Source: Spirochaetota bacterium (GTDB lineage Bacteria > Spirochaetota > Spirochaetia > DTKZ01). Taken from it: a DNA stretch of 39,943 nucleotides. The stretch spans positions 1 to 39,943 of the forward strand of contig JAOABU010000121.1 of the NCBI GenBank assembly GCA_026418195.1, written 5' to 3'. Made by a program: the position numbers and the translations under genes. The notes beneath the pieces are model-generated. The model had not been told where the DNA came from, ran no database searches, and saw nothing but the letters and a program-made list of their open reading frames with translations. This document shows positions 1 through 39,943 of the stretch, one piece after another (position 1 is the stretch's first letter; each line of letters starts with the position of its first letter).

Positions 1-398
1 ATTACCATGTGTGGAACGTTCGTATGTTCTTCCAGAATGGCCTCGATATCCTGTACCCTGAGTTTTCCATCCTGACTTGGCACTCCATGGATCTTGTGTC
101 CTGTAGCCTCGATTGCTCCCGCCTCATGCACATGGATATGCCCTGTTTCCGCGCAGATCACCGATTCATAGGGGCGGAGGAAAGCTGAAATCACCAGTAG
201 GTTTGCCTGCGTACCGCCGGATACGAAGAATATTCCCGCCTTAGGGTCGTCGATTCGACTACGGATCAATTGCCGCGCTTCTTCGCTAAACGGATCTTCC
301 CCATACCCCCCTACTTGCTTTAGGTCTACCGAACGTAAAGCTTCCAACAAGCGGGGATGACAGGTTTCGCTGTAGTCGTTCTTGAAACTATAGGTCAT
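1..398 (-). CDS. Threonine aldolase-like PLP enzyme (N-terminal part, runs off window)
   Basis: The reverse strand from 398 reads MTYSFKNDYSETCHPRLLEA and stays open to the window edge, so only about 132 N-terminal residues are present. The opening, the GGYGEDPF stretch, FFVSGGTQANLLV and ICAETGHIHVHEAGAIEATG match the low-specificity L-threonine aldolase / beta-eliminating lyase family. These PLP-dependent enzymes split L-threonine or L-allo-threonine into glycine and acetaldehyde. The PLP lysine lies in the missing part. Its ATG overlaps the stop codon of the EamA exporter gene by four bases (ATGA), so the two are probably translationally coupled. The exact substrate cannot be settled from this fragment. 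Confidence 0.85.
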   Translation of the reverse strand, partial: MTYSFKNDYSETCHPRLLEALRSVDLKQVGGYGEDPFSEEARQLIRSRIDDPKAGIFFVSGGTQANLLVISAFLRPYESVICAETGHIHVHEAGAIEATGHKIHGVPSQDGKLRVQDIEAILEEHTNVPHMV

Positions 399-1255
399 TG
401 TGTTCGCCTCCGCGTGAAAAATCCGCTCACTCCCACAATGGAAACAAGGATCAATAGTCCTCCCAATAGGATTTTGACGCTTAACTTCTCCCCGAAGAAG
501 ATCACCCCCATGGCACCCGCAATGACAATTCCACTGGTCATAAGAACCGAGGCAATGGGAGCCTCTAAATGCCTAGAAGCGGTGGTGATGAGGATCTGAG
601 CGAGAAACCCGCAAAGAGCTGAACTAAGGACAAGTCCCGTAACAGGGAGAGAAGGGAGTATAAAAAACGGTGCTGCAAGGATGCCATTTAACAGGGTACC
701 GATCATCATCAGATAAAAGAGAACGATAAAGGTGTCGTCATGCTTGCGGGATTCCCGTAGCACACTCACGGCCGCACCCCCGATCACACCCGATGCAAAG
801 GCAGCTATATCCCCAACGTTAATAGTGGAAAAGTCAGGGGAGATTACCAGACTCATTCCCACCATAGTCAGTCCGAGAAAGATGTATTGAGATAATACAG
901 GACGCTCTTTGTTGATGTAGGGGCTAAAGAGAAAAACGAACACAGGGAAGGTCCAGTTCAGCATATTGGCTTTCGTGATGGTGGTATGCTCCAGGGCATA
1001 GTAGAGGGCAATAACTGCGGAAGTGTTGAGAATCCCCCGGGCAATGACCCAGTTCAGTTGGTTGGGTCTTAGGGATTTCTTGAAACGCCAGGCAAACCAT
1101 CCCATGAACAGAGCCCCAACCAAGAAGCGGGCAAAAGATACTTGAAAGGAGGAAAGCTCTTTACAACTGTTGTGAGCGTACTTGGCAAACACTGTAGAAA
1201 AAGAAAAACAAACCGAAGAGAAGAGATTCAGTAGAATTGCACGGGTTTGGGACAT
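395..1255 (-). CDS. EamA/DMT-family membrane transporter
   Basis: A 286-residue hydrophobic protein with about ten membrane segments arranged as two EamA halves, the usual size and layout of the drug/metabolite transporter superfamily. The first half begins LFSSVCFSFSTVFAKYA; the second contains APIASVLMTSGIVIAGAMGVIFFGEKLS, the conserved end-of-domain pattern with a glutamate after the glycines. Members export amino acids or other small metabolites across the inner membrane. The four-base overlap with the downstream threonine-aldolase-like gene hints at an amino-acid substrate, but that is only inference. There is no clear ribosome binding site, and the start lies 11 bases after a candidate -10 box. 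Confidence 0.85.
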   Translation of the reverse strand: MSQTRAILLNLFSSVCFSFSTVFAKYAHNSCKELSSFQVSFARFLVGALFMGWFAWRFKKSLRPNQLNWVIARGILNTSAVIALYYALEHTTITKANMLNWTFPVFVFLFSPYINKERPVLSQYIFLGLTMVGMSLVISPDFSTINVGDIAAFASGVIGGAAVSVLRESRKHDDTFIVLFYLMMIGTLLNGILAAPFFILPSLPVTGLVLSSALCGFLAQILITTASRHLEAPIASVLMTSGIVIAGAMGVIFFGEKLSVKILLGGLLILVSIVGVSGFFTRRRTQ

Positions 1256-1266
1256 GATCGACGGAT

Positions 1267-1295
1267 ACAGTAAAGAGTTTGCCTTTCACTGTCAA
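1267..1295 (-). promoter_or_regulatory. Candidate promoter of the EamA gene
   Basis: On the minus strand TTGACA is followed after 17 bases by TACTGT, and the ATG follows 11 bases later. The -35 is perfect and the -10 weak. The implied leader is only about five bases long, with no Shine-Dalgarno. Confidence 0.45.
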
Positions 1296-1316
1296 TGTAG
1301 GGTGTTTTCGTATCTC

Positions 1317-1345
1317 TTTACAACATTGGATCATTCAGGGAAAAT
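1317..1345 (+). promoter_or_regulatory. Candidate promoter of the QueG-like gene
   Basis: TTTACA is followed after 17 bases by GAAAAT, with the ATG 13 bases later, giving a leader of about seven bases. It is divergent from the EamA promoter and does not overlap it. Confidence 0.35.
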
Positions 1346-1358
1346 AACACTTACCCGT

Positions 1359-2078
1359 ATGAAGCAAACAAAGATCTTAGAAACGATTAAACAGGTTTGC
1401 CCTGACTCAGTATACCTTGTCGGCTTCGCAAGATTGGAAGGACTCCTTCCAGCACGGTGGAGCCAGTTCCCCTACGGGATTTCTTTGGCAAGAAAATTGG
1501 ATGATGCAATCATTAACGAACTATCCGCAGGCCCTACTCTTGAGTACTTCCAATTATACCATCGAATAAACGATGAACTGAACCAAAAAACCGTAAAAAT
1601 CGCTACCCTCCTCCAAGAGGAAGGCATCGATGCGTTGGCCGTCCCCGCAACAGTGTCGGATCACGAACTCGATGAAGAGTATCATAGAACTCTCAGGTAC
1701 CCCCTATCCCATAAGATGGTTGCTACCCGTGCAGGATTGGGCTGGATTGGGAAAACGGATCTTTTGGTAACCCCTACATTCGGACCTCGGGTTCGGCTCG
1801 CAAGCATACTCGTCTCTGAGGCTTTTACCATACCGGGGAAGCCCTTTGACGAAAGTCTCTGTGGTGATTGCTCGGTGTGTGTAAAAAGCTGTCCTGCACA
1901 AGCAGCGAATGGAACTGTCTGGACTATCCATACGGATCGGAACGAGTTCTTCGATCCCTTCCGCTGTAGGGATTACTGCAGGAAGATTTCCTTCCAACGG
2001 TTAGGAAAAGAAATCAGTCTCTGCGGTCTTTGCCTATACCTATGTCCCAAAGGAAGATCTACCGGAAAACGCTCATGA
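1359..2078 (+). CDS. Short epoxyqueuosine reductase-like double 4Fe-4S protein
   Basis: I start this 239-residue protein at the ATG giving MKQTKILETI. A longer in-frame reading from 1182 would overlap the divergent EamA gene and looks artefactual. The C-terminal third carries CGDCSVCVKSCP, then CRDYC and CGLCLYLCP, which is the double 4Fe-4S cluster pattern of the QueG / reductive dehalogenase-like family. RAGLGWIGKTDLLVTPTFGPRVRLASIL matches the segment before the clusters in QueG. True QueG (cobalamin-dependent reduction of epoxyqueuosine in tRNA) is about 350-380 residues and usually has a C-terminal HEAT-like region, absent here. So this is a short paralogue of uncertain substrate rather than a confident queG. 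It has no obvious Shine-Dalgarno. Confidence 0.75.
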   Translation: MKQTKILETIKQVCPDSVYLVGFARLEGLLPARWSQFPYGISLARKLDDAIINELSAGPTLEYFQLYHRINDELNQKTVKIATLLQEEGIDALAVPATVSDHELDEEYHRTLRYPLSHKMVATRAGLGWIGKTDLLVTPTFGPRVRLASILVSEAFTIPGKPFDESLCGDCSVCVKSCPAQAANGTVWTIHTDRNEFFDPFRCRDYCRKISFQRLGKEISLCGLCLYLCPKGRSTGKRS

Positions 2079-2142
2079 CCCAGAAGTGTTCTCTATTCTC
2101 AAAAAGACATTATATCGGATAGAATACCCATAGGAGGAAAGA

Positions 2143-2931
2143 ATGAAACGTATATCCCTTGTATTTCTTGCCCTCATTTCCCTCTGGCTTTCCCCGGACA
2201 CTGTCCAAGCAGGTGAGAACACCCTCTCCTTTGTCATCGCACCTCCCCCGGTCGGATACCCCGTTTTTGAAAAAGGGGTTAGCGATCAAACCTTGGGAGG
2301 GAATTTCATTTACGTAACCTCCAAGCTGATGAACACATCCTTTCAACTATTTGGAGCCATGATCTTCGGGAACTGGCAATACTGTGTCACCAACAAGTTC
2401 GCCCTTAGCGGAAACTATGGAGCTAGCTTCCTCTTGGGCAACAAGTACGACCTTATGATGATTCAGCTACCCTACCAGTTCAACCTTGCCTACCAGATAG
2501 ACCTAACAGAGGATGTTTCCCTTTTTTTACTGGGCGGGGCTGGAGGAGACTTGGGGGTTACCTTTATGACGGTAGAGGTGCCCCAGTTTGTTCCTAATGT
2601 GATTGTGATCGATCCTACCACCGTAATTACCAAAATCTTTACCGGAAAGATCACGGGTGGTCTCCAGGCCAATATCGGTCTAGGGCAATTCATCTTTTCC
2701 CCTTTTGGGCTATACACCTATACAGCCGGTACTTACATGACGGAACAGACAAGCGCCATGTCGTTCAACTACCCTTCCTCTGCAGGTGCCATCGATGGGT
2801 ACTCCACTACCGTACTAGGGTTCGACCTTTTCTATAAACCCGCTGGAGTATCGTTGAGTTCCATGACCCATTTCCGGCCGGATACCACCCTCGTGTCCAT
2901 AGCGCTGAAATGGCTTCTGTCGAGGAATTAA
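2143..2931 (+). CDS. Secreted, probable outer-membrane beta-barrel protein
   Basis: A 262-residue protein preceded by a strong AGGAGG six bases before the ATG. The first 23 residues (KR, a hydrophobic core, then a cleavage site near VQA/GE) form a clear Sec signal peptide. The mature part has no membrane helices. It consists of alternating short polar/hydrophobic strands rich in Gly, Tyr, Phe and Thr with Asn/Gly turns (e.g. FALSGNYGASFLLGNKYDL), as expected for a small beta-barrel in a diderm. The last strand ends SIALKWLLSRN, without the usual terminal Phe. I do not recognise the family or its cargo. It is followed closely by hisS on the same strand. Confidence 0.65.
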   Translation: MKRISLVFLALISLWLSPDTVQAGENTLSFVIAPPPVGYPVFEKGVSDQTLGGNFIYVTSKLMNTSFQLFGAMIFGNWQYCVTNKFALSGNYGASFLLGNKYDLMMIQLPYQFNLAYQIDLTEDVSLFLLGGAGGDLGVTFMTVEVPQFVPNVIVIDPTTVITKIFTGKITGGLQANIGLGQFIFSPFGLYTYTAGTYMTEQTSAMSFNYPSSAGAIDGYSTTVLGFDLFYKPAGVSLSSMTHFRPDTTLVSIALKWLLSRN

Positions 2932-2954
2932 CTCTTTTTTTGTTCAAGCAGCTT

Positions 2955-2975
2955 CTTCCCTTGCATAAAGGGAAG
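2955..2975 (+). other. Hairpin in the hisS leader
   Basis: CTTCCCTT, five-base loop, AAGGGAAG: a perfect 8-bp stem ending 23 bases before the hisS ATG. No T tract follows it on either strand, so it is not a normal intrinsic terminator. It could separate expression of hisS from the upstream gene or shape the leader. Confidence 0.5.
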
Positions 2976-2998
2976 CACACCGGCATAATAGGCCCACT

Positions 2999-4312
2999 AT
3001 GGCAGAACTGATAGAACCAAGAGTCCTGAAAGGATTTCGGGACTTTCTTCCAGATATAGAGCTGGAACGAAAACGGGTACAAGGAATCCTCGAGGCTACT
3101 TTCGAACGCTTTGGATTTGTTCCCATCGATACACCCGTACTGGAATACACAGATATTCTTTTAGGGAAAGGTGGGGGAGAAACGGACAAGCAACTGTACC
3201 GGTTCCAGGATAACGGAGGCCGGGATGTGGCCATGCGATTTGATCTGACTGTTCCGTTTGCCCGATTTATGGCTGCCCATGTCCAAGAACTGTACCTTCC
3301 GTTCAAACGGTACCATATTGCCAAGGTCTTCCGGGGGGAGAACACCCAGCGAGGCCGCTACCGGGAGTTTACTCAATGCGATTTCGATATCGTAGGGGTG
3401 GATAGCCCGGCAGCCGACTTCGAGATCCTTTTGCTCATGCGGGAGAGCTTCTACGCCCTCGGAATTGATCGAGTGCAGATTCACCTTTCCCACCGAGGGA
3501 TCTTCAACCGAGCGCTGCAACGGCTCAAGGTACAGGATAAAGGGATTGAAGTCCTTCGTACCGTAGATAAGATCAAGAAGATCGGCGAGGAAGCTGTGCA
3601 AACCCAACTGAAACAACTGGTAGGTACGGTAGCGGCAGAGGAAATTCTACAGTTCGGGAAGCCGGAATCCAGCTTCCTTGCCACCTTAGAGAAGATCACC
3701 TCCATTGCCGGTGGACCCGCAGAAGACACGGAACGTCTTCACTCCATCTATCACTGGTTCCAGGACCTCGGAATTCAGGACTCGTTTCTCCTCGATCCGT
3801 CCATCACTAGAGGTCTGGATTATTACACTGGGATCGTGTACGAAACCTTCCTCCTAGATCTGCCCGGAATCGGCTCTGTATGTTCGGGTGGCCGATACAA
3901 TGACCTCGCCTCCCTCTATACGAAGGAGCGGCTTCCTGGGGTAGGTTCATCCATAGGTCTGGACCGGTTGTTAGCTGCTTTGGAGGAACTGGGGAAAAAA
4001 CCGGAATGCACCGGGGTCACTGAAATCCTCGTTTTTTGCCTAGAAGATCGCCTGTTTGGAGATTATCACAAGATCGCGCAAGAACTCCGCAGGGCAGGGT
4101 TTGCGACCGAGGTCTTTCCCGAACAACGGAAACTGGCAAACCAGTTCTCCTTTGCGGAGAAGAAAAAGATCCCCTTAGGAGTGTTCCTCGGATCAGAGGA
4201 AAAGAGTCGCGGGGTCTTCTCGCTAAGGGATCTTCGAACCCGGGTGACCTATGAGAACCTTACTCTACCAGGCCTCACCGCCAAAGCCAAGGAACTACTG
4301 GGTAAACAATGA
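2999..4312 (+). CDS. hisS: Histidine--tRNA ligase
   Basis: A class II aminoacyl-tRNA synthetase of 437 residues that charges tRNA-His with histidine in the cytosol. Class II motif 2 is seen as FRGENTQRGRYREFTQCDFD and motif 3 as GVGSSIGLDRLL. The histidine-binding signature RGLDYYTGIVYE lies near residue 270, and the C-terminal anticodon-binding domain follows (about residues 335-437). The length fits the family. It begins MAELIEPRVLKGFRDFLP, the typical start of the long bacterial/eukaryote-like HisRS form. It is convergent with the sugar phosphorylase gene downstream, with 49 bases between the stops and no visible terminator. Confidence 0.97.
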   Translation: MAELIEPRVLKGFRDFLPDIELERKRVQGILEATFERFGFVPIDTPVLEYTDILLGKGGGETDKQLYRFQDNGGRDVAMRFDLTVPFARFMAAHVQELYLPFKRYHIAKVFRGENTQRGRYREFTQCDFDIVGVDSPAADFEILLLMRESFYALGIDRVQIHLSHRGIFNRALQRLKVQDKGIEVLRTVDKIKKIGEEAVQTQLKQLVGTVAAEEILQFGKPESSFLATLEKITSIAGGPAEDTERLHSIYHWFQDLGIQDSFLLDPSITRGLDYYTGIVYETFLLDLPGIGSVCSGGRYNDLASLYTKERLPGVGSSIGLDRLLAALEELGKKPECTGVTEILVFCLEDRLFGDYHKIAQELRRAGFATEVFPEQRKLANQFSFAEKKKIPLGVFLGSEEKSRGVFSLRDLRTRVTYENLTLPGLTAKAKELLGKQ

Positions 4313-4361
4313 GGGCTCGAGGGAACTGGCGAGATAGAATATAGAAGAAAGGAAAAGGGAG

Positions 4362-6161
4362 TCACCGTCGCTGATATGCAAGCCACAGCACTTCGAAAGG
4401 CTCTAGTTGGAGGGAGAACCGGGAATAGGTTTCCCAAGTAGGATAGAACACATCTCCGGTGATCAGATCCGTGAAATACCGTTCTTCCCCAAGCCTTAAA
4501 TCAGCCGCATTGAAACTAGCTTCTGCAGGTTTATGGTACAGATTACAGACACAGAGCACTCCCCTATTTCCCTCCTGTGGTCTTCGCAATCGTAACAGGG
4601 CGAATACCTCCTTCGGGGTTGGTAACACCCGAGCTTCTGCCATAGGGTGAAATGCAGGTTCCTGTACCCGCGCTCGAAGGAGTTCTTCGAAACCGGAAAA
4701 CACTTGCTCTCGCACGGTTCCACGGGTGGAGAGTTCGTCCTGCACCCGATCATAGGAGAGTTTCTCCCGGTTGATCCTCCGTTTGATTCCACTCTCCTCC
4801 GCTCCTTTACGGTCGTTTTCTGAACCTAAGAGACTATGGATGTAGATACCGGGTACTCCCGGAAGAACCAAGAGTATCGACTGCGATGCCAGGAACTTTT
4901 TTACCCGCAAGCTCTCACTTAGAGTAGGCTCCGCTATTCCGCTAAAAAAATTGATATTCAATTCATAAGGGACTTCTCCGTTAGGAGTTGCCTTATATGA
5001 TACGTATCCTCCTCGCCCCTGCACAGCTCGGATCATCCCCGATAGTTCATCCTCCGTTAGGATCCCCTGAACAGGAAGAACCCCTATCCCGTCATGGGAA
5101 GCGGCAATATTTAAGAAAGTCATCCCATCTCCCGGAGGCTTTATCGTGGAAACCCACTCCTGAAGGTGGCGAGAATCCGCTCGTAAAAATGCATCCAACA
5201 ATAGGGCAGGAAGGGCAAATTGGTATACCAGGTGCGCTTCATCCCCCTCCCCAAAATAGGAAAGGTTTTCCTGTTGAGGCATGTTCGTTTCCGTAATGAG
5301 AAGGGTACCGGGAGCTACTTCGTCTACCAGTGCCCGGAGAAGCTTCACCACTGCGTGCGTCTTTGGATGGTGAATGCAAGGGGTTCCCAATTCTTTCCAT
5401 ATGTAAGCAATAGCATCCAACCGAAGAATTTGAACCCCCATCCGAAGGTAGAGTAAGAGGATATCGATCATTTCCAAAAGAACCTCTGGCTCCCCATAGT
5501 TTAGATCTACCTGATCCTCGCTAAAGGTAGTCCATACCCAGCGGTCTCCCTGATTTGTGGGAAACCGAGTCAACAAGGGATGGGTACGGGGGCGGAACAC
5601 TCCCGAAACATCCACAGCTGGAGAAAGGGAAAGGAAGAACCGGGTGTAAGGATCTCTCCCTTCAAGGAATCCCTGAAACCAGGGACTCTTAACCGAACAA
5701 TGGTTCAGAACGAGATCGGCCATTACCAGGAAGGATTCGGAGAGAGCTTGAATATCCTCCCAGCTTCCCCAGTCGGGTTTTACCTGTCTGTAGTCGATCA
5801 CCGAGAATCCATCATCGGAAGAAAAAGGAGAAAAGGGCAGGAGATGGATCCCCGTTACGGTTCCTTCGAGAAAGATTCGGGAAAATTCCCTTAAGAGCTG
5901 CAAGGGCTTCGTACCAGGTTTCTGGAACTGGTCTCCATAGGTAATCACGAAAGAGTCCCGTTCACTCAGGGAGAACCCTCTGTGCTCTTTAGAATCAGCC
6001 TCTTCTGCACCCCCTGTGTCTAGATGGAGCTTTGCGTTTCGCTTCCTCTTTTCTGATCCTCGCTGCCAGGCGCGAACCCGCTCCTCGAGCTTCCGGTAGG
6101 TATCCTTTCCCACTTCAGGCCCGTAGAGAAACTGTAACAGTTCTAGGATTTTTAGGTTCAC
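4362..6161 (-). CDS. GH13_18 sugar phosphorylase, glucosylglycerate phosphorylase-like
   Basis: A 599-residue (beta/alpha)8 enzyme of the sucrose-phosphorylase subfamily, which cleaves alpha-glucosides with phosphate to give glucose-1-phosphate. The nucleophile is D249 in LRLDAIAYIWK, the acid/base E291 in LITETN, and the transition-state H356-D357 lie in NIAASHDGIG. From memory, stretches such as WTTFSEDQVDLNY, KLLRALVDEVAPGT and the TETN region follow Escherichia coli YcjM and the glucosylglycerate phosphorylases more closely than classical sucrose phosphorylase, which is also about 100 residues shorter. Residues 33-62 form a charged linker. The start is GTG, with AGGAG seven bases upstream. 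Glucosylglycerate is a compatible solute, so turnover of that osmolyte is the likely role; sucrose or glucosylglycerol remain possible. Confidence 0.85.
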   Translation of the reverse strand: MNLKILELLQFLYGPEVGKDTYRKLEERVRAWQRGSEKRKRNAKLHLDTGGAEEADSKEHRGFSLSERDSFVITYGDQFQKPGTKPLQLLREFSRIFLEGTVTGIHLLPFSPFSSDDGFSVIDYRQVKPDWGSWEDIQALSESFLVMADLVLNHCSVKSPWFQGFLEGRDPYTRFFLSLSPAVDVSGVFRPRTHPLLTRFPTNQGDRWVWTTFSEDQVDLNYGEPEVLLEMIDILLLYLRMGVQILRLDAIAYIWKELGTPCIHHPKTHAVVKLLRALVDEVAPGTLLITETNMPQQENLSYFGEGDEAHLVYQFALPALLLDAFLRADSRHLQEWVSTIKPPGDGMTFLNIAASHDGIGVLPVQGILTEDELSGMIRAVQGRGGYVSYKATPNGEVPYELNINFFSGIAEPTLSESLRVKKFLASQSILLVLPGVPGIYIHSLLGSENDRKGAEESGIKRRINREKLSYDRVQDELSTRGTVREQVFSGFEELLRARVQEPAFHPMAEARVLPTPKEVFALLRLRRPQEGNRGVLCVCNLYHKPAEASFNAADLRLGEERYFTDLITGDVFYPTWETYSRFSLQLEPFEVLWLAYQRR

Positions 6162-6188
6162 CTTCCCACTCCTATCTCAGTTCATCCA

Positions 6189-7136
6189 TCAGAGAGCTAG
6201 ATAGTGTACAATCAATAGAACGAAAAACGTCATCGTCGCGAGGCCAAACACATGGGTAAACACCACACCCTCGGCCGCATGTTTTGGATCCACATTGTAC
6301 TTGAAGGCCATCGTCACTGAGTTCACACTAGCAGGTGTCATGCTGACCAACATGAACATTACCAACGTTTCCTGAGGCAGTACACCGGTTAACGAAAGAG
6401 CCAAGAGAAACGCGAGGCCGGGAACTATAAGAATTCGGATGGATCCGCACAGCAGGTTCCACCTATCCAATTTCAAAGCTCGGAATCCCAATTCGTAAAT
6501 CCGGGCTCCCGCTACGAAGAGCCCCATGAAGAGGGTGGGTTGCCCGAGCACTGCAGTGGACTCCGCAATCAACGGAGGAATCGACCGATTCCAACCCGTA
6601 AGAACGAAGAGAATAGCCAGTACCGTGGCGATCATCCCCGGAGAAAGAAGGTTTCCCAACAGTTCCTTGCGGTTTAAGGGTCCTGCAATGGTAGAAGCTC
6701 CTACTGTCCAAAGCATTAGGATGGAGCCCAGGTTAGCGACCGCTAGAAGGGCAGTTCCTTTCCCTGGATAGAAGAACTCGGCAAAGGGAAGAGCCATCAA
6801 AAGAAAGTTGTTCATCGTTGTCTGGAATAGAAATACCCTTCTTTGGTCTCCCTTGTAACCGGCAACCCGAGCCGCGAAGGAACCGATGACCCATCCCATC
6901 AGATGTACCCCGATGCAAAGAAACGGAAGAGCGAGGTTATCCAGTATGTCCGACGGGCGGAGGGTTCGGGTAATGGAGGAGAATATAAGACCTGGCCACA
7001 CGAGATCTACCATTACTCGACTCAAGTCCCGTTCACCCTGCTCTGAAATTAACTTGAGTTTCTTGGCAAGAATACCTGTCCCCATGATGAGGACTACGAA
7101 AAGGAGTCTATTGAGAATCGTGAGGAAGTATATCAT
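6189..7136 (-). CDS. AEC-family permease (auxin efflux carrier-like)
   Basis: A 315-residue membrane protein with about ten hydrophobic helices split into two five-helix halves, the organisation of the AEC family (malate permeases, auxin efflux carriers). It starts with a helix and then GILAKKLKLISEQGERDLSRVMVDLVWPGLIFSS, the conserved opening of the family; the second half contains MLVSMTPASVNSVTMAFKY. Bacterial members usually carry dicarboxylates or related organic acids. No Shine-Dalgarno precedes the ATG. It follows the terminator of the uronate cluster and runs toward the sugar phosphorylase gene 27 bases away, so the two may be co-transcribed. The substrate is unknown. Confidence 0.85.
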   Translation of the reverse strand: MIYFLTILNRLLFVVLIMGTGILAKKLKLISEQGERDLSRVMVDLVWPGLIFSSITRTLRPSDILDNLALPFLCIGVHLMGWVIGSFAARVAGYKGDQRRVFLFQTTMNNFLLMALPFAEFFYPGKGTALLAVANLGSILMLWTVGASTIAGPLNRKELLGNLLSPGMIATVLAILFVLTGWNRSIPPLIAESTAVLGQPTLFMGLFVAGARIYELGFRALKLDRWNLLCGSIRILIVPGLAFLLALSLTGVLPQETLVMFMLVSMTPASVNSVTMAFKYNVDPKHAAEGVVFTHVFGLATMTFFVLLIVHYLAL

Positions 7137-7159
7137 TGGGGGTGATATGACATGGTTTC

Positions 7160-7202
7160 GAAGAAAAGATCAATAGGAGGGGAACAGTTCCTGCCCCCTC
7201 CT
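7160..7202 (-). terminator. Terminator of the uronate cluster
   Basis: On the minus strand AGGAGGGG and CCCCTCCT form an 8-bp stem around a 12-base loop, followed by a T-rich stretch. It lies 33 bases past the eda stop and before the AEC permease, so it marks the end of the iclR-kdgK-eda unit. Confidence 0.55.
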
Positions 7203-7235
7203 TTAACCCACAAGATTCAGGGTACTAAAGATTTT

Positions 7236-8195
7236 CTATTTCCGACTGATATGGAATGCGAATCCAGCGATTTCCAAGTCGAGGTACACGACTTTCATTA
7301 CTCCCCCCTCGACCTTGGCCGTGTCCGCTTTAATCCCAATACCCTTGGAAGCGAAGTATGCTACTGCCCGTTCCACACTGTTGGCCGCAATCCCAATGTG
7401 CCCGTGGGCTCCCAGGTATTTTGATTTCATGATTTCGAAGGGCTTCCCAGTAAAAATGCTGGAATTGCCCTCCTTTATCGGTAGCTTGAAGAACTTTGCC
7501 AGGAGTTCCGCCACTTTTTTCGCTTCTGCTTCATTCTCCGTATTGATGCCCACGTGAAGCAGTTCAAATCCGTGCACCAGGGAAACCGCCTCTGAACTTA
7601 AGCGAGTGATTTCATCGAACTTTCCGGCAGAAATTGCCTCACTAGGAACCATCCACGAGCCTCCAACGGCCCAGATCTTGTTCCAAGACAGGTAGGAGGT
7701 GATATTGGATGGATTGATTCCCCCCGTTGGTATGAAGGATACCTCGGTGTACGGAGCTGCCATCGCTTTCAGCATGGCCAAACCCCCGGAGTTCTCGGCC
7801 GGGAAGAACTTCAGGACCTTCAACCCGAACTCCAACGCTTGTTCAATCCCCGAGGGATTGTTAATTCCCGGAGTCACGGGAATATTTTCCTTCACACAGT
7901 ACTCCACAACCTTAGGGTTGAACCCAGGGGATACAATGAACTTGGCTCCGGCAGCGGTCGCTTTCTTCACCTGCTCCACCGTCAGTACGGTTCCAGCCCC
8001 CACCAGCATTCCTGGTACTTCGTTGGTAATGCGACGAATGGACTCTTCGGCAGCAGAGGTTCGAAAGGTAACCTCCGCTACCGGTAAGTCACCGGCTAGT
8101 AAGGCCTTAGCCAGAGGGACCGCATCCTTCGCATCGTCAATCTTGATTACAGGAACCACTCCAATATTGCTGATTTGCGTTAAGATATCCGACAT
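7236..8195 (-). CDS. eda: KDPG/KHG aldolase fused to a VOC (glyoxalase-like) domain
   Basis: Residues 1-208 are a class I 2-keto-3-deoxy-6-phosphogluconate aldolase: E41 in AEVTFRT, the Schiff-base lysine K129 in LKVLKFFPAE, and the phosphate-binding FIPTGGI. It splits KDPG to pyruvate and glyceraldehyde-3-phosphate, the last step of uronate breakdown here. Ordinary Eda is about 205-215 residues. Residues 211-319 add a vicinal-oxygen-chelate-type domain (LLHVGINTENEAEAKKVAELL, then GHIGIAANSVERAVAYFASKG and a final FAFHISRK strand) of unknown role, perhaps opening or isomerising a sugar acid. A strong GGGGGAGG precedes the ATG. It lies 13 bases after kdgK. Confidence 0.93.
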   Translation of the reverse strand: MSDILTQISNIGVVPVIKIDDAKDAVPLAKALLAGDLPVAEVTFRTSAAEESIRRITNEVPGMLVGAGTVLTVEQVKKATAAGAKFIVSPGFNPKVVEYCVKENIPVTPGINNPSGIEQALEFGLKVLKFFPAENSGGLAMLKAMAAPYTEVSFIPTGGINPSNITSYLSWNKIWAVGGSWMVPSEAISAGKFDEITRLSSEAVSLVHGFELLHVGINTENEAEAKKVAELLAKFFKLPIKEGNSSIFTGKPFEIMKSKYLGAHGHIGIAANSVERAVAYFASKGIGIKADTAKVEGGVMKVVYLDLEIAGFAFHISRK

Positions 8196-8208
8196 ACAAA
8201 CCTCCCCC

Positions 8209-9309
8209 TTAGCGTTCTACGCGGGCACTTCCGCCTGCCACCAATTTTTCCACTTCTTTCAATGAAGCCATTGAGGTGTCCCCCGGAGTAGTCATTGCCA
8301 ATGCCCCGTGGGCAGCTCCATACTCTACACACAGTTGAGGATCCTTACCTGTTAGGAACCCATAGATGAGCCCCGATGCAAAACTATCCCCACCACCTAC
8401 TCGGTCATAGATCTCTAGATCCTTGTACTCCCGGGCCTGGAAAAAGGTTCCATCGTAGTACAGTACTGCACTCCAATCGTTGAAGGTTGCGGATTTCACC
8501 TCCCGTAGGGTAGTTGCCACAGCCTTGAAGTTGGGGAAGGTCTTTACCACTTCAGCGATCATCTTTTTGAAGTTCTCCACGTTGATCCCTCGAATGTCTT
8601 TGGAAAGACCCTCTACCTCGAATCCAAGGGCAGCGGTGAAATCTTCCTCGTTCCCGATCATCACATCCACATATTTTGCGATCTCCCGGTTGACCTCCAC
8701 AGCTCGCTTCTGACCACCGTTGGCCTTCCAGAGAGAAGCTCGATAGTTGAGATCGTAACTGGTAACTGTGCCATTCGCCTTCGCTGCTTTCATTGCTTCG
8801 ATCACCAGTTCTGGAGTGGTGGCAGACAGAGCGGCAAAAATACCTCCGCAATGGAACCAGCGAACTCCTTCCTCTTTGAATAGCTTGTTCCAGTCCACAT
8901 CCCCTACCTTCATCTGGGATGCCGCAGAGTTTGCTCGGTCAGATACCCCTAAAGCTCCCCGCACACCGAAACCCCGCTCGGTAAAGTTCAATCCTACTCT
9001 CGTGTTTCGTCCGATTCCATCGAAGGGCACCCACTTCACATGGGACAGATCCACCCCCCCTTGCATCATAAGATCCTGTAAAAGGTACCCTACGTCGTTA
9101 TCGGGTATGGAGGTAACCACAGTCGTGTCCAGGCCGAAACATTTCTTCAAGCCCCGGATCACGTTGTACTCCCCCCCTCCTTCCCAAACTCGGAACATCC
9201 GCGCCGTCTTGATCCGTACATCCCCCGGATCCAGACGAATCATGATTTCTCCTAGCGCCGCTGCATCCCATCGGCAAGCGCTTTTGGGTTTTATTGTGAG
9301 TTTTTCCAT
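8209..9309 (-). CDS. kdgK: 2-keto-3-deoxygluconate kinase (PfkB family)
   Basis: A 366-residue ribokinase-fold sugar kinase. The N-terminal part shows MIRLDPGDVRI...WEGGGEYNV, typical of KDG kinases, and the C-terminal catalytic loop RVGGGDSFASGLIYGFLTG contains the general-base aspartate of PfkB kinases. It phosphorylates 2-keto-3-deoxygluconate to KDPG for the adjacent aldolase. It is slightly longer than the usual 310-340 residues. It sits six bases after the IclR regulator stop and 13 bases before eda, so the three form one operon. Other 2-keto-3-deoxy acids are possible substrates, but the neighbours make KDG by far the likeliest. Confidence 0.92.
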   Translation of the reverse strand: MEKLTIKPKSACRWDAAALGEIMIRLDPGDVRIKTARMFRVWEGGGEYNVIRGLKKCFGLDTTVVTSIPDNDVGYLLQDLMMQGGVDLSHVKWVPFDGIGRNTRVGLNFTERGFGVRGALGVSDRANSAASQMKVGDVDWNKLFKEEGVRWFHCGGIFAALSATTPELVIEAMKAAKANGTVTSYDLNYRASLWKANGGQKRAVEVNREIAKYVDVMIGNEEDFTAALGFEVEGLSKDIRGINVENFKKMIAEVVKTFPNFKAVATTLREVKSATFNDWSAVLYYDGTFFQAREYKDLEIYDRVGGGDSFASGLIYGFLTGKDPQLCVEYGAAHGALAMTTPGDTSMASLKEVEKLVAGGSARVER

Positions 9310-9315
9310 AAGTCC

Positions 9316-10170
9316 TTACTCCTTCCGTCTATAGATTCCGCCCGAGTACCCCATACGCCGGGATATCTCTGCGGCCGTTTGCCGAACCTTTTCGCCGTAC
9401 TCCTGTATCTTCTCAGGTGAAAAAGAGTCTGCCACTCCCGAGACACTGATAGCGGCAATGATCCTCTTGGAATAATCACGGATCGGCGCTCCTACGCACC
9501 GTACTGTTAGTTCATGTTCCCGATCATCGATGGTATAGCCCCGTTCCCGAGCTAAGCGAAGATTCTCAATGAAGGCTTCGATGTTGGAAATCGAATTAGG
9601 TGTCTTTTTTTCGAAAGGGTAGTCCTTTAGCATCTCCCGCAGTTCAGCATCCGAATAATCCAGTAGCAGAGCTTTCCCCAGGGAAGTGCAATGAATGGGT
9701 ACTCGGGTACCGATGATGGAATACCGACGCAGGCTGGTAAAGGTTTCCGTTTTATCGATGTACACAACGTCGAACCCCTGACGAAGCGCAAGGAACACGG
9801 TGTGTCGAGTTGCTTCTGTAAGTTCGTACATGCAAGGACGGGCTTCGATCTTTAGATCCAGACTGTTTAGAAAGGAATTGGCCAATTCCACTAGATGAAG
9901 ACCCAAGGTATATCCCTGCCCTTCCTGCGTTTTCTGCACGTATCCTCGTTCTGCCAATACAGAAAGAAGACGAAACACTGTACTCTTATGGAGCCCTGTC
10001 TTTCGACTGAGCTCGATCAACCCGATTCCTCTTGGATTGTTGGCTAGTTCCTCCAATAAGTCGATGGTACGGCTGACTGACCGTACGGCGGAAGGTTTTC
10101 CCTTCCCTTTCGAAGGGTTCGTTTTACCGCTCCTATTTCTACTAGGTTGTATGCCGATACTGCGTTCCAT
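9316..10170 (-). CDS. IclR-family regulator of uronate genes (KdgR-like)
   Basis: A 284-residue regulator starting at ATG 10170; a TTG twelve bases further upstream is also in frame. After a basic N-terminal tail (RNRSGKTNPSKGKGKPSAVRS) comes the winged helix-turn-helix with recognition helix LHKSTVFRLLSVLAERGY, then a GAF-like effector domain (about residues 110-280) with CTSLGKALLLDY and CVGAPIRDY, both standard IclR signatures. IclR proteins such as KdgR repress sugar-acid catabolism until the keto-deoxy intermediate binds. It is the first gene of an operon with kdgK and eda and probably controls this cluster. Confidence 0.93.
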   Translation of the reverse strand: MERSIGIQPSRNRSGKTNPSKGKGKPSAVRSVSRTIDLLEELANNPRGIGLIELSRKTGLHKSTVFRLLSVLAERGYVQKTQEGQGYTLGLHLVELANSFLNSLDLKIEARPCMYELTEATRHTVFLALRQGFDVVYIDKTETFTSLRRYSIIGTRVPIHCTSLGKALLLDYSDAELREMLKDYPFEKKTPNSISNIEAFIENLRLARERGYTIDDREHELTVRCVGAPIRDYSKRIIAAISVSGVADSFSPEKIQEYGEKVRQTAAEISRRMGYSGGIYRRKE

Positions 10171-10220
10171 CCTTAAACTCAACCCTCAAAGCAGGTTTCA
10201 TTCTATGAGATTGCGGTTCT

Positions 10221-10249
10221 ATTATACGATGTAAATGAAATTTTGTCAA
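10221..10249 (-). promoter_or_regulatory. Perfect consensus promoter of iclR-kdgK-eda
   Basis: On the minus strand TTGACA, 17 bases, TATAAT: all twelve consensus positions match. The transcription start should be near 10214, giving a leader of about 44 bases. TTTCAT half-sites lie in opposite orientations at 10196-10201 and 10235-10240. Such a strong promoter implies control by repression. Confidence 0.85.
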
Positions 10250-10262
10250 AGAGGGAAGGGAG

Positions 10263-10802
10263 CTAAACACTCTCCTCTAAGCATCCTTCCCGATTACTGG
10301 GTTTACCACGGAATCGCAACACGAAGGAGACAGTGGCGTAGATGAGCATAATGAAGCTCGATACAGGAACGCACGCATACAGTACCCGTTTCGACATCTT
10401 GAAGATGGGGGTTTGGTCCGTAGCACGAATAGTTAGCTCTGTACTGTACAAAAGGAGAATAAGGAAAAAAAGCACACCGCAACCTTCTATGAATATATCG
10501 ATGACCCTTTTCCAGTTCCCTTTGACGGTGTCAGGTACAAGGCATACTCTGAAATGTTCTCGTTCCCTCCAAAGAGCTGCAGAGCCAAAAAATACGAAAT
10601 ACGCGAATACCATCTCCACGATCTCATCGAACCACCCAAAGGAAAAAATCGGTACAAACCGAAAGAAAACATTGCCCAATAGGAGGAAGAAGAGGAGTGT
10701 TAGCGCCATCACGCTGATCCCCCGCAGGATCTTCCCAACCATACGATCCACTAGGGATATATGATGCAGGACGTTCATTTTTCCCAACTGTTTCGTTTCC
10801 AT
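10263..10802 (-). CDS. dctQ: TRAP transporter small permease (DctQ)
   Basis: I start this 179-residue protein at METKQLGK, which has AAGGGA upstream; an upstream in-frame ATG would run into dctM. It has four membrane helices and the DctQ signature region FGWFDEIVEMVFAYFVFFGSAALWREREHFRV. Together with dctM and dctP it forms a tripartite ATP-independent periplasmic transporter driven by sodium or proton gradients, here most likely for unsaturated or deoxy-keto uronates. The order P-M-Q is unusual, since the small subunit is normally encoded between P and M. It starts 10 bases after the dctM stop. Confidence 0.9.
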   Translation of the reverse strand: METKQLGKMNVLHHISLVDRMVGKILRGISVMALTLLFFLLLGNVFFRFVPIFSFGWFDEIVEMVFAYFVFFGSAALWREREHFRVCLVPDTVKGNWKRVIDIFIEGCGVLFFLILLLYSTELTIRATDQTPIFKMSKRVLYACVPVSSFIMLIYATVSFVLRFRGKPSNREGCLEESV

Positions 10803-10812
10803 AACTGATCCC

Positions 10813-12093
10813 TTAACTGATGAGATTGGGGAGGAACAATGCCAGGCCCGGGAAAAAAGCGATAATAAGGGTAACGATGAGAATGCCAATGATATAGGGC
10901 AGCAGTTCTTTGCTTAAAGTCCACAGATCCACCCCACTGATACTGGCTACCGCGTAGAGACTCATTCCAACGGGTGGAGTAACGAGCCCGATCATGGAAC
11001 AAAGGATCATTACGACCCCAAACTGGACGGGATCGATCCCGTACTTGGCGATTAGAGGCATAAAAATAGGGATCGTAATCACAAGCACCGCTATCCCCTC
11101 GAGGAAACATCCTAGGAACAGGAGAATCCCAATTATGATAAGTAGAAGTACCTCCGGACTGGAACTGAACGACGTAAGTCCAGTAATGACTGCATCGGGA
11201 ATCCGCTGATGAATCAAGAGCCATCCAAAGAATCCTGCCGCAGAGATGATGAACAGAACCCGTACCGTATGGAGAGTGGTTTCCCAAAGAACCTTGGGAA
11301 GATCCCGCAGCCGGATCTCCCGGTACACCACAAGTCCCAGGAACAGGGCGTACAAACAGGCAATCACGGCTGCTTCAGTAGGAGTGAACAATCCGAATAA
11401 AATTCCCCCGATGATGATCACCGGTGTCATCAGGGGCAGAAAGGCAGCTTGAAAACTTGTCCAGATTTCCTTAAGGCTGGCCCGAGTTCCCTTGGGATAG
11501 TTGCGGATTCGGGAGAGGATCGCGACTGCAATCATCATCGCAATGGTCATCATGATTCCCGGAATGAATCCTGCCATAAAGAGTTTCCCCACCGAAGTAT
11601 TAGTAATACTCCCATAGATGACAAAGGGGATGCTAGGCGGAACTACGGGGCCTATGGTGGAAGAGGCCGCTGTAATGGCTGCTGAAAATTTTCTGTCGTA
11701 CCCTGCATCGTCCATCGCCTTGATTTCAATCAGGCCAAGCCCTGCCGCATCCGCTACAGCGGAGCCGGACATTCCTGAAAAGATAAGACTCGCGAGAATA
11801 TTCACATGCCCCAATCCACCCTTCACATGTCCAATCAGTGCATTGGCGAATTGAAAGATCCGGTTGGTGATGCCACCCGTGTTCATCAGGTTCCCTGCAA
11901 GGATGAAAAAGGGAATGGCTAGGAGGGTAAACCCTGTGGTAGCGTAGTACATCCGTTGGGCGATCATGGTAAGAATGCTTGCTTCACCCAAGAGAACAAA
12001 GGTTCCAATGGCAGTAATTCCCATCGCCACCGCAACGGGAACACCGAGAAGCATTAAACCAATCAACACGATGAAGATTCCAAGGGTTACCAT
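10813..12093 (-). CDS. dctM: TRAP transporter large permease (DctM)
   Basis: A 426-residue membrane protein with about twelve helices and the DctM/SiaM layout. It opens LGIFIVLIGLMLLGVPVAVAMG and contains the ion/substrate-site segments GMSGSAVADAAGLG and VTPPVGMSLYAVASISG. It is the channel-forming subunit that uses an ion gradient to move the acid delivered by DctP. The ATG has AGGAGG six bases upstream and lies 27 bases after the dctP stop. Full length for the family, with no damage seen. Confidence 0.95.
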   Translation of the reverse strand: MVTLGIFIVLIGLMLLGVPVAVAMGITAIGTFVLLGEASILTMIAQRMYYATTGFTLLAIPFFILAGNLMNTGGITNRIFQFANALIGHVKGGLGHVNILASLIFSGMSGSAVADAAGLGLIEIKAMDDAGYDRKFSAAITAASSTIGPVVPPSIPFVIYGSITNTSVGKLFMAGFIPGIMMTIAMMIAVAILSRIRNYPKGTRASLKEIWTSFQAAFLPLMTPVIIIGGILFGLFTPTEAAVIACLYALFLGLVVYREIRLRDLPKVLWETTLHTVRVLFIISAAGFFGWLLIHQRIPDAVITGLTSFSSSPEVLLLIIIGILLFLGCFLEGIAVLVITIPIFMPLIAKYGIDPVQFGVVMILCSMIGLVTPPVGMSLYAVASISGVDLWTLSKELLPYIIGILIVTLIIAFFPGLALFLPNLIS

Positions 12094-12120
12094 CCCGGCC
12101 TCCTGTAATGGATTATCTTC

Positions 12121-13122
12121 TCAGTTCTTCTCCACCATCTTTAAGAAGGTGTCCACGAACTCTTTCCCCGCGTACTGAGCAATTTTATCGTATGCGGGTT
12201 GCATGGCAGCTTTAAAGGGAGCTAGGTTCGGAGTGGTTACCACCATACCGAGTTGCTTCAATTTTTCGATCAGACCAGTTTCCTCTTCCTGAAGGGTTTT
12301 CCGCATGAAGTCTCCCGCCTTCTTGCTTTCCTCCATTACAATCTTTTGCTGCTCGGGAGTGAGCTTTTCCCAGGTCTTCTTGCTCATCACATGGACCATA
12401 GAGTTATATACATGTCGGGTTAACGCCAGATACTTCTGCACTTCATAGATCTTGTTCGAGTAGATCACTGCGAGAGGGTTCTCCTGTCCGTCCACCACAT
12501 TCTGCTTCAGAGCCATGTATAGTTCGGCAAAAGAAATCTTGGTAACCACGGCACCTAATGCTTCCATGGCCGACTGAAGCTGGATTTCTGGTGGAGTGCG
12601 AATCTTCAACCCCTTCACGTCCTCTGGACTATTGATAGGTCGTACGTTATTAGTAAGGTTCCGGAAACCCCATTCCCAGTTGGAAAGGAACACTAACCCT
12701 TGTTTATCCAGCTCTGGTGCGGCCCAGTCCTTGAACTCTCCGTCCAAGACTTTGTACGCATGGGCATAGTCCCGGAACACGAAGGGTAGCATGACCGTGG
12801 CGAACTTCTTTGTGTATTTATCCAATGCTCCCTGGGTGGGAAGACTCATATCAATGGCACCGAGAATGTTCTGTTCCAACATTTGAGGTGGATCCCCAAG
12901 CTGGTTGTTGGGGTACACGGCAATCTTGATGAGCCCATTCGTTCGCTTTTCTACCGCTTCCGCGAACATCTTTGCCGCTCTGTCCCCAGGGTGCCCATCC
13001 GCTGCATAATGACCAAACTTCATCTGAATCGGTTTCGCTACCGATTCCTTCGCTCCCGCCGCGTAAAGGGCAACACCGAATACCAGGAGCATAACCAGCG
13101 CGCAGAGTACTGTTCGTTTCAT
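12121..13122 (-). CDS. dctP: TRAP transporter periplasmic binding protein (DctP)
   Basis: A 333-residue solute receptor. The signal peptide (KRTVLCALVMLLVFGVALYA) ends in AGAKE, a pattern seen in spirochaetal binding proteins that look like lipoproteins but lack the cysteine. The mature domain has the DctP fold: HPGDRAAKMFAEAVEKRTNG, then GLKIRTPPEIQ with the arginine that pairs with the ligand carboxylate, then ALKQNVVDGQENPL. It captures a carboxylated sugar in the periplasm and hands it to DctQM. A strong AAGGAGG precedes the ATG. A small hairpin separates it from kduD upstream. Confidence 0.95.
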   Translation of the reverse strand: MKRTVLCALVMLLVFGVALYAAGAKESVAKPIQMKFGHYAADGHPGDRAAKMFAEAVEKRTNGLIKIAVYPNNQLGDPPQMLEQNILGAIDMSLPTQGALDKYTKKFATVMLPFVFRDYAHAYKVLDGEFKDWAAPELDKQGLVFLSNWEWGFRNLTNNVRPINSPEDVKGLKIRTPPEIQLQSAMEALGAVVTKISFAELYMALKQNVVDGQENPLAVIYSNKIYEVQKYLALTRHVYNSMVHVMSKKTWEKLTPEQQKIVMEESKKAGDFMRKTLQEEETGLIEKLKQLGMVVTTPNLAPFKAAMQPAYDKIAQYAGKEFVDTFLKMVEKN

Positions 13123-13172
13123 TTGATGCCTCCTTGATCTTTGAATTCTTTCCTCGCAGTATGACGTACGGA

Positions 13173-13189
13173 AGTCTCCAACGGAGACT
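13173..13189 (-). other. Intercistronic hairpin between kduD and dctP
   Basis: AGTCTCC, three-base loop, GGAGACT: a perfect 7-bp stem in the 91-base gap between kduD and dctP with no T tract. It may stabilise the dctP message or cause partial attenuation, so that the binding protein and the enzymes are made in different amounts. Confidence 0.5.
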
Positions 13190-13213
13190 ATTCCTTTCAG
13201 AGAGAGCCAACTC

Positions 13214-13975
13214 TTAACGAGCCAGCCATCCCCCGTCTACCGCGATGGCATACCCATGCACATAATTAGAAGCAGCCGAAGCAAGGAACACGGCCGCCCC
13301 CTTAAGGTCCTCTGGTTTTCCCCACCGTCCAGCAGGAATGCGACTGAGAATCTCAGCGTTTCGCTTCTCGTCCTGGCGGAGGGCTAGTGTATTGTTGGTT
13401 TCCATATATCCTGGAGCAATAGCATTCACGTTGATTCCATATTTAGCCCATTCGTTCGCCAGAATCCTTGTGATTCCCAATACTCCGCTTTTACTGGCCG
13501 TATACGCTGCTATGCGAATCCCCCCTTGAAACGAGAGCATCGAGGCAATGTTGATGATCTTTCCTCCCCTTCCTTGTCTTAAGAATTGTTTCGCCACCTC
13601 CTGGGATAGGAAAAACAGCACCTTCAGATTGGTATTCATTACTGCATCCCAATCCTCTTCCGTATACTCTAGTGCATCGTTCCTGCGAATGATCCCCGCG
13701 TTATTTACCAGGATATCGATCTGTCCAAAAGCCTCCATGGCCCCCTGAACAATGCGGCGAGGTGCGTCGGGTTCCAACAGATCGAGCCTGATCAAGTGAA
13801 ATTGCCGTCCTAAAGCCTGGATCGCCTCTTTCGTTTCGGTAGCATCTCGCCTTGCTACACCAGCAATATGGGCACCTGCTTCGGCCAACCCAATCGCTAT
13901 GGCCTGTCCCAATCCTGTGTTGCAGCCAGTAACGATGGCCACTTTCCCATCTAGCTTAAAATCATCTAAGACCAT
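13214..13975 (-). CDS. kduD: 2-deoxy-D-gluconate / 2,5-diketo-3-deoxygluconate dehydrogenase
   Basis: A 253-residue short-chain dehydrogenase started at MVLDDFKLDGK, which has an AGGAGGT site; an upstream in-frame start would lie inside kduI. The Rossmann motif is TGCNTGLGQAIA, the catalytic tyrosine and lysine are in YTASK with the serine in NIASMLSF, and the C-terminus ends VDGGWLAR as in KduD. KduD reduces 2,5-diketo-3-deoxygluconate (DKII) to 2-keto-3-deoxygluconate with NAD(P)H, the step after KduI. It follows kduI by 11 bases. Confidence 0.94.
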   Translation of the reverse strand: MVLDDFKLDGKVAIVTGCNTGLGQAIAIGLAEAGAHIAGVARRDATETKEAIQALGRQFHLIRLDLLEPDAPRRIVQGAMEAFGQIDILVNNAGIIRRNDALEYTEEDWDAVMNTNLKVLFFLSQEVAKQFLRQGRGGKIINIASMLSFQGGIRIAAYTASKSGVLGITRILANEWAKYGINVNAIAPGYMETNNTLALRQDEKRNAEILSRIPAGRWGKPEDLKGAAVFLASAASNYVHGYAIAVDGGWLAR

Positions 13976-13986
13976 GGACACCTCCT

Positions 13987-14835
13987 CTACCGGAGTACAT
14001 GCATGGGGACCGCGTCCATATCGGTAAAGGTCTGGTTCTCCCCCACCATTCCCCACACGAAAGAATAGTTCCGAGTACCTATCCCGGAATGGATTGACCA
14101 GCTTGGAGAAATCACCGCCTCTTCGTTTCGTACCACCAAGTGCCGTGTTTCTGTTGGAGCCCCCATCAAATGAAATACTACTGCATCGGGGAGCACATCA
14201 AAATACAGGTACACTTCCATCCGCCGTTCATGGGTATGGGTAGGCATCGTGTTCCATACAGAACCGGGTTCCAAACGAGTAAAACCCATAACTAAAGAGC
14301 AGGTAGGAAGTACATCCGGATGAATCACCTGATAGATGGTACGTTTATTTGACTCTTCCATGGATCCCATGGGGATCTTCTTGGCTTCCTGAATCGTGAT
14401 CCTTCGAGTAGGAAAGGATGCATGAGCTACCCCGCTGAGGAAGTAGAACTTCGCGGGTTTTTTCGTATCCACACTCTTGAATCCGATATCTCTGCTGCCC
14501 TTGCCTATATAGAGAGCATCTAGATGATCCAAGCGGTAGGAGTTGCCATCCACCGTCACTTCTCCTGGCTCTCCTATATTCAGAACCCCCATCTCCCGAC
14601 GTTCCAACAGGTACTCCGTTCCAAGGGTTTTCTTATCGGCTATGATCCGTATCTCAGAAAGAGGCACTGCCCCTCCTACGATGATTCGGTCGATATGGGA
14701 ATAGACCCACTTCAACTTTCCTGGAAGGAACAAGTCCTGAATGAGGAATTCCCTCCTTAACCCTTCCGTATCGAGAGTTTTGCCGTGTTCCGGATGGATC
14801 CCGTACCGGATCTCAAACGCTAAGTCTTTTGACAT
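13987..14835 (-). CDS. kduI: 5-keto-4-deoxyuronate isomerase
   Basis: A 282-residue double-cupin isomerase with family signatures EIRYGIHPEHGKTLDTEGLR at the start, DALYIGKGSRDI, the zinc-site region MPTHTHERRMEVYLYFD and a final SWSIHSGIGTRNYSFVWGM. It converts 5-keto-4-deoxyuronate (DKI) to DKII in pectin or glycosaminoglycan breakdown. The ATG has GGAGG upstream, and the gap to the cupin gene is two bases, so the two are tightly coupled. Length and residues look intact. Confidence 0.97.
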   Translation of the reverse strand: MSKDLAFEIRYGIHPEHGKTLDTEGLRREFLIQDLFLPGKLKWVYSHIDRIIVGGAVPLSEIRIIADKKTLGTEYLLERREMGVLNIGEPGEVTVDGNSYRLDHLDALYIGKGSRDIGFKSVDTKKPAKFYFLSGVAHASFPTRRITIQEAKKIPMGSMEESNKRTIYQVIHPDVLPTCSLVMGFTRLEPGSVWNTMPTHTHERRMEVYLYFDVLPDAVVFHLMGAPTETRHLVVRNEEAVISPSWSIHSGIGTRNYSFVWGMVGENQTFTDMDAVPMHVLR

Positions 14836-14837
14836 TC

Positions 14838-15212
14838 TTAATCCTCCAATAACCCTTGCTTCCGCATCAGTTCCACATGACTATCCCGCGGTGGGGCGAA
14901 GATATCAATTCCCTTGAACCCTGTCTTCGTGAATCCCCCATGCTCCACATTCGCTGGATGCACCACCACGTCTCCCGCCTGCACGTGAAAGGTCTTCCCA
15001 TCGATCACATGTTCTTCCGATCCCTCGAGGATAATAAGGATCTGCTCTGATTCGTGCCGATGAAGAGGAAACTCTGTTCCCGGAGGGTTTTCGATAAAGC
15101 TTACCAAGAGGTTGTCCCCGAGGACGAACCGGGTCTTCGAGGCTTCCGTGAGCATGGTGACCGGAAGATCTGCAATTCTATACACATACCGATGGTCTTT
15201 CATTTTTGCCAT
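14838..15212 (-). CDS. kdgF: KdgF-like cupin
   Basis: A 124-residue single-domain cupin. The metal-binding motif is PLHRHESEQILIILEG with two His and one Glu, followed by HPANVEHGGF with the last histidine. KdgF speeds the opening of 4,5-unsaturated galacturonate to the linear ketone DKI, the substrate of KduI. The size, the motif and the first position in the kduI-kduD operon all support this over a generic cupin. The ATG has GGGAG six bases upstream. Confidence 0.85.
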   Translation of the reverse strand: MAKMKDHRYVYRIADLPVTMLTEASKTRFVLGDNLLVSFIENPPGTEFPLHRHESEQILIILEGSEEHVIDGKTFHVQAGDVVVHPANVEHGGFTKTGFKGIDIFAPPRDSHVELMRKQGLLED

Positions 15213-15229
15213 AGATTACTCCCGTTTAG

Positions 15230-15255
15230 TTTCATAATGCAAAACATTATTTCAT
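15230..15255. promoter_or_regulatory. Candidate operator in the kdgF-kduI leader
   Basis: ATAATG-CAAAA-CATTAT is an inverted repeat (15234-15250) flanked by two TTTCAT copies 20 bases apart. It lies just downstream of the predicted transcription start, a standard repressor position. KdgR-type IclR boxes carry ATGAAA/TTTCAT half-sites, so this fits the IclR regulator in the cluster. Inference from sequence only. Confidence 0.4.
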
Positions 15256-15263
15256 ATATTGAT

Positions 15264-15291
15264 TCTATAATAGAAAGAGCTGAATTGTCAA
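15264..15291 (-). promoter_or_regulatory. Promoter of kdgF-kduI-kduD-dctPMQ
   Basis: On the minus strand TTGACA, 16 bases, TATAGA, with transcription expected to start near 15257, about 44 bases before the kdgF ATG. Confidence 0.6.
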
Positions 15292-15346
15292 TAGAATCCC
15301 TTCATCGCATCGTCCTGTAAAGCACAGTCAGAGATTCAGAAAAAAA

Positions 15347-15375
15347 TTGACAAACCAAATACCCTGGTTTATAGT
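15347..15375 (+). promoter_or_regulatory. Promoter of the aldose 1-epimerase gene
   Basis: TTGACA, 17 bases, TATAGT. The start should be near 15382, giving a leader of about 86 bases. The spacer holds a palindrome described separately. Confidence 0.7.
15352..15370. promoter_or_regulatory. Palindrome filling the galM promoter spacer
   Basis: AAACCA, seven bases, TGGTTT: a perfect 6-bp inverted repeat lying exactly between the -35 and -10 boxes, where a bound protein would exclude RNA polymerase. The cognate regulator is unknown. Confidence 0.4.
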
Positions 15376-15422
15376 TTCGTATTATAACATCATGTTTCAC
15401 GATACAAAATATCTTTGTGAAC

Positions 15423-15440
15423 TATCCCGGTATCGGGATA
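15423..15440 (+). repeat. Hairpin TATCCCG-N4-CGGGATA, copy 1
   Basis: A perfect 7-bp stem with a four-base loop in the galM leader, 15 bases before the AGGAGG. The same stem occurs a second time at 21333-21352. Confidence 0.6.
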
Positions 15441-15467
15441 CAATTTCAGGAAACAGGAGGATGGTAT

Positions 15468-16631
15468 ATGAAAAAATGGATCAGTTTTTCGGTTGTCTTA
15501 TTGCTTGGAACTTCGTTCCTTATCGCCAGCGGAGCGAAGGAGTTCCCTGTACTAAAGCATGATTATGTGGAAATCAAACGAGAAAACTATGTGAAAACCA
15601 TCGATGGGAAAGAGGTAGACTTGTATACGATACAGAACCGCAAGGGGACTCTTATCGCAAAAATTACGAATTACGGCGCAAAGATCGAACAACTGTTAGT
15701 GCCAGACAGGAATGGATTCATGGGCGATGTTGTTCAAGGATACGAAAGCATTGATAAGGCAGTGATTGGACAACCTTCCATGGGAGCGTTCATTGGCCGA
15801 TATGCGAACCGTATTGGAAAAGCAAGGTTCACACTGGATGGAAAAGAATACCAACTGGCAAAGAATAACGGGGAAAACTGTCTGCATGGGGGTCAAAAAG
15901 GTTCCCGCTTTTGTGTTTTTGATGCGAAACAGCTGGATGATTCCAGTGTGGAAATGTTCTATACCTTCCAAGATGGTGAAGAAAATTTCCCGGGGAAACT
16001 TGCCTTACGAGTACTCTATACTGTGACTGACCAGGACGAACTGGTAGTGGATTATCAATCCTATGCCGTAGATAAAAATACAGTAGCTAGTTTTACTACG
16101 CATAGTTTCTTTAACCTATCCGGCAATCTTGGGAGTTCCATATTGGATCATGTCATACAAGTGAATGCCGATTATTTCCTCCCCATCGATTCGAACCTGA
16201 TTCCTACCGGTGAAGCTCGGAATGTTACCAACACGGTAATGGATTTTCGTGTGCCCACAACCTTCGGAGCACGAATACAGACTGATTATGATCAGCTGAA
16301 ACTGGCGAATGGGTATGACCATCATTATGTACTGAACAAAAAGAATCCGAATGGATTCGAATTCGCCGCTAGCGCTTGGGATCCCAAGACAGGTAGGTAC
16401 ATGGAAGTCTGGACAACCGAACCGGGTATGCAGCTCCACACTGGAAACAACCTCGCAGGTCAGGAGCCTAGGGATGTAGGGAAAGGGGCAAAGTTCGTCT
16501 TCCGTTCCGGTTTCAATATGGAACCTTCCCGATTCCCCGATAGTCCCAATAAACCCCACTTTCCGACTACGGTCGTAAAGGCCGGTGAATGGTACACGGG
16601 GAAAACGGTATACCGATTCTCCGTGAAATAA
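15468..16631 (+). CDS. galM: Exported aldose 1-epimerase (mutarotase)
   Basis: A 387-residue protein started at MKKWISFSVV, seven bases after AGGAGG; an in-frame ATG at 15417 lacks such a site. Residues 1-24 are a signal peptide ending SGAKE, so the enzyme should act in the periplasm. The mutarotase domain shows GAFIGRYANRIGKARFTLDGK, NGENCLHGG with the catalytic-region histidine, and THSFFNLSG with the second histidine; a glutamate in TEPGMQLHTGNN completes the active site. It interconverts alpha and beta sugar anomers. Its position, divergent from the uronate operon, suggests that it prepares imported sugars or uronates. Confidence 0.93.
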   Translation: MKKWISFSVVLLLGTSFLIASGAKEFPVLKHDYVEIKRENYVKTIDGKEVDLYTIQNRKGTLIAKITNYGAKIEQLLVPDRNGFMGDVVQGYESIDKAVIGQPSMGAFIGRYANRIGKARFTLDGKEYQLAKNNGENCLHGGQKGSRFCVFDAKQLDDSSVEMFYTFQDGEENFPGKLALRVLYTVTDQDELVVDYQSYAVDKNTVASFTTHSFFNLSGNLGSSILDHVIQVNADYFLPIDSNLIPTGEARNVTNTVMDFRVPTTFGARIQTDYDQLKLANGYDHHYVLNKKNPNGFEFAASAWDPKTGRYMEVWTTEPGMQLHTGNNLAGQEPRDVGKGAKFVFRSGFNMEPSRFPDSPNKPHFPTTVVKAGEWYTGKTVYRFSVK

Positions 16632-16644
16632 AGCTCCCTTCATT

Positions 16645-16674
16645 CTTCCCACCCCCCTTCTCAAGGGTGGGAAG
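16645..16674. terminator. Hairpin between convergent galM and MBL genes
   Basis: CTTCCCACCC pairs perfectly with GGGTGGGAAG (10 bp) around a 10-base loop. No strong T tract follows on either side, but its place between two converging genes makes a bidirectional terminator likely. Confidence 0.6.
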
Positions 16675-16678
16675 ATCC

Positions 16679-17296
16679 TTAACCCTTGATGACCACCTGA
16701 ACTTTGCCTTCCAGTAACCGACGAAATTCCTCCGCGTCCTTGGAACTACCCACAATGGATCCATAGTGCATGGGCACTGCGATTGTGGGTTTGATGTCTT
16801 GGAGGGCAGCTTCGGCGGCTTCCCGGGCAGTCATGACATAGGTACCTGAAACAGGCAGAAGGGCGATGTCGATTTTTCCTAGATTTTTCATCTCCGGAAT
16901 CCGGTCAGTATCCCCCGCAAGGTAAATCCGCACACCCTGGATCGTTATCACATACCCTACCCATCCATTCTTCTTCGGATGGAAGTTCTTGTTTACATTG
17001 TAGGCAGGCACCGCTTCGATCTGTACCTTTCCTTCAATAGAAAACGAATCCCCTACCTTCACTGTTCGTACCTTTCCACCTAGTTTGGACGCACAATCAG
17101 TCGGTGCCACCACTATAGTCTCCTTCGATAGTAATTTTTGCACATCCGCGGGAGAGCAATGGTCGTAATGTTCATGGGTAATCAAGATAATGTTAGCCAC
17201 ATCCTGTTGCTTGATCTGATATGGATCCGTATAGATTACCATTTCCCCTTCGATCTTGAAGGTATCGTGCCCTAACCAATGGATCTTCTCGATCAT
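16679..17296 (-). CDS. Metallo-beta-lactamase-fold hydrolase (UlaG/UPF0173-like)
   Basis: A 205-residue protein started at MIEKIHWLGHDTFKIEG, which has AAGGAGG upstream. The metal-binding signature THEHYDHCSP near residue 50 and the later LAGDTD and AVPMHYGS supply the His/Asp ligands of the MBL fold. The short form and the opening WLGHDTF match the UPF0173/UlaG-like branch, which includes lactonases and hydrolases of unknown substrate. Beside sugar-acid genes a lactonase role is attractive, but this is not proven. It converges with galM. Confidence 0.85.
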   Translation of the reverse strand: MIEKIHWLGHDTFKIEGEMVIYTDPYQIKQQDVANIILITHEHYDHCSPADVQKLLSKETIVVAPTDCASKLGGKVRTVKVGDSFSIEGKVQIEAVPAYNVNKNFHPKKNGWVGYVITIQGVRIYLAGDTDRIPEMKNLGKIDIALLPVSGTYVMTAREAAEAALQDIKPTIAVPMHYGSIVGSSKDAEEFRRLLEGKVQVVIKG

Positions 17297-17407
17297 ACGC
17301 AAACCTCCTTCATCATCACCTTCTGCTTTATGATACACCTTCTACCCACCAGGTCAACCATGACTTTGCCAGGGGACAAGAGAAGAAATAGCCTATATCA
17401 AATCTAG

Positions 17408-17440
17408 AAAAAAAACCCGGCCTATAGGAGGACCGGGTTT
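17408..17440 (-). terminator. Rho-independent terminator of the SDR gene
   Basis: Read on the minus strand, a GC-rich stem (AAACCCGG pairing with CCGGGTTT) is followed directly by eight T residues. It lies 30 bases past the stop of the SDR gene. Of the terminators in this window it is the clearest. Confidence 0.85.
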
Positions 17441-17469
17441 GTCTTTCTCTCTAGTCAGACGGCGGGTTC

Positions 17470-18201
17470 CTATCGCATGTATAACCCACCATTCACGTCG
17501 ATCGTTTCTCCGGTGACAAAGTCATTCTCAATAAGGAACTTGATGGCAGTGGCAATGTGATGAGCCTGCCCATTCTTCTTCAATGGAGTATTCTCCCTCC
17601 AAGATTGAAGCATCTGAGGATTGGAAACTTTATCGTGGAAGGGAGTTTCAATGACCCCCGGAGCAACTGCATTGACCCGGATCTTGGGAGCTAATTCTTT
17701 AGCTGCTCCTCGGGTAAACACATCTACCGCTCCCTTGGAAGCAGCATATACGGTCGCTGTAGGTGCGCCGTGACGAATAGCGATGGAGGTTAGATTGACG
17801 ACACAAGGATTCTCTCCCTTCTCCAGTAGCGGTACAGAGAGAGAGGTCATCAGGATAGCACTAAATGAGTTTAAGGCAAAAATTTCTGCCATCCTCTCCC
17901 ATTGGATTTCCCCCACCTTCATTCGTTGGATCAACCCCCCAGCATTGTTCACCAGCACATCCAGCTTTCCGTAGTTCTTTGCGACAAAATCTACCACCTT
18001 TCTACATCCTGCCTCGGTTCGGAGGTCTGCCTGTACCAGGGCTGCTTTTCCGCCCTTTTCTTCGACTTTCTTCGCGGTTTCCTGAGCCGGCTTTTCGGAT
18101 GCATTGTAGTGGATGATGATAGTGTTCCCCTTTGCTAATTCTACAGCGGTTTCCGCACCGATTCCTGTGCTTGCACCTGTAATCAGAATGATCTTTCCCA
18201 T
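17470..18201 (-). CDS. Short-chain dehydrogenase, possible uronate/keto-acid reductase
   Basis: A 243-residue SDR with the cofactor motif TGASTGIGAETAVELAKG, LVNNAGG, the catalytic serine in NLTSIA and tyrosine/lysine in YAASK, ending ETIDVNGGLYMR. The start has GGGAGG. The substrate is not visible from the sequence. It lies downstream of an IclR regulator nearly identical in its recognition helix to the one in the uronate cluster. A role in sugar-acid reduction (for example 4-deoxy-5-keto-uronate to KDG, as done by A1-R type SDRs) is a reasonable guess. A generic 3-oxoacyl-ACP reductase-like enzyme cannot be excluded. Confidence 0.85.
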   Translation of the reverse strand: MGKIILITGASTGIGAETAVELAKGNTIIIHYNASEKPAQETAKKVEEKGGKAALVQADLRTEAGCRKVVDFVAKNYGKLDVLVNNAGGLIQRMKVGEIQWERMAEIFALNSFSAILMTSLSVPLLEKGENPCVVNLTSIAIRHGAPTATVYAASKGAVDVFTRGAAKELAPKIRVNAVAPGVIETPFHDKVSNPQMLQSWRENTPLKKNGQAHHIATAIKFLIENDFVTGETIDVNGGLYMR

Positions 18202-18242
18202 GGTTGCCTCCCCTCAAGGTTTATTTGTTCAGGATATTCACA

Positions 18243-18271
18243 AAAATACTGTAAATCACCAGGGTCGTCAA
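18243..18271 (-). promoter_or_regulatory. Candidate promoter of the SDR gene
   Basis: On the minus strand TTGACG, 17 bases, TATTTT. Just past the -10 lies TTTGTGAATATCC, a stretch nearly repeated in the galM leader at 15414-15427. An inverted pair TTTGT/ACAAA brackets it. Confidence 0.45.
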
Positions 18272-18276
18272 CTAAA

Positions 18277-19065
18277 CTATCGTAGGGCAATCGCCACCCG
18301 TTCCGCAGGAGGGAAAGATTCCACCCAACCGAGGCGATGAGAAAGTTCCCGTGCCGCACGTACCACCAAAGGAGCGATTTGTTCGGTATTCATTTTTTCC
18401 TTCACACAGATCATCGCTATGCTGATAGCACCGATCACTACCCCCCGATAATCCCGAATGGGGGCCCCGAGACATTGGATCCCAGGTTCATACTCTTCAT
18501 CGTCAAAGGCCCAGCCACGTTCCCTGCTTCGATGGAGTTCTTCTAAGAGGGAGGGCACATCTTGTATCGTGTTCGGAGTGAATCGTTCTAACGGAATGGA
18601 GCGGAACATTTCCTTAATTTCGTCATCCCGAAGGTGCATGATCATCGCTTTACCCAGGGATGTGCAGTACAAGGGTCTTCTCTGCCCTACAATGGCGTAT
18701 TTCCGTAGACTGTTATGCTGTTCTACCTTATCCAGGTATACCACTTCGTTATTCTGTAAGGTGGCAAGATATACGGTTTGTCCCGTTACATTACTCAAGT
18801 TTCGCAGAATCGGTTCTGCTTCGGTTTTCAATTCGATGTTATTCAGATAGGAGCTGGACAGTTCGATGAAACGCACACCGATCCGATAGAGGTTATCCTC
18901 TCCCTTTTCGATATACCCCCTTCTCCGTAGGACTGACATGAGACGAAACACAGTACTTTTATGCAAGTCCAGCCTCTTTCCGATTTCTGTCAGAGAAATT
19001 CCTGATCGCTCCCGGGAAAGAAGCTCAAGGATATCGAAAATTCTCTCGATGGATTGAACCGTCAT
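18277..19065 (-). CDS. IclR-family transcriptional regulator (second copy)
   Basis: A 262-residue regulator: winged helix-turn-helix at residues 1-65 with recognition helix LHKSTVFRLMSVLRRRGY, then a GAF-like effector domain with RRPLYCTSLGKAMIMH and CLGAPIRDYRGVVIGAIS. It is clearly a paralogue of the regulator at 9316-10170, differing by few residues in the DNA-reading helix but lacking its basic N-terminal tail. It probably controls the following SDR gene and perhaps also the uronate operon. Its start codon sits exactly where transcription is predicted to begin. Confidence 0.93.
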   Translation of the reverse strand: MTVQSIERIFDILELLSRERSGISLTEIGKRLDLHKSTVFRLMSVLRRRGYIEKGEDNLYRIGVRFIELSSSYLNNIELKTEAEPILRNLSNVTGQTVYLATLQNNEVVYLDKVEQHNSLRKYAIVGQRRPLYCTSLGKAMIMHLRDDEIKEMFRSIPLERFTPNTIQDVPSLLEELHRSRERGWAFDDEEYEPGIQCLGAPIRDYRGVVIGAISIAMICVKEKMNTEQIAPLVVRAARELSHRLGWVESFPPAERVAIALR

Positions 19066-19071
19066 ACCTTC

Positions 19072-19100
19072 ATCATACCCCTTTCTTACAAAGAATGCAA
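19072..19100 (-). promoter_or_regulatory. Promoter of the second iclR gene, leaderless
   Basis: On the minus strand TTGCAT, 17 bases, TATGAT, then only six bases to the ATG. The expected +1 is the A of the start codon. Confidence 0.6.
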
Positions 19101-19105
19101 ACGAA

Positions 19106-22084
19106 TCATAAAGGGATCACCTGTATATGATCCTGCAAGTCGGGAATGGCCTTGGATGCTTCTCGCAACGCATCGTTTCCCGCCAGGATGGACGTATATC
19201 CCTCATCGAAACGGCTCAATAATCGTTCAGCCGCAGCTTTCAGATCCATCGGACGTGTTTCTAACAGTAGAATCCTATGTCGTGCTCGAAGGGAATCGTC
19301 TATCCCGTAGAGGGATCGTTTGAAGGATACGATACTCTTTCCGCTTGGAGAAAGGGGACGCATATCTTTCGACACGGTGCCAATGATCGCATCCGCGGTA
19401 GCTCGCTCTTCAGGTGTCCGGAGGGCTACCCATTCGAGACTTTCCCGAAACGCTTTCAGGGTAGGCACAATGTGAGGATCCCGGTAGGAAGAAAAGGAGA
19501 ACACCTCCTCCCTCCCGTGGGAGGTGCAATGGGCCCCATAGGCTCCGCCTTCCATTCGGATTTTTTCCCAAAGGAAGCTAGTAGAAAGGAGATGAGCTAA
19601 TACAGCCTCATGGGCATATTCCCTACTACCAAGAAGGGATCCAGGGACCGCCTTCGCAAGGAATCCTACAGTAGAAGGAACAATCAGTCCTTCGATTTTA
19701 GGGACTTTTTCCTTTCCATATCGTTCCTTTCTAGAAAGGGTAACAAAGGAATGAGAGCTTTCAGCAGGGAACATCTCCAGGAACCCTTCCAATGGAGGCA
19801 GAATCTCTTTCCAACATGTCTGGGGACAGGTAAGATTCACGTACCATCGATCTCGAGAGAAAAGACACTCCTTTGCTTTCCAAAACCGTTCCGCAATTCC
19901 TTCAACCCTTCGTTTCCCCCGGAGGGAATGGATGAATAGATACTGGGAAATTCCCTTCCATAGTTCCTCTCTGGCTTCGGCTTCAGAAATACCTCGTTCT
20001 GCTCGGGAAGCCGCATAAGAGCTACCATTGGGAATGATGGAGGATTTCAGATCATTTCGGTATTCCAAGAAAACATCCGTAAGTCGACGGGTATCTTGAA
20101 AATCGGGTTCGTGGAGGATAGTCTTCAACAAATCCAACCCTTCAGAAAAGGAAGATTCTAGGGTCTTCAAGCGCAGAAAGAGAAACTGTCTAATCCGTTG
20201 CCCGCCTCCTACCAGTGTTCCTGCCTCGAGGGAGGCTCCAAACCCACCGGTTTTTAGTTGGAGTTCCAGAGCAATACGGTCGTAGGGTTTTCCTCCTGCC
20301 CCGATCTCTGAAAGAGCAGTGGCAAAGAGGGGCAAGAACAGAAAGGGCCCTTTTTCCGTGCCCTCTAGATCGATGGCCAGATCTAGGTATACGATCCCAT
20401 TGGTGAATACGTCGTGGGCCCACCCACCCTTGGCTCCTTTCACGTCCAAGGGTACAGTAGGAATGGTATCGATTCCTTTGGGGATATCCTCCAACCGAAG
20501 GGAGGGAATTCGTTTCAGCGCCTCCTCTGAATCCGGAGAAGCCTGGAAGCGGCGAAATCGGTCTAGATCTTCCTGCAAGGCTTCCCACTCCTTAGGAGTA
20601 AATAACGACGCTTCCTGTTCCAATTTAGCCCGCAAGGCCTCCTCTATCTTCCGGTCCAATCCCTTTTCTGGCACCACCACCAGGGTTGTCCTGTGGGGAT
20701 TGTTCAGAAAGTACTGCTGGATCAGTCCTTCGAAGAACCGAGGGTTCCTGTGATGTTCCTCTTTCAAGCGTTCCATCCAGGGACGAAACTCCAACGTGCG
20801 TTCAGGGGTTTCCCCGTGTATCCATCCCCGAAGTGCCCGCCGCATCAAACGCATTCCGAAGGATGCCCCTGCTTTTACCTCGCGGTTACGAAACTCAACC
20901 CTACGGATGGCACCTTCGAGGATTTCCTCCTGGATTCCTTTCTCCGAAAGACCCTTCAGAACGGAAAAGATCAATTCTTCAATCTCGTTCTCTTTCTTGG
21001 GAGACGTGCCCCGTAAACCAACGGAGAAGGCTAACTCCAACGTTTCCGTTTCCAGCCCTGTTGCTGGCGAGAGATCCTCTCCCAAACCAGATTCGATCAA
21101 CGCCTTCTCTAGAGGAGCTCCCGCGTGTCCGAGAAGAGCCTCAGTAAGTACTTCGAAGGAAACAACGTGTAAGGGATCCGTAGCTTGTCCCAATAACCAG
21201 TTCACCGTGATGGAGGATCCTCTGTCAACCGATTCAGCATCTCCGGATGGATAGGACTTCACCACCCGCTTCGGAGCTTGCCATCTAGGAACAGGGGTGA
21301 GATCAGATAGTGCGTTCGACTTTACCGATACACTATCCCGAAATCGGGATAGAAAATGGGTTTCCAGGAATTCCAGGTGTCGTTCCGTGGGAAGATTTCC
21401 AAAGAAGAACACGTAGCAGTTGGATGGATGGTAGTAGGTTCGATGGAAAGCCACAAACTCTTCATATGTCAGATTGAGAATCTCTTCAGGTTCCCCCCCC
21501 GAATCGAAGGCATAGGGGGAGTTCTCGAAAAGGGAACGGTACGCCCATTCCGTTACAATAGAATCATGGCTGGAATAATTGCCCTTCATCTCATTGAACA
21601 CGATTCCCGTAGGTTCCAGTTTGCCTTCGGAAGTAAGTTCCCTTCTGTGTCCTTCCTGGAGAAAGGTTTCTTTCCGAAGAAGAGGAAAGAATACCGCATC
21701 CCCATACACGAGGAAGAGATTGTAGAAATCCTGCTCCACTTGGCTACTCGCAGGGTAGACCGTTTTGTCCGGGAAGGTGAGGGCATTCATATACGTGTGC
21801 ATGCTGCCCTTTAGAAGAAGGAGAAAAGGATCCTTCACAGGAAACCGTTCCGATCCGCAGAGAACCGTATGTTCCAGGATGTGGGCAACACCAGTACTGT
21901 TCTTTGGAGGAGTCTTGAACGTAAACGCAAAAAGATTGTCTGGTTCGGAGGTCCTTAGATGGTACACTTGGCAGCCCGTGCGAAGATGACGAGCCCAAAT
22001 TCCTTCTGCCTGGAACTCCTCGAGGGTTCGAACAGAAAGGATTTCAAATCCATACAGTTGAGTGCCAGGAGCTAGGGTGTTCAT
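19106..22084 (-). CDS. M16C metallopeptidase (presequence protease-like)
   Basis: A large zinc peptidase of 992 residues from the ATG at 22084; a GTG at 22096 would add four. The inverted zincin motif is HILEH about 70 residues in, followed by TVLCGSERFPVKDPF, as in the PreP/Cym1 branch of the insulinase family. Two homologous halves, the first active and the second with M16C-associated sequence, give the usual length near 1000. Enzymes of this branch degrade unfolded peptides in a closed chamber. With no signal peptide it should act in the cytosol. It follows the rhodanese gene by under 20 bases. A CTATCCCG hairpin occurs inside the coding sequence. Confidence 0.95.
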   Translation of the reverse strand: MNTLAPGTQLYGFEILSVRTLEEFQAEGIWARHLRTGCQVYHLRTSEPDNLFAFTFKTPPKNSTGVAHILEHTVLCGSERFPVKDPFLLLLKGSMHTYMNALTFPDKTVYPASSQVEQDFYNLFLVYGDAVFFPLLRKETFLQEGHRRELTSEGKLEPTGIVFNEMKGNYSSHDSIVTEWAYRSLFENSPYAFDSGGEPEEILNLTYEEFVAFHRTYYHPSNCYVFFFGNLPTERHLEFLETHFLSRFRDSVSVKSNALSDLTPVPRWQAPKRVVKSYPSGDAESVDRGSSITVNWLLGQATDPLHVVSFEVLTEALLGHAGAPLEKALIESGLGEDLSPATGLETETLELAFSVGLRGTSPKKENEIEELIFSVLKGLSEKGIQEEILEGAIRRVEFRNREVKAGASFGMRLMRRALRGWIHGETPERTLEFRPWMERLKEEHHRNPRFFEGLIQQYFLNNPHRTTLVVVPEKGLDRKIEEALRAKLEQEASLFTPKEWEALQEDLDRFRRFQASPDSEEALKRIPSLRLEDIPKGIDTIPTVPLDVKGAKGGWAHDVFTNGIVYLDLAIDLEGTEKGPFLFLPLFATALSEIGAGGKPYDRIALELQLKTGGFGASLEAGTLVGGGQRIRQFLFLRLKTLESSFSEGLDLLKTILHEPDFQDTRRLTDVFLEYRNDLKSSIIPNGSSYAASRAERGISEAEAREELWKGISQYLFIHSLRGKRRVEGIAERFWKAKECLFSRDRWYVNLTCPQTCWKEILPPLEGFLEMFPAESSHSFVTLSRKERYGKEKVPKIEGLIVPSTVGFLAKAVPGSLLGSREYAHEAVLAHLLSTSFLWEKIRMEGGAYGAHCTSHGREEVFSFSSYRDPHIVPTLKAFRESLEWVALRTPEERATADAIIGTVSKDMRPLSPSGKSIVSFKRSLYGIDDSLRARHRILLLETRPMDLKAAAERLLSRFDEGYTSILAGNDALREASKAIPDLQDHIQVIPL
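21333..21352. repeat. Hairpin CTATCCCG-N4-CGGGATAG, copy 2
   Basis: A perfect 8-bp inverted repeat with a four-base loop, inside the M16C peptidase gene. It shares the stem and the preceding base pattern (ACTATCCCG) with the hairpin at 15423-15440. Confidence 0.6.
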
Positions 22085-22102
22085 ATGAGGAGTCACTCTC
22101 GG

Positions 22103-22510
22103 TTACTCAGGATTTGGACCCGCAATTACATTCTTAGGCCATTTAGAAACGGCCCCAAAGTTCACTACCCGAGTGTAGCCAAGTTGTTCTAAGATCTTTT
22201 TAGCTGAACTGGAACGATTCCCACTTCTGCAATAGAGGATGATCAATGCATCTTTCTGCGGGCTAGGTGGTTTGGACCCTATCGTATCCACCGGTATATT
22301 GATGGCACCCGGAATATGTCCAGATCGGTACTCTTCCGGTGTGCGCACATCCACGAGGATAAAGGGTTCGACCTTCTTTTCTACCAATTCCACCAGTTTG
22401 GATGGCTCTCCATAGATCCGTTCCAGTTCCGTTGGTCGGCTTGACTGGGCGAAGAGCACCAGAGCCCCCAATAAAAGCAGAATAAGAAGCGTTATGACAA
22501 AAACATTCAT
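22103..22510 (-). CDS. Membrane-anchored or exported rhodanese-domain protein
   Basis: A 135-residue protein started at the ATG giving MNVFVITLLI; AAGG lies just upstream, and a GTG three codons earlier is less likely. An N-terminal hydrophobic segment (about residues 2-22, ending FAQ) is a signal peptide or anchor. The rest is a single rhodanese domain with VDVRTPEEYRSGHIPGAINIP and the active-site loop CRSGNRS. Such periplasmic single-domain rhodaneses handle sulphane sulphur or bind redox partners; the exact role is unknown. It lies between mtnN and the M16C peptidase gene in one run of minus-strand genes. Confidence 0.9.
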   Translation of the reverse strand: MNVFVITLLILLLLGALVLFAQSSRPTELERIYGEPSKLVELVEKKVEPFILVDVRTPEEYRSGHIPGAINIPVDTIGSKPPSPQKDALIILYCRSGNRSSSAKKILEQLGYTRVVNFGAVSKWPKNVIAGPNPE

Positions 22511-22555
22511 CTTTTTCACCTTGCAATAAATATACTTAGTATCAAGCCTATCCGT

Positions 22556-23251
22556 CTATGCAAAGGCCCTCCGAAGAATATGGCGTACAAAATGCAGGGA
22601 GTTCTTCGATGCTCTCGGGAGGAACGTATGAAAGTCTACCTTTGCATTCGAATCCGCCTTGTCCGAGATCGTACGGATCAAAAGAAAAGGCACCTTGTTC
22701 ACTGTAGCCACCAATCCCACACTGGCACCTTCCATCTCTACCGCATCTCCCTTCAACTCATCCCACAGGTACCGGTGGGACTCGACGTCCTTCCGGGTAA
22801 TGAACTGATCCCCTGTGAGAACCCTGCCCCGGACCATCTTCCCTTCTATCGGGATGCAGAAGGAGGCCGCCTCGACTAACGTTCGATCGCAGGGAATGAT
22901 CCGATGAGTAGTAAAGGGAACCTCCCCCCGTTTGAACCCTAACGCAGTGGCGTCGAGATCATGCTGGATACAGTCCTCTGCGATCAGTGTATCACCGATC
23001 TCAAGTCTGGGCGAAATCGCACCAGCTAAGCCTGTGAACAGAATGGCTCGTGGGGCAAACTCGTCGATGATCCGCTGGGTAACCATTGCCGAGAGGGTCT
23101 TACCCACTCCCGATTTCGCCACTATTACTTCCTTCGATTCCAACAGTCCCCGATAAAACACGAACTCGGTCCATCGGACTTCCGACTTTCGTTCCAACCC
23201 TCCGAGGAACTCTTGGATTTCCCCGTCCATTGCACCCAGTATTGCTATCAT
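22556..23251 (-). CDS. mtnN: 5'-methylthioadenosine/S-adenosylhomocysteine nucleosidase
   Basis: A 231-residue Pfs-type nucleosidase that removes adenine from MTA and SAH to recycle methyl-transfer and polyamine by-products. The start IAILGAMDGEIQEF, the ribose site FTGLAGAI, the purine-binding catalytic segment AVEMEGASVGLVA with the key glutamate, and TISDKAD with the catalytic aspartate are all present. Length is normal. It has no clear Shine-Dalgarno, and a possible -10 box lies seven bases before the ATG. Confidence 0.95.
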   Translation of the reverse strand: MIAILGAMDGEIQEFLGGLERKSEVRWTEFVFYRGLLESKEVIVAKSGVGKTLSAMVTQRIIDEFAPRAILFTGLAGAISPRLEIGDTLIAEDCIQHDLDATALGFKRGEVPFTTHRIIPCDRTLVEAASFCIPIEGKMVRGRVLTGDQFITRKDVESHRYLWDELKGDAVEMEGASVGLVATVNKVPFLLIRTISDKADSNAKVDFHTFLPRASKNSLHFVRHILRRAFA

Positions 23252-23258
23252 ACCCTTA

Positions 23259-23287
23259 ACTATACCGTAAGTAGCAAAGATTATCGA
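23259..23287 (-). promoter_or_regulatory. Weak candidate promoter of mtnN
   Basis: On the minus strand TCGATA, 17 bases, TATAGT, then seven bases to the ATG. The -10 is good and the -35 poor. If real, the message is nearly leaderless. Confidence 0.3.
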
Positions 23288-23307
23288 GAGAAAAGTATGT
23301 CACCTCT

Positions 23308-24690
23308 CTATTCTCGTTTAAATAGCCGGGATACTCGTTTGAGACGCAAGGTACCTCGGCGAAACCGTGCCATAAGGTAGGTTCGGGGTTTATCCACATA
23401 GAAGTACCGAATGGGAGGAGAGGTTTCCGCAGGACGGACTTCCTTGAATCTTCCCTGAAGCATCAGAAACAATCCCAGCCGAATGAGGAAGGAGAGAAAG
23501 AATACAAGGCGAAGAGGTCCGAGACCTGCTATCCGAACGTCCCAATGAATTAAGAGATCCGCCAACGCCCCTCCCACAAGGGTTCCCGTAAACATGCTAA
23601 AGGTATTCAGGGTATTGAAATAGGCATAGATTTTCGGGAGGTTTACAGGTCGAACAGCATCATAGATGTAATTGGACATACAGAGGTTGAAACCAGCCCA
23701 GACGAATCCACTGAAGATCTGAATGGCTAGAAGGGCCCACAGGGAGGAAAACAGAGTCCACCCTAGCGCAAGGAAGGGAATCACTAACCCTGTAGCTACC
23801 AATACTCGTCGATTCCCATACCGATCAGCCAATGGGCCCCAATAGGGCATGAACATTAGGGTAAGGATTGCAGACGTCATGGTGATGAGGGAATACTCTA
23901 AATACCCCACCTTCAGTACTTTTAGAAGGTACGCAGGGATGAGGGAAGCGGATACGTACACGGAAAAATTGATCCCCATCACGAACAGGGTAAACCTTCC
24001 AAAGTTGGTATTGAATAGTTTCCCTAGGAATACATAGAAATGGAACTCCGATTCCCGATCCGGCTTATGGAACTCCGGTTCGTACTGTCGGGAAAGAGGC
24101 ATTAAGCAACTGATTCGTGCTGCGGCAGCTAGGAGGAATAGAATCCCAAAGGAGGTGAGTTCATGGCCAGCTCTTTTACCAAGGAACAGAACCACTCCCC
24201 CGGTAAGGATAGAAATGAATTGAGCCAATCCAATAATTCTATTGCGCTTGCCCCAGAATACCCCCCTCTGTCGGGGAGGCACTAAATCGTTCATCCAGGA
24301 AGCCCATGCAGGGCTACCGAGGTTCGATGCAAAGATCCCCAGAGAAAACAACACCATCCCAACCCAAGGGTTCCCTGTTTTCCATGTGAGAAAAAAGATC
24401 AGAATCCAGGAAAACCCGTGAAGGAACACCATTCCCCTCACCAGGTTCTTTCTACGTCTCAGAAAAAGGAGTATTTTCGCGCCTGTCAACTGTCCAAGGC
24501 CTAAAGAAAACTGAGAAACCCCCTGTACAAGACTGGATAGAAACACCGAGGCTTGGAAATAGAAGAGGAATGGCACAATGTAGTTCTCCGCAAATCCGAA
24601 CATGATAGCCCAGAGAACGCCATCCCGCACGGAGTTGAGGAGAGAGTTTCGGACTTTTGAATCTTCGATTGAGTTCAGGAGCTTTTCCAT
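23308..24690 (-). CDS. Major facilitator superfamily transporter
   Basis: A 460-residue membrane protein with about twelve helices. MFS-type sequence includes the loop WASWMNDLVPPRQRGVFWGKRNR (residues near 130) and FMPYWGPLADRYGNRRVLVATG between helices 8 and 9, the standard MFS signature repeated in the second half. The substrate is not recognisable. The last 50 residues are basic and probably cytosolic. It follows uvrB by 16 bases and is probably co-transcribed, although no functional link is evident. Confidence 0.88.
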   Translation of the reverse strand: MEKLLNSIEDSKVRNSLLNSVRDGVLWAIMFGFAENYIVPFLFYFQASVFLSSLVQGVSQFSLGLGQLTGAKILLFLRRRKNLVRGMVFLHGFSWILIFFLTWKTGNPWVGMVLFSLGIFASNLGSPAWASWMNDLVPPRQRGVFWGKRNRIIGLAQFISILTGGVVLFLGKRAGHELTSFGILFLLAAAARISCLMPLSRQYEPEFHKPDRESEFHFYVFLGKLFNTNFGRFTLFVMGINFSVYVSASLIPAYLLKVLKVGYLEYSLITMTSAILTLMFMPYWGPLADRYGNRRVLVATGLVIPFLALGWTLFSSLWALLAIQIFSGFVWAGFNLCMSNYIYDAVRPVNLPKIYAYFNTLNTFSMFTGTLVGGALADLLIHWDVRIAGLGPLRLVFFLSFLIRLGLFLMLQGRFKEVRPAETSPPIRYFYVDKPRTYLMARFRRGTLRLKRVSRLFKRE

Positions 24691-24706
24691 ACTTCACGCG
24701 TTTGGT

Positions 24707-26698
24707 TCAAGAATTTAGACTTTGGATTCGATGAATCTCGTCCCGCAGGAGGGCCGCTTGTTCAAATTCAAGATTTTTAGCGTGCTCCACCATCTGTGCT
24801 TCCAAGGCTCGCAGTAAGGCTGCCTTCTCCTTTGGGATCAGCAGGTTATAACTTTTTTCCAATACCTCGATGGTGATCCGTTCGGTTTTCCGCTTTTCCT
24901 CTATCTTCCTCTCCAGGATATCCTTCACCGCTTTTTTAATGGTTTGCGGGGTGATCCCATGGGTCTGGTTATATTCGATTTGCATCTTTCGCCGTCGTTC
25001 CGTCTCTGCAATCGCTTCCCGCATAGCCTCAGACACCTTGTCCGCATACATGATCACTGTACCGTTCACGTTTCGGGCAGCTCGGCCAATGATCTGAATC
25101 AAGCTAGTGGCCGAACGGAGAAACCCAATCTTGTCTGCATCTAGAATAGCGATAAGGGAAACCTCCGGCAGATCCAATCCTTCTCGCAGGAGGTTAATCC
25201 CCACTAGCACATCAAACTTCCCCGCCCGTAGATCCGTAAGTAATTCTACCCGTTCGATGGTTTCAATCTCCGAATGCAGGTACCGAACCGCCAGCCCCAT
25301 CCCTTGGAAAAAACTCGCCAGGTCCTCGGCCATCTTTTTCGTGAGGGTCGTTACCAGGGTCCGTTCTCCAGCTTGGATTCGTTTCCGAATCTCAGAGTAG
25401 AGGTCCTCAATCTGCCCTTCCGTAGGCCGAACAACCACGACGGGATCCACCAACCCTGTAGGACGGATGATCTGTTCCACTACCTGTTCCGATTTCTCTA
25501 GCTCTTCGGACCCTGGGGTAGCAGAGACGAAAATCGTTCGATCCAAGAGGGCTTCGAACTCCCCATAGTATAAGGGCCGGTTGTCCAAGGCTGAAGGAAG
25601 GCGGAATCCATACTCCACCAGCGAGAGCTTTCGGGCTCGATCCCCATTGTACATGCCCCGAATCTGAGGAACCGTTACATGGGACTCATCGATAAAACAA
25701 AGAAACTCTTCTGGAAAGTAATCCAGAAGCACGGCAGGGCGCTCGCCTTCCGAACGGCCCGAAAGATGACGGGAATAGTTTTCTATCCCTGGACAGTACC
25801 CCATCTCCTGGAGCATTTCCAAATCATACTCCGTACGAGCCCGTAACCGTTGAGCTTCCACCAGTTTTCCTTTGGAGACCAGTTCAGCGTACCGTTCCTC
25901 CAATTCCAACCGAATGGCCTCAAGAGCATTTCGAATCTGATCCTGCGGCATTACGAAGTGTTTTGCTGGATAGATAAAGAGGGTTTCCAAGTCTGCCAAC
26001 ACTTCCCCAGTTAGGGGATGGAATTTTTTCAACGAGGTAACTCGATCCCAGTCGAACTCTATCCGATACGCTTCCTCCAGGTAAGCAGGCTGGATTTCCA
26101 TCACATCCCCCCGGATACGAAACGCTCCCCGTTTCAAAACCGCATCGTTCCGCTCATACTGAAGTGCCACCAACCGATTCCGGATCCTAGTTGGATCCAA
26201 CGCTACACCCCGATCGATCCGGATCCTCATGTCTCGGTACATTTCCGGACTGCCCAACCCATATATACAGGAAACTGTGGCCACCACGATTACATCCCTA
26301 CGCTCGCTCAAAGCGGTAGTAGCCGCCAGACGAAGTCGATCGATTTCGTCATTGATGGAAGCATCCTTCTCGATGTAGAGATCCTTCGAAGGGACATACG
26401 CTTCTGGCTGGTAGTAGTCATAGTAAGAAACGAAGTATTCCACCGCATTTTTGGGGAAATATTCCTTGAACTCCCGGTACAATTGAGCTGCGAGGGTCTT
26501 GTTGTGGCTGATTACCAGAGTCGGTAGTTGTACCTCCTCGATGATCTTTGCCATAGTATAGGTCTTCCCCGAACCCGTTACCCCCTTAAGGGTCTGAAAC
26601 CGGAATCCTTTCCGGATCCCTTCGGAAAGCCTTCGTATGGCTTCGGGCTGATCCCCCCGGGGCTCGTAGGATGCGAACACCTCGAACCGTTGCTGCAT
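24707..26698 (-). CDS. uvrB: UvrABC excinuclease subunit B
   Basis: A 663-residue damage-verification helicase of nucleotide excision repair. Walker A is GVTGSGKT at residues 39-46, the beta-hairpin that probes DNA is in [16 protein letters not shown], the DEAD-like box is FIDESHV, and helicase motif VI reads QIIGRAARN. The C-terminal UVR motif that binds UvrC occupies about the last 40 residues ([22 protein letters not shown]). Full length and intact. It begins eight bases after the htrA-like gene. Confidence 0.98.
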
Positions 26699-26705
26699 GG
26701 CTAAT

Positions 26706-27974
26706 TCATTCCCACTGAAACTTCTCCGGCCGTTGAGATAAGGTTACTTTGAACTCCCGCTTGGTTTTTCCTCTATAGGCTACTACCACCACTGTTTCAC
26801 CCGGCTTGTTGTCCTCCAGGGCTGCGTACAGATCCGCCAGCGAACCGACCTTCGTTCCATCTACCTCTACAATGATGTCCCCTCCCAGATAAATGATGGA
26901 ATTGCCGTACCGAACCGCTTCGCTTCGGGATCCTCCCTTGATCCCTGCTTTTTCGGCGTTTCCCCCGGGAATGGTACGGGAGACCAGAAGGCCTCGATCC
27001 ACGGGAAGTTTGGCATATTCCACTAGCGCAGGAAAGAGCTGTACGGGTACAATATCGATCCATCCCCGTACTACTTTCCCATACTTGATGATTTCAGGAA
27101 CGACCCGTTTGGCTGTGTCTATAGGAACGGCAAATCCGATCCCTATAGACCCCCCGGAGGGAGAATAGATCATTGTATTGATCCCCACCATATTCCCCTG
27201 CGTATCCAAAAGAGGCCCCCCAGAGTTCCCCGGATTGATGGAAGCATCGGTCTGGATCATGTTCTGGATAACCAACCCTTTATCCGTACGAATCGGACGA
27301 CCCAACCCCGAGATGATCCCCGTAGTAAGGGTCCGATCAAAGGCAAAGGGATTTCCGATAGCCAGAACCCGCTGCCCTACCTTTAAATTGGAAGAGGACC
27401 CCATGGGGATAGTGGTAAGTTTCCTACCCTTGGGATCGAACTTGATCACCGCTAGATCGTTCTCTGGATCCGCTCCAACCACTTCCCCTTCAACCTGCGT
27501 TCCATCCGATAGGGATACTTGCACTTTGTAGGCTTTTTCTACCACATGGTGGTTGGTCAGCACGTATCCCCTCGGGTCGATGATGGAACCAGAACCTGTA
27601 GTCCCTTCCCTAGGTACAGGCTCGAGGAACCAATTGAAGGCAAGGACTTCGGTGGTAATATTTACCACTCCCTCATTCCTCTGTTCATACACCCGAATGT
27701 TTACCTGCTCGTCTTCTGTATAGCGGGAGCCATTGTTCACGGGCAAAAAGGTTCCCCCTATCGGTGAACGATCCCCTTCGGAGTTCTGAAGTTGTGGAAC
27801 CCCACCCGATGTGGAAACCTTATCTACAGGGGTGGATACAGAGCTCGTAGAGGTGCCCAATGTACCATCCTGTAGAGGAAGACGGATCCATCCGAATCCT
27901 AGAGCGAAGAGAAAAACCAGAACCGTACAGAGCACAGCGAACAAGAGGGTCTGCACGCTGGAGTATCTTCTCAT
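26706..27974 (-). CDS. HtrA/DegS-like membrane-anchored serine protease
   Basis: A 422-residue protein started at [10 protein letters not shown], which follows AGGAGG. Residues 9-30 form one membrane anchor, then a Ser/Thr-rich linker to about residue 85. The trypsin-like domain carries the triad H143 (TNHHVV), D173 (ENDLAVI) and S251 (NPGNSGGPL). One PDZ domain follows (about residues 305-415). One anchor and a single PDZ match DegS/HtrA-type envelope stress proteases, acting in the periplasm on misfolded proteins. The promoter carries a palindrome over its -10 box. Confidence 0.93.
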
Positions 27975-27994
27975 ACACGTTCCTCCTATACCTT

Positions 27995-28019
27995 TTCCCC
28001 CTATTGTAACGAGGGGGAA
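27995..28019. promoter_or_regulatory. Palindrome over the -10 box of the htrA-like gene
   Basis: TTCCCCCT, nine bases, AGGGGGAA: a perfect 8-bp inverted repeat whose spacer holds the -10 hexamer. The geometry recalls stress operators such as CIRCE (9-base spacer), but the arms differ from CIRCE. It is a good candidate repressor site. Confidence 0.5.
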
Positions 28020-28031
28020 CAGGATAGACAA
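28003..28031 (-). promoter_or_regulatory. Promoter of the htrA-uvrB unit
   Basis: On the minus strand TTGTCT, 17 bases, TACAAT, with a leader of about 22 bases that includes AGGAGG. It is divergent from the birA promoter. Confidence 0.6.
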
Positions 28032-28045
28032 TCGGTATCTCAACC

Positions 28046-28074
28046 TTGACAACAGAAAAGAATCGTACTATTGT
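28046..28074 (+). promoter_or_regulatory. birA: Promoter of birA-bioYMN
   Basis: TTGACA, 17 bases, TATTGT. Transcription should start near 28081, about ten bases before the birA ATG. The -10 lies inside the BirA operator. Confidence 0.6.
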
Positions 28075-28102
28075 TAACCATTCTTTTTTTATGGTTAACA
28101 AT
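28070..28102. promoter_or_regulatory. BirA operator (biotin box)
   Basis: A perfect 12-bp inverted repeat, ATTGTTAACCAT and ATGGTTAACAAT, around nine bases. The core TTGTTAACC / GGTTAACAA is the well-known BirA operator half-site in many bacteria. It covers the -10 box, the start of transcription and the first four codons of birA, so biotinyl-AMP-bound BirA would shut off its own operon. Confidence 0.85.
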
Positions 28103-29104
28103 GAACTGGTCATTCAACACCGGGCGAAAGTCCTGAATATTCTTCGCTCCGCTTCCAAACCCGTTTCCATCAAGATCCTGTCTGGAGAATTGGGAATTAC
28201 AAGGGTAGCTCTCTGGAAGTTGATACGAAAACTGGAAGAATTGGGATATCCCATTGAGGGAAGTAGAAATGGCTACTATCTTCCAAAGGAACACGATCCC
28301 GACCTGCTCTGCCCATGGGAACTAGAACCCTATGGATCGAGAATCGAATGGTTCTTCAAGGTTACTTCCACGATGGAAGAGGCGAAAAGATTCTCCCGCA
28401 CCAATACGCATGCTCCTCAAACAAACCCCTTCTACACCATTGCCGAGACTCAGACTGAAGGAAGAGGGAGATTCCAGCGCACCTGGGAATCTCCGTTGGG
28501 AGGAATCTATTTCACGTTGTCCATCCATCGAACCATTCCTTTAGCAATCGTTGGACGCTACCCTCTGCTGGCTGGCGCAATCCTGGTAGAAACCTTACAG
28601 GCGATATTACCTGGACTGAGTGGTGCCTCAGATCCCCATGCTCCATTAGCAAAGGGAATCAGTCTCAAATGGCCCAACGATATTATGATAGGAAAACGGA
28701 AACTAGGGGGAATCTTGCTGGATATGGATGTCGAGGGAGATACGGTTACCGGCATCTACTTAGGAATCGGCATCAACATACGGAACCGTACCATAGGTCC
28801 AAACGGCGTCTCTTTGATCGACCTCTTCGGACAGTCTGTACCTCCTAAAAGGGAGATCCTGCTCCATTACCTTCGACGCTTAGAGAAGGCACTGGAAGAC
28901 CCGTATCTGAAATCCGCCATTCCCAAATGGAAACGGTTTTCCTCTACCTTAGGGAAGCCCGTTCGAATCCGTTTCCCCGAAGGAAGTCGCGCGGGTCTAA
29001 CGGGCTGTACTGGAATTGCAGTGGATCTGGGATCGGGAGGAGAACTGGTGGTTCAAACTTCTGACGGATCCCTCCGGATTGTTAATTATGGAGATTGTTA
29101 CTAA
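28091..29104 (+). CDS. birA: Bifunctional biotin-protein ligase / biotin operon repressor
   Basis: A 337-residue protein from the ATG at 28091; a TTG at 28046 would overlap the -35 box. Residues 8-65 are a winged helix-turn-helix (ILSGELGITRVALWKLIRKL, GYPIEGSRNGYYL), so it binds DNA as well as joining biotin to carboxyl carrier proteins. The ligase core shows TQTEGRGRFQRTW (the biotinyl-AMP loop), SLKWPNDIMIGKRKLGGIL with the catalytic-region lysines, and GIGINI. A small C-terminal domain follows. There is no Shine-Dalgarno; the start codon is the right arm of its own operator. It heads an operon with bioY, bioM and bioN. Confidence 0.95.
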   Translation: MVNNELVIQHRAKVLNILRSASKPVSIKILSGELGITRVALWKLIRKLEELGYPIEGSRNGYYLPKEHDPDLLCPWELEPYGSRIEWFFKVTSTMEEAKRFSRTNTHAPQTNPFYTIAETQTEGRGRFQRTWESPLGGIYFTLSIHRTIPLAIVGRYPLLAGAILVETLQAILPGLSGASDPHAPLAKGISLKWPNDIMIGKRKLGGILLDMDVEGDTVTGIYLGIGINIRNRTIGPNGVSLIDLFGQSVPPKREILLHYLRRLEKALEDPYLKSAIPKWKRFSSTLGKPVRIRFPEGSRAGLTGCTGIAVDLGSGGELVVQTSDGSLRIVNYGDCY

Positions 29105-29128
29105 CCATTACGAAGAGAGGAACCATCT

Positions 29129-29788
29129 ATGTCACCAAATAAAGACCAATCACTCATCCAAACCCTGAACCCCTTACAGCGAACGGTGTTGATCGCCTTG
29201 GGTGCAGCCTCCATAGCTGTAGGAGCTTTCATAGCCATCCCCCTTCCTGTAAGTCCTGTACCCATTGTTCTGCAGAACTTTTTCATCCTGTTGATGGCTC
29301 TCGTCCTGGGTCCTAAGATGGGAACCGCTTCGGTAGCTCTTTACCTAATCACAGGAGCTTTGGGGTTACCTGTATTCGCTGGAGGGAAAGGTGGGGTTGC
29401 CCATTTCTATGGTCCTACCGGAGGGTACCTTGTCGGATTTCTCCTTTCTGCAGGAATTACTGGAGCCGTCTCGGGAATAGGTGCGAAACAGAGCTCAATG
29501 AATCAACAAAAACCGGTGGAAATGAGCCTTCCGGAGTCAAAAAAAAGAAAAGAGCGGGTAAAGATACGTGTTCAGGATGTGGCAGCGGTCGCAGCGGGGG
29601 TTTTCACTGTATACCTGTTCGGTGTGCCCTGGTTAGCTTACAAGCTGGGTTTTCATTGGACAAAAGCCCTCTTGGTAGGGTTTCTGCCATTTCTGCCAGG
29701 AGATCTCATAAAAGCTACGGCCGCCGCTGCTTTGGCCCCTCATGTGCGCAGGCTCCTTAGAAAAGAGTTCTTTCCCTATGCAGGATAA
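29129..29788 (+). CDS. bioY: Biotin transporter S component BioY
   Basis: A 219-residue membrane protein with six hydrophobic segments and the BioY pattern GAFIAIPLPVSPVPIVLQNFF, FAGGKGGVAHFYGPTGGYLVGF and LPFLPGDLIKA. It binds biotin and docks on an ECF module. Between the third and fourth helices lies a charged insertion of about 35 residues (QSSMNQQKPVEM to ERVKIRVQD), making it longer than the usual 180-190. AGAGG precedes the ATG. It starts 24 bases after birA. Confidence 0.95.
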   Translation: MSPNKDQSLIQTLNPLQRTVLIALGAASIAVGAFIAIPLPVSPVPIVLQNFFILLMALVLGPKMGTASVALYLITGALGLPVFAGGKGGVAHFYGPTGGYLVGFLLSAGITGAVSGIGAKQSSMNQQKPVEMSLPESKKRKERVKIRVQDVAAVAAGVFTVYLFGVPWLAYKLGFHWTKALLVGFLPFLPGDLIKATAAAALAPHVRRLLRKEFFPYAG

Positions 29789-29828
29789 CCATTCCATGGT
29801 TTCGCCAACCCAATCGGAAGGGTACCTA

Positions 29829-30620
29829 ATGGGACAAAACCCAAATCCAGATTCTCTGGACATCCGTTGTCCCGATTTGGAAACGAGAAACCTCACATAT
29901 ATGCTTCCTAGTGGGGTGAAGGCACTGTGCCAGGTATCCATCTCCTTTTACAAAGGGGAGTTCGTCCTGTTAGCTGGGAGAAATGGATCAGGCAAGACAC
30001 TGCTAGCGCGTCAGTTAGTTGGACTCCTCCGACCTACAGAAGGATCGGTTCTGTTCAGGGGCGTTCCCCTTCCCCGATGTCTCGATAAAGCCCGCCAGAA
30101 AGTCGGCTTAGTGTTCCAGGACGCGGATAGTCAAGTCCTTGGCCAAACCATTGAGGAAGAATTGAGGTTCGGGCCCGAAAATCTAGGCGTACCGGAAGAA
30201 GAAATACAACGACGGGTAGAAACCGTCATCCGTCTGTTAGATCTGGAACAGAACCTCCTCACCCCTCCAGATCGCCTTTCAGGGGGGGAAAAGCGTCGGT
30301 TAGCTATTGGAGGAATCCTTACCATACAGCCAGAGCTGCTGATCCTGGACGAACCTTTTGCGAACCTAGACTATCCAGGGATCGTATCAGTCCTTCACCT
30401 TCTACTCCAGCTGAAGGAGAAAGGAATTGGTATCATATTGATTACCCATGAACTGGAAAAAGCTCTAGCTCATGCAGATCGACTCGTAATTTTGGAAAAA
30501 GGAAGAATCGTAGAGGATGGTACAGTTCAAACTATAGCTCCCAGGGCAGGTCAGTATGGTCTGCATCCTCTGGATTTTTCCCGGACACCTTTGGAATCCT
30601 GCACATGGCTCCCTCGTTGA
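29829..30620 (+). CDS. bioM: Energy-coupling factor ATPase of the biotin transporter
   Basis: A 263-residue ABC ATPase. I start it at MGQNPNPDSL because GGAAGGG lies six bases upstream; ATGs at 29778 and 29796 are alternatives that would overlap or touch bioY. Walker A is AGRNGSGKTLLA, the Q-loop FQDADSQVLG, the ABC signature LSGGEKRRLAIGG, and Walker B LLILDEPF, followed by the H-loop ITHELE. It powers biotin uptake with BioY and BioN. It is the only ATPase in the operon, so this is a dedicated BioMNY-type system. Confidence 0.93.
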   Translation: MGQNPNPDSLDIRCPDLETRNLTYMLPSGVKALCQVSISFYKGEFVLLAGRNGSGKTLLARQLVGLLRPTEGSVLFRGVPLPRCLDKARQKVGLVFQDADSQVLGQTIEEELRFGPENLGVPEEEIQRRVETVIRLLDLEQNLLTPPDRLSGGEKRRLAIGGILTIQPELLILDEPFANLDYPGIVSVLHLLLQLKEKGIGIILITHELEKALAHADRLVILEKGRIVEDGTVQTIAPRAGQYGLHPLDFSRTPLESCTWLPR

Positions 30621-31219
30621 TCTTTCACCATATCCCAGGGACTACCCCTCTCCATCGGATAAACCCTCGATGGAAACTCATTGCCTATCTCGCTGTCTCC
30701 CCCCTAGCCATGGTGAGTCCTCCCCTTTACCTTGGAGGTCTAACTCTCCTTACTTTTGCGCTTTACATATGGATCCGATTGAGCCCTGTTTCGATTCTAA
30801 AGGAAGCACGTCCTCTCTGGGTACTAGCTATTATCCTACTGACCTTTCGAACCCTTTCAAATGGGATCGAAAGCGGAATGTTAGAGACGACACGGTTTGC
30901 ATGGTTGATATTTTGGACTCATCTATTTCTGGCATCGACTTCTACTGGAGACATTCGGAAAGCCATCGGATCCTTCTTGCAGATTCTTCCCAAGAACCTC
31001 GGGAAACGGATTGGATTAGCCCTAAGCATCACCCTTCTTCTGTTTCCCCTTTTTCTCGATCTCTCCAGGGAAATCCTTGATGCTATGACTCTACGGCAAT
31101 TTGGCTCCAATCGGTCGTTTCTATTCATTACGAAGAGATTCCTGATGATCTTCCTTCGAAAAGCTTTTCGAATGGCAGGTAGTCTGTCCCAGGCATTGGA
31201 AATGCGAGGCTTCCAATAG
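30605..31219 (+). CDS. bioN: Energy-coupling factor transmembrane protein of the biotin transporter
   Basis: A 204-residue EcfT/BioN-type protein with four or five hydrophobic helices. The family hallmark is the coupling-helix motif ALEMRGFQ at the C-terminus (Ala-x-x-x-Arg-Gly), which contacts the ATPase. The early HRINPRWKLIAYLA is also typical. It overlaps the ATPase gene by 16 bases, showing tight coupling, and completes the bioY-M-N set. It converges with the beta-helix protein gene ten bases downstream, with no terminator visible between them. Confidence 0.9.
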   Translation: MAPSLIFHHIPGTTPLHRINPRWKLIAYLAVSPLAMVSPPLYLGGLTLLTFALYIWIRLSPVSILKEARPLWVLAIILLTFRTLSNGIESGMLETTRFAWLIFWTHLFLASTSTGDIRKAIGSFLQILPKNLGKRIGLALSITLLLFPLFLDLSREILDAMTLRQFGSNRSFLFITKRFLMIFLRKAFRMAGSLSQALEMRGFQ

Positions 31220-31229
31220 GGAGTACCGG

Positions 31230-31886
31230 CTATACCAAGGAGCCTTTAGGAATGAACGTTCCGGGTTTCAAGTGTACTCCCCTATGAACTCGAACCCCCG
31301 GACATAGGAAACTACCTAAACGATGGCATCCCGTGGGATGGGATACTCCAGGAGGATACTCTACGCAAAGGGGGATGGGGTCATTTCCCCGGGTAAGGGT
31401 AGTCACTCGATCCTCCAGAATTACTTCTTTCCCCAAGATTGAATCTAGAACCGTACTGAAAGAACCAATCCTGACTCCTTCACAGAGGATGGAGGACCGA
31501 ATATCTGCCCCTCGTTCCACTCTTGTCCCTTTTCCTAGGTACGATGGTCCTTGCAAGTACACTTCTTGCCCGATTTCAACCCCTTCTCCGATCACAATAG
31601 GCCCCAATAAGGAAGCAGTCCCGTGTATCCGTACGCTTTTCGCTACCCAAACCAAGGGTAGGATCTCTTCGTACTCGGGTTCTAGAAACGGCATGCCTGC
31701 ATCCAATAGGGTGGAAAGGTGTTGAATCAGTTCCCATGGAGTTCTGATCGTTGGCAAAAGACGTTGTTCTCGAGTTCTTTTCCTTCCTGGATGAAAGATC
31801 CAGTGAAAGAAGGGTTCGTCCAACACCTCGAGAAGGGAGAGCAAAGAATCTAGAAGGGATGAATCATGGGGGAAGTTTTTGTTCAT
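31230..31886 (-). CDS. Left-handed beta-helix (hexapeptide repeat) protein
   Basis: A 218-residue protein. Residues 1-75 form a helical leader (LLDSLLSLLEVLDEPFFHWIF...). Residues 78-215 contain [I/V]-G-x-x-V hexapeptide turns such as IVIGEGVEIGQEV, YLGKGTRVERGADI, GVRIGSFS and LGKEVILEDRV, typical of GlmU C-terminal halves and sugar-nucleotide acyltransferases. No nucleotidyltransferase domain is present, so it is not GlmU itself. The function is unknown; a sugar or cell-wall acyltransferase-like or binding role is possible. Its start overlaps the end of the LysR gene by 23 bases, suggesting coupling. Confidence 0.75.
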   Translation of the reverse strand: MNKNFPHDSSLLDSLLSLLEVLDEPFFHWIFHPGRKRTREQRLLPTIRTPWELIQHLSTLLDAGMPFLEPEYEEILPLVWVAKSVRIHGTASLLGPIVIGEGVEIGQEVYLQGPSYLGKGTRVERGADIRSSILCEGVRIGSFSTVLDSILGKEVILEDRVTTLTRGNDPIPLCVEYPPGVSHPTGCHRLGSFLCPGVRVHRGVHLKPGTFIPKGSLV

Positions 31887-32769
31887 TCCCTAACGTCACT
31901 GTTTCCCAAAATGCACGTACCACGGGGTGCTGCAGCCTCCGTTTCATGGCCGCTAGACCATAGTTGTAGCCTACGATCTTTGGGTGCACATCGAGGATCT
32001 GAATGTTAGGTTTTATCGCTTCTGTGCGAAGAAGCAATTCTGGCACAACTCCTACCCCACTTCCCAAAGAAACAAGGGCAAGCACCTCCTCGAAGGAATT
32101 CGCCTCGGCCATAATCCGTGGTCGGATGTCTTTACCCCGAAACCAGGCCTCTACCCTTCTCCTGCAAAGGTCGGATCGAGTTAAAACCAAGGGAACTTCC
32201 CCCCATTCAATCGGGGTTTTCGAGGTAACGGCCTTGGCTTTGCAGTCCAGAATAGGACGAATAAACACCAATGGAGTTTCTCCCAACCGATGTAGCAGAG
32301 CCCCCTTTGGCACATAGTCGGGAAGAGAAAGCAGAACTGCACAATCCGCTTCATTTTCGGTTACTTCGATCATCGGTGCCTGTTCATCCAGAAGCCGTAT
32401 ATTCAGAGTGACATTCGGATAAGCGTGTCGAAACTTCTTTACCAACACAGGGAGGATTGCATAGGCTGCAGAGAGGGAAGCGACGATCGATACTTCCCCT
32501 CCCATTTGGGTTGGCTCCTCCTCGAGACTTTCCTGGAGCTCCTGATACTCCTGCAGAGCCTTTTTTGCATATGTATAGAACAATTCCCCCGCTCTAGTTA
32601 GGGAAACGGATCGGTTGTCCCGTATAAAGAGAGGTTTCCCGACCTCTTCTTCTATCCGTTTGATAGTTCTAGACAAGGCTGAGGGGCTTAGGTTACTAAG
32701 CTCCCCTGCTTTCCCAAAGTGCAGGGTGCGGGCAAGATTCACGAAACATTTCAGCGCAAATAAATCCAT
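31864..32769 (-). CDS. LysR-family regulator, IlvY-like
   Basis: A 301-residue LysR protein. The N-terminal helix-turn-helix (MDLFALKCFVNLARTLHFGKA, SPSALSRTIKRIEEEVGKPLFIRDNRSVSLT) and the effector domain, including LVFIRP, RRRVEAWFRGK and GVGVVPELLL, follow Escherichia coli IlvY closely as I recall it. IlvY activates ilvC in response to branched-chain pathway intermediates. No ilvC is in the window, but ilvE lies 6 kb away. An alternative is a regulator of the sphingoid genes just upstream. A symmetric array of TTGC half-sites covers its promoter, so autoregulation is likely. Confidence 0.85.
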   Translation of the reverse strand: MDLFALKCFVNLARTLHFGKAGELSNLSPSALSRTIKRIEEEVGKPLFIRDNRSVSLTRAGELFYTYAKKALQEYQELQESLEEEPTQMGGEVSIVASLSAAYAILPVLVKKFRHAYPNVTLNIRLLDEQAPMIEVTENEADCAVLLSLPDYVPKGALLHRLGETPLVFIRPILDCKAKAVTSKTPIEWGEVPLVLTRSDLCRRRVEAWFRGKDIRPRIMAEANSFEEVLALVSLGSGVGVVPELLLRTEAIKPNIQILDVHPKIVGYNYGLAAMKRRLQHPVVRAFWETVTLGNEQKLPP

Positions 32770-32776
32770 AGTGTTG

Positions 32777-32822
32777 TTGCGTCTTTTGCATCAGTATAGA
32801 GCATTTAACGCAACTTATGCAA
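32777..32822. promoter_or_regulatory. Symmetric four-box operator in front of the LysR gene
   Basis: TTGCGT and TTGCAT lie nine bases apart, then after 16 bases their inverted partners ACGCAA and ATGCAA, again nine apart. All four boxes are symmetric about 32799. The array spans the predicted promoter, as expected for a LysR tetramer binding its own control region. Confidence 0.6.
32793..32822 (-). promoter_or_regulatory. Candidate promoter of the LysR gene
   Basis: On the minus strand TTGCAT, 18 bases, TATACT. The -35 coincides with one TTGC box of the operator. Leader about 17 bases. Confidence 0.4.
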
Positions 32823-32833
32823 GCTAAATCGTT

Positions 32834-34039
32834 TTATATGATCCCGAGTTTCTTTCCCTCATCTTCGGCGATATTGAGGATTGTATCCAATTCCTCATCT
32901 GTATGAATCGCCATGTAAGAGGTACGCAGAAGAGACCGGTTGGGTGGTACCGCCGGAGATACGACCGGATTCACATACACTCCTCGGTTGTACAAAGCCT
33001 GCCAGAGGAGAAAGGTTTTTTCATCGTTTCCAATGATCAGGGGAACGATGGGAGTCTGGGCTGTTCCGATATTGTATCCCATGCTCTTAAAACCTTCGAT
33101 CATCTTTCGAGCGATTTGCTGTAATCTCAGTACCCGTTCTGGCTCCTGTTCAATGATTTCCAGGGTTTTCAGAACTGCTGCTAGATTGGCGGGAGGCATA
33201 CTAGCGGAGAAGATCAAAGGTCGAGCTGTATGCTTGATATACTCTATGATATCTGCATCCCCTGCCAGGAACCCTCCAATGGAGCCAAAAGATTTTGAGA
33301 AGGTACACATAATGATGTCCGCCAGATCGCTGGAACCGAAATGCTCGGTGGTGCCTCTTCCTGTAGGTCCAATTGTACCAATCGCATGGGCCTCATCCAA
33401 GTAGACCCCGGCATTGTACTTATCGGCAATCCGTTTTAACGTGGGCAGGTCTACAATATCCCCTTCCATGCTAAACACCCCATCTGTCACGACCAGTTTC
33501 GGTTCATCTTCGGGGATCGCTTGCAGTCGTTCTTCCATTTCCTGCATGTTCCCATGGGGATACCTATGTACTTTCACATCCCCATAGAGGCCTTTGGCGA
33601 GGAAGATCCCATCCATGATGGAAGCATGGTTATACTTATCCGTAACGATGTGTTCACCTCTCCCCAAGAGTGCCGAGATTCCGCCCAAATTCGTCTGGTA
33701 GCCTGTAGTGAAACAGATAGCTGCTTCCTTTCCTGTAAATCGAGCCAACCTTCGTTCTAGCTCCTCATGTAGGTCCAGCGTTCCGTTCATGAACCGAGAG
33801 CCCGAGCAACTAGTACCATAGATCCGTACCGCTTCTTCTGCAGCTGCTTTCACTCGAGGGTCGTGAGAAAGCCCTAAATAATTGTTGGAACCGGCCATGA
33901 TGAACTCACGGCCCTCGATAATCACCCGAGACCCGCGATATGCTTCAATGGGTCGGAAATACGGATACCATCCTTCCGCTTTTGCTTTTCGTACCTCATT
34001 CAGTCTTCCGTCCTTACGAAAAATCGCTTTCTTTACCAT
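32834..34039 (-). CDS. Serine palmitoyltransferase (alpha-oxoamine synthase family)
   Basis: A 401-residue PLP enzyme started at MVKKAIFRKDG; an upstream in-frame start would lie inside the reductase gene. Signatures: GWYPYFRPIE, AGSNNYLGLSHDPRV, SGSRFMNGTLDLHEELE, H138 in YNHASI, D215/H218 in LDEAHAIGTIG and the PLP lysine K249 in TFSKSFGSIGGF. The match to bacterial serine palmitoyltransferase (for example Bacteroides Spt) is closer than to BioF or Kbl, as recalled. It condenses serine with an acyl-CoA or acyl-ACP to 3-ketosphinganine. The gene follows a 3-ketosphinganine reductase by 26 bases, which supports the assignment. Confidence 0.88.
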   Translation of the reverse strand: MVKKAIFRKDGRLNEVRKAKAEGWYPYFRPIEAYRGSRVIIEGREFIMAGSNNYLGLSHDPRVKAAAEEAVRIYGTSCSGSRFMNGTLDLHEELERRLARFTGKEAAICFTTGYQTNLGGISALLGRGEHIVTDKYNHASIMDGIFLAKGLYGDVKVHRYPHGNMQEMEERLQAIPEDEPKLVVTDGVFSMEGDIVDLPTLKRIADKYNAGVYLDEAHAIGTIGPTGRGTTEHFGSSDLADIIMCTFSKSFGSIGGFLAGDADIIEYIKHTARPLIFSASMPPANLAAVLKTLEIIEQEPERVLRLQQIARKMIEGFKSMGYNIGTAQTPIVPLIIGNDEKTFLLWQALYNRGVYVNPVVSPAVPPNRSLLRTSYMAIHTDEELDTILNIAEDEGKKLGII

Positions 34040-34065
34040 AGGTGTTGCCTCTCTAGTTTCCCAGT

Positions 34066-34911
34066 CTATTTGGACTGTATTTGTTTTCGACAGTTCCGAA
34101 CGGTTCGATCCATTACCCATCGTACCATAATCGGCATGTGCCGGGCTACCCACGCAGTGAACCGGGCTTGGAATCCGGGTATGATCATGAATTTCCCCTT
34201 CGATAACCCTCGGAACAGTTCCTCTGCCACCGTTTCTGGTCTCAATACTCCCGCATTGGCGGAAATTGCTTTTGTCTCTGGAGGTTTCCTTCGGTTCTCC
34301 TTTTCAAAACCAGGGGTGTCGGTATCGGGAGGGCAAAGCACAGCGATCTGTACCCCTTCGGATACGAGTTCGCTCCGTAGGGCTTCGGAAAATCCAATCA
34401 CTCCTGCCTTGGCTGCACTGTACGCGGTGTACCCGAATACCCCTACGAGTCCTGCTAGGGAGGATACATTCACAATAATTCCTTGATTCTTCTTTAGATA
34501 GGGAAGAAGAGTCTTGGTAACATACCATGTACCTCTCAGGTGAACACTGATGGTCTGTTCGAATAATGAATCCGGAATCCGATCGAAGTAATCCGGAAAA
34601 GCCTCTCCTGCACAATTGAGAAGGAAATCGGGCTCTCCAAACTCTTGTACCGCACGAAGTAGATGCTCCTTTACCTGTTCTGGATTTCCCACATCCAGGG
34701 AAAGCGTCCGAACGCGAGGTTGCAGTTCGATCCTACCAGAAGCGTTAACCCGTTCAGGTGTTAGAACTCTCACTGCCTGTTCCAATCGGTTTCTGTCCCG
34801 GGCAATCAGCAGTACATCTGCCTTCCTTCGAACCAACTCTTTTGCAACGGCCAGCCCAATACCACTGGAACCTCCCGTAATAAAAGCACAACGAACCGTC
34901 GCTTCCGGCAT
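34066..34911 (-). CDS. 3-ketodihydrosphingosine reductase (KDSR-like)
   Basis: A 281-residue short-chain dehydrogenase. Cofactor motif GGSSGIG at residues 13-19, NCAG at 99-102, catalytic S151, Y164 and K168 (YSAAK). Residues 194-216 contain PPDTDTPGFEKENRRKP followed by PETKAIS, which parallels the eukaryotic KDSR/FVT1 sequence closely as recalled and is not typical of other SDRs. A hydrophobic C-terminal patch (near residues 250-268) could sit on the membrane, as in KDSR. It reduces 3-ketosphinganine to sphinganine with NADPH. It is the first gene of a pair with the serine palmitoyltransferase. The ATG is almost at the predicted transcription start. Confidence 0.88.
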   Translation of the reverse strand: MPEATVRCAFITGGSSGIGLAVAKELVRRKADVLLIARDRNRLEQAVRVLTPERVNASGRIELQPRVRTLSLDVGNPEQVKEHLLRAVQEFGEPDFLLNCAGEAFPDYFDRIPDSLFEQTISVHLRGTWYVTKTLLPYLKKNQGIIVNVSSLAGLVGVFGYTAYSAAKAGVIGFSEALRSELVSEGVQIAVLCPPDTDTPGFEKENRRKPPETKAISANAGVLRPETVAEELFRGLSKGKFMIIPGFQARFTAWVARHMPIMVRWVMDRTVRNCRKQIQSK

Positions 34912-34919
34912 GTCCCCTT

Positions 34920-34947
34920 TTTATACACTTTTCCTATTGGCTGTCAA
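34920..34947 (-). promoter_or_regulatory. Promoter of the sphingoid-base genes
   Basis: On the minus strand TTGACA, 16 bases, TATAAA, then eight bases to the ATG, so the leader would be about two bases. Confidence 0.6.
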
Positions 34948-34986
34948 CGGTAAAGCATATATCAAATATACTATACGGCTTGATGC

Positions 34987-35015
34987 TTGCCCTAAGTTTC
35001 CCCAATGCGTATACT
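34987..35015 (+). promoter_or_regulatory. Promoter of yqgE
   Basis: TTGCCC, 17 bases, TATACT, then 12 bases to the ATG. The leader would be about six bases with no Shine-Dalgarno. Confidence 0.5.
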
Positions 35016-35027
35016 CCAACATAACCT

Positions 35028-35636
35028 ATGGGTAGTGAATCGAATCTGTCAGAACCCCGGTACCTTGCAGGATATTTTCTCATTGCTAGCGTGAACCTTA
35101 TGGACCCCAACTTTGTTCGTACCGTTGTTCTCCTCATTCAGCATAACGAAGAAGGTGCTTTTGGTTTAGTGTTGAATAGGCCTTCGGGTAAAGAACTCAA
35201 CGACGTGCTTCCAGAAAGTCTCGAGGGTGCTGTTCTCCATGTCCCTGTCTATATTGGGGGTCCCGTACAACAGGACTATCTTTTCGTTCTGCACTCGGGA
35301 TTAGAGAACAAACTGCTCAATCCCAATGCAACATCCCCCATTCCTGGTGTGTTTTTCGAACCTGCCACAAAACAATTGATTAGTTACCTGATCGACGAAT
35401 GGAACATTACGCCCCTAGAAGACAGACCTAAACTCCGATTGTACGCAGGGTATTCCGGTTGGGGGCCCGGACAATTGGAACGGGAATTGAGGGAAAACTC
35501 CTGGTTCGTAGTCCCCGGACATCAGAGTATCGTGTTTCATCCTGAACCAGACAATGCTTGGAAGGATGCATTGAGTCGCAAAGGGAAATACTATCGCTTC
35601 GTAGCAGAAACAGGTTATATGCCATCGATCAACTGA
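35028..35636 (+). CDS. YqgE/AlgH (UPF0301) family protein
   Basis: A 202-residue protein with the complete family pattern: GYFLIASVNLMDPNFVRTVVLLIQHNEEGAFGLVLNRPSG at the start, then YIGGPVQQDYLFVLHS and YAGYSGWGPGQLERELRENSWF. The family is widespread, cytosolic and of uncertain function, with reported links to transcription of alginate genes in Pseudomonas (AlgH). The last 22 bases overlap the end of aroDE on the other strand. It is divergent from the sphingoid genes. Confidence 0.95.
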   Translation: MGSESNLSEPRYLAGYFLIASVNLMDPNFVRTVVLLIQHNEEGAFGLVLNRPSGKELNDVLPESLEGAVLHVPVYIGGPVQQDYLFVLHSGLENKLLNPNATSPIPGVFFEPATKQLISYLIDEWNITPLEDRPKLRLYAGYSGWGPGQLERELRENSWFVVPGHQSIVFHPEPDNAWKDALSRKGKYYRFVAETGYMPSIN

Positions 35637-37105
35637 CGAGGGTACTCTTTACCCGTAAAAAGCAGGAACTGTCTAAAGGCTTGATGAATCAGCATCGCAT
35701 CCCCATAGATGACGGTACAACCAGCAGCCTTGGCTCGCTTAAGGAATCGAGTTTCCCTGGGTGCATATACCAAATCGTACACTACTTCTTGCCCCTTGAA
35801 GAATAGGTCTGGAAAAGGATCTTCCTCTTCATAGGGATGCATTCCGCACGAGGTAGTCTGCACCACCAAGTCTGGTTGAAACTGCTCCACCCTCGAGGCA
35901 CCCTCTCGATCGAGAGGGCCGGTTGTTATGGTTCCTGTTGAGAGGGAGAGGGTTTTTCCCATCTCCGCTGCTAAACTCTCGGCCTTTGCAACGGTTCGAT
36001 TGAGAATCAATACACGTGCTCCCTCTCGGGCTAACCCATACACGATGGATCGAGCTGCTCCACCAGCTCCGATCACGAGGGCTTTTTTACCCGTTACCCT
36101 AGGGAACACTCTGTTCAGAGGAACCAAGAACCCTTCCACATCCGTGTTGTACCCCTTGATGGATTTCTCCGAGAAAACTAAGGTGTTACAAGCTCCCACA
36201 GCCAGAACGCTGTCTTCACACCAGTCACAATATTTCAACACAGATTCTTTGTGAGGGATGGTGACGGAGAGACCTCTAAGGGGCAACTTTGGAGCAATAG
36301 AAAAAAACGGCTCCAGATCATCCACGGGAAAGGGAACATACACTGCATCAATCCCCAATGCATCATACCCTCGATTGTGTAGGTGAGGTGACCTACTATG
36401 GAGGACAGGGTTCCCAATGATTCCAAAAAGAGCTGTATGAGGCGTAAGGGAAGTGTATCGGTACACAGTTTTAAGTGTGATGGGATCCACTAGAGGACCT
36501 TTCGATTGGGGAGAGGTGAAGGTGAAATAGGACCCTAGATGGCTCGATAGAACCTGAAAGGGGTATCCATACGGGCCCTCCACGGCAAAACTTCTCCGCA
36601 TCCCCCATGTTTCCACGGTTCTATCGAGAATCACTCGTTCCACAATGGGACCTAGTTCTTTCCAACCAGAAGGGTTCAAGGTAAGGTGTAGGACGTCTCT
36701 TTCCTTTACGAAATCCTGTGCAAAAGGGAACGGATAGGCACTGAAATTTCTAATAGAGATCGAACGAATCACCCCTACGTCGTACGAATGAGCCACTTTT
36801 TCTAAGGTTTCATGAACTCCTCTAGGCTTATACTCCTCGTACGGTATCCGAACCATATCGAAAAGTCTTCGCTTTAAAAGAGTTCTGTAAAAGTCTATCA
36901 CAGGTTCTGCTTCGGACATTAGTGCTCTAGGTAAGGAAAGAATGCGGAACCCCTGAGTCCGCCGGGAGATGGACTCCCAATCCTCCCGTTCGGGATGTTT
37001 CAGGGTTTCTACTTCGATCTCGAATCCATCGAAGTATCCTTCGTGGCTTTGTAACCTGAGGAACACGTCATCCAATGTGCTCTCGGAAACGCGTAAGATC
37101 ACCAT
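35615..37105 (-). CDS. AroDE: degenerate dehydroquinase domain fused to shikimate dehydrogenase
   Basis: A 496-residue fusion. Residues 222-496 are an intact shikimate dehydrogenase: FGIIGNPVLHSRSPHLHN, catalytic K286 in VTIPHK, D322 in YNTD, the cofactor loop GAGGAARS, and a final GDAMLIHQAF. It reduces 3-dehydroshikimate to shikimate. Residues 1-215 resemble type I dehydroquinase by layout (FDGFEIEVE, LFDMVRIP, VGVIRSISIRNF, DVLHLTLNPSGW), but the catalytic His is replaced by R119 and the Schiff-base Lys by H140, and the arginine after the first Glu is also missing. That half is probably catalytically dead. Fusions of this kind are known in spirochaetes and chlamydiae. Confidence 0.9.
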   Translation of the reverse strand: MVILRVSESTLDDVFLRLQSHEGYFDGFEIEVETLKHPEREDWESISRRTQGFRILSLPRALMSEAEPVIDFYRTLLKRRLFDMVRIPYEEYKPRGVHETLEKVAHSYDVGVIRSISIRNFSAYPFPFAQDFVKERDVLHLTLNPSGWKELGPIVERVILDRTVETWGMRRSFAVEGPYGYPFQVLSSHLGSYFTFTSPQSKGPLVDPITLKTVYRYTSLTPHTALFGIIGNPVLHSRSPHLHNRGYDALGIDAVYVPFPVDDLEPFFSIAPKLPLRGLSVTIPHKESVLKYCDWCEDSVLAVGACNTLVFSEKSIKGYNTDVEGFLVPLNRVFPRVTGKKALVIGAGGAARSIVYGLAREGARVLILNRTVAKAESLAAEMGKTLSLSTGTITTGPLDREGASRVEQFQPDLVVQTTSCGMHPYEEEDPFPDLFFKGQEVVYDLVYAPRETRFLKRAKAAGCTVIYGDAMLIHQAFRQFLLFTGKEYPRQLIDGI

Positions 37106-37116
37106 GATCGCCTGAT

Positions 37117-37599
37117 TCAGAAATCTCCCCGATAGAGGTACATGTCCTCTACCAATCCTTCCCGGAAAAACACTCGGAGTCGTATCGGATAGGAGGGGCC
37201 CTCAAAATGGTACAGAATCCAGTCCTTCTCGGTATAGTAAGGGAAGCCCAGAATTTCTACAACCCGATCACGAGAATCCCCAATTTGAATTCCTCTCACC
37301 TTCCCTGGAAAGGAAGCAGATAATCGAATCTGCCAAACTCGGTCCTGGAACCAGAATAGGCTTACCCCTTGGGAATAGATGAACAGTACATCATCCTGCC
37401 AGGGTTCTGTACCTCTCACTGTTCCCACCTGTTGGGGAGGACCAAACCGCTGGAACCCTTCCTCCAGAGTCATGCCAAGTAGGGTTTCTGGTTCCAGGGT
37501 GTTTGGATCCATACGACCCCATTGAGCTGGGTTTGCTGTAAGGGGAAACTGTTCCAGCACCAATAACCCGAAACCCCATAGAATCAATTTCCAGTTCAC
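37117..37599 (-). CDS. Small secreted protein with two similar halves
   Basis: A 160-residue protein from a GTG start; the signal peptide (about residues 1-23, WKLILWGFGLLVLEQFPLTANP) supports this start. The mature part has two parallel blocks: GMTLEEGFQRFGPPQQVG...VLFIYSQGVSLFWFQDRVWQIRL and GIQIGDSRDRVVEILGFP...WILYHFEGPSYPIRLRVFF. Each block has a helix ending in a Gly-x-Pro turn and then three beta strands, an arrangement like BamE/SmpA folds. I do not recognise the family. It lies between manC and aroDE with gaps of 8 and 11 bases, so it is probably in their operon. Confidence 0.7.
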   Translation of the reverse strand: MNWKLILWGFGLLVLEQFPLTANPAQWGRMDPNTLEPETLLGMTLEEGFQRFGPPQQVGTVRGTEPWQDDVLFIYSQGVSLFWFQDRVWQIRLSASFPGKVRGIQIGDSRDRVVEILGFPYYTEKDWILYHFEGPSYPIRLRVFFREGLVEDMYLYRGDF

Positions 37600-37607
37600 A
37601 GGCCCCC

Positions 37608-38642
37608 CTATACGGAGTTAAATCTAGATGCCACATCCCGCACCAACTGGCTAAACCCCTTTTTCAGAATAAGGGCCTTCCCATCCTTGATAACCACGAT
37701 TAAATCTTCTACTCCGCAAAGGGCTACGGGAATTTCCGAATACACATAGTTACCCTTCCCTTCCAGTTCGATGATTCGGGGAGCCTCCCCAGGTAGAAGC
37801 TGTGCCACTTCATCCCAACTTCCCACGTCGTTCCAGGAAAAGGTGGCAGGCACCATGGCTACTCTATGGGATCGTTCAAGAATGGCATAATCAACAGAGA
37901 TGGAAGGTAGCACCTCGTAAACGTGTCGTAGGTGGGTGAAAAACTGTTCTGATAATCCTTCCAATAATCCTTTCTCGTGGAAAGGTTTTACGATGTCAGG
38001 GGCATACCGATCAAATTCTTCGAACAAGGTTTGTAGGGAAAAGAGAAACATCCCCGAATTCCAGTAGAACCGACCCGAGCGCAGGTATTTTTCCGCTGTA
38101 TCTTTATCCGGCTTTTCCTTGAATGCACGAACACGATACCCCCCTCCTTCCCCCTCTCCCCTTTCTATGTACCCATATCCCGTGTGAGGGGAGCTTGGGG
38201 GAATCCCAAACACAGTGATCCATCCAGAGGCTCCCAAGCTATCTGCCTTCCGCACATCCTTCACAAAGGACTCTACCGGAGAAATCAAATGATCCGCCGA
38301 AAGGATCAGAATCCGACCCTCCCTAGGGATCCGATGCTTCAAATATAACGCACCGAGAAAAATCGCAGGAGCCGTATTCCTGCCCATCGGTTCACCCAGT
38401 ACCGTGATCCGTGCACCTCGATCTAGGTAGTAGGATACCTGGGCTATTGTTTCTTCCCGATACATTTCCGCTGTAACGATCACTACTTCTGCCTGAGGAT
38501 TCACCGATAATCCTCGCTCTACTGTGTTCTGTAAAAAGCTTCTTTCCAACCCAAAGGACAGGAACTGTTTGGGATGATAGGAAGAAGAGGCTGGCCACAA
38601 TCGGGTACCTGAGCCCCCTGCCAGAATAAGAATCGCTTCCAT
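37608..38642 (-). CDS. manC: Mannose-1-phosphate guanylyltransferase
   Basis: A 344-residue nucleotidyltransferase started at MEAILILAGGSGTRLWPASS. The GTP-binding loop GGSGTRLWP and HPKQFL are seen at the start, with GRNTAPAIFLGAL, LSADHLI and the product-side FKEKPDKDTAEKYLRSGRFYWNSGMFLF further on, all diagnostic. It makes GDP-mannose for glycan synthesis. It is the short form without the phosphomannose isomerase domain. No Shine-Dalgarno precedes the ATG. It is divergent from ilvE. Confidence 0.95.
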   Translation of the reverse strand: MEAILILAGGSGTRLWPASSSYHPKQFLSFGLERSFLQNTVERGLSVNPQAEVVIVTAEMYREETIAQVSYYLDRGARITVLGEPMGRNTAPAIFLGALYLKHRIPREGRILILSADHLISPVESFVKDVRKADSLGASGWITVFGIPPSSPHTGYGYIERGEGEGGGYRVRAFKEKPDKDTAEKYLRSGRFYWNSGMFLFSLQTLFEEFDRYAPDIVKPFHEKGLLEGLSEQFFTHLRHVYEVLPSISVDYAILERSHRVAMVPATFSWNDVGSWDEVAQLLPGEAPRIIELEGKGNYVYSEIPVALCGVEDLIVVIKDGKALILKKGFSQLVRDVASRFNSV

Positions 38643-38652
38643 AAGTGGTCTA

Positions 38653-38681
38653 ACTGTAGTTGCCTGAAAAGGAAAAATCAA
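38653..38681 (-). promoter_or_regulatory. Candidate promoter of manC
   Basis: On the minus strand TTGATT, 17 bases, TACAGT, then ten bases to the ATG. The implied leader is about four bases. Confidence 0.4.
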
Positions 38682-38709
38682 GAGAAATTCCTTGGGAGAA
38701 TTAGATCTA

Positions 38710-38738
38710 TTGACCAAGTATACCTATCGTCCTAAAAT
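38710..38738 (+). promoter_or_regulatory. Promoter of ilvE
   Basis: TTGACC, 17 bases, TAAAAT, with a leader of about 26 bases containing GGGAG before the ATG. This is a normal leadered gene. Confidence 0.7.
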
Positions 38739-38770
38739 TATGAGAAATCTATATAAAACGGGAGATTCCT

Positions 38771-39865
38771 ATGGCGAAGAGTTTTTCCTTGGCAATGTAT
38801 CCGTGGGTCTATTATGCGCACTATGAAGAAGATGGAACGTGGAGTGAAACTTTTACGGAAAAACCGCACACCACCCCTGAAGAGGAAGCGACTCTCCCCC
38901 CCGAGGCGATGCAGAAGTTATTAGCACAACGGAATTCTTTCCCCGAATTACCCTTAGTGAACTATACGACTCAATATGGTCTGGGAGTATTCGAGGGATT
39001 GAAGGCCTTCCCCCAGAAAAGTGGAGAACTGAAACTTTTTCGTCCCCATGAAAACGCAAAACGGATGCATCGATCCATGGAAGGACTCCTAATGCCTCCC
39101 TTTCCGGAGAAGCTGTTCCTTTCTGCCGTTGTTGAATTGATTCGCAGAAACAAGAAACTCGGGTATGCACCCAAGTACGATCCTGCCTGGGAAAAGGATA
39201 ACTTTTCTTCAGGGCACTCTATCTATATCCGACCTTTCACCTATTCAGAACCGGGCATTGGACTTGGACTTTCCTATAAACCTTGGGTAGTAATCATTAC
39301 TACTCCCGTAGGAGCATACTTCGAACCCGGGACATCGAAAGCCATCACCACCGACCGAGTGCGAGCTACTCCTAAAGGAACGGGATGGATCAAATGTTGT
39401 TCTAATTACGTAATTCCCATCCTGGCCAAGAAAGAAGCAGAGAAGAATGGGTACATGGAAGTGATCTTTCTCGATGCAAAAGAAAACAAGTACGTAGAAG
39501 AAGGCTCCTCCTGTAACATCTTTTTCTACCTAAAAAATGGAACCTTGGTGACCCCCGACTTGAAAGATACTATTCTTCCAGGAATTACCCGTATGAGTGC
39601 TATCACCCTCGCTCGGGATATGGGGATCAAAGTAGAGGAACGCCTTATCAGCATCGAAGAGGTGCTGGACTCCGCCAAAGAATGTTTCGTAACGGGAACG
39701 GCAGCAGGTGTGACTTACATCGAGTCCATCACCCATGGGAACCGAACCACGGTATTCAATAACGGGAAACCTGGAGAACTGACCACGACCCTCCAAAAGA
39801 CCCTCAAAGGAATCCAGTATGGAGCTATTCCGGATAAGTTTGGCTGGATGGTTCCGATTGGGTAA
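38771..39865 (+). CDS. ilvE: Branched-chain amino-acid aminotransferase
   Basis: A 364-residue class IV PLP aminotransferase of the longer, eukaryote-like BCAT type. Family features: YGLGVFEGLKAF near residue 70, SIYIRPFTYSEPGIGLG, the PLP lysine in GWIKCCSNYV, EEGSSCNIFF and the late GTAAGVTYI. It transfers the amino group between glutamate and leucine, isoleucine or valine keto acids, the last biosynthetic step. Length is normal. It has its own promoter and is divergent from manC. Confidence 0.95.
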   Translation: MAKSFSLAMYPWVYYAHYEEDGTWSETFTEKPHTTPEEEATLPPEAMQKLLAQRNSFPELPLVNYTTQYGLGVFEGLKAFPQKSGELKLFRPHENAKRMHRSMEGLLMPPFPEKLFLSAVVELIRRNKKLGYAPKYDPAWEKDNFSSGHSIYIRPFTYSEPGIGLGLSYKPWVVIITTPVGAYFEPGTSKAITTDRVRATPKGTGWIKCCSNYVIPILAKKEAEKNGYMEVIFLDAKENKYVEEGSSCNIFFYLKNGTLVTPDLKDTILPGITRMSAITLARDMGIKVEERLISIEEVLDSAKECFVTGTAAGVTYIESITHGNRTTVFNNGKPGELTTTLQKTLKGIQYGAIPDKFGWMVPIG

Positions 39866-39915
39866 GAGCCGTACTGTCTATCCAACCTAACGGTCCTGCA
39901 CGATCCGAATGGGAA

Positions 39916-39936
39916 CGGGCTCAGTAGCTGAACCCG
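39916..39936. other. Hairpin after ilvE at the window edge
   Basis: CGGGCTCAG and CTGAACCCG around a three-base loop pair over nine positions, with one C/A mismatch on the plus strand and a G-U pair on the minus strand. No T tract is visible before the window ends. It may be part of a terminator, which cannot be decided here. Confidence 0.3.
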
Positions 39937-39943
39937 CATAGAG

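Follow-up and report, generated by a model that had tools for sequence, protein, structure and literature searches.

In Bacteroides thetaiotaomicron, the 3-ketodihydrosphingosine reductase (KDSR) BT_0972 is encoded at a different locus from the serine palmitoyltransferase (SPT) (PMC9278070). In Pseudomonas, one cluster (PfSgaB/PfSgaC) combines an enzyme with SPT activity and a KDSR homologue, and free sphinganines and probable phosphoglycerol sphingolipids accumulate (PMC12134224). Another set of proteins, SPT-AcpR-AasR-CerR-CerS, is used by Caulobacter and E. coli B, where reduction by CerR has been proposed to take place after N-acylation, in the periplasm (PMC9386255, PMC11324152, PMC11087976). 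A Black Sea study reported SPT genes in 38 phyla; spirochaetes are not named in its main text (PMC11334938). Open papers were also searched for sphingolipid biosynthesis or SPT in spirochaetes, with no relevant result.

The window analysed here is a stretch of 39,943 nucleotides from a spirochaete metagenome-assembled genome (MAG; 3.13 Mb, 98.6% complete, 158 contigs). Two open reading frames on its minus strand, which a first-pass annotation had read as an SPT-KDSR pair, were found again at the same coordinates. The reductase gene comes first (34066..34911, 281 residues). It is followed, after the 26-base gap already noted in the first pass (34040-34065), by the gene of a 401-residue PLP enzyme, an SPT-type alpha-oxoamine synthase (32834..34039; ATG at 34039, stop at 32834). 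A longer GTG frame for the SPT, which would reach 34153 and overlap the reductase, is unlikely. Among named relatives, the closest are MAGs of uncultured Spirochaeta and Spirochaetales, which have near-identical loci and SPTs 96-98% identical to that of the window; the initial assignment to a probable spirochaete is thereby borne out. Within the genus, dN/dS values range from 0.015 to 0.025 for the SPT and from 0.10 to 0.16 for the reductase. Purifying selection acts on both genes; neither is a chance open reading frame. Elsewhere in the window, a 496-residue protein (35615-37105) carries a shikimate dehydrogenase in its C-terminal half, and its N-terminal half is possibly a 3-dehydroquinate dehydratase of type I, in a bifunctional AroD-AroE arrangement.

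A single promoter had been proposed for the two genes. The motif TTGACA-N16-TATAAA (34920..34947, minus strand; TTGACA at 34947-34942, TATAAA at 34925-34920) lies 8 bases before the reductase ATG, and both hexamers are invariant in four of four species of the window genus, which supports the proposal. The conserved promoter was missed by an automated scan because the scanner accepts only -10 hexamers that end in T. Since TATAAA stands only 8 bases before the ATG in the four species, transcription would begin about 2 bases ahead of the start codon, and the mRNA is probably leaderless. The SPT has a ribosome-binding site of its own, AGAGAGG (34048..34054, minus strand), in the 26-base gap and eight bases before the ATG; the same motif precedes the SPT in the congeneric loci L002 and L003. 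No terminator-like site was found on the minus strand between the reductase and SPT genes. On the same strand, 64 bases after the SPT, lies an IlvY-type LysR regulator (31864-32769) that scores above the NCBI cut-off. The interval is free of terminator-like sites, and the synteny is kept in L002 and L003.

The PLP enzyme was compared with family models and with solved structures. Its best model is NF047600 (SerpalmtaseCFB, the NCBI equivalog for the Bacteroidetes-type SPT) at 495.5 bits; this score does not reach the curated cut-off of 640 bits, and the protein is not filed as an equivalog member. The best solved relative is the Sphingobacterium SPT (411 bits), and the Sphingomonas SPT gives 276 bits. 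Scores against the other solved relatives are about 241 bits for Kbl, 214 for the cysteate fatty acyltransferase and at most 195 for BioF, with one chain labelled BioF/Kbl at 272. In a tree of 65 rows, the window SPT falls inside a clade of 17 Spirochaetota rows (SH-aLRT 100), which itself lies within a group of SPTs from Sphingobacterium, Parabacteroides, Bacteroides and Prevotella. Outside this group are E. coli Kbl and BioF, the spirochaetes' Kbl-like paralogues, LCB2 of humans and plants, and the SPTs of Proteobacteria. The SPT locus of B. thetaiotaomicron is BT_0870. The tree is a quick one, with moderate support of 83-95 on its deep branches. Alignment with 8guh revealed the SPT-type segments GSRFMNGT, NHASI with its histidine, TFSKS with its lysine, and SPAVPP..LLR. 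The catalytic lysine, the stacking histidine, the carboxylate-binding arginine and the GSR..NGT segment are all present. Judged by phylogeny and motifs, the PLP enzyme is a member of a broad clade of bacterial SPTs.

These comparisons also bear on whether the enzyme might instead be Kbl (glycine C-acetyltransferase) or BioF (8-amino-7-oxononanoate synthase), next to an unrelated short-chain dehydrogenase/reductase (SDR). The proteins share one fold family and the BioF/Kbl models do score 299-366 bits (the BioF/Kbl subfamily and related models at most 370), but the SPT model exceeds the Kbl and BioF models by more than 100 bits, and the tree places both enzymes elsewhere. Furthermore, the window protein has TFSKS and SRFMNGT where Kbl has TLGKA and SVRFICGT, its pairing with a KDSR is conserved, and neither tdh nor biotin-synthesis genes are adjacent. 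The window does hold a biotin-uptake cluster (28046-31219) made of BirA, BioY, an ECF-type ATPase and the gene of a probable ECF permease. Biotin is therefore probably imported, and the presence of uptake rather than synthesis genes nearby speaks against BioF. An identity as Kbl or BioF is thus very improbable, and we rejected it on the basis of the tree, the motifs and the context. The PLP enzyme is the only member of the alpha-oxoamine synthase family found in the genome.

Because SPT, Kbl and BioF are alike in fold and chemistry, the acyl donor and the amino acid are uncertain from sequence. The enzyme might use an amino acid other than serine: from alanine, glycine or cysteate it would form 1-deoxy, 1-deoxymethyl or capnine-type bases, respectively, for the reductase to act on. 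The residues checked do not reveal substrate choice, and 1-deoxyceramides have been reported from anaerobic waters in which many phyla bear SPTs (PMC11334938). However, the active-site segments match those of characterised serine-using SPTs, the best family match is an SPT, and among solved structures SPT is ahead of the cysteate enzyme (411 vs 214 bits), so that another amino acid is unlikely. Serine remains our preferred substrate.

A human KDSR sequence was used in the alignment and in the trees. It is 35% identical to the window reductase (160 bits) over almost the whole chain, and the two proteins have PPDTDTPGF and EN.KP in common. The PPDTDTPGFEKENRRKP region, from which the first-pass annotation had recognised a KDSR, is present. 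The motifs of the reductase are TGGSSGIG, VSS, YSAAK and PPDTDTPG. A PPDTDTPG..EN..KP segment follows the catalytic Tyr-Lys and does not occur in the ordinary SDRs of the alignment; solved TSC10 retains only the ENRTKP part of it, and PPDTDTP is near-invariant across the KDSR clade. This clade of 41 rows was supported at 95/90 and 96/96 in two trees, in which TSC10 was represented by 8jat and BT_0972 was not among the rows. It unites human KDSR and TSC10 with reductases of spirochaetes and Chloroflexota, the window reductase among them, and with two rhizobial reductases encoded beside alpha-oxoamine synthases. The other SDRs of the window and two Prevotella SDRs are outside. Among the classical SDR residues, Ser, Tyr and Lys are present and the alpha-4 Asn is replaced by His (SVHLRG); His occupies this position in the window, L002 and L018, and Asn in L003 and most family members. 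The chain starts at the Rossmann strand, and both the sequence and the predicted model lack the N-terminal membrane anchor of eukaryotic-type KDSR. The best single-domain solved relative is the fungal TSC10 8jat, slightly ahead of other SDRs. Many classical SDRs match the predicted fold, with HSD17B13 first, and KDSR is not singled out; TSC10 was not among the 50 matches listed. On the evidence of motifs and phylogeny, the window reductase is an SDR of the 3-ketosphinganine reductase type.

From these two identities we infer a short pathway. The SPT would join L-serine and a long-chain acyl thioester into 3-ketosphinganine, whose ketone would be reduced in the cytoplasm by the KDSR-type enzyme to give sphinganine. 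The cofactor would be NADPH, a choice that fits the Arg after beta-2 of the reductase. The order of steps would be the eukaryotic one, with reduction before any N-acylation. It is likely that the two genes make sphinganine, which would then be used without N-acylation, for instance by putting a head group directly on the base, or be acylated by an enzyme not recognised here.

The first-pass annotation had emphasised the compactness of the pair, and this holds well beyond the window. KDSR lies directly upstream of SPT, on one strand, in the window genus (L002, L003, L018), in the closed genomes G006 and G049, which belong to one family, in G142, G263, L004, L007 and G087 (L057), and, outside Spirochaetota, in one Chloroflexota genome (L014). 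The gaps between the two genes range from about -4 to 103 bases. This adjacency in several spirochaete families and in a member of another phylum indicates a conserved operon. In G256 (L055), L005, L057, L080, L081 and L082, the order is c2-KDSR-SPT, c2 being a protein of about 375 residues. The c2 family is also found after SPT at loci that lack KDSR (Elusimicrobiota, Nitrospirota and Oligoflexia); at those of Nitrospirota, the opposite side is taken by an epimerase-type reductase similar to CerR of E. coli. The c2 profile matches YghO of E. coli BL21 at 352 bits, and yghO (ECD_02850) is listed as the counterpart or orthologue of the Caulobacter ceramide synthase CC_1154 (PMC9386255). These data identify c2 as a CerS homologue. 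As read from gene content, the operons are either CerS-KDSR-SPT or (CerR-)SPT-CerS, with one synthase common to both and two unrelated reductases. A genome of the same class (G063, locus L064) carries an SPT of another, 53%-identical type and neither a KDSR nor a CerS homologue.

The search for a bacterial ceramide synthase, suggested in the first pass, was then carried out with the CerS (YghO/CC_1154) profile and returned nothing at E<=1 for the window genome. Nor was a match obtained in three further genomes of the window genus (G326, G348, G356) or in G006, G049, G142 and G263, all seven of which keep KDSR and SPT. The same search matched 18 of 32 genomes, including every non-spirochaete SPT genome tested. 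G006 and G049 are single contigs, so that incomplete assembly is not the cause of the absence there. A LAG1/TLC-type synthase (PF03798) was absent from ten of ten genomes tested, the window genome included, and no CerR homologue adjoins the operon. These genome-wide absences refer to one search program and two acyltransferase families. With both families absent, the known route in these lineages stops at sphinganine. Two PF00781 kinases, possible long-chain-base kinases, occur in the window genome; they are uninformative because the family is nearly universal.

An unrecognised N-acyltransferase might nevertheless replace CerS and complete the pathway to ordinary dihydroceramide. N-acyltransferase families are many, of which two were searched, and a CerS homologue accompanies this SPT in most spirochaetes beyond the window genus and two other families, as well as in all nearest SPT relatives outside Spirochaetota in the set examined. 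Against this, neither the CerS profile nor PF03798 yields a candidate, and within the genus no N-acyltransferase of these two families lies beside the operon. A complete ceramide pathway is possible, if rather doubtful. Given the lack of CerS in the window genus, sphinganine would most likely be used without N-acylation or be N-acylated by an enzyme not recognised here. The Pseudomonas bacterium that accumulates free sphinganines gives the unacylated end product a precedent (PMC12134224). We propose tentatively, though as a serious candidate, that the two or three spirochaete lineages with a CerS-less KDSR-SPT pair may base their sphingolipids on sphinganine that is not acylated, or may possess a third kind of ceramide synthase.

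The KDSR-type family was found in 54 of 296 Spirochaetota genomes (E<=1e-35). Reductases with PPDTDTP are common in this phylum and present in Chloroflexota, and close variants occur in rhizobia. The best plasmid matches of the window reductase (L132, L133) are SDRs from rhizobia; each is encoded next to an alpha-oxoamine synthase, and either a polyketide synthase or a large SDR-domain protein lies upstream. A constraint that joins human KDSR to the window genus was not rejected (AU p 0.109), and neither was one for a eukaryotic KDSR clade (AU p 0.19). A single functional clade of SPT-adjacent reductases was rejected (AU p 0.006), and similar reductases occur in genomes that have no adjacent SPT; some members of the family may hence act on other ketones. 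At four loci of other spirochaetes (L063, L070, L062, L058), a KDSR-type reductase adjoins an epimerase-type reductase of cluster c4 in a conserved arrangement, and SPT is not an immediate neighbour. Some of these loci also encode a small membrane protein (cluster c21) or a second SDR, which has a PDSxDTPM motif. The SPT and KDSR assignments of the first-pass annotation stand up to the refuting conditions that it had named, since the PLP enzyme clusters with neither Kbl nor BioF and the SDR falls within the KDSR clade, and the compact operon stands too. Its suggestion that the reductase points to eukaryotes is unsupported, since KDSR-type reductases are common in bacteria and the tree leaves the direction of descent unsettled; the absence of CerS, which stands beside the pair in related genera, had gone unnoticed. 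A transfer of the reductase from eukaryotes is neither shown nor excluded by the tree.

Sphingoid-base synthesis plausibly extends to uncultured spirochaetes, in a compact operon with the eukaryotic order of steps that exists with and without a bacterial ceramide synthase. The CerS-less form predicts membranes with long-chain bases and no known route to ceramide. If this is true, lipids of unacylated sphinganine, or a third ceramide synthase, would be a membrane chemistry undescribed for spirochaetes in the literature searched. The wide occurrence of KDSR-type reductases in bacteria bears on the origin of the eukaryotic enzyme without settling it.

Compared with the described systems, the window pair would perform the same two chemical steps as the Bacteroides/Sphingobacterium SPT and BT_0972, and the SPTs belong to one bacterial group, but as one operon instead of two loci (PMC9278070). 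With PfSgaA/B/C it shares the clustering of an SPT-type alpha-oxoamine synthase and a KDSR-type reductase; the Pseudomonas chain comes from a polyketide synthase, whereas none is encoded near the window pair (PMC12134224). The SPT step is common to Caulobacter and E. coli B, and a CerS homologue occurs in related spirochaete operons; unlike these bacteria, the window has a KDSR-type SDR in place of CerR, no adjacent AcpR or AasR, and no CerS in the genome (PMC9386255, PMC11324152, PMC11087976). The reductase resembles human KDSR and TSC10 of the yeast family, with about 35% identity to the human enzyme along the whole chain and the PPDTDTPGF..ENR.KP motif, and differs from the human protein in lacking the N-terminal membrane anchor and in length (281 vs 332 residues). 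The component families are known, and the compact KDSR-SPT arrangement, with its CerS-less form, is a new variation on them.

Follow-up and report, generated by a model that had tools for sequence, protein, structure and literature searches.

The closest described system is the fungal Aro1 protein of Candida albicans, in which the type I dehydroquinase (DHQase) domain is inactive and the dehydration step can be performed by a separate type II enzyme, Dqd1 (PMC9074039). According to that paper, substitutions in the DHQase domain track the presence of DQD1 across seven Candida species, in three of which the Lys is lost as well as the His, and neither E. coli AroD H143Q nor C. albicans Aro1 shows detectable dehydroquinase activity (PMC9074039). 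Its authors propose that selection on the Candida DHQase domain was eased by the type II enzyme, and they note that type II enzymes can serve quinate breakdown as well as biosynthesis (PMC9074039). Deletion of the dead domain was, in the results given there, without effect on growth of C. albicans, which argues against its being a needed scaffold in that organism (PMC9074039).

The aroDE-type gene described here lies in a 39,943-nucleotide stretch of DNA (the window; contig JAOABU010000121.1, genome G000) from a Spirochaetota bacterium, and its sequence identifies it as a bacterial, recurrent variant of the event known from Aro1 and Dqd1. As in Candida, the type I domain of a fused enzyme appears to have lost its active site and a type II enzyme, here AroQ, would take over the step. 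Aro1 is a fungal five-domain enzyme whose case is described there as tested by experiment, whereas the bacterial protein is a two-domain AroDE known from sequence. The bacterial case also differs in its many separate losses (16 changes on a tree) and in the setting of AroQ, which comes from two or more kinds of gene cluster. A search of the open-licence literature at the level of titles and abstract openings found no bacterial AroDE case of such an exchange, which is weak evidence of absence.

Table 1. Features of the aroDE-type gene and the adjoining ORF, in positions of the window
Feature	Positions	Strand	Remarks
aroDE-type gene	35615..37105	-	496 aa, ATG start at 37105
N-half, residues 1-217	36455..37105	-	Type I dehydroquinase barrel (predicted) without active-site residues; boundary approximate
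C-half, residues 218-496	35618..36454	-	Shikimate dehydrogenase, conserved Lys and Asp present
E29-x-E31 at the E-x-R position	37013..37021	-	Class alignment and strand positions
S117 in the catalytic His column	36755..36757	-	Class alignment and strand positions
H140 in the Schiff-base Lys column	36686..36688	-	Class alignment and strand positions
Q184 in the late Arg column	36554..36556	-	Class alignment
L205 in the late Gln column	36491..36493	-	Column Gln or His in intact relatives
ORF adjoining aroDE	37117-37599	-	160 aa, ends RGDF

Both domains, dehydroquinase (DHQ) then shikimate dehydrogenase (SDH), occur in one chain, which is the bifunctional AroDE architecture; the name suits the architecture and not the activity, because an active site is present in the second domain only. 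An AlphaFold model of the whole chain was confident (mean pLDDT 92.5, pTM 0.90). Foldseek matched the whole chain to Arabidopsis DHQ-SDH starting at residue 1 (E 1.1e-32), and comparison with the Arabidopsis structure gave a Z of 34.4 over 459 residues, with an rmsd of 2.4 and 28% identity. For the N-half, the predicted fold is a type I dehydroquinase barrel. The Arabidopsis enzyme (2gpt, 2o7s, 2o7q) shares domain order and whole-chain fold with the window's protein but carries Glu, Arg, His, Lys, Arg, and Gln in the aligned columns, of which the window keeps the first Glu only. Pfam DHquinase_I (PF01487) had no match in the window's genome at E <= 0.001 and none to the N-half alone at E <= 10. 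The N-half alone gave no significant Pfam match (best E 0.28, to an unrelated family) and no NCBIfam match, and it found nothing as a PDB sequence query, although a profile built from 39 AroDE proteins of the class matched the same Arabidopsis chain over its full length and bacterial type I dehydroquinases across the N-half. The type I layout attributed to the N-terminal ~215 residues in a preliminary description of this DNA agrees with the predicted fold and not with the PF01487 profile. Its claim that the shikimate dehydrogenase half is intact holds: the C-half scored 232.6 bits against TIGR00507 (cut-off 200.2) and keeps K286 and D322, invariant columns of AroDE alignment A1 that we take to be the catalytic Lys and Asp. 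A scan of the contig collection with the single window protein as query found no relative, and the alignment as query found 80 named loci in Spirochaetia and other groups; the named relatives place the window's AroDE group in Spirochaetia.

Residue columns were read from an alignment of 135 AroDE proteins of the class Spirochaetia, and the roles of the type I columns (E-x-R, His, Lys, late Arg, and late Gln) are assumed to be those of E. coli AroD. For the His, the role in AroD is confirmed by PMC9074039. The strands of the predicted structures of the window's protein and of L007, an intact relative from the sister genus, provided a second reading: S117 is the seventh residue of predicted strand 111-118, as is H118 of strand 112-119 in L007, and H140 is the third residue of strand 138-143, as is K143 of strand 141-146. 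For E-x-R, His, and Lys, pairing by strand position and pairing by alignment coincide. R119, which had been put forward as the His equivalent, was discarded, since both readings give S117; the assignment of H140 to the Schiff-base Lys column stood. Only the Arg of E-x-R is lost, the first Glu being kept. Absence of the late Arg was likewise confirmed. Absence of the late Gln was rejected as a sign of loss because His or Gln fills that column in intact proteins (His in 53 and Gln in 50 of the 117 AroQ-negative proteins). The window's N-half has eight predicted strands and none of them carries a Lys, so a different Lys at the Schiff-base place, a possibility raised at the outset, is not seen in the model. 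As read from these columns, the N-half no longer has a type I active site.

The same gene is intact in the sister genus. Genomes G005, G006, and G007 retain E-x-R, His, Lys, and the late Arg, and the sister-genus proteins L007, L008, and L009, 40-43% identical to the window's, are unlike it in keeping E-x-R, His118, Lys143, and Arg182; no AroQ was found in the genomes of these three loci. An upstream nucleotidyl transferase gene and a small conserved ORF are common to the window's gene and L007. The 160-aa ORF adjoining aroDE is present in the congeners and the sister genus and has no Pfam match at 1e-5. Among the congeners, G001 retains E-x-R and the Arg, with Arg replacing the His and Glu replacing the Lys; G002 and G003 are like the window, with His, Lys, and the late Arg gone and with E-x-E.

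If the N-half is inactive, another enzyme would have to dehydrate 3-dehydroquinate, and the preliminary description had pointed to a type II AroQ. The window's genome does encode one, as two tandem genes (AroQ1 and AroQ2) on contig C85 (10733-11140 and 11196-11603), and AroB and AroC were found as well. The congener G002 also has the AroQ pair, and none was found in the other seven of the nine family genomes. AroQ1 scores 209.0 bits against TIGR01088 (cut-off 169.85) and retains the canonical Y, N, H, D, E, H, and R, presumably the type II active-site residues, so that it looks fully active. On contig C85 (L208:91-12438), genes for a TRAP transporter, a zinc alcohol dehydrogenase, and a Gfo/Idh/MocA oxidoreductase precede the pair, together with an M24 peptidase-like gene, and a xylose isomerase-like gene lies behind it. 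The corresponding cluster of G231 (L220:1942-9998) also contains a 3-dehydro-scyllo-inosose hydrolase-like (IolN-like) gene and a separate AroE-like gene. Its gene content suggests a cluster for the utilisation of a cyclitol or quinate, and AroQ of this cassette type may serve cyclitol or quinate breakdown and not biosynthesis. In a second setting, AroQ lies in an aro cluster with a joined AroE/kinase-like chain (L075 of G161, L086 of G118, and L066 of G258), and on an AroQ tree the two settings form different groups. AroE-shikimate kinase-like chains near AroQ and other aro genes occur in both domain orders, the kinase part having been recognised by eye. The window's genome also encodes a distant AroE-like protein (L017, G000:C130:21401-22117; E 4.5e-25) that falls below the TIGR00507 cut-off.

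A survey of AroDE fusions in spirochaetes, suggested in the preliminary description, found the same losses and tied them to AroQ. PF01487 matched 231 of the 297 genomes of the class and AroQ matched 29. One AroDE was taken from each of 135 genomes, and the dyad, meaning the catalytic His and the Schiff-base Lys, was scored as lost when either residue was gone. All 18 AroQ-positive genomes in which an AroDE was found were included (none was found in the other 11), together with 116 of the 217 AroQ-negative genomes with a PF01487 match, chosen in favour of weak scores so that most of these are covered, and G003, which has no match. G289 (no usable ORF) and G047, G010, and G111 (matches to cut fragments) were left out, and G181 was unreadable at the Lys. 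The dyad was lost in 17 of the 18 AroQ-positive proteins and in 6 of the 116 readable AroQ-negative ones, 110 being intact and 1 unreadable (Fisher p 1.2e-15). The sole AroQ-positive genome with an intact dyad, G021, carries the AroQ pair. On a tree of the AroE half (132 rows, three short rows omitted, quick method), AroQ presence required 15 changes and dyad loss 16, from which the same active-site loss is read as having happened repeatedly in related bacteria. Among the 60 named loci whose ORF reaches 420 aa, the dyad was intact in 58; the two with His lost, L251 and L247, have the residues of G165 and G219 and are probably from those same genomes.

Shared ancestry, contamination, or incomplete assemblies could produce an association of this kind artefactually, a reading that we consider very improbable. 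Most of the genomes are fragmented assemblies and some AroQ-positive ones are related (G000/G002, G165/G159, and G013/G038). Yet genes overlooked in incomplete assemblies would make the link weaker rather than create it, and the link is supported by an independent-pairs test. Eleven independent pairs on supported branches of the AroE-half tree differ in AroQ; over 200 pairings, dyad loss differed in the same direction in a mean of 9.7 pairs, in the opposite direction in 0.0, and not at all in 1.3 (sign test median p 0.002, range 0.001-0.012). Also against an artefact, the AroQ pair is shared by two congeners and its dS between them resembles that of AroDE, contig C85 and the window are alike in GC (0.486 vs 0.493), and G231, whose contig C1 measures 4.84 Mb, carries AroQ together with Tyr at the His position, whereas its close relative G213 has neither.

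The six AroQ-negative losses are in G103, G001, G003, G156, G072, and G219. AroB and AroC were not found in G103, although its near relative G167 has both, and the pathway therefore seems to be lost there. AroB and AroC are present in the other five. G001 and G003, congeners of two AroQ carriers, have a completeness of 79%, G156 of 77%, and G072 of 64%; assembly gaps may account for most of these losses. G219, 94% complete and grouping with the AroQ carrier G021, is the best counter-case and is not well explained. Outside these counts, G272 (96% complete, chorismate synthase AroC not found) has a 504-aa AroDE-sized frame (L227, G272:C30:35188-35916) in which both halves look eroded; counting it would bring the AroQ-negative losses to 7. 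Neither PF01487 nor AroQ matched in 51 genomes, 10 of which had AroE-like matches.

Among the 18 AroQ-positive proteins, the His is kept in 5 and the Lys in 8. His has been replaced by Tyr, Ser, Asp, Phe, Arg, or Cys, with Tyr the commonest (8 of 18), and Lys by Arg, His, Gln, or Met. In the AroE half, by comparison, the Lys is kept in 18 of 18 and the Asp in 17 of 18. Several AroQ-positive lineages combine a retained Lys with Tyr in place of His, and there a changed mechanism could operate, but continued dehydration by the N-half through an altered active site is in our judgement extremely improbable. The window's protein has neither His nor Lys and no Lys on any strand, and the activity results cited at the start for H143Q and Aro1 (PMC9074039) also speak against it.

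Substitution rates were compared between the window's genome and G002. The N-half of AroDE has dN 0.229 and dS 0.85, the C-half dN 0.098 and dS 1.17, and AroQ1 is nearly invariant (dN 0.006, dS 0.71); with silent divergence similar, AroQ1 is thus much more tightly constrained than the N-half. The ratio of N-half to C-half dN was 2.35, 2.63, and 3.17 in three pairs of the window's genus and 0.44-2.24 in 31 hand-chosen pairs that are AroQ-negative on both sides, two of which (G036-G072 and G167-G103) each include a lost-His protein. Other AroQ-positive pairs (G165-G159, 1.08; G013-G038, 1.67; G195-G231, 1.69) lie inside the AroQ-negative range, so faster N-half evolution is not general to AroQ-positive lineages. 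N-half dN/dS within the window's genus, with codon-bootstrap intervals, was 0.269 (0.184-0.392), 0.244 (0.128-0.385), and 0.117 (0.084-0.256), the last from a pair with silent sites near saturation. Evolution of the N-half in this genus is relaxed, not neutral, and purifying selection persists.

That persistence leaves room for a new role of the barrel, such as docking AroQ1 or controlling the AroE half through a bound shikimate-pathway ligand, and in each of the 18 AroQ-positive proteins the barrel's reading frame has stayed open. The Glu of E-x-R is kept in 16 of 17 readable AroQ-positive proteins, and N-half R85, R125, G185, and Y226 (L007 ORF numbering) in 18 of 18, with the Glu, R125, and G185 favouring such a role. 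We nevertheless regard it as unlikely: neither a partner nor a ligand is suggested by the data, within the window's genus the N-half changes faster than the C-half, and the His and Lys replacements vary among lineages, a pattern that fits decay and not a single new site. Of the two fates proposed at the outset, a structural relic or a new regulator, the relic fits better. Nothing points to ligand binding or regulation, although the purifying selection still acting on the N-half leaves a regulator some small probability.

AroQ2 also lies above the TIGR01088 cut-off (187.4 bits) and has Ser for the Asp and Phe for the late His; it lacks the full set of active-site residues. Ser replaces the Asp in every one of the 12 separate AroQ2 ORFs read, and in place of the late His 10 of them have Phe, 1 has Tyr, and 1 has Cys. 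Between the window's genome and G002 (L208:11187-11621, G000:C85, and L209:1719-2153), its constraint is almost that of AroQ1 (dN 0.018, dS 1.00), and it is a probable conserved second pseudoenzyme. In two other genomes, both AroQ matches share one open frame (L216:5921-6826, G123:C109, 315 aa; L218, G180:C41:3737-4681, 370 aa), as if fused, which hints at a mixed assembly. On these two grounds, the near-equal constraint and the shared frames, AroQ1 and AroQ2 might form a mixed assembly, with the dead barrel binding 3-dehydroquinate or the assembly and passing 3-dehydroshikimate to the fused dehydrogenase or controlling it. We hold this reading to be distinctly improbable; if true, the cells would keep two conserved dead dehydroquinases of unrelated folds, the AroDE barrel and AroQ2, beside live AroQ1.

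Very probably, AroQ1 has displaced the type I site, and AroDE now works as a shikimate dehydrogenase that retains the barrel as a scaffold. The N-half would once have been a type I dehydroquinase and would have lost the ability to dehydrate 3-dehydroquinate, and AroQ1, encoded elsewhere, would perform that step in biosynthesis. AroQ1 would have arrived first, in the case of the window's genus together with a gene cluster for carbohydrate utilisation, making the type I site superfluous so that it decayed. The barrel would stay because, as a covalent part of AroDE, it must fold, and perhaps assemble, for the shikimate dehydrogenase half to work.

The label bifunctional AroDE is probably functionally wrong for 23 of the 134 readable proteins, in a sample enriched for weak profile scores. 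What began as one curiosity becomes a repeated natural experiment in which the presence of an enzyme accompanies loss of the active site of its fused analogue, not of the domain, and it allows one to ask why a domain of a multi-enzyme protein persists after its chemistry is gone.
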